Positions 1-23,755 of a stretch of 23,755 bases of DNA are shown in pieces. Below the pieces are notes generated by a model. That model did no database searches. It saw only the letters and a program-made list of their open reading frames with translations, and was not told the DNA's origin. Source of the DNA: a virus; the IMG/VR virus record IMGVR_UViG_3300050821_000723, positions 1 to 23,755 of that record; one strand, 5' to 3'. How positions within the stretch are numbered: position 1 is the stretch's first letter; each line of letters begins with the position of its first letter. Position numbers and translations under genes: made by a program.

Positions 1-102
1 AGAACACACAGTGAGATGAGTATTACACATGAGGCATTTCACGATTGCTGTTCCATAGTGGAACTCAACCTCATGGGCACAGTGTGCACATGCTGCCTTC
101 AA
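1..102 (-). CDS. Partial small zinc-ribbon-like protein (N-terminal 34 codons, runs off the left edge)
   Basis: The frame is open from a probable TTG start at 100-102 to the window edge and encodes a CAHC motif, 14 residues, then a CLMC motif. This CxxC-x14-CxxC arrangement is typical of a treble-clef or zinc-ribbon knuckle. The TTG overlaps the TGA stop of the upstream gene (TTGA), and a GGAAG ribosome-binding sequence lies 8 bases before it on the minus strand. The frame has a TAA stop a short way upstream, so the start must be close to this point; an ATT codon a few codons earlier is a weaker alternative. The C-terminal part is outside the window. Function is unknown; small zinc-ribbon proteins of this kind are common in T4-like accessory regions. 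Confidence 0.55.
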   Translation of the reverse strand, partial: MKAACAHCAHEVEFHYGTAIVKCLMCNTHLTVCS

Positions 103-281
103 TGTCTCAACTTCCTGTCTGCTGACAATGCATTCTTAATTGCTTCGTGGATCTCTGCGAGGTGCTTGGCGTCTTGCTCACTCAATGGTGAGTAATTGTA
201 ATCCTTCGTTGCTTCATTGCATCTGTGGATATACTGAAACAAAGCCGTGTGTAATTCTCTTTTCTCTTCTACGGTGAACAT
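99..281 (-). CDS. Small charged helical protein, unknown function
   Basis: A 60-residue protein, almost entirely predicted helix and rich in Glu, Lys, His and Ala (for example the HLAEIHEAIKNAL segment). It starts with ATG at 279-281, overlapping the TGA stop of the preceding membrane-protein gene in a TGATG arrangement, which suggests translational coupling. It ends by overlapping the TTG start of the zinc-ribbon gene. No known domain was recognised. The tight packing on both sides supports it being a real gene. Confidence 0.65.
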   Translation of the reverse strand: MFTVEEKRELHTALFQYIHRCNEATKDYNYSPLSEQDAKHLAEIHEAIKNALSADRKLRH

Positions 282-442
282 CAGGCGTTCTCACTTGCCC
301 ATATGAGGGCGAGGACAACAGCGATGACTCCGAAGAAGATACGCGAGAGCGGATCGACACAAATCTCATAGACTATCCATGCTGCGACCGATCCTGTGAC
401 TGTGAGTATAATAGTTCTCGCTATCATCTGTTTAATAGTCAT
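281..442 (-). CDS. Small two-helix membrane protein, holin-like in form
   Basis: A 53-residue frame from ATG at 440-442 to TGA at 281-283. The start lies inside the 3' end of the SH3-like gene (11-base overlap), and the stop overlaps the next start (TGATG). The product has two hydrophobic segments, about residues 9-25 (ARTIILTVTGSVAAWIV) and 36-50 (FFGVIAVVLALIWAS), joined by a short polar loop containing Cys28 and Asp30. A positive N-terminus (MTIKQ) followed by two membrane helices resembles small class II holins in size and layout. No endolysin is visible nearby, so the holin role is only a possibility; it could equally be another small inner-membrane phage protein. Confidence 0.65.
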   Translation of the reverse strand: MTIKQMIARTIILTVTGSVAAWIVYEICVDPLSRIFFGVIAVVLALIWASENA

Positions 443-947
443 GGTGGTTCAGATCCTCACAGTTGCTTTCGATCACTTCTAGTTCTGTCTCTTTGAACAA
501 CAGATAGCCACCGTCTACGTTGAGATAGCCAAGGTCGTCAAGTCTTATCATCCAAGCGCCGGGAACATGCGGGTATTTGATCAATCCAGTCATGCCTAGC
601 CATTGAGTTACGCCGGGGACGAGATGATTGGCGATTACTCGAACTCTGTCGTTGATCTTGAAGGCATCAGTATTATACTTGGGTCCGACAAGAGTGCGTG
701 CGTAGATATCTCCCAGCTTCACTGTCGCGTCATAGGCTACTGGCTGTACTGAAGGTCTCTGTGGGTGCTCTGCGAACCTTGAATAAAATGCTAATTCTTG
801 TTCGTAGTTCTCTGAGGCACGGAAGCAACCCGTAACCCAAGCAGCGTACTCCCACGCGGCGCGGGTAACCTCTTTTGTTCCTACGTGATACGCCGTGCGT
901 GGAGTAGGACCAAAACAAGAGCGACGAGTGTAGAGAGTAGGGGTCAA
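432..947 (-). CDS. Hypothetical protein with C-terminal SH3-like domain
   Basis: A 171-residue product. The C-terminal half, about residues 97-160, begins INDRVRVIA, continues through GMTGLI and WMIRLDDLGYL, and ends FKETELEVI. Alternating short beta strands with this pattern are typical of small SH3-like or KOW-like beta barrels found in phage accessory proteins. The N-terminal half is rich in aromatic and charged residues (AAWEYAAWVTG) and is not recognised. The start is a TTG at 945-947 overlapping the TGA of the preceding gene (TTGA). There is no strong ribosome-binding sequence, so translation may depend on coupling, and a later start cannot be excluded. Confidence 0.65.
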   Translation of the reverse strand: MTPTLYTRRSCFGPTPRTAYHVGTKEVTRAAWEYAAWVTGCFRASENYEQELAFYSRFAEHPQRPSVQPVAYDATVKLGDIYARTLVGPKYNTDAFKINDRVRVIANHLVPGVTQWLGMTGLIKYPHVPGAWMIRLDDLGYLNVDGGYLLFKETELEVIESNCEDLNHHDY

Positions 948-1168
948 GGAGCGGTGCTCAACTTGTTGAGTGCAACATCTATTACACTTGCCTCAGCCGC
1001 CAACTGTGTATTGGTATGGGTCAATCTCATCATCTCGTCCCGATGAGCACTGATGTCTATGGCGTTGCTCCTCATCTCATTCTTAATCCTTTCCTTTGCT
1101 TGGTTCAGGATCGTGATGGGCGCGTCGGGATCGTGTGATACTATGTTCGTGTTGAAATCGTAATTCAT
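944..1168 (-). CDS. Small helical, possibly coiled-coil protein
   Basis: A 74-residue product that after residue 20 is almost entirely predicted helix with spaced hydrophobic residues (segments ILNQAKERIKNEM and NTQLAAEASVIDVALNKL), compatible with a short coiled coil. It starts with ATG at 1166-1168, with an AAGAGAG ribosome-binding sequence upstream, and its TGA overlaps the TTG of the next gene. Function is unknown. It sits in the chain of small genes downstream of gp17. Confidence 0.65.
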   Translation of the reverse strand: MNYDFNTNIVSHDPDAPITILNQAKERIKNEMRSNAIDISAHRDEMMRLTHTNTQLAAEASVIDVALNKLSTAP

Positions 1169-1181
1169 TTGTAATTCTCTC

Positions 1182-1356
1182 TTATGGTCCTGTTGTGCAC
1201 AGGGCTTGGTCTAATTGGTCTCTCAGGTCTGATGCCTGCTCAGCGTTCAACACAACTGAGTAAGCATCGTAATCCTTCGAACTGTACAACGAATACACGC
1301 TCCACTGTTACTACGTTGTTCTTCTCTGTGAAACCTGTCTTGGTCTTAGTGGGCAC
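1182..1356 (-). pseudogene. Candidate small gene with an apparent +1 frame interruption
   Basis: Two frames here look like halves of one gene. Frame A starts at GTG 1354-1356, overlaps the preceding gene by 11 bases, and reads VPTKTKTGFTEKNNVVTVE before less convincing sequence and a stop at 1240. Frame B, shifted by +1 and blocked upstream by TAG TAA, reads KDYDAYSVVLNAEQASDL and RDQLDQAL before its stop at 1182. Joined near the GTG GAG codons, around 1300, they give a product of about 58 residues that fills the gap between neighbours exactly. Alternatives are a sequencing error, a programmed +1 shift, or a separate 35-residue gene starting at TTG 1287-1289, which has GGAG 10 bases upstream. 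Confidence 0.45.
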
Positions 1357-1513
1357 TGTCGTTCACCTTCTGTTCTAATAGATTGACGCGATCCTGCATT
1401 CCTCTGACGATACTGGTGAGCACACGGATGGCTTCAACTAACGTGCGTGTTGATTCTGCTGATTGGCCGATAAGGCGAACTACTCTGTTGTTGAATTCTG
1501 TCTGATCAATCAT
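1346..1513 (-). CDS. Small helical protein, possibly coiled coil (55 aa)
   Basis: A short frame from ATG at 1511-1513 to TAA at 1346-1348. The start overlaps the TGA stop of the previous gene (ATGA). The product begins MIDQTEFNNRVVRLIG and continues as one long amphipathic helix with heptad-like hydrophobic spacing through TLVEAIRVLTSIVRGMQ and RVNLLEQKV. Its position, start-stop overlap and amphipathic character support a real gene. It resembles small phage coiled-coil proteins in form only; function is unknown. Confidence 0.7.
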   Translation of the reverse strand: MIDQTEFNNRVVRLIGQSAESTRTLVEAIRVLTSIVRGMQDRVNLLEQKVNDSAH

Positions 1514-1893
1514 ATAAATTCCGAGTGTGGTGGGGGAATGCGTGTGAGATCGGTGGCGTGCTTCTCAATCAGATCTGCAATGCCAGCGAATCCAATACCG
1601 GTATTGTCATTCCACTGTGATAGAACATCCTGAACGTTACCATCGATACCATACTTCTCTGAGATGTCTGATGGTAGTAGTTGTGTATTGTGACCATCGT
1701 AAGTGAAACGGGATATGGTTGGGCACGTGTGTTCGTATTTGTTTTCTTCCGCCTCATCCGACCACAACGTTGGGTTCACGATGTCACACAATACCCCAAG
1801 GCAACAGAACGTATTCTCTGCCCTGCGAAGAAAGTGTTTGCCCTGCTTGTACTTGTCACTGCGTAGGGTATTGATCCAGTCTTGTAGTGTCAC
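1510..1893 (-). CDS. Conserved small phage protein of unknown function
   Basis: A 127-residue product with the pattern WINTLRSDKYKQGKHFL, then FCCLGVLCDIV, a central aromatic and Pro-containing stretch, LPSDISEKYGIDG, and finally a short Asn-Asp segment followed by GFAGIADLIE. I recognise this arrangement (L-S-x-K-Y-x-Q-G, CCLGVLCD, then W/N-D...F..IA..I) as a widely distributed phage and prophage family with no assigned role. The adjacent cysteines at about 30 and 31 and Cys36 are part of the family signature and could bind metal. The start is GTG at 1891-1893, overlapping the TGA stop of the preceding gene (GTGA). Confidence 0.75.
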   Translation of the reverse strand: MTLQDWINTLRSDKYKQGKHFLRRAENTFCCLGVLCDIVNPTLWSDEAEENKYEHTCPTISRFTYDGHNTQLLPSDISEKYGIDGNVQDVLSQWNDNTGIGFAGIADLIEKHATDLTRIPPPHSEFI

Positions 1894-2072
1894 TTGGTGT
1901 AATCCTCATCATCATATTCAAATTGATCTTGGAAGCGACGCACATCAAGTGGATCTTGATCCGTGCACTCTTCGATTAGTTCTTTGTTCTCCCCACCACA
2001 CAACAGGCAATAGGGCTTCTCATCATCATTGAAACGCACACTGTGTGTTGGTGCGATCTTGATCCTAAGCAT
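1890..2072 (-). CDS. Small acidic CxxC protein
   Basis: A 60-residue product with a CLLC motif at residues 22-25 followed by Gly-Gly and a further Cys at 36, then a very acidic C-terminus (FEYDDEDYTK). The CxxCGG element resembles a single zinc knuckle, but the second half of a zinc site is incomplete (one Cys), so metal binding is uncertain. The ATG at 2070-2072 lies three bases after the previous stop, and an AAGGA ribosome-binding sequence overlaps the end of the previous gene. Function is unknown. Confidence 0.6.
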   Translation of the reverse strand: MLRIKIAPTHSVRFNDDEKPYCLLCGGENKELIEECTDQDPLDVRRFQDQFEYDDEDYTK

Positions 2073-2075
2073 TTG

Positions 2076-2369
2076 TTATTCCTTTTGGTCAGAGTCGAAT
2101 GCCAATAGCAGTTCATCATCAATCGCACTCAATATCATTTCATTCTCACGCTTCATGCGTGTCGTATCGATGTGGAGATAGATTAGAAAAGAGGGGAGGG
2201 AGATACCGAAGGCCACAAGCCATGCGATTGATGGAACATGGCCGAAGGCATGTGACACCAACATATAGATAAACGTTGCGACTGTTGCGATGCCAAGCGA
2301 AGACACGACAAGTAAACTGCGTGCGGCTTTGCGATCTGAGATGGCGAATAGTTCTTGGACGCGAGACAT
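2076..2369 (-). CDS. Two-helix membrane protein, possible holin
   Basis: A 97-residue product with a polar N-terminus (MSRVQELFAISDRKAAR), a first hydrophobic segment at about 18-39 (LLVVSSLGIATVATFIYMLV), a short loop containing His and Pro, and a second at about 48-66 (AWLVAFGISLPSFLIYLHI). A charged C-terminal tail ends in a cluster of acidic residues. Two transmembrane segments, under 100 residues and a charged tail fit class II holins, but also many other small phage membrane proteins. Translation starts at ATG 2367-2369 with GAGG 8 bases upstream. It follows the secreted JAMM-like gene after a 51-base gap, the longest in this part of the window. Confidence 0.65.
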   Translation of the reverse strand: MSRVQELFAISDRKAARSLLVVSSLGIATVATFIYMLVSHAFGHVPSIAWLVAFGISLPSFLIYLHIDTTRMKRENEMILSAIDDELLLAFDSDQKE

Positions 2370-2420
2370 TATATAAACCTCGAATGAGGAGGGGCGAGGA
2401 GAGCGAACTATATTACAGAA

Positions 2421-3512
2421 TCAATCCTTAATTGTCAAATCTAACCAACCGATTAAACGACCACGTGTCATCACAAGTTTGGCACCATCAATCATTGGTT
2501 GGTAGTCATCGGCCTTGTCTACTCTATAATCGTAGACATACACATTACCCTTGCACATGTTCATCATGTACATATTGACACGATAGAATTGTCCTTCAGC
2601 CGTATCAGGCACACTGAAGTATCCATGAATGTAGTGAGGTGCACATGCGTGTGTGTGATAGGTACCAACGATATCCCATTCCTTATAGGCTGCGAATGGG
2701 AGCACAACCATGCCGGGACTATCACTGTTGAATGGAATCGTAATGTAATACTTATCATCTCGATGATCGTGTATTACTAATCCACCTGCCTCAAATGAGC
2801 GATTGAGTTTTGCTGATTGTTTTAGACCATCAATAGCAGCATCTTGCATCGTCTCATATGGGTGATCGGACAATGCTGGATGGGTATTATCTATCTCGAC
2901 TTCAAGTGTGATGTTTGGATGTATGGGTCTTCTCAGCTGATTGAATTTACCCCATATTGATTGTGGTGTAGGTGTAACAGGGAAGTGTCCAACAATACGA
3001 CCACCTGTAATATGAGCCACAGTAGCCTCACCACTAGCATCATCAATACCCTCAACGGAAACATCATTCGATACGTCTTTAGCTGGATTGAATTCGTGTA
3101 CATTCCCATTACACAAATCAGCCATGAAGCCTATGTCGTGAATGTGTTTGTTCCCTGCTACATCTGACGGTGAGAAATATTGAGGATAGTAGTGTGCATC
3201 ACACACATGTGTATGATAGTCGGCTACGAACTTGTAGCCTTCAATTCGAACCCACAATGGGACTTGAAGTCCACCAAGTTTGTTGTTTGTAATAGGTACG
3301 GTAATGGCGTATGAGTGGTCTTTGATACTCTGATAGATAAGACCACCATACTCCACTCTGGTTCCTAACATGTATGATTGTGAGAGAGCGTGTGTGGCTG
3401 CTTCCTCCAACGATTGATAGTGTTGCTTTTCTAAGAGTGGAACAATCTCTGAAATGGATGCACCGATACCAGTCGTGATGAGGAGTGCTGAGATGAGTAT
3501 TAGTAATCGCAT
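2421..3512 (-). CDS. Secreted tandem DUF4329/JAMM-like metallopeptidase-domain protein
   Basis: A 363-residue protein with an N-terminal signal peptide (MRLLILISALLITTGIGA; likely cleaved near residue 18-19), so export to the periplasm is expected. Two homologous domains follow, about 35-180 and 215-360. Domain 1 has Glu54 in EYGG, HTH at 100-102 and SPSD at 114-117. Domain 2 has Glu241 in EAGG, HTH at 286-288 and SVPD at 300-303. This E...HxH-x11-SxxD pattern is the JAMM zinc-peptidase signature, and the surrounding pattern (GG-I/V, YHTH, FSP.D, NGNV..F/YDP) matches DUF4329, known mainly from Rhs and polymorphic-toxin proteins. Each domain has a Cys pair exactly 30 residues apart (104/134, 290/320), possible disulfides. 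Family assignment is fairly sure; the substrate (isopeptide, peptidoglycan or other) is unknown. The start overlaps the upstream gene by 13 bases. Confidence 0.85.
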   Translation of the reverse strand: MRLLILISALLITTGIGASISEIVPLLEKQHYQSLEEAATHALSQSYMLGTRVEYGGLIYQSIKDHSYAITVPITNNKLGGLQVPLWVRIEGYKFVADYHTHVCDAHYYPQYFSPSDVAGNKHIHDIGFMADLCNGNVHEFNPAKDVSNDVSVEGIDDASGEATVAHITGGRIVGHFPVTPTPQSIWGKFNQLRRPIHPNITLEVEIDNTHPALSDHPYETMQDAAIDGLKQSAKLNRSFEAGGLVIHDHRDDKYYITIPFNSDSPGMVVLPFAAYKEWDIVGTYHTHACAPHYIHGYFSVPDTAEGQFYRVNMYMMNMCKGNVYVYDYRVDKADDYQPMIDGAKLVMTRGRLIGWLDLTIKD

Positions 3513-3712
3513 TGTTCTTGTTCCGTTACGCTGTACTGGATCATCTCTGCGCCGCGATCACGCAAGTAACACGTGAGCGTCCATTGTGCTTCTTCTCTGG
3601 TGTCATACATCTTTGAATGAACTAGACAACCGCACCAATGGGCATACTGATCCATGTATTCAGGTAATGATGTGCCTATGACTCTCTGCACTACGTAGAA
3701 TGTGTATCTCAT
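3500..3712 (-). CDS. Small hypothetical protein
   Basis: A 70-residue product starting at ATG 3710-3712 directly after the gp17 stop codon (TAA then ATG). It begins MRYTFYVVQRVIG and contains three cysteines in the middle part (Cys27, Cys29 and Cys48) with aromatic residues (HWCGCLVHSKMYDTREEAQW). The predicted order beta-beta-alpha-beta resembles small phage proteins with a single compact fold, but I recognise no family. It overlaps the signal-peptide region of the next gene by 13 bases, which suggests coupled translation. Confidence 0.65.
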   Translation of the reverse strand: MRYTFYVVQRVIGTSLPEYMDQYAHWCGCLVHSKMYDTREEAQWTLTCYLRDRGAEMIQYSVTEQEQCDY

Positions 3713-5515
3713 TTAACCTACTCCACCCCATCCATGCCATCCATTGTTGTCATCCACTCTCTGTGGTGTAACGTCGTCCCATATACAACCATCCATTATC
3801 ATCTTGCCCTGCTGTGTCGCCTGTAATGGTGCTGAGATGATTGGTAGTGGTGGCATCTGGGTCTCTAGTTCTTGCGAGCGTTGATCGAACAAACGTCTGC
3901 GCATATCTGAATTGGTTAGATCTTTCCAATACTGCTGTGTAGTGAGCCACGCAAAGATCCACATGCATGTGCACAAGTCGTCATAGCGTCCCTCTTCTGC
4001 GCTATACGTCTTGTTCTTCTTCGCAATGAATGATGAGAGTTCTTCGATACAATCGAAGTCATCAATGATCATCTGTTGACTCTCGACCAAAGTCTTCAGC
4101 GCCATACATCCTTGACGCTTGACCTTTGGTGATGTGCGAAGACCAGCAGTGTCACCGGTATTCTTCAACACAATCTGACGCTTCTGCTGCTCAGTGAATA
4201 GAATGTTCTCGTATTCTAGATCATTCTGAAGCAACGCGAAGACGTGTGTACCTACATCGTTGTTCTCACCGAACACCCATGCATCATTGTAATAGTTGGC
4301 CGCAGCCTTAATGACGTTGGGATACAGTTCGTATGGTGTGTCGTTGTGTTTGAACGTAGCCACCATACGGTAAGGGGCTTGTGTAATATCATAGATTATA
4401 AAAGCCGAATAGTCCAGTTCCTTACCGTAACTCGTATCAGCGATTAGAAGATATGGTGTGTTGGCCTTTGGTTCTTCGTAGATCTTGATCTTGTCATCAT
4501 AGATCTTCTTGATGGCTTCACGATAGGAAAGCGTACGCAGTATACGACCAGAGATTAGTGTGCCTTGTGAACCAAGGAACTCACACATATGTTCCTGCTC
4601 GAACTTATCACCAAGCACTGAACGTTCACGCTGTTCCCACAACTGATCACGCCATGGCACGGCACGCCAATCATACTCACGCAACACGAATCCATTCCAC
4701 TTAGCTGGGTCGGTGAATTGCTTACGCGCCTCATTGACCAACTTGTAGAATTTGTTCATGCCATTAGGTGTGCTAGTGACAATGACCTGTGTAGTCTGAC
4801 CTGATGAGATGGTTGGGAATACAGATGCGAAGAACTCATCTGCGATATGCGGTGGGACGTGGGCGAATTCATCAAGGTACAAACAATTGATGGCCCAGCC
4901 TCTGATTGCGCTTGATGATGTTGATGATGCTTTGACTGATGAACCATTCTCTAATGTAATACCAGTCTTGTTCCATTCAACCACACCCTGCTGCATCCAT
5001 AGTGGTAGGTTTGAATATGCAATACGCAGGCGTGAGAGAATTTCAATTGCAGTATCTTCTTTGTTAGCCAAGATACCGACACGCTTGTCAGAATGGAATA
5101 GGATGTACCAGAGGATATAACCAACAGCGACCGTGGTGGTCTTACCGATCTGTCTTGATGCGTTGAGAATGACGAATCTATTCTGCTGACAAGTGCTAAT
5201 CATCTCACTCTGTTTTGGATAGAGTTCGATGGGTATGAGACCGTAGTCAACGTTGACAATCTTGACCCACTTGGATACGAAATAGACCGCATCTTCTGAG
5301 CACTTCATGTACTCTTCAAGTTGCTTCTTGTTGAAATCGATGTTCTGACCCGGTGCCTTAAGCAATGGGTTGGAGAGATAACGCTTGATGGCAGCTTCCA
5401 TTGCCCTCTTGTGAGCAAGCTGCTCAGGCGTTAGTTTAGCCTTCTTATGTTGTGTCCCAATGTCAGAAGCATTAGGAGGAGTGTTAGGTGGCTGTACCAT
5501 TTGCTGATGGCTCAT
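3713..5515 (-). CDS. gp17: Terminase large subunit (T4 gp17-like packaging ATPase-nuclease)
   Basis: A 600-residue protein, close to T4 gp17 (610). It is the motor that pumps DNA into the prohead and cuts the concatemer. The N-terminal ATPase has Walker A SRQIGKTT at 120-127, Walker B CLYLDEFA at 211-218 (Asp215, catalytic Glu216) and coupling motif TSTPNG at 247-252. The C-terminal RNase H-like nuclease carries LLIADTSYGKELDYS (Asp360), GENND (Glu417) and GRYDDLCTCMWIFAWL (Asp512/513), the three acidic metal-binding positions of the family. The extreme N-terminus is Pro/Gln rich and the C-terminus Gly/Trp rich. The start overlaps gp16 by 32 bases; Met6 is a possible alternative start. Confidence 0.97.
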   Translation of the reverse strand: MSHQQMVQPPNTPPNASDIGTQHKKAKLTPEQLAHKRAMEAAIKRYLSNPLLKAPGQNIDFNKKQLEEYMKCSEDAVYFVSKWVKIVNVDYGLIPIELYPKQSEMISTCQQNRFVILNASRQIGKTTTVAVGYILWYILFHSDKRVGILANKEDTAIEILSRLRIAYSNLPLWMQQGVVEWNKTGITLENGSSVKASSTSSSAIRGWAINCLYLDEFAHVPPHIADEFFASVFPTISSGQTTQVIVTSTPNGMNKFYKLVNEARKQFTDPAKWNGFVLREYDWRAVPWRDQLWEQRERSVLGDKFEQEHMCEFLGSQGTLISGRILRTLSYREAIKKIYDDKIKIYEEPKANTPYLLIADTSYGKELDYSAFIIYDITQAPYRMVATFKHNDTPYELYPNVIKAAANYYNDAWVFGENNDVGTHVFALLQNDLEYENILFTEQQKRQIVLKNTGDTAGLRTSPKVKRQGCMALKTLVESQQMIIDDFDCIEELSSFIAKKNKTYSAEEGRYDDLCTCMWIFAWLTTQQYWKDLTNSDMRRRLFDQRSQELETQMPPLPIISAPLQATQQGKMIMDGCIWDDVTPQRVDDNNGWHGWGGVG

Positions 5516-6029
5516 CTTGGGTGAAGAACTCAGCGTCTGCTATCTCTGCTTCTTGGACGCGATCCTTACCCTTGATCAAATCAAGTAGTTGTGCATTAGT
5601 GCCGACGAAGACTGCATTGGCGATCTGCATTGGACCTGATGGTTTCAATGGAGTAGTACCTGTTATCTTCTGTCTGTCACTCTGGAGTTTCAACAGTTGT
5701 GCTGCTGCTTCTCTCTGTGTATTCAGTAACTGATTAAGAACCTCATATGCGCGGGGGGATTGAGACTGCTGTGCTACTGACATCAGTTCATCTATTGATA
5801 CACCTACTTTCTGAATGACATCGTATAGATTGTCACGCGCAAACTCAGCATCGTTAGCGACCTGATCTGGTTGATCTGTGCGGACGGCTGGGGTTAGGTG
5901 CTCTACTCTAGGAACGACTGGAGGTATAGGAGCAGATACAACCAACATTGGAGCGTTTGCGATTGGGGCATTTGAGATGCCAAGAATTGCAGCCACCTGA
6001 TCATTGATTTCATTATTCGCAGTACTCAT
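5484..6029 (-). CDS. gp16: Terminase small subunit (T4 gp16-like)
   Basis: A 181-residue protein immediately upstream of gp17. The central helical segment, about residues 68-120, reads DNLYDVIQKVGVSIDELM, then SPRAYEVLNQLLNTQ and AAAQLLKLQSDRQKI. The pattern of a long helix, the E/DHPRAYEVL-type motif and a coiled coil is the T4-family gp16 oligomerisation core. gp16 forms a ring that recognises DNA and regulates the gp17 ATPase. The N-terminal 60 residues are Ala/Pro/Val rich and probably disordered. Position and overlap with gp17 match T4 gene order. Confidence 0.9.
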   Translation of the reverse strand: MSTANNEINDQVAAILGISNAPIANAPMLVVSAPIPPVVPRVEHLTPAVRTDQPDQVANDAEFARDNLYDVIQKVGVSIDELMSVAQQSQSPRAYEVLNQLLNTQREAAAQLLKLQSDRQKITGTTPLKPSGPMQIANAVFVGTNAQLLDLIKGKDRVQEAEIADAEFFTQDEPSANGTAT

Positions 6030-6041
6030 GTAAGTTTAGCC

Positions 6042-7055
6042 TTATGTATTTGGTGTTTCCACAATTACAGTTGAGAAGCCGAAGTCATCACCAAGGTTTG
6101 CAGATGCAGGAACAATAGACGCCTCAATGATTGCCAGAGCCTTTGTGGTAGGCATGGTGGCGACATTCCACGATGCTGATGTCACTGCACCCTTGACGTT
6201 TGCGTTGACTGTGAACGTTCCTGATTGTTGGTATAGGGACAATAGATTCTTGGTTGCATCGAAGCCCTGTACATATCCAACAGCGGTAGCCTGTTGTAAT
6301 GATGGACCCTGATAGGCCACCTCACCAAGTTTGAATGAGTGGAAGCCGGGTCCAGTGAGTGTAAGTTGTAGGCTCTGTCCACTGGCCTGTGTGCCTGTGT
6401 AATACCAGAGGTTAGTATTAGCCTTAGTGATCAGACCACCCGACTGTGTTGGACCAAAGACATACGTCTGCATCGTGAATGTGAGTGACCACACCTCGCG
6501 GCGCATGGTCCAATCAGATGCACCCTCATTCTCAAGAGAGCGATTGATACCAGTCAATACGACCGGGATGTTCTTAGTGATGCCCAATTGATCGACAAAC
6601 ACCATCTTCAGTGTGTATTCTGGTGTGAAATATGGAATGATCTGTTCTACGATCTGACAGCCATCTTCAGTGTTTCGTACGTAGATCTGTAATTCAAAGT
6701 CCATGTTATATGGAACTGGTACGAACTGAGCATTGAGACCACTAGCAATACCAGAGGCAGCGAACTGCTGGAGTTGTGATTGCTGTTTGCGTGATGCATC
6801 GTAATAGAAGTTCGTCATGCGGAACATCATACGTGGCAATGGTAGATCTGTTGGAAGAGGGAATACCTTGGCTGCCTTCAAACGAATGAAGTAGTCTTCC
6901 TTATCACCATAGATCAATGGCACACGCACACGCTTGAGTTCAGTGCGTGCGTCATCGTTGGTATAGGTAACCAATTGAAGATCCTTGAACATCGTGCCAA
7001 ATGACACAATGTTACGACGGATAGTGCGATAGTAGAATTGCTGGCCTGATAGCAT
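6042..7055 (-). CDS. gp15: Proximal tail sheath stabilisation / tail completion protein (T4 gp15-like)
   Basis: A 337-residue protein whose N-terminal half has the gp15 pattern: FYYRTIRRNIVSFGTMF at 7-23, KRVRVPLIYGDKEDYFIRL, LPLPRMMFRMTNFYYDASRK, then a middle section with VPYNMDFELQIYVRNTEDG and VEQIIPYFTPEYTLKM. In T4, gp15 forms the hexameric terminator that caps the tail tube and sheath and joins the neck. T4 gp15 is 272 residues; the extra length lies in the C-terminal part, about residues 215-330, where LGEVAYQGPSLQQATAVGYV introduces a small beta-rich insertion also seen in gp14 here. The start overlaps the gp14 stop (TAATG). Confidence 0.88.
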   Translation of the reverse strand: MLSGQQFYYRTIRRNIVSFGTMFKDLQLVTYTNDDARTELKRVRVPLIYGDKEDYFIRLKAAKVFPLPTDLPLPRMMFRMTNFYYDASRKQQSQLQQFAASGIASGLNAQFVPVPYNMDFELQIYVRNTEDGCQIVEQIIPYFTPEYTLKMVFVDQLGITKNIPVVLTGINRSLENEGASDWTMRREVWSLTFTMQTYVFGPTQSGGLITKANTNLWYYTGTQASGQSLQLTLTGPGFHSFKLGEVAYQGPSLQQATAVGYVQGFDATKNLLSLYQQSGTFTVNANVKGAVTSASWNVATMPTTKALAIIEASIVPASANLGDDFGFSTVIVETPNT

Positions 7056-7918
7056 TACTGTTGTGGATCACCGAATGGGTTACTTGGATCAAACACTAGG
7101 ATCTCATCAGCTGCATTAGCCAACGTCTGATTGTCATCCAATTGATCATTGATATTGTCACGGATGTTCAGTGTGGTAATGATATAGACTGCGCCGCTGT
7201 TAGCACCAGTGACGTGCTCACCAACACCAAATGTACCGGTCATAGATTTGACACTAAGTGTGCCTGATGGCTTGTTCCACGTTAGAACTGTGCCAGTCGC
7301 GTGGGTGGTGTTACCTGTGATCTTCTCACCTATCGTATAGGTGCCACTGAATGTATTAGCCGCAGTGTTCATGGTCAACTGATAACCAATCACAATGGTA
7401 TTGATTGTACTGTCGATCTGGGTGATACCTGTGTTGACCGTTGCTTGATCGTAATTCCATTTCTCACAGACTAATGAATAGCCGTAGATATCTTCCTTGC
7501 CGAATGTGTAAAACAAATGCTCTTCGTCTGCCTTCTTGATCTCAAAGAATGCCTTGAAGTTCTGTAGCCATAGGATATCACCTTCACGTGGGCGACCAAA
7601 TCCTGCTGGCATACGTATGTTGAATAAACGGGTTGGGACTAGAAAGCGAGCCTGTTTGCGTACCTCAAGACCAAACTTACTGATAGCTTCGAAACCTTCA
7701 AACTGATCCACAGTCTGGATGTACATCGTGACTGGGTATGCTTGGTTGAACATCTTCGCAGGATCATCACCAAGAAGCGTGTCGAAGTTGGTTAGACTTG
7801 AACGCACCATATAGTGGGCTTCAATACCAAAGAAACCAACAGCCTCGTTGATGAGGCTTTCGTACATGCGGCTGTCTGGATTGTTCGTTATGAACCAATC
7901 TGTGTACTTGCTGGCCAT
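7055..7918 (-). CDS. gp14: Neck protein (T4 gp14-like)
   Basis: A 287-residue protein. Recognisable gp14 elements are FDTLLGDDPAKMFNQAY with an aromatic beta strand after it (TMYIQTVDQFEGF), ISKFGLEVRKQARFLV, RPREGDILWLQNFKAFFEI and HLFYTFGKEDIYGYSLVCEK. In T4 gp14 joins gp13 in the head-tail neck that seals the portal after packaging. The C-terminal region, about 190-255, holds a beta-rich insertion (YTIGEKITGNTTHATGTVL through FGVGEHVTGANSGAVYI) that resembles domains recurring in aquatic phage structural proteins. The C-terminus (FDPSNPFGDPQQ) is typical of the family. The order gp13-gp14-gp15 is T4-like. Confidence 0.9.
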   Translation of the reverse strand: MASKYTDWFITNNPDSRMYESLINEAVGFFGIEAHYMVRSSLTNFDTLLGDDPAKMFNQAYPVTMYIQTVDQFEGFEAISKFGLEVRKQARFLVPTRLFNIRMPAGFGRPREGDILWLQNFKAFFEIKKADEEHLFYTFGKEDIYGYSLVCEKWNYDQATVNTGITQIDSTINTIVIGYQLTMNTAANTFSGTYTIGEKITGNTTHATGTVLTWNKPSGTLSVKSMTGTFGVGEHVTGANSGAVYIITTLNIRDNINDQLDDNQTLANAADEILVFDPSNPFGDPQQ

Positions 7919-7920
7919 GA

Positions 7921-8676
7921 TTATCCAATCAAGTGAGGAATAGGGGCTTCGTATGTGTCACGGAGACGCTGTTCTAGTTTCTCCTGCTCATCAAGTGCCT
8001 CATCAAATATCTTCTGGCCATTCAATTTGACGCCACCAACCATTGGCACATCAACAAACTTCTTCAAGTTCTCTCCCCACTGCTTCTTGATCAGGCACGT
8101 GGTATAAGCCTTGAGCCAGATATCATTCCAGAAGTACAGGTTGTTTGATGGGAGAACCTGATAACATTCCGCCATCACCATCGTGCCATTAGATGCTTTC
8201 TGCTTGAGACCATCCACGAACAGACGACCATCATAGCGATTGAATCTAATAGGTGGTTCACCAATGAATAGAATCTCAAGCGTGCGGATGTGCTGCTGTG
8301 CCAATTCGTAATAGACGTAATCGGCTGAGGTGAAGTCATAGAGTTCATTCAGGCGCAACTGATAGTTCAAGTCGAAGATGTTGAAGTTCTGTGGACCACC
8401 AGAACCTGTGCTATTACCCAGAATAGGAAAGATACGAGTGACGTTGATGATAGTAGGATCCATTTGGAAGAATCCATTGGATAGTACGGTGCTGGTGACG
8501 TTCATGGACACATAGACCTTGTTCGTGGCGTCCATATGGAACTCCGTGAACATGTTTATGGCATCATCAACACGATCATCTATCTGATCATCGTCAATGT
8601 TAATACTGATGACAGGTGCACCTAGTTTACGTAGGGCATACTGTACCAGTGTCTGTCTGCTATTTGGTGTGGCCAT
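7921..8676 (-). CDS. gp13: Neck protein (T4 gp13-like head completion)
   Basis: A 251-residue protein. The N-terminus, with residues TLVQYALRKLGAPVISINID followed by DDQIDDRVDDAINMFTEFH, is the signature of gp13 in T4-like phages: a leading helix, the LGAPVI segment and an acidic amphipathic helix. Later segments include NVTRIFPIL, PPIRFNRYDGRLFVDG and a C-terminal helical coil (FDEALDEQEKLEQRLR). With gp14 it forms the collar that completes the DNA-filled head. The start is ATG 8674-8676, downstream of a late-promoter motif at 8699-8706, with AAAGAG as a probable ribosome-binding site. Confidence 0.9.
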   Translation of the reverse strand: MATPNSRQTLVQYALRKLGAPVISINIDDDQIDDRVDDAINMFTEFHMDATNKVYVSMNVTSTVLSNGFFQMDPTIINVTRIFPILGNSTGSGGPQNFNIFDLNYQLRLNELYDFTSADYVYYELAQQHIRTLEILFIGEPPIRFNRYDGRLFVDGLKQKASNGTMVMAECYQVLPSNNLYFWNDIWLKAYTTCLIKKQWGENLKKFVDVPMVGGVKLNGQKIFDEALDEQEKLEQRLRDTYEAPIPHLIG

Positions 8677-8698
8677 GTATATAATCTCTTTGGTCTAA

Positions 8699-8706
8699 TA
8701 TTTATG
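8699..8706 (-). promoter_or_regulatory. Probable late promoter core (CATAAATA) upstream of gp13
   Basis: Minus-strand CATAAATA, fitting the NATAAATA late-promoter core known from T4-like cyanophages (T4: TATAAATA). It ends 23 bases before the gp13 ATG and overlaps the TAA stop of the upstream gene. Transcription from here would give a very short leader covering the neck and packaging genes. Confidence 0.6.
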
Positions 8707-9001
8707 GTATGCGCGGGTAAACCGTGTATGCCGGTAGTGTTGGTCTCTGAGTCTCTTTGGTTGGTGGAAATGCGTAGTACCACCAGTTGCTTGGTTGTGT
8801 TGGTAGCGGAGCCAATCCACTATTGACACGAAGATAATATGCCGGAAAGAAATCAGTGGCATTTTGCGTGAAGGATGCATTGGTTGAGTTGGCTGTCCCC
8901 GTCTGAATCATATGCATGTCGGGGATGTTCGGACTGAATGCACCAGTATTATTCGTGTTGTACTGCAACGAATAACAACTCATTTGCGTGTTGGCTGGCA
9001 T
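8702..9001 (-). CDS. Small virion-associated protein, unknown
   Basis: A 99-residue product starting at ATG 8999-9001, three bases after the previous stop. It is Asn/Thr rich in the first half (YNTNNTGAF, TANSTNASF) and has an aromatic and proline-rich C-terminus (PSNWWYYAFPPTKETQRP). This composition matches neighbouring fibre genes. The last gene before the gp13 promoter, it is likely a structural accessory protein; no family recognised. Confidence 0.65.
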   Translation of the reverse strand: MPANTQMSCYSLQYNTNNTGAFSPNIPDMHMIQTGTANSTNASFTQNATDFFPAYYLRVNSGLAPLPTQPSNWWYYAFPPTKETQRPTLPAYTVYPRIP

Positions 9002-9004
9002 GGC

Positions 9005-10003
9005 TTATATCTGGAGCACCCACCCACCCCATGAGGCAGGAGAGAATGGTAGAGGCTGGCTGCTAATCTGTGAGCCATTTCCTAAGTTGATTAGATTATA
9101 TTGAGTGCCATTGAACGTGAAGTAGGACAAATCTCCTCTGCCCGCCTGAATAGTGGAGACATAATAATCTTTCAGTAGACCACGAATGCCGCCATTGCCA
9201 GCACCTGCTACGGTACCGTGCCCCTGAATTGATGATCTACAAAATGAATAACGTCCACCGAGATAACCATCGAGTGAAGATATTTCTGTCCAAAATCCCT
9301 GCACTGCGCCATAGAAATTACCATTGACCGCCTTGGCAGATGTGTTATTGGCTATGTAATAAGGTTCATTTGGGAATCCAGATGGACCAGCAGAGCCGAT
9401 ATCAGCAAATAGGATAATTGATGAAAGATTTGCGGCAACCAAAGGATAGGTATCTACACTCAATGGCATGAAAGAATCATATGTTCCGCAATAGAAACAG
9501 GTTCCAGTATTAAGGGATGCTGCGTTAGCCACAGAGAAGATGGCGCGGTCAATGGTAACTGAATAATAGAAGTTCATTCCGGCAACAGTCGTTGCCATGG
9601 ATACTGTGTTCATCGTGAATACGTTGCCGGTGTTGACCGTGTTGGCAAAGGCTATTGTACAGAACCCATTGGCAGCGACATTCAATGCACCGGCTGAATT
9701 ATTGGCACAAATATATTGTGTTGCCTGATTAGATGCTGCCGCATTCCAACCGCATGAAATGGTCGTATAGAGTGTGGTGTTGGTGGCGTTGTCGGTCCCA
9801 AGGAACAAGAACCAGTCATTGGCTATGCTGTTGTTGGCACCGGGTGACTTCATGACATCCCAGCGTGTAGAGACACCTGATGTGTTGGTAGCCAACAAAC
9901 CAGATGAGACATTGACGAAGCCAACGTTGATGAGATCTGACTCCAGATTCTGGAGAAAGAGATTCATGCAATTGGCTGAGATTATAGTTCCAGTGCGGTA
10001 CAT
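9005..10003 (-). CDS. Putative fibre/adhesin structural protein
   Basis: A 332-residue product rich in Asn, Ser, Ala, Gly and aromatic residues. The N-terminal segment (GTIISANCMNLFLQNLE) is predicted helical and may be a virion-attachment segment. The rest is predicted beta structure with repeated short strands and several cysteines (for example YICANNSAG and TGTCFYCGTYDSF). The C-terminus reads YNLINLGNGSQI and ends SWGGWVLQI. The composition and position, transcribed from its own late-promoter motif just before gp13, suggest a structural or receptor-contact protein. No specific family recognised. Confidence 0.65.
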   Translation of the reverse strand: MYRTGTIISANCMNLFLQNLESDLINVGFVNVSSGLLATNTSGVSTRWDVMKSPGANNSIANDWFLFLGTDNATNTTLYTTISCGWNAAASNQATQYICANNSAGALNVAANGFCTIAFANTVNTGNVFTMNTVSMATTVAGMNFYYSVTIDRAIFSVANAASLNTGTCFYCGTYDSFMPLSVDTYPLVAANLSSIILFADIGSAGPSGFPNEPYYIANNTSAKAVNGNFYGAVQGFWTEISSLDGYLGGRYSFCRSSIQGHGTVAGAGNGGIRGLLKDYYVSTIQAGRGDLSYFTFNGTQYNLINLGNGSQISSQPLPFSPASWGGWVLQI

Positions 10004-10025
10004 AGTGTTATCCTATTAGGTATAA

Positions 10026-10033
10026 TATTTATC
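10026..10033 (-). promoter_or_regulatory. Probable late promoter core (GATAAATA) upstream of the 9005-10003 gene
   Basis: Minus-strand GATAAATA followed by TTATACC, matching the NATAAATA late-promoter core. It ends 23 bases before the next start codon and overlaps the TAA stop of the preceding fibre gene. Confidence 0.6.
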
Positions 10034-10586
10034 CAATCTTCGTGAGCATCACATAGCTGTTAGCAAGTAACAGTGTGGCATTTGCTGAACTGAAGTTCTG
10101 TGACCAACCGGGAATGACTGTACCTGTCGTGGTGATAGTCAAAACGCCATGTAATGTTACCCAGTCTGTGCGAGTAGTTACGGCACTAATGACGTGCCCA
10201 GTGTCACCAAATCCAAATCCTGCATAGTTGGCAAGAGTGGCAGCATAAGGAATGGCGATTTCCTGCGTATTAGCAACACCACCAGCACCGAAGTTGCCAC
10301 CCCCCACGAAGGTTCCTACAGCACTGCCAAAGTGCAAATTGGCAAAGAATCCGCCGGCACCATTAGCATTCTGGGAAGCAATAGAGAAGAAAGCGTCTAA
10401 TTTATAGACGCCGGTTTCATTCACAGTGATAGTGAGGTTTGCTTCAGCGGTCGGAGCAGTAGCACTAGTTCTTGACGTGTTGGCAGTCATGAACGCAGCC
10501 ATACCCGTCATCAACGTTGAGACCGTATTGACGACTGGCGAAGCGTTGGCGTTGATCTGAGCAGTGGTTAGTAGTTGCAGTGTCAT
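10029..10586 (-). CDS. Short fibre protein with C-terminal knob-like domain
   Basis: I place the start at ATG 10584-10586 (185 residues) rather than the upstream ATG at 10625. It gives an N-terminus (MTLQLLTTAQINANAS) similar to the neighbouring gene product (MGTTQLIDVAQINSNG), has an AAGAGA ribosome-binding sequence, and avoids overlapping the previous gene. The body, from about residue 27, is homologous to the C-terminal domains of the 11168-14419 and 15463-16422 products. Shared elements are MTANTSRTSATAPTAEANL, ETGVYKLDAFFSIAS, DWVTLHGVLTITTTGTVIP and a terminal NSYVMLTKIG. The strand pattern, with Gly-x-Tyr near the front and a final beta strand, resembles C1q/TNF-like trimeric jelly rolls; this fold is an inference. 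Confidence 0.75.
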   Translation of the reverse strand: MTLQLLTTAQINANASPVVNTVSTLMTGMAAFMTANTSRTSATAPTAEANLTITVNETGVYKLDAFFSIASQNANGAGGFFANLHFGSAVGTFVGGGNFGAGGVANTQEIAIPYAATLANYAGFGFGDTGHVISAVTTRTDWVTLHGVLTITTTGTVIPGWSQNFSSANATLLLANSYVMLTKIG

Positions 10587-10596
10587 ATATATTCTC

Positions 10597-11163
10597 TTAG
10601 TAGATGCTGTACCAGAGACCATCAAGTGTTATGAAGTTGAGATTTGCCGCAGCCGCAGCACTATTTCCTATTGCCGTGGTTTCGACACAGACATTCCCTG
10701 TCTTGTTTATGAATATCTGAACCATTACACCGACGTTAGGCGTCTGAGAACCGGAAGTTGCACCAGAAGCGGTTATGATCCAAATATTAGTAGGGGCAGG
10801 CAATCCATTGGCGATGTTGTAGGAAGAACCACAGATTTGTGATGGTACGATGTTTCCAAATGCCGGCGATGCACCATTGCCAGTGTTGGATTGAATGCCA
10901 CCACGCAAGAACACGATACCCATTGGGCTGAGATAGTATTTGGGAAGATTGTCACTACCACCAAAAGTTGTATAGCCTGCTAGAGTGTTTACGGTAAAAG
11001 AAGTCCATTTACCGATGACCGCATTGAATGATGCACCGTTCAAAACTAAGTCACTTGTAACATTCAGAGTCCCAGCCAAGTTCATTGTATTGTTTGTTGT
11101 GTCAAGAGTAAGAATACCATTACTGTTGATTTGAGCGACATCGATTAGTTGTGTTGTTCCCAT
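10597..11163 (-). CDS. Short tail-fibre-like protein
   Basis: A 188-residue product. The N-terminal part is Asn/Thr/Leu repeat-like (TLDTTNNTMNLAGTLNVTSD), the kind of beta-helical stalk seen in phage fibres. The rest reads WTSFTVNTLAGYTTFGG, LPKYYLSPMGIVFLRGGIQS, then a long Gly/Ser/Asn-rich stretch, VGVMVQIFINKTGNVCV and a terminal segment ending LDGLWYSIY. The W/aromatic...Y.....G.V.LRG arrangement is a recurring phage tail-fibre tip pattern. Adjacent short and long fibre genes suggest it is part of the same adhesion apparatus. Confidence 0.7.
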   Translation of the reverse strand: MGTTQLIDVAQINSNGILTLDTTNNTMNLAGTLNVTSDLVLNGASFNAVIGKWTSFTVNTLAGYTTFGGSDNLPKYYLSPMGIVFLRGGIQSNTGNGASPAFGNIVPSQICGSSYNIANGLPAPTNIWIITASGATSGSQTPNVGVMVQIFINKTGNVCVETTAIGNSAAAAANLNFITLDGLWYSIY

Positions 11164-11167
11164 GTTG

Positions 11168-14100
11168 TTATCCGATGCGAGTGAGGGTCATGTAAGAGTT
11201 AGATGAGAGATTCGTGGTGTTGGCGTTAGACACAACCTGCGCAAACATTGGAATGAATGTGCCAGTGGTGTTCAAGGTTACAGTCCCCTTACACAACACA
11301 AAGTCTCCACCTTGAATAGTGGCATAGGTGAGAATGTTTGAGCCATTAGTGGCAAAGGTTCCAAATCCACCAAAAACAGATCCTCCATTGATGACGGCAA
11401 GTTGCATATAGGAAAAGGCATTCTGTGTAGCAGTGCCACCCCAACTTATCTTAATACCTTGCGCACCGTGGATGGTGTTACCATTGCCACTAGAGATAGC
11501 AAGTAAAGCCTCAAGTTTATATGTGCCAGTTGTATTGATGGTCATTGATAGGTTGTTTTCGAACGTCAATGCGGTCGTGGATTGGCGAACTGAGTTGCCT
11601 GTCATAGTTGCGGACATACCAGCAAATGCACGCTGCTGTGTATTAGTGGTTACTGCTGAGCCTGCAATGATGTTGCCACTGACTGTTTGGAGGTCACTCG
11701 TTGCCACCGCGACGCCCGATGCACTCAGGTTTCCCGTGCTGACATTCTGTGTAACGCTTAGATTGCCAGTGCTAGTATTCTGAGTGACGCTAAGGTTGCC
11801 GGTGCTGGTATTCTGTGGCGTACTGATGTTACCAGCCACCAAATTGGCTGCCGTGTTGATAGTCGCTGAGACGTTGATGTTTCCGGTGATAGCGACATTG
11901 GCAAAAATGTTGACAGTAGCGTTGTTACCGCTAATATTGATCCTCTCAGAACCATCGGCTCTGATTGACCAAGCGGTATTACCACCGATTGCCTGAGTGG
12001 TATCAAGAATCGCTACACCATTACCAACCTCAAGGTAGGCAATGGCACCAGTCTGCGTGCTGTCTTCGACTCGAATAACAGCATTGGCACCTTTGAGAAG
12101 GATATCACCTGCGCCAGCAGCACCATGACCACCAACGCTCAATGCGGTTCCTGTGGTCTTGAAGATTAGATTTGGATCGCCAGCCAGTGAGCCATTGAGA
12201 TTGAACTGTATCTGTTGATTGGCACCAGCAGCGAATCCACCATTGGCGAGGTTCATGCCAATGAACTCACGAATCTCTATCAGATCATTGAGTAAAGTGT
12301 TGCTGGTGAATGTTAGAGTCTGTCCTGCGAGGGTATAGTCAGTCGTCGGTGCTTGCTCAAGTCCATTGCGGAACACCATCACATAGTTGACGTTGGCTGG
12401 TGATAGAACGTTATTCAACGTGAAGGCTGTCTGGTTGGCGGTTGATGTGAACTGCTCATTGAGAATGACTGATGGCTGCTGTGTGTTGGCAGCAATGAAC
12501 TCACGAACATCAATCACGTCATTAGTCACCGAGTTCGCTGAGAGAGTTAGAACTTGACCAGTAAGGGTATAGTGAGTGGTTGGTTCAAGCAGAATACCAT
12601 TACGACTGACCAGTAAGTAGTTGACATTGGCTGGTGCCAATGGATTGACCAACGTAAAGGCTGTCTGGTTGGCAGTGGCTACAAAGTTCTCTTCGGCAAT
12701 GACCGATGTTAGATTACTATAGATGTTGGGGCTAAGCGCAAACTGCTCTATACGCAGATTGGCAACGTTCCAAGTATCTGGTGCCCCAGCATCAATCCTG
12801 AGACCAATGTACATGTTGGTATCGGCTGGGTTATCTGCCTGATAGTACCAAGGGAAGCTGGCATTGTAGTTACCAACCACGCTATTAGCCATCAAGAATG
12901 TTGTACCACTGATACTTGGACTTCCAGATACCAAGATATCATACTGTGCTGCGCCATTGCTGGAACTGATATTGAAGATGGATACCAATCCCTTGCCTAT
13001 GCTTGGGACAGTATAGAAAGTATATGCGCTGTTGACTGTTGTCTGAGTGCCCAATGAAACAGCATTCACATAGTAGTCGTTGATAGATGATATAACATTC
13101 AACAAAGAAGCTACGTTGGCTTGAAAAGAAATGTTGGCCTGTGATGTCCCATTGGCAGTCACGAAGACGTTCATGGTTGACGTGTTGTTGAAGTTCAGGT
13201 TGGAATCAGCAAGAACCAATGTTCCATTGGCAAATACAGCAACAGTGTTGGCTGCTGCTCTCGCGGTGACCAACGCAGCCTGTGCCTGCGCATTGGCCAG
13301 ATATACATAACCAAGTGCAGTCTGTGCAACAAGATTGGCAGTGTTGGCTTGAAGGTATGCAGCATTGGTGTTGGCTGCGAATGGACCAACGATAGATGTT
13401 ATGTTCGCTGACCACGCCACGTTGCTCTGTGTGCCGTTGGCAGTCACAGACACATTCATCGTAGCCGTATTGTTCCAATTGATGTTGGAGGTATTGGCGA
13501 CTACACTGGTGCCATTGGCATAGGTGCCTTGAGTGTTGGCCTGAGCGTACGCTGCATTTGCTTCAGCATAGGCTGCGTTAGCATTGGCCGCAAACGGACC
13601 CACGATGGCCGTAATGTTCGCAGTGAATGCCACATTACCTTGTGAACCATTCGCTGATGTCGCTACGTTGACCGTGGCTGTATTATTGAAGTTGATGCTG
13701 GTAGCGTTGGCAACCGTTACGGTTCCATTGGAATCGATGGCGAAGTTGTTGGCACGGGCATAAGCGGCATTTGCTTCAGCATAGGCAGCCTCACCTATTA
13801 CAATAGCGGCCTGAGCGTCAGTCTCGGCTGTATTAGCCTGCGTATAAGCGGCGTTCGCCTGAGCGTAGGCGGCATTGGCCTGATCGTACGCGGGGCCTGC
13901 TATGGCGCTCTGGTTGGCTGTGAACGCAATGTTGGCTGTGGTGTTCCCCTGAACCCCCACAACCGTGACGTTTACGGTCGAAGTGTTATTAAAGTTGAGG
14001 TTGGCCGCACTATTAACATTGTAGTGGGCATTGGCAGCAACGTTAATACTTCCACCGCCACCGCCCGTGCTATCAAAGAAGACATTGACGCGACCATTGG

Positions 14101-14419
14101 CATAGTCGTCGGTGACCTTGAGTATTACATTAGTGCCATTGCTGAAGTCGATGGTGCTGGTACTGTTAACCATCACGTTGTTGTTCTGAATGACGACCTG
14201 ACCACCACCCAATGGTGCCCACGACGCAATGAATCCCTCGAACCCTGAAGTATTAGAGTTAAAGCGGATCATGCCCTTACCGCCTGCTGGACGCTGACCA
14301 GTGGTTCCTACAGGTAGAGCGAGTGCATCGGTAGCATGCGACGCATCAATGGTCACATTGGCGTTTGTGTTCGCGCCAAATGTAGTACCTGATGGTGTGA
14401 ATGCAATGCCTTTAGCCAT
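11168..14419 (-). CDS. Long tail fibre (1083 aa) with repeats and C-terminal knob-like domain
   Basis: The N-terminus (about 1-100) is Ala/Asn/Thr rich. The next 300 residues contain repeated ANAAYAQANAAY-type Ala/Asn/Tyr helical or coiled segments alternating with NFNNTATVNV-type beta segments. About residues 570-720 contain two tandem copies of a domain with TANQTAFTL, then NVNYLLVSRNG or NVNYVMVFRNG, then HYTLTGQVLTL or DYTLAGQTLTF, a domain widely found in phage fibres. Downstream are NTSTGNLSVTQ repeats, and a C-terminal domain (about 935-1083) ends NSYMTLTRIG and is paralogous to two neighbouring proteins. Likely a trimeric host-recognition fibre. A late-promoter motif lies 28 bases before the start. 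Confidence 0.85.
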   Translation of the reverse strand: MAKGIAFTPSGTTFGANTNANVTIDASHATDALALPVGTTGQRPAGGKGMIRFNSNTSGFEGFIASWAPLGGGQVVIQNNNVMVNSTSTIDFSNGTNVILKVTDDYANGRVNVFFDSTGGGGGSINVAANAHYNVNSAANLNFNNTSTVNVTVVGVQGNTTANIAFTANQSAIAGPAYDQANAAYAQANAAYTQANTAETDAQAAIVIGEAAYAEANAAYARANNFAIDSNGTVTVANATSINFNNTATVNVATSANGSQGNVAFTANITAIVGPFAANANAAYAEANAAYAQANTQGTYANGTSVVANTSNINWNNTATMNVSVTANGTQSNVAWSANITSIVGPFAANTNAAYLQANTANLVAQTALGYVYLANAQAQAALVTARAAANTVAVFANGTLVLADSNLNFNNTSTMNVFVTANGTSQANISFQANVASLLNVISSINDYYVNAVSLGTQTTVNSAYTFYTVPSIGKGLVSIFNISSSNGAAQYDILVSGSPSISGTTFLMANSVVGNYNASFPWYYQADNPADTNMYIGLRIDAGAPDTWNVANLRIEQFALSPNIYSNLTSVIAEENFVATANQTAFTLVNPLAPANVNYLLVSRNGILLEPTTHYTLTGQVLTLSANSVTNDVIDVREFIAANTQQPSVILNEQFTSTANQTAFTLNNVLSPANVNYVMVFRNGLEQAPTTDYTLAGQTLTFTSNTLLNDLIEIREFIGMNLANGGFAAGANQQIQFNLNGSLAGDPNLIFKTTGTALSVGGHGAAGAGDILLKGANAVIRVEDSTQTGAIAYLEVGNGVAILDTTQAIGGNTAWSIRADGSERINISGNNATVNIFANVAITGNINVSATINTAANLVAGNISTPQNTSTGNLSVTQNTSTGNLSVTQNVSTGNLSASGVAVATSDLQTVSGNIIAGSAVTTNTQQRAFAGMSATMTGNSVRQSTTALTFENNLSMTINTTGTYKLEALLAISSGNGNTIHGAQGIKISWGGTATQNAFSYMQLAVINGGSVFGGFGTFATNGSNILTYATIQGGDFVLCKGTVTLNTTGTFIPMFAQVVSNANTTNLSSNSYMTLTRIG
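12258..12706 (-). repeat. Two tandem copies of a fibre beta domain inside the 1083-aa fibre
   Basis: The two copies, about 210 bases each (approximately 12495-12706 and 12258-12465), encode near-identical domain layouts: F-x-A/S-TANQTAFTL...NVNY..V.RNG....PTT.YTL.GQ.LTL...D.I.+REF. They differ at many third-codon positions, so the duplication is not very recent. Confidence 0.75.
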
Positions 14420-14446
14420 GATAACTCAATTACGATTCGTGTTTAG

Positions 14447-14454
14447 TATTTATC
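14447..14454 (-). promoter_or_regulatory. Probable late promoter core (GATAAATACTA) upstream of the 1083-aa fibre
   Basis: Minus-strand GATAAATACTA lies in the 38-base gap between the stop of the 14458-15456 gene and the ATG at 14417-14419. It is the best match in the window to the T4 late promoter (TATAAATACTA), differing only at the first base. Confidence 0.65.
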
Positions 14455-14457
14455 CCC

Positions 14458-15456
14458 TTAGTGGAACAATACAGAATTGTTTTGACCGGGGATTGTGATG
14501 TTGGTATTGGGGAAGATGCCACCGACAGAATTCACTGAAACGGTAATGCTGTTGTTGCCGTTAATCACATAGGTTGCATTCGTCGTTGGCCATTTGGCCA
14601 ACGCGATGGTGTTCGATGTAAGACTCTCATTGTTCGTATTAGCACCTGAGGTGTAATAGACATTCATCGTCTCTGATGGAATAGTGATGGAGGCTAGATT
14701 CTGTGAGGAGTTTGAGAAGTTGATAACGTTGACTGTGGCATTAGGTGATACCGTCACATTACCAACATTTGCGCCCACTGGTGCGTTCAACATAAACGTT
14801 GCGATTGCACCAGCAGATCCACATGTTGTGTTATCTATCCACGACCAGAGGACCATTTGAGGATCACCATTAGCCAAGAATCTATAGGCGAACTCTGTGG
14901 GGAGATCGGTTGCAGAATTCTCCATGACAAATAGACTGATGTATCCTGTTGGTGGGTCTGAGATCTGCGCGTTAGCCTGACCCGTACCCGCACCAAAGAA
15001 CACAGCAGCAACAGCTAAGTCATTAGTCTGAGCTAGTGGTGATGTCATACCACTAGTGCTGAAGTTGGCGTTGGAGTGCGCCATCGTTGATGCAACCATA
15101 TCTAGTGTGCCATCACCACCAGAAAATTCAGTCAGTGTGCCATGGGCGACAGTGCAATTAGGAATGGTGATAACAACGGTATGTGTGCCAGAGGCAGCGC
15201 CCTTTTCGTACCAGATTGCGACACCACCAGAATCGGTGCTACCTGCTAGTGTATTGATCGCAACTGGCACAATCGCTGGCAACATGGTGCCATTAGTATC
15301 TGTTGGTGTGCCCGGTGGAGTGTTGTTGTTCTGGGCGACACGGTAATAAGAACATTGAGTAGTGAGTAGACTGTTCTGTCCTACTCCATTCAATGTGAGT
15401 GTGATTGTTGTAGTGACGTTTGCTGCACTAACAGATTGAAGTTTTGACCAACCCAT
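14458..15456 (-). CDS. Putative adhesin with bacterial-like beta-sandwich domain
   Basis: A 332-residue product. The first 210 residues match a pattern I associate with secreted beta-sandwich domains of environmental bacteria: TITLTLNGVGQNSLL, SGGVAIWYEKGAASGTHTVV, AHGTLTEFSGG, LAQTNDLAVAAVFFGAG, PPTGYISLFVMENSATD and a conserved Ser/Ala/Gly stretch. From about 235 the sequence changes to a short Asn/Val/Thr-rich fibre-like segment (VTVSPNATVNVINF, NSITVSVNSVGG). A surface-binding role is likely from context; carbohydrate binding is only an inference. The ATG at 15454-15456 lies six bases after the previous stop. Confidence 0.7.
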   Translation of the reverse strand: MGWSKLQSVSAANVTTTITLTLNGVGQNSLLTTQCSYYRVAQNNNTPPGTPTDTNGTMLPAIVPVAINTLAGSTDSGGVAIWYEKGAASGTHTVVITIPNCTVAHGTLTEFSGGDGTLDMVASTMAHSNANFSTSGMTSPLAQTNDLAVAAVFFGAGTGQANAQISDPPTGYISLFVMENSATDLPTEFAYRFLANGDPQMVLWSWIDNTTCGSAGAIATFMLNAPVGANVGNVTVSPNATVNVINFSNSSQNLASITIPSETMNVYYTSGANTNNESLTSNTIALAKWPTTNATYVINGNNSITVSVNSVGGIFPNTNITIPGQNNSVLFH

Positions 15457-15462
15457 AGCATA

Positions 15463-16422
15463 TTACTTGATACGGGTTAGGACGATATAAGAATTAGATT
15501 GGATGTTTACGGAATTACCATTTGAAACGACTTGGGCATACATTGGGAAGAACGTACCTGTTGCGTTGATGGTCAAAACTCCCTTTATTAGCACCCAATC
15601 CGATACACCAATTGTAGTATACTGTGTCGTGACTGCGTTCGTGAAACCTAACTGACGAGTTGAGATATTCGCAACACTATTGTTAGTTCCCACCACACTA
15701 TACGAAAGAGTATTGACTGTGCAACTTCCACCCCAACTTAACTTGAATCCATTTAGACCAGAAGCACCATTGCTCCCAGAGTAGTTAATCAGGCACTCTA
15801 ATGCATAGACACCTGTGTTACCAAGAGTGCAGGATAGATTGTTTTCGGCAGTTAGAGCAGTAGTAGAGGTACGAGTAGAATTGCCAGTCATTACACTACC
15901 GATACCAGTCTCAACTCCAGTTATGGTGTTGCTCATCGGACAGTTAGGGGCGAAGATATTCTGACTTACGTTTAAGGTCACGGTGTTAGCCAAAGTGCTA
16001 ATAACGATGTTACCCGTCGTTGTATTCTGTGTGACACTGAGGTTGCCAGTGCTGGTGTTCTGAGGAGTGCTGATGTTACCAGCTACAAGATTAGCAGCGG
16101 TATTGATGGTCGCAGAGACGTTGATGTTGGCGGCTGAGATATTACCAACTGCCGCATTCTGGGATACGTTCAGAGTGACCGTATTAGCCAGAGTAGTGAT
16201 GGTTAGATTGCCGGTGGATGTGTTCTGTGGGGTGCTGATGTTACCCGCAACGAGGTTCGCGGCGGCATTCATAAAGAAAGAGTTCAACGTGTTACTACTC
16301 ACGTTGAACGTTAGATTAGCCGTTGCACCCTCAACTCCACCGAAGTTGAATAGTATTTGGGTATTAGACCCCGCCGCGCTGGGTCTACGGACTCGCGTGT
16401 TTAGATCGCCCACACCAGACAT
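15463..16422 (-). CDS. Fibre protein with repeat stalk and C-terminal knob-like domain
   Basis: A 319-residue product. Residues 50-165 contain short repeats (AANLVAGNISTPQNTSTGNL, TLNVSQNAAVGNIS) shared with the 1083-aa fibre. The C-terminal domain, about 172-319 (MTGNSTRTSTTALTAENNL, NTGVYALECLINYSG, DWVLIKGVLTINATGTFFP, NSYIVLTRIK), is paralogous to those of the 11168-14419 and 10029-10586 products. This gives a short fibre or spike with the same putative tip. The start is ATG at 16420-16422 with AAGG upstream. Confidence 0.78.
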   Translation of the reverse strand: MSGVGDLNTRVRRPSAAGSNTQILFNFGGVEGATANLTFNVSSNTLNSFFMNAAANLVAGNISTPQNTSTGNLTITTLANTVTLNVSQNAAVGNISAANINVSATINTAANLVAGNISTPQNTSTGNLSVTQNTTTGNIVISTLANTVTLNVSQNIFAPNCPMSNTITGVETGIGSVMTGNSTRTSTTALTAENNLSCTLGNTGVYALECLINYSGSNGASGLNGFKLSWGGSCTVNTLSYSVVGTNNSVANISTRQLGFTNAVTTQYTTIGVSDWVLIKGVLTINATGTFFPMYAQVVSNGNSVNIQSNSYIVLTRIK

Positions 16423-16434
16423 AGTTTACCAGCC

Positions 16435-16851
16435 TTAGAATACGGATGCCTGACCACCGATACCAACAGCCTTCGCTGAAGCGACCGCAGAGTTGGAAAT
16501 CCAAGTGATACCGCATGAAGCATTGGCCAAGTAGAGATACTTGTTACCGTTTGCGTCCTGTGGTAGGAAGGCGAACTGGTTGTTTGCGAACAAGTTCACT
16601 GGTAGCACACCCAATGTAGCGCCGCTGCCTGCTGGAATGTTGACATTCGCAACGTTGGCTAGAACGCCAGCAGTATTGATGGCGATTGTAATAGCGTGAT
16701 CAATGGTATCAGTGCTGGTTACAACGAGTGCTTCGATCTTCGTGCCGTTAACACCACCAACCACCACATTAGATACTGAGGTAGTGAGCGTATTAGCAAG
16801 AGAAATGCTCTGTACTGACTGTGGAAAGAAAGGCTGAAATGAGAATGCCAT
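16435..16851 (-). CDS. Small beta-rich structural protein, unknown
   Basis: A 138-residue product. Begins MAFSFQPFFPQSVQSISL, then an alternating beta pattern with VVGGVNGTKIEALVVTSTD, HAITIAINTAGV, NIPAGSGATLGVLPVNLF and ANGNKYLYLANASC. It lies between two repeat fibres and has a strong AGGGG ribosome-binding sequence overlapping the previous stop. The all-beta composition suggests a small virion or fibre-associated protein. No known family recognised. Confidence 0.68.
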   Translation of the reverse strand: MAFSFQPFFPQSVQSISLANTLTTSVSNVVVGGVNGTKIEALVVTSTDTIDHAITIAINTAGVLANVANVNIPAGSGATLGVLPVNLFANNQFAFLPQDANGNKYLYLANASCGITWISNSAVASAKAVGIGGQASVF

Positions 16852-16854
16852 GTG

Positions 16855-19800
16855 TTAGACCCCTGAGTAATAAGAATACCAAACTGGATTGGTTTGAATT
16901 GCTAGTGTGGCTGTCATCCAAGCATTAGCTGCCAAGCCCAATGCCACATTTGCCGACGTATTGGCTATATTTAGGGAAACTAATTGGCTGACGTATGCTA
17001 GGTTGGCCAGTTCATATGCCGCATTGGCTTTGAGGGAAACTGCCGTTACACCAAGTGCTGTAGCATTGACAGATAGGGCTACGTTGGCCTGAGTAGTACC
17101 GTTGGCTGTCACAGAGACATTTACAGTTGCTGTGTTGTTGAAATTAACGTTGGCGTTGGTGACTGTTACGGTGCCGTTGGCTAGGACATCGACCTGATAG
17201 TTATTACCATCACCAGCACCACCACCAGCCAAACGTGTATCAATGACCACGTTGCCGTTGGCATTGTAGGTAACGTTAATGTTGGATGTGTTACCAGATA
17301 CCACCCCAAGGAGGATGGCCGCAGCATTAACAACCAGTGCTATATTGCTCTGTGTTCCATTGGCGCTTGAGGATATGTTGACGGTAGCTGTGTTATTGAA
17401 GTTGACATTAGCAATGTTCGCAACCACGACGGTGCCGTTCGCACAGACTGCTTGACTATTAGCATAGATCACCGCCTGTGTTGCGCGAATGAATCCAAGA
17501 TTGGCCAGTTCATATGCAGCATTGGCCTTAAGTGTTGCGCTATTTGCGATAGCATCATTAGTGTTACCAGCAGCTAATGCGGTATTGATGGCACTGAAGT
17601 TAGCGTTGATCGTTCCTAGCGAAGTGTTGATGGTGCTGAACGTTGTGTTAACAGTTCCAAAGGTCGTATTGGTTGTGCTGAAGGCACTATTATCTGCACT
17701 CAGAGCAGAATTGATACCGCCAAAGTTGGCGTTGATCGTTCCTAAGGAGGTGTTGATTGTGCCAAAGGTTGTGTTGGTTGTGCTGAAACTAGTGTTGATG
17801 TTTGGCATCTGGAGCACGGCACCAGTTCCCAAGATGAATCCAAGATTGGCCAGTTCATAGGCAGCGTTGGCTTTGACCGATGCGGCAGGCACACCAAGTG
17901 CTGTAGCATTAGCGCTGAGGGCAACATTGCCTTGTGTGGATCCATTGGCAGTGACAGATACATTAACGGTTGCAGTGTTGTTGAAGTTGACGTTGGCATT
18001 CGTGACTACCACACTACCATTAGCGAGGATATCTGCTTCGTAGTTATTACCATCACCAGCACCACCACCAGCCAAACGTGTATCGATGACCACATTGCCG
18101 TTGGCATTGTAGGTGACATTGATGTTGGATGTGTTACCTGAAACAATACCTAGAAGGACGGCGGCAGCATTCACCACAATCGCAGCATTAGTCTGACTAC
18201 CATTTGCCGTGATAGAGACATTAGTCATTGCTGTGTTGTTGAAGTTGATATTTGCTACATTACCGACCACCACTGTGCCGTTGGCATAGGTGCCCTGAGA
18301 ATTAGCATATATGATTGCTTGTGTTGCCTTGATGAAACCAAGGTTCGCTAGTTCGTAAGCGGCATTGGCCTTGATAGAAGCCACGTTAGCCTGAGCATTG
18401 GCTGTGGTGATTGACGTGTTCAGTGTGCCGAAGGTCGTATTGATGGTGCTGAACGTTGTGTTCACGGTTCCGAAAGTGGTGTTGGTTGTGCTGAAGGCAC
18501 TGTTGTCCGCTGACAGAGCGCTATTGATACCACCAAAGTTCGCATTGATCGTTCCTAAGGAGGTATTGATCGTGCCAAAGGTCGTATTATGGGTGCTGAA
18601 ACTAGTATTGACATTAGGCATCTGTAGTACAGCACCAGTACCCAAGATGAATCCAAGGTTCGCTAGTTCGTAAGCGGCATTGGCCTTAATCGATGCAACA
18701 TTTGCTTGCGCATTAGATGTCGTGATGGCAGCATTGAGGGTACTGAATGTAGCGTTGATAGTACCGAACGTCGTGTTAACTGTACTGAAGGTCGTATTGG
18801 TTGTGCTGAAGGCACTGTTGTCTGCTGATAGTGCGGAGTTGATACCACCAAAGTTCGCATTGATCGTTCCGAGTGAGGTGTTAATCGTGGTGAATGTTGA
18901 GTTCAGTGTACCAAAGGTTGTGTTGGTTGTACTGAAACTGGTATTAACATTAGGCATCTGTAGTACAGCACCAGTACCCAAGATGAATCCAAGATTGGCC
19001 AATTCATATGCAGCATTGACCTTGATAGAAACAACATTACTTGAGGTCTGCGCAGAATTCGCAGCCGTATAGGCTAGGTTGGCTTGATTGTACGCAAGGT
19101 TAGCATTGAGGAATGCTTGCGTGCCGATCACGAAGCCTTGGTTGGCTAACTGATATGATATGTTGGCCTTGAGGTAGGCGGAATTAGCCTGTGCGTAAGC
19201 GGCTGCTGGATTACCACCACTAGCAACCAAAGCAGTATCAATGATGACGTTGGTAGAATTGCCGCTGATGACTAGATTTGATGAGTTAGCAGAAGAGACA
19301 TTCAACACTGCCATGTTAGCTAAGGCATAGATGGTGTTGGCTTCTGTCTGTGCACTATTAGCTGCTGTGTAGGCAAGGTTGGCATTGATGAACGCCTGTG
19401 TTCCGATGACAAAACCTTGGTTAGCAAGTGCATAGGATGCATTGGCTTTAAGGGATGTCGCCGTCGCATTAGTGTTCAGTGAGGCAAAGGTGCTGTTGAT
19501 CGTAGCGAAGGTACTATTGTCTGTGCTGAAGGTGCTGTTGATCGTAGCGAAAGTAGAATTGATCGTACCGAAGTTGGTGTTGTCTGCACTCAGAGCAGAA
19601 TTGATACCGCCAAAGTTGGCGTTGATCGTTCCTAGACTTGTATTGATCGTTGGAATTGCGATGGTGGCAGCGGTGCCCAATACAAATCCAAGGTTCGCTA
19701 GTTCGTAAGCGGCATTGGCCTTGATAGATGCGTTGCTAGTAAAGGCATTCGCGGTGGCAAATGTGGAATTGATGGTGCTGAACGTTGTGTTCGTTGTTGT

Positions 19801-20400
19801 ATCGTTGGTGTTGCCTGCTGACAATGCACTGTTGATGGCAGCAAAGTTGGTATTGTCGGCAGCGAGTGCGGTATTGATACCAGTGAAGTTGGCATTGATC
19901 GTGCCGAAGGTTGTGTTGTGGGTGCTGAAGGTTGAGTTGATGGTACCGAAGTTACCATTCATGGTGCCAGTGGCTACGAGGGCGCTCTGAGCTACTGTGT
20001 TGGCTGTATTGGCCTGTGCGTAGGCCGCTAGAGCGTTAGCATTGGCAGCGTCAAATGCCCATTGAACAGCATTCGCGGTTGCTGCATTACTAGTATCACC
20101 AGAACTGATGCTATCTACTAGTTTAGTGACACCCTGCACAGATGTCGTTGCTAGGTTAGCTGAGATCGTGCCGGTGACGTGGATAGGGCCACCGGTCAGA
20201 CCAAGGCCAGTGGCTACATTGGTGACGGTGCCTAGAGATGAAAGATTATTGAAGAGATTGATAACACCATTGGCGGTATCACCAATGAACAAGGTGTTAG
20301 AGACATAGCTGAATGCTATTTCACCGGGCTGAAGATTACTAGGCGCAGCCGTGACAGCACTGCGATTGATCTGAATCGTAATGTTGTTTGTGTTGGCCAC
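16855..20400 (-). CDS. Giant repeat-rich tail fibre (1181 aa)
   Basis: The N-terminus (about 6-55: ITIQINRSAVTAAPSNL, LQPGEIAFSYVSNTLFIGD) matches a head or baseplate attachment motif common in T4-like aquatic phages. The rest is repeats: nine copies of a NAAYELANLGF-like Ala/Asn/Tyr/Leu segment, separated by NTTFSTINTTFGTIN-type Thr/Asn/Phe runs and NFNNTATVNVSVTANG beta segments. Three copies carry the LGTGAVLQMPN variant. The C-terminus ends VWYSYYSGV without an evident knob. Extended, probably trimeric, coiled and beta-helical fibre. The start is GTG at 20398-20400, with GGAAG upstream, two bases after the previous stop. Confidence 0.85.
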   Translation of the reverse strand: MANTNNITIQINRSAVTAAPSNLQPGEIAFSYVSNTLFIGDTANGVINLFNNLSSLGTVTNVATGLGLTGGPIHVTGTISANLATTSVQGVTKLVDSISSGDTSNAATANAVQWAFDAANANALAAYAQANTANTVAQSALVATGTMNGNFGTINSTFSTHNTTFGTINANFTGINTALAADNTNFAAINSALSAGNTNDTTTNTTFSTINSTFATANAFTSNASIKANAAYELANLGFVLGTAATIAIPTINTSLGTINANFGGINSALSADNTNFGTINSTFATINSTFSTDNSTFATINSTFASLNTNATATSLKANASYALANQGFVIGTQAFINANLAYTAANSAQTEANTIYALANMAVLNVSSANSSNLVISGNSTNVIIDTALVASGGNPAAAYAQANSAYLKANISYQLANQGFVIGTQAFLNANLAYNQANLAYTAANSAQTSSNVVSIKVNAAYELANLGFILGTGAVLQMPNVNTSFSTTNTTFGTLNSTFTTINTSLGTINANFGGINSALSADNSAFSTTNTTFSTVNTTFGTINATFSTLNAAITTSNAQANVASIKANAAYELANLGFILGTGAVLQMPNVNTSFSTHNTTFGTINTSLGTINANFGGINSALSADNSAFSTTNTTFGTVNTTFSTINTTFGTLNTSITTANAQANVASIKANAAYELANLGFIKATQAIIYANSQGTYANGTVVVGNVANINFNNTAMTNVSITANGSQTNAAIVVNAAAVLLGIVSGNTSNINVTYNANGNVVIDTRLAGGGAGDGNNYEADILANGSVVVTNANVNFNNTATVNVSVTANGSTQGNVALSANATALGVPAASVKANAAYELANLGFILGTGAVLQMPNINTSFSTTNTTFGTINTSLGTINANFGGINSALSADNSAFSTTNTTFGTVNTTFSTINTSLGTINANFSAINTALAAGNTNDAIANSATLKANAAYELANLGFIRATQAVIYANSQAVCANGTVVVANIANVNFNNTATVNISSSANGTQSNIALVVNAAAILLGVVSGNTSNINVTYNANGNVVIDTRLAGGGAGDGNNYQVDVLANGTVTVTNANVNFNNTATVNVSVTANGTTQANVALSVNATALGVTAVSLKANAAYELANLAYVSQLVSLNIANTSANVALGLAANAWMTATLAIQTNPVWYSYYSGV
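16990..18675 (-). repeat. Long in-frame tandem duplication within the giant fibre gene
   Basis: Equivalent landmarks in two copies, the GGCATCT sequence at 17804 and 18617, are 813 bases (271 codons) apart. Each copy encodes the same order: QMPN segment, TF/ST repeats, the I-K/R-ATQA-I/V-IYANSQ segment, NVNFNNTA, SGNTSNINVTYNANG and RLAGGGAGDGNNY. A third QMPN landmark at 18953 is 336 bases (112 codons) away, so smaller duplications are nested in it. Boundaries are approximate. Confidence 0.75.
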
Positions 20401-20402
20401 AA

Positions 20403-20600
20403 TTAGAAACTTCCGCCATCCAACGGATTGGGGATGTATGGCTTAGTAACTATAGGACCAGACGCTTGTTGTGTCTGATGTACTGGTAGAGGACCTACGA
20501 CTAGGACATTAGACGGTTTCGGCCCACTTTGCTGGGACTGGTGTATTGGCGCTGGCTTTACTATTACTTGTTTCTGGATCGGTGTTACTACGATTGGCAT
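20403..20600 (-). CDS. Proline/glutamine-rich linker-like small protein
   Basis: A 65-residue product made of two copies of a Pro-x-Pro-I/V-His-Gln-S/T-Gln-Gln element (APIHQSQQSGP and LPVHQTQQASGP) separated by SNVLVVG and ending NPLDGGSF. It looks disordered and could bridge the small beta-sandwich protein and the giant fibre. ATG at 20598-20600 overlaps the stop of the preceding gene (TAATG), suggesting coupled translation. Function is unknown. Confidence 0.6.
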   Translation of the reverse strand: MPIVVTPIQKQVIVKPAPIHQSQQSGPKPSNVLVVGPLPVHQTQQASGPIVTKPYIPNPLDGGSF

Positions 20601-20968
20601 TATGGCTGTAGTGCGCCATTAGCTGGCGGTGTGATATTGGTGACACCCGGAAGAACAATCAACAATCCATTCATCAAATGAGAGGTGGTGTTGGTCGTAT
20701 CTTTCATTGTCACGTCATACACATAATTACCAGCGATGATGTTGCTGGTATTAGCACCGTCCAACGATAGCGTCAGATTGCCATTTGTAGCATCAGTCAC
20801 CGTCACCTTCATGGTGATGGCAACGTTCGGGGTCACATAGGATGTCTTGGCCCAAGAGGCAAAGGTATAACCGGCCACGTTGAGGTTTGATCCATCATTA
20901 TTGCTAAGTTGGAGTAGATACCCGAAGTCATCGCCTTGGATCAGGTTCAAGTCAACGTATGTGGCCAT
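20600..20968 (-). CDS. Small beta-sandwich virion protein
   Basis: A 122-residue product that begins DLNLIQGDDFGYLLQLSNND and continues with alternating strands (AGYTFASWAKTSYV, MKVTVTDATNGNLTLSLD, GNYVYDVTMKDTTNT) to LLIVLPGVTNITPP. This Q-G-D-D/T-F...L...G......A....R/K.....G.+.+.L........G.Y.YD+ arrangement is common in baseplate and tail-fibre beta-sandwich domains across phages, typically Ig-like. Located at the head of the fibre cassette, downstream of a late-promoter motif; likely a virion accessory or fibre-attachment protein. Confidence 0.68.
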   Translation of the reverse strand: MATYVDLNLIQGDDFGYLLQLSNNDGSNLNVAGYTFASWAKTSYVTPNVAITMKVTVTDATNGNLTLSLDGANTSNIIAGNYVYDVTMKDTTNTTSHLMNGLLIVLPGVTNITPPANGALQP

Positions 20969-21005
20969 CTGTAATACTTCTTTTTGTTCTTTGAGGGAAG
21001 TCGAT

Positions 21006-21013
21006 TATTTATC
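21006..21013 (-). promoter_or_regulatory. Probable late promoter core (GATAAATA) for the fibre cassette
   Basis: Minus-strand GATAAATA overlaps the TAA stop of the dioxygenase gene and lies 37 bases before the start of the small beta-sandwich gene. It matches the NATAAATA late core found at three other junctions in this window. Confidence 0.58.
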
Positions 21014-21593
21014 TAAAACTTGGTCCCCCCGTCCAGATAACAAGAGAGCGGCGAGTACCAGCCGTGACTGGGGTGACACGATGCAAGATCCATGATGGGA
21101 ATGCTACCACTAGGCCCTTAGTCTTCGCCATGGGGACTGGGGTGTTACCGGTCTGTAATTCTAGAACCCCACCCTCATACTCACTAGGATCAGATAATTG
21201 GACCGTAAGTGATAACTTGCGGGGCATGTCATTGACGATCCCCTTATCTACGTGCCAAGTATAATGGTCGTTGTTGCCAGTGTAAACCGTGTACTGGAAC
21301 GGTTCACCAAAACCTGTAAGATCGAAGTTGAAGAACTGACCATTCAACTGACGAACGATCCAACCCACCTTATCGTAGAGCCACACGTTGTCTTGGTTGT
21401 TTGGTAGCCAAGAGACTGTACTCTGACGAATAGCAGCATCAACTTCATTAGCATTGACGGTGCCGGGGGTTTGAGAGGTCAGTTCACCTTGGACAAGGAT
21501 ACGAGCGATCTCAGATTCACTGAAACCATTCTCCCACGTGGCGAAGGTTTGTTCCTTGGTTGATAGGTCTGGGCTTGCTGCTAGAAAGTACAT
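21009..21593 (-). CDS. 2-oxoglutarate/Fe(II)-dependent dioxygenase (PKHD-type hydroxylase-like)
   Basis: A 194-residue protein with the double-stranded beta-helix signature: His114-Val-Asp116 (HxD iron ligands in YTWHVDKG), the distal His171 in SWILHRVTPV, and Arg181/182 in GTRRSLVIWTGG for 2-oxoglutarate binding. YEGGVLEL and LVVAFPSWILH are typical framing strands. Such enzymes hydroxylate proteins or other substrates and are common in T4-like aquatic phages, often close to virion genes. The substrate is unknown; modification of virion or fibre proteins is a possibility from context only. Confidence 0.9.
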   Translation of the reverse strand: MYFLAASPDLSTKEQTFATWENGFSESEIARILVQGELTSQTPGTVNANEVDAAIRQSTVSWLPNNQDNVWLYDKVGWIVRQLNGQFFNFDLTGFGEPFQYTVYTGNNDHYTWHVDKGIVNDMPRKLSLTVQLSDPSEYEGGVLELQTGNTPVPMAKTKGLVVAFPSWILHRVTPVTAGTRRSLVIWTGGPSFR

Positions 21594-21604
21594 GATGTGC
21601 TCCG

Positions 21605-21624
21605 TGCGTTCCTATGGGAACGCA
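21605..21624 (-). other. Perfect 8-bp stem-loop between two genes
   Basis: Minus strand TGCGTTCC-CATA-GGAACGCA directly follows the stop codon of the 21625-22359 gene and precedes the GGAG ribosome-binding sequence of the dioxygenase. There is no U-tract, so it is a weak terminator candidate. It could be an RNA processing or stability element. Confidence 0.5.
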
Positions 21625-22359
21625 TTACTTTGGTTGACGTAGCGTGTCGCGATATAGACTCTCTTGTGAGGTTCTACGACGACGGGTATGTTCGATCAAT
21701 TGGGTATCTTCGCTGCTCAGCGAATCTATCTTGATCTTATGAGATGATGCTACGACACCATCACGATTGATAGGGATGCACTGGACTAATGGAGTGCCAG
21801 CCTTGATGATTCCACTATACTTGGGTTGTTTGAAGAAGAAAGGAAAGTTGACGTACTCAAATGCATCCTGACCCATATAGGTATCATCTACCATACCAGC
21901 AATACACTCGAACCTTGGTTCATAACGGTTGAGGGGTGGCACGAAGAGCATACTGTATCCTTTGGGCATCTTGATTGCCCAATGGTTGATCCATTTCCAT
22001 GGTTGCTCTGGGAGTATTGGATGACCGGCCACCTGTGCATGTGAATGAGTCTGTACCATGCTGCGCGCGAATAGGGACTTAGTAGTGATGTTACCGTCCT
22101 TATCCGTGGCAAATTCAACATCAGCAGCAAGAGGAATGATCCAACCAAGATTCAATGCATCCAAGAATGGCATGCAACGCTTGATGGTGCTGTTCTCTAG
22201 TCTCTGTTCGTTGTTGATCTTAGGAGGAAGTTTCTTGAACCATTCAGGCATCAACTTGCGTGCTGGGTATGGCTCTGGGATGACACCGACATCATCCTTA
22301 ACACAAAGAAACTGTACTTCAGTTGGCTTGCGGATTGCGGTTAATATTCGCTTGATCAT
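21625..22359 (-). CDS. Conserved phage protein of unknown function
   Basis: A 244-residue protein with VIPEPYPARKLMPEWFKKLP near residues 26-45, TIKRCMPFLDALNLGWIIPL at 58-77, DVEFATDKDG, WAIKMPKGYSMLFVPPLNRY, GMVDDTYMG and IIKAGTPLVQCIPINRD. I recognise this motif order (P-x-P..K..P.W...LP, KxCxPFxDxLxxG, PxGYSxLFxxPLNR, I.KGTP..Q.IP) as a family seen in T4-like marine phages, often near 2OG dioxygenases; the role is not known. ATG at 22357-22359 is preceded by GAAGG and overlaps the end of the upstream gene by 41 bases. Confidence 0.78.
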   Translation of the reverse strand: MIKRILTAIRKPTEVQFLCVKDDVGVIPEPYPARKLMPEWFKKLPPKINNEQRLENSTIKRCMPFLDALNLGWIIPLAADVEFATDKDGNITTKSLFARSMVQTHSHAQVAGHPILPEQPWKWINHWAIKMPKGYSMLFVPPLNRYEPRFECIAGMVDDTYMGQDAFEYVNFPFFFKQPKYSGIIKAGTPLVQCIPINRDGVVASSHKIKIDSLSSEDTQLIEHTRRRRTSQESLYRDTLRQPK

Positions 22360-22510
22360 TATTATTCACCTTCTTGCAGCATGTCCATGAATGCATCACG
22401 CCTGCTGATCTGTGACATTCACACATGCAAAGATCGTAGGGTGTCGGTAACTTAGTGTCGCGCATAAGGACTGCTTGACCGGGTTGTACCGTTTGAGTAT
22501 TATCCTTCAT
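22319..22510 (-). CDS. Small cysteine-rich protein, possible zinc binder
   Basis: A 63-residue product from ATG 22508-22510 (an upstream GTG at 22517-22519 is in frame, but AGAAGG is spaced 8 bases from the ATG). Contains LCMCECHRSAG followed by SWTCCKK, five cysteines and two histidines (including the one after GVM) in 25 residues, compatible with zinc or metal binding. The C-terminus is Asn-rich. It overlaps both neighbours, by the Gly-rich gene's stop region and by 41 bases with the next gene. Function is unknown. Confidence 0.6.
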   Translation of the reverse strand: MKDNTQTVQPGQAVLMRDTKLPTPYDLCMCECHRSAGVMHSWTCCKKVNNNDQANINRNPQAN

Positions 22511-22511
22511 A

Positions 22512-23755
22512 TTATACACCTTCTACCAATCCAACGGAAGACTGGCCCTGATTTGCCCATTGAATAGTCATACCAGCAGATGTGGTGATGGTCACTTGAC
22601 CCCCCTTAGAGACGTTGCTTTGGATACGAGTCTTGGTGTTGCCGGGTGTGGCGTTGTTACCTGAGTTTCCGGGATTGCCGTTGTTTGCGCCAGTGCCTGC
22701 GTTACCTGCATTGCCAGTTGCGCCAGCATTACCGTTTGATCCGTCCTGTCCACCCCATGTATTTGGAGCAGCACCACCGGCTGAACCATTAGTTGCGCCA
22801 CTGCCGGTAGCACCAGCGTTACCGTTGCCACCAACCGCTGAACCACCACCGCCACCACCGCCCGGTGTTGTGACATTGTTTGGTGAACCATCCGGGACGC
22901 CACCGATACCACCGCCGCCACCTGATGGATTACCACCAGCAGGATGAACGTTAGCATTAGCCGTTCCAACAGCACCAGCGTTTCCTCCACTGCCAGCGTT
23001 ACCTTTGTTGCCACCAGCGTTGACGATACCGCCGCCACCGCCGCCACCGCCGTTACCACCAGCAGCACCACCATTTCCGTGGGTACCGGGATTACCTGCC
23101 GCACCACCACCACCGCCAGTACCACCGGGACCACCAGAACCATTGGTTCCTGCGTTACCTGCGTTACCTGCACCGCCAGTGTTGCCGGGGTTACCGGCTG
23201 CTCCACCAGTACCGCCATTACCAGCTGTACCGCCGTTGAATGAAACTGGAACGACTACCACCGCAGATGCAGTTGCTATGGATGCTGCTGCTCCGGGAGT
23301 ACCAGCGTTACCATTGTTACCATTGGCACCAGTGCCACCTCCACTACCCGGTGATCCTGCGTTACCGTTGGTTGCACCTGAACCTGCCCCACCAGTATTA
23401 CCCGCCGCACCAGTGTTACCATTAGCGCCAGCTGGCGTTCCAGTACCTACATTGCCAGCCGCTCCGGGTGAACCTGCATTACCGGGGCCACCTGCACCAC
23501 CTGAGTTACCAGAGACGCCGCCGTTACCATCCAGATTACCAGACGAGTTACCGGGTAGACCAGCACCACCTGCGCTACCGGGAAATGGTCCATTAGGATT
23601 ACCACCGGGGCCACCACCACCACCGCCGCCACCACCGGGTGAACCTGCATTGCCGGGGTTACCGGCTGGGCCATTCGTACCAGCATTACCAGTTGAGCCA
23701 GCATTACCTTTGTTGCCGGGGTTGCCTGCTGTTCCTGAATTTCCACCGGGACTAC
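22512..23755 (-). CDS. Partial very glycine-rich virion or adhesin-like protein (C-terminal 413 residues)
   Basis: The minus-strand frame is open from the right edge to TAA at 22512-22514; I checked the extension codon by codon from 23262 to about 23580 and by composition beyond. It is almost entirely Gly with Asn, Ala, Ser, Thr and Pro in GNAGNAG-like runs and Gly5-8 tracts. A non-Gly island near 23235-23290 (AAASIATASAVVVVPVSFNG) splits the Gly-rich region. The C-terminus, RIQSNVSKGGQVTITTS followed by AGMTIQWANQGQ, is a normal beta-like tail. Gly-rich segments of this type form polyglycine II sandwiches in some T4-like adhesins (for example S16 gp38); that fold is an inference. The start is outside the window. 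Confidence 0.8.
   Translation of the reverse strand, partial: SPGGNSGTAGNPGNKGNAGSTGNAGTNGPAGNPGNAGSPGGGGGGGGGPGGNPNGPFPGSAGGAGLPGNSSGNLDGNGGVSGNSGGAGGPGNAGSPGAAGNVGTGTPAGANGNTGAAGNTGGAGSGATNGNAGSPGSGGGTGANGNNGNAGTPGAAASIATASAVVVVPVSFNGGTAGNGGTGGAAGNPGNTGGAGNAGNAGTNGSGGPGGTGGGGGAAGNPGTHGNGGAAGGNGGGGGGGGIVNAGGNKGNAGSGGNAGAVGTANANVHPAGGNPSGGGGGIGGVPDGSPNNVTTPGGGGGGGSAVGGNGNAGATGSGATNGSAGGAAPNTWGGQDGSNGNAGATGNAGNAGTGANNGNPGNSGNNATPGNTKTRIQSNVSKGGQVTITTSAGMTIQWANQGQSSVGLVEGV

What the first reader, a model, noticed from the sequence alone, without database searches (positions are those of the whole stretch)
2421..3512. Secreted phage protein with two intact DUF4329/JAMM metallopeptidase domains in tandem
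Sequence: a signal peptide followed by two homologous domains, each with Glu in E-x-GG, HTH, then SxxD exactly 12 residues from the second His to the Ser, and a Cys pair 30 residues apart. Known: JAMM enzymes cleave isopeptide bonds, and DUF4329 is mostly seen in Rhs/polymorphic-toxin proteins. Inference: a phage-encoded exported JAMM duplex at the T4 packaging locus could act on periplasmic targets (envelope proteins, peptidoglycan cross-links, a toxin-immunity or superinfection-exclusion function). Two intact sites argue that both are selected. I know of no described T4-like phage system of this type.
Basis: partly seen in the sequence, partly recalled or inferred. Interest (0 to 1): 0.78.

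Follow-up and report, generated by a model that had tools for sequence, protein, structure and literature searches.

The report
Exported twin JAMM-fold phage enzyme
An uncultivated T4-like phage carries, right after its DNA-packaging gene, a protein built for export from the bacterial cytoplasm with two intact copies of a zinc-peptidase-like (JAMM) domain; relatives with one copy turn up in other unstudied phages, so it looks like a little-known way for phages to act on the host cell envelope, though the target is unknown.

Summary
Window 2421-3512 (-) encodes 363 aa: an N-terminal signal sequence and two DUF4329 (PF14220) domains, each with ExGG, HTH, SxxD and a Cys pair 30 residues apart. 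Pfam E = 9e-10, above cut-off; each half alone 1e-4. AlphaFold2 models of both halves (pLDDT 89 and 85) match JAMM/MPN structures. The window is a fragment of a T4-like phage. In 14 of 14 inspected relatives gp17 is followed directly by gp18; here a small-gene island with this gene follows gp17. I found 14 further uncultivated viral contigs with a single-domain version having the same Cys pair; every one with a readable N-terminus has an export signal. Most lie in packaging or virion modules, several touching terminase genes. None was found in cultured phages, and only an Rhs protein in bacteria, by the searches available. Secreted phage DUF4329 was noted in 2012 (Xanthomonas phage OP1, PMC3482391), so the kind is known; the tandem, the Cys-pair clade and the packaging-module setting are the new parts. 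Best guess: a late, exported zinc amidase/isopeptidase acting on the host envelope, probably lysis-related. Fold and export are well supported; catalysis, substrate and role are inferred.

The parts
2421..3512 (-). Gene for the exported tandem DUF4329/JAMM protein (363 aa)
   Evidence: ORF and translation; Pfam PF14220 E 9e-10 with two stretches
3456..3512 (-). N-terminal signal sequence, about residues 1-19 (MRLLILISALLITTGIGAS)
   Evidence: Hydropathy 2.13 over residues 3-21; export signals also present in the relatives with readable N-termini
2985..3419 (-). Domain 1 (about residues 32-176): E54, H100, H102, S114, D117; Cys pair C104/C134
   Evidence: Alignments; AlphaFold2 pLDDT 89, pTM 0.85; Foldseek and VIA matches JAMM/MPN at the top
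2442..2864 (-). Domain 2 (about residues 217-357): E241, H286, H288, S300, D303; Cys pair C290/C320
   Evidence: Alignments; AlphaFold2 pLDDT 85, pTM 0.78; VIA Z 8.8 to an archaeal Rpn11 homologue
3500..3712 (-). Small ORF (70 aa) between gp17 and the DUF4329 gene, no family
3713..5515 (-). gp17-like terminase large subunit (upstream neighbour)
   Evidence: PF03237 E 4e-22, PF17289 E 4e-9; about 45% identity to marine T4-like cyanophages
5484..6029 (-). gp16-like terminase small subunit
   Evidence: PF11053 E 1e-6; phrog_445 E 1e-23
2076..2369 (-). Downstream small protein with two hydrophobic segments; only a very weak holin-family match, not counted
   Evidence: phrog_4237 E 0.088; hydropathy

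Best explanation
It is a phage-encoded exported protein of the DUF4329 branch of the JAMM/JAB superfamily, with two fused, apparently intact catalytic domains. Proposed course: made late in infection with the packaging genes (inferred from position); exported by Sec (inferred from the signal sequence); the Cys pair near each metal site forms a disulfide in the oxidising periplasm (inferred); each domain binds zinc through His-His-Asp with Glu as base (inferred from motif and fold); the enzyme then hydrolyses an amide or isopeptide-type bond in the envelope, most likely a peptide cross-link of peptidoglycan or the link between outer-membrane lipoprotein and peptidoglycan, helping lysis or release. 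Shown: sequence family, predicted JAMM fold in both halves, intact motif, export-type N-terminus, late-module location. Identity as an exported JAMM-fold protein: about 0.9. The lysis-related envelope role: about 0.35, which is the confidence given.
For: Family and fold. Catalytic E, H, H, S, D kept in every relative that covers them. Readable N-termini of the Cys-type relatives carry a signal peptide, a membrane anchor or, in G051, a lipobox (LVAGC), whereas the one copy without a signal (G052b) lacks both cysteines. Location: in the window 200 bp from gp17; in G055 and G059 the gene overlaps the terminase large-subunit gene by 4 bp; in G049, G051, G052, G054 and G057 it lies within 1.5 kb of a terminase gene. 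Five of seven lineages within 1.5 kb gave P about 2.5e-4 in a random-placement test, with the threshold chosen after seeing the data. Precedent for an exported lysis protein in that spot: in T7-like phages the Rz/Rz1 spanin gene 18.5 lies between the terminase genes (PMC4283147). It sits after gp17 where gp18 is found in 14 of 14 relatives.
Against: No recognised holin, endolysin or spanin gene was identified beside it in any locus. In G056, G050, L136 and L139 the gene is not close to a recognised terminase gene, and no terminase was found in G053. The two loci found last (L136, L139) fell among virion genes, so the terminase link is weaker than first computed. T4-like phages normally lyse with other genes. 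No substrate, metal or activity evidence. Zhang et al. suspected nuclease rather than peptidase activity for this clade.
Confidence: 0.35

Rival explanations
1. Superinfection-exclusion or receptor-clipping protein: a periplasmic protease that cleaves an envelope receptor or an incoming phage's injected protein, protecting the infected cell.
For: Exported enzyme-like protein carried as an accessory insert between otherwise adjacent structural genes; patchy distribution across unrelated phages.
Against: Placement in late packaging or virion modules is late for an exclusion function; no defence-family hit.
Confidence: 0.15
2. Secreted effector or virulence-type moron, as suggested by Zhang et al. 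2012 for the OP1-type proteins, acting outside the infected cell or on a eukaryote or rival, possibly as a nuclease.
For: Same Pfam domain as Rhs/T6SS toxins; secreted phage versions were proposed as virulence factors.
Against: No Rhs, PAAR or other toxin-delivery part and no immunity partner recognised; most copies sit in phage late modules; only one distant bacterial Rhs relative found.
Confidence: 0.17
3. Exported zinc or peptide binder rather than an enzyme: the JAMM fold is used to hold a ligand, and the two domains form a fixed pair.
For: HTH-to-Ser spacing X11 is not the textbook X7; no solved DUF4329 relative to confirm catalysis.
Against: Glu, both His, Ser and Asp are kept in both halves and in all relatives that cover them, unlike the degenerate MPN- partners of known JAMM pairs.
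Confidence: 0.13
4. Peptidase needed for assembly or maturation of phage structural proteins, encoded with them.
For: Location among head, packaging and virion genes in most loci; lambda-type tail genes include a JAB domain.
Against: A signal peptide, lipobox or membrane anchor in the relatives argues against work in the cytoplasm, where virions assemble.
Confidence: 0.08

Closest known systems
DUF4329 / Tox-JAB-2 (Pfam PF14220), including the secreted version in Xanthomonas phage OP1 (Zhang et al. 2012, PMC3482391)
   Same: Same Pfam domain, same E, H[ST]H, S, D set; secreted phage versions already noted
   Different: Two fused domains, a conserved Cys pair, a T4-like genome and a gp17-side location; no Rhs or immunity parts. 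The OP1 record was not in the collections, so it was not compared.
JAMM/MPN+ metallopeptidases (PfJAMM1, archaeal Rpn11 homologue, AMSH, BRCC36)
   Same: Predicted fold of both halves, VIA Z 9.2 and 8.8; E, HxH and SxxD in the same order
   Different: Spacing HxH-X11-S instead of X7; exported; no ubiquitin-like partner seen; about 10-20% identity
JAB domain of lambda-type tail protein K (JAB + NlpC/P60; PMC1779556)
   Same: A phage JAB-superfamily domain in a late module
   Different: Tail-assembly protein fused to NlpC/P60 and linked to a ubiquitin-like protein; not an exported stand-alone protein
T7-type Rz/Rz1 spanin (gene 18.5, between terminase genes; PMC4283147)
   Same: Exported late protein encoded between or beside terminase genes
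   Different: Unrelated sequence and fold; spanins are not enzymes. A likeness of position only
PHROG 33532 (unknown function)
   Same: Weak matches from the window protein and several relatives, E 5e-4 to 5e-3
   Different: Members not identified here; function unknown

Membership tests
DUF4329 / Tox-JAB-2 (PF14220) | Profile match above the curated cut-off | tested here: met
   Whole protein 39.0 bits against 28.6; each half alone about 22.7 bits, below cut-off but E 1e-4
DUF4329 / Tox-JAB-2 (PF14220) | Residues E, H[ST]H, S, D as described by Zhang et al. | tested here: met
   Both halves
Polymorphic toxin of the Tox-JAB-2 type | C-terminal toxin position after Rhs, PAAR or other delivery parts, with an immunity gene | tested here: not met
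   The protein is only signal sequence plus two domains; neighbours in the window match no immunity or defence family in the scans made
JAMM/MPN+ metallopeptidase superfamily | JAMM fold | tested here: met
   Predicted models of both halves; top structural matches are JAMM/MPN
JAMM/MPN+ metallopeptidase superfamily | E-Xn-H[ST]H-X7-SxxD spacing (PMC300881 abstract) | tested here: not met
   All elements present, but the gap is X11 in both halves
JAMM/MPN+ metallopeptidase superfamily | Bound zinc and hydrolytic activity | not testable with these tools
   Needs purified protein
Exported protein | Signal peptide | tested here: met
   Hydrophobic N-terminus with short positive start; no trained signal-peptide predictor available
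Phage spanin or endolysin | Match to a known spanin or endolysin family | tested here: not met
   No such family hit for the window protein or the relatives scanned, beyond a trivial signal-peptide match at E 0.077

The most novel reading that the evidence does not exclude
A class of unstudied phage envelope hydrolases built on the JAMM fold: disulfide-stabilised, exported zinc isopeptidases that cut peptidoglycan cross-links or lipoprotein-peptidoglycan links late in infection, here doubled in one protein. It would be a lysis factor of a fold not known to be used for this.
Probability: 0.25. Interest if true: 0.8.

Novelty: new variant of a known kind. Interest (0 to 1): 0.55.

Why it matters
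If the envelope role is right, phages use the ubiquitin-removing enzyme fold on the bacterial cell wall or its tethers, a new lysis chemistry with a clear test. Even without that, it defines a Cys-containing exported DUF4329 clade in diverse uncultivated phages, often beside the terminase genes, and offers a small two-site protein for testing what DUF4329 does, for which I found no solved structure and no demonstrated activity.

Tried and rejected
Exact 8-residue pattern scans with the protein or its two halves found nothing. tblastn against cultured phages and plasmids gave no relatives; the weak Aeromonas phage ZPAH34 hit lies in a protein without the HTH motif and was rejected. The genome search with PF14220 rang nowhere, not even in the window's own record, so its zero counts are not evidence of absence. 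Xanthomonas OP1 and Xp10 records were not in the collections. Four of the five first motif hits were chance, and L102 among the second set was also chance. Solved-structure sequence searches gave no confident relative. Promoter, terminator and T4 late-promoter scans were no better than shuffles. PADLOC gave nothing. A lysis cassette around the gene was looked for by hydropathy in ten loci; small membrane proteins occur near some but not consistently. The tree could not settle whether the two halves are each other's closest kin (long branches). Coordinates of the models were not readable, so the metal-site geometry was not measured.

Full report
What is there. The ORF at 2421-3512 on the minus strand encodes 363 residues. 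Pfam finds DUF4329 (PF14220) at E 9e-10, above its cut-off, in two stretches; each half alone gives E 1e-4. The two halves are about 30% identical and share ExGG, YHTHxC, YFSxxD and CxGN. The residues are E54, H100, H102, C104, S114, D117, C134 in half 1 and E241, H286, H288, C290, S300, D303, C320 in half 2. The first 19 residues form a hydrophobic segment of signal-peptide type.

Fold. With an alignment of relatives found here, AlphaFold2 gave confident models of half 1 (pLDDT 89, pTM 0.85) and half 2 (pLDDT 85, pTM 0.78). Foldseek on half 1 lists JAMM/MPN proteins at the top, led by P. furiosus JAMM1 at probability 0.99, although its E-values are modest, best 0.003. The VIA second look gives Z 9.2 (rmsd 3.2, 111 aligned) for half 1 to PfJAMM1 and Z 8.8 (rmsd 3.8, 114 aligned) for half 2 to an archaeal Rpn11 homologue; the listed rows are JAMM/MPN-type chains plus the related RadC. 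Secondary structure places E before a strand, HTH at a strand end and SxxD at a helix start, as in JAMM proteins. Atomic coordinates could not be read, so the metal site was not measured. The spacing between HTH and Ser is X11, not the X7 of the classic motif.

Where it is. The record is a 23,755-base uncultivated virus fragment of a T4-like phage: gp17 at 3713-5515, with gp16, gp15 and neck genes upstream. The terminase is about 45% identical to marine T4-like cyanophages and up to about 52% to uncultivated relatives. In 14 of 14 relatives inspected, the gene after gp17 is the tail-sheath gene gp18, recognised by its start sequence, not by a profile; the same holds in cyanophage S-H9-2 apart from one small ORF. 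In the window gp17 is followed instead by small genes including this one, up to the end of the contig. So it is an insertion or rearrangement at a normally fixed junction. None of 80 terminase-neighbour loci carries a relative by tblastn or motif.

Relatives. DNA motif scans of IMG/VR and profile-guided scans gave 14 further contigs with a single-domain relative of the same Cys type: G048 to G059, L136 and L139. P0003 from G048 aligns with both halves of the window protein at E 3e-18 and 4e-16. In the 16-row alignment every catalytic residue covered is kept; both cysteines are present in the 14 Cys-type rows and both are absent in the other two, G052b and G056b. The Cys-type relatives with a readable N-terminus have an export signal; G051 has a lipobox. 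G052b has no signal; G056b is exported without the Cys pair. G056 therefore holds two exported DUF4329 genes, a second case of doubling, unfused. Only one bacterial hit came from the one genome scan, the C-terminus of an Rhs protein of Breznakiella. No cultured phage hit was found by tblastn. These searches need close motif or word matches, so absence is not proven.

Neighbourhood. Terminase genes next to the relatives were confirmed by PHROGs. The gene overlaps the large-subunit gene in G055 and G059, and lies within 1.5 kb of a terminase gene in the window, G049, G051, G052, G054 and G057. It is 10-16 kb away in G050 and G056; no terminase was detected in G053. In a random-placement test, 5 of 7 lineages within 1.5 kb has P about 2.5e-4, with the threshold set after looking. 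Two loci found afterwards (L136, L139) lie among virion genes but not within 1.5 kb of a recognised terminase, so the sounder statement is that the gene usually sits in the late packaging or virion module.

Mechanism. Late module plus export plus a metallopeptidase-type fold points to work on the host envelope. In T7-like phages the exported Rz/Rz1 lysis gene sits between the terminase genes (PMC4283147), a precedent of position only. JAMM enzymes cut amide bonds to lysine side chains; the peptidoglycan cross-link and the lipoprotein-peptidoglycan link are chemically similar (established knowledge plus inference). I therefore favour a lysis-stage envelope hydrolase at about 0.35, with exclusion, secreted-effector or nuclease, binder and assembly roles as rivals. 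Nothing here shows activity.

Known or new. Zhang et al. 2012 named this clade Tox-JAB-2, listed Caudovirales among its holders, described secreted versions in Xanthomonas phage OP1 and NCLDVs as possible virulence factors, and leaned towards nuclease activity (PMC3482391). Salmonella T6SS work lists Rhs-DUF4329 as a candidate RNase (PMC10469887). The new elements are the fused tandem, the Cys-pair exported clade in uncultivated phages, and the packaging-module setting, including a T4-like phage. I class it as a new variant of a known kind.

Noticed in passing
window 16855-20400 and 11168-14419: Very long, highly repetitive proteins (runs such as TTFGTINTSLGTINANF and NAAYAEANAAYAQAN), probably tail fibres; only a marginal PHROG match.
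   Followed up: no
window 22512-23261: Glycine/asparagine-rich, collagen-like low-complexity protein without a PHROG match.
   Followed up: no
window 21009-21593 and 21625-22359: 2OG-Fe(II) oxygenase (phrog_61, E 7e-34) next to a conserved protein of unknown function (phrog_7084, E 4e-53).
   Followed up: no
window 6042-7055 and 7055-7918: The C-terminal part of the gp15-like protein matches a neck-protein family (phrog_460), and that of the neck protein a tail-fibre family (phrog_9851), suggesting a shared added domain.
   Followed up: no
L123:7479-8195 and 11910-12383 (G056): Two separate exported DUF4329 genes in one phage, one with and one without the Cys pair, both with intact catalytic motifs.
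   Followed up: partly
L119:15233-15649 (G052): A second DUF4329 protein without signal peptide or Cys pair, near a primase/helicase-like gene.
   Followed up: partly
L139:13204-15048: Terminase-like protein that seems to carry an intein-like insertion after its Walker-A-like motif (read by eye).
   Followed up: no
L126:1285-3005: Terminase large-subunit homology is split over two overlapping ORFs in different frames.
   Followed up: no
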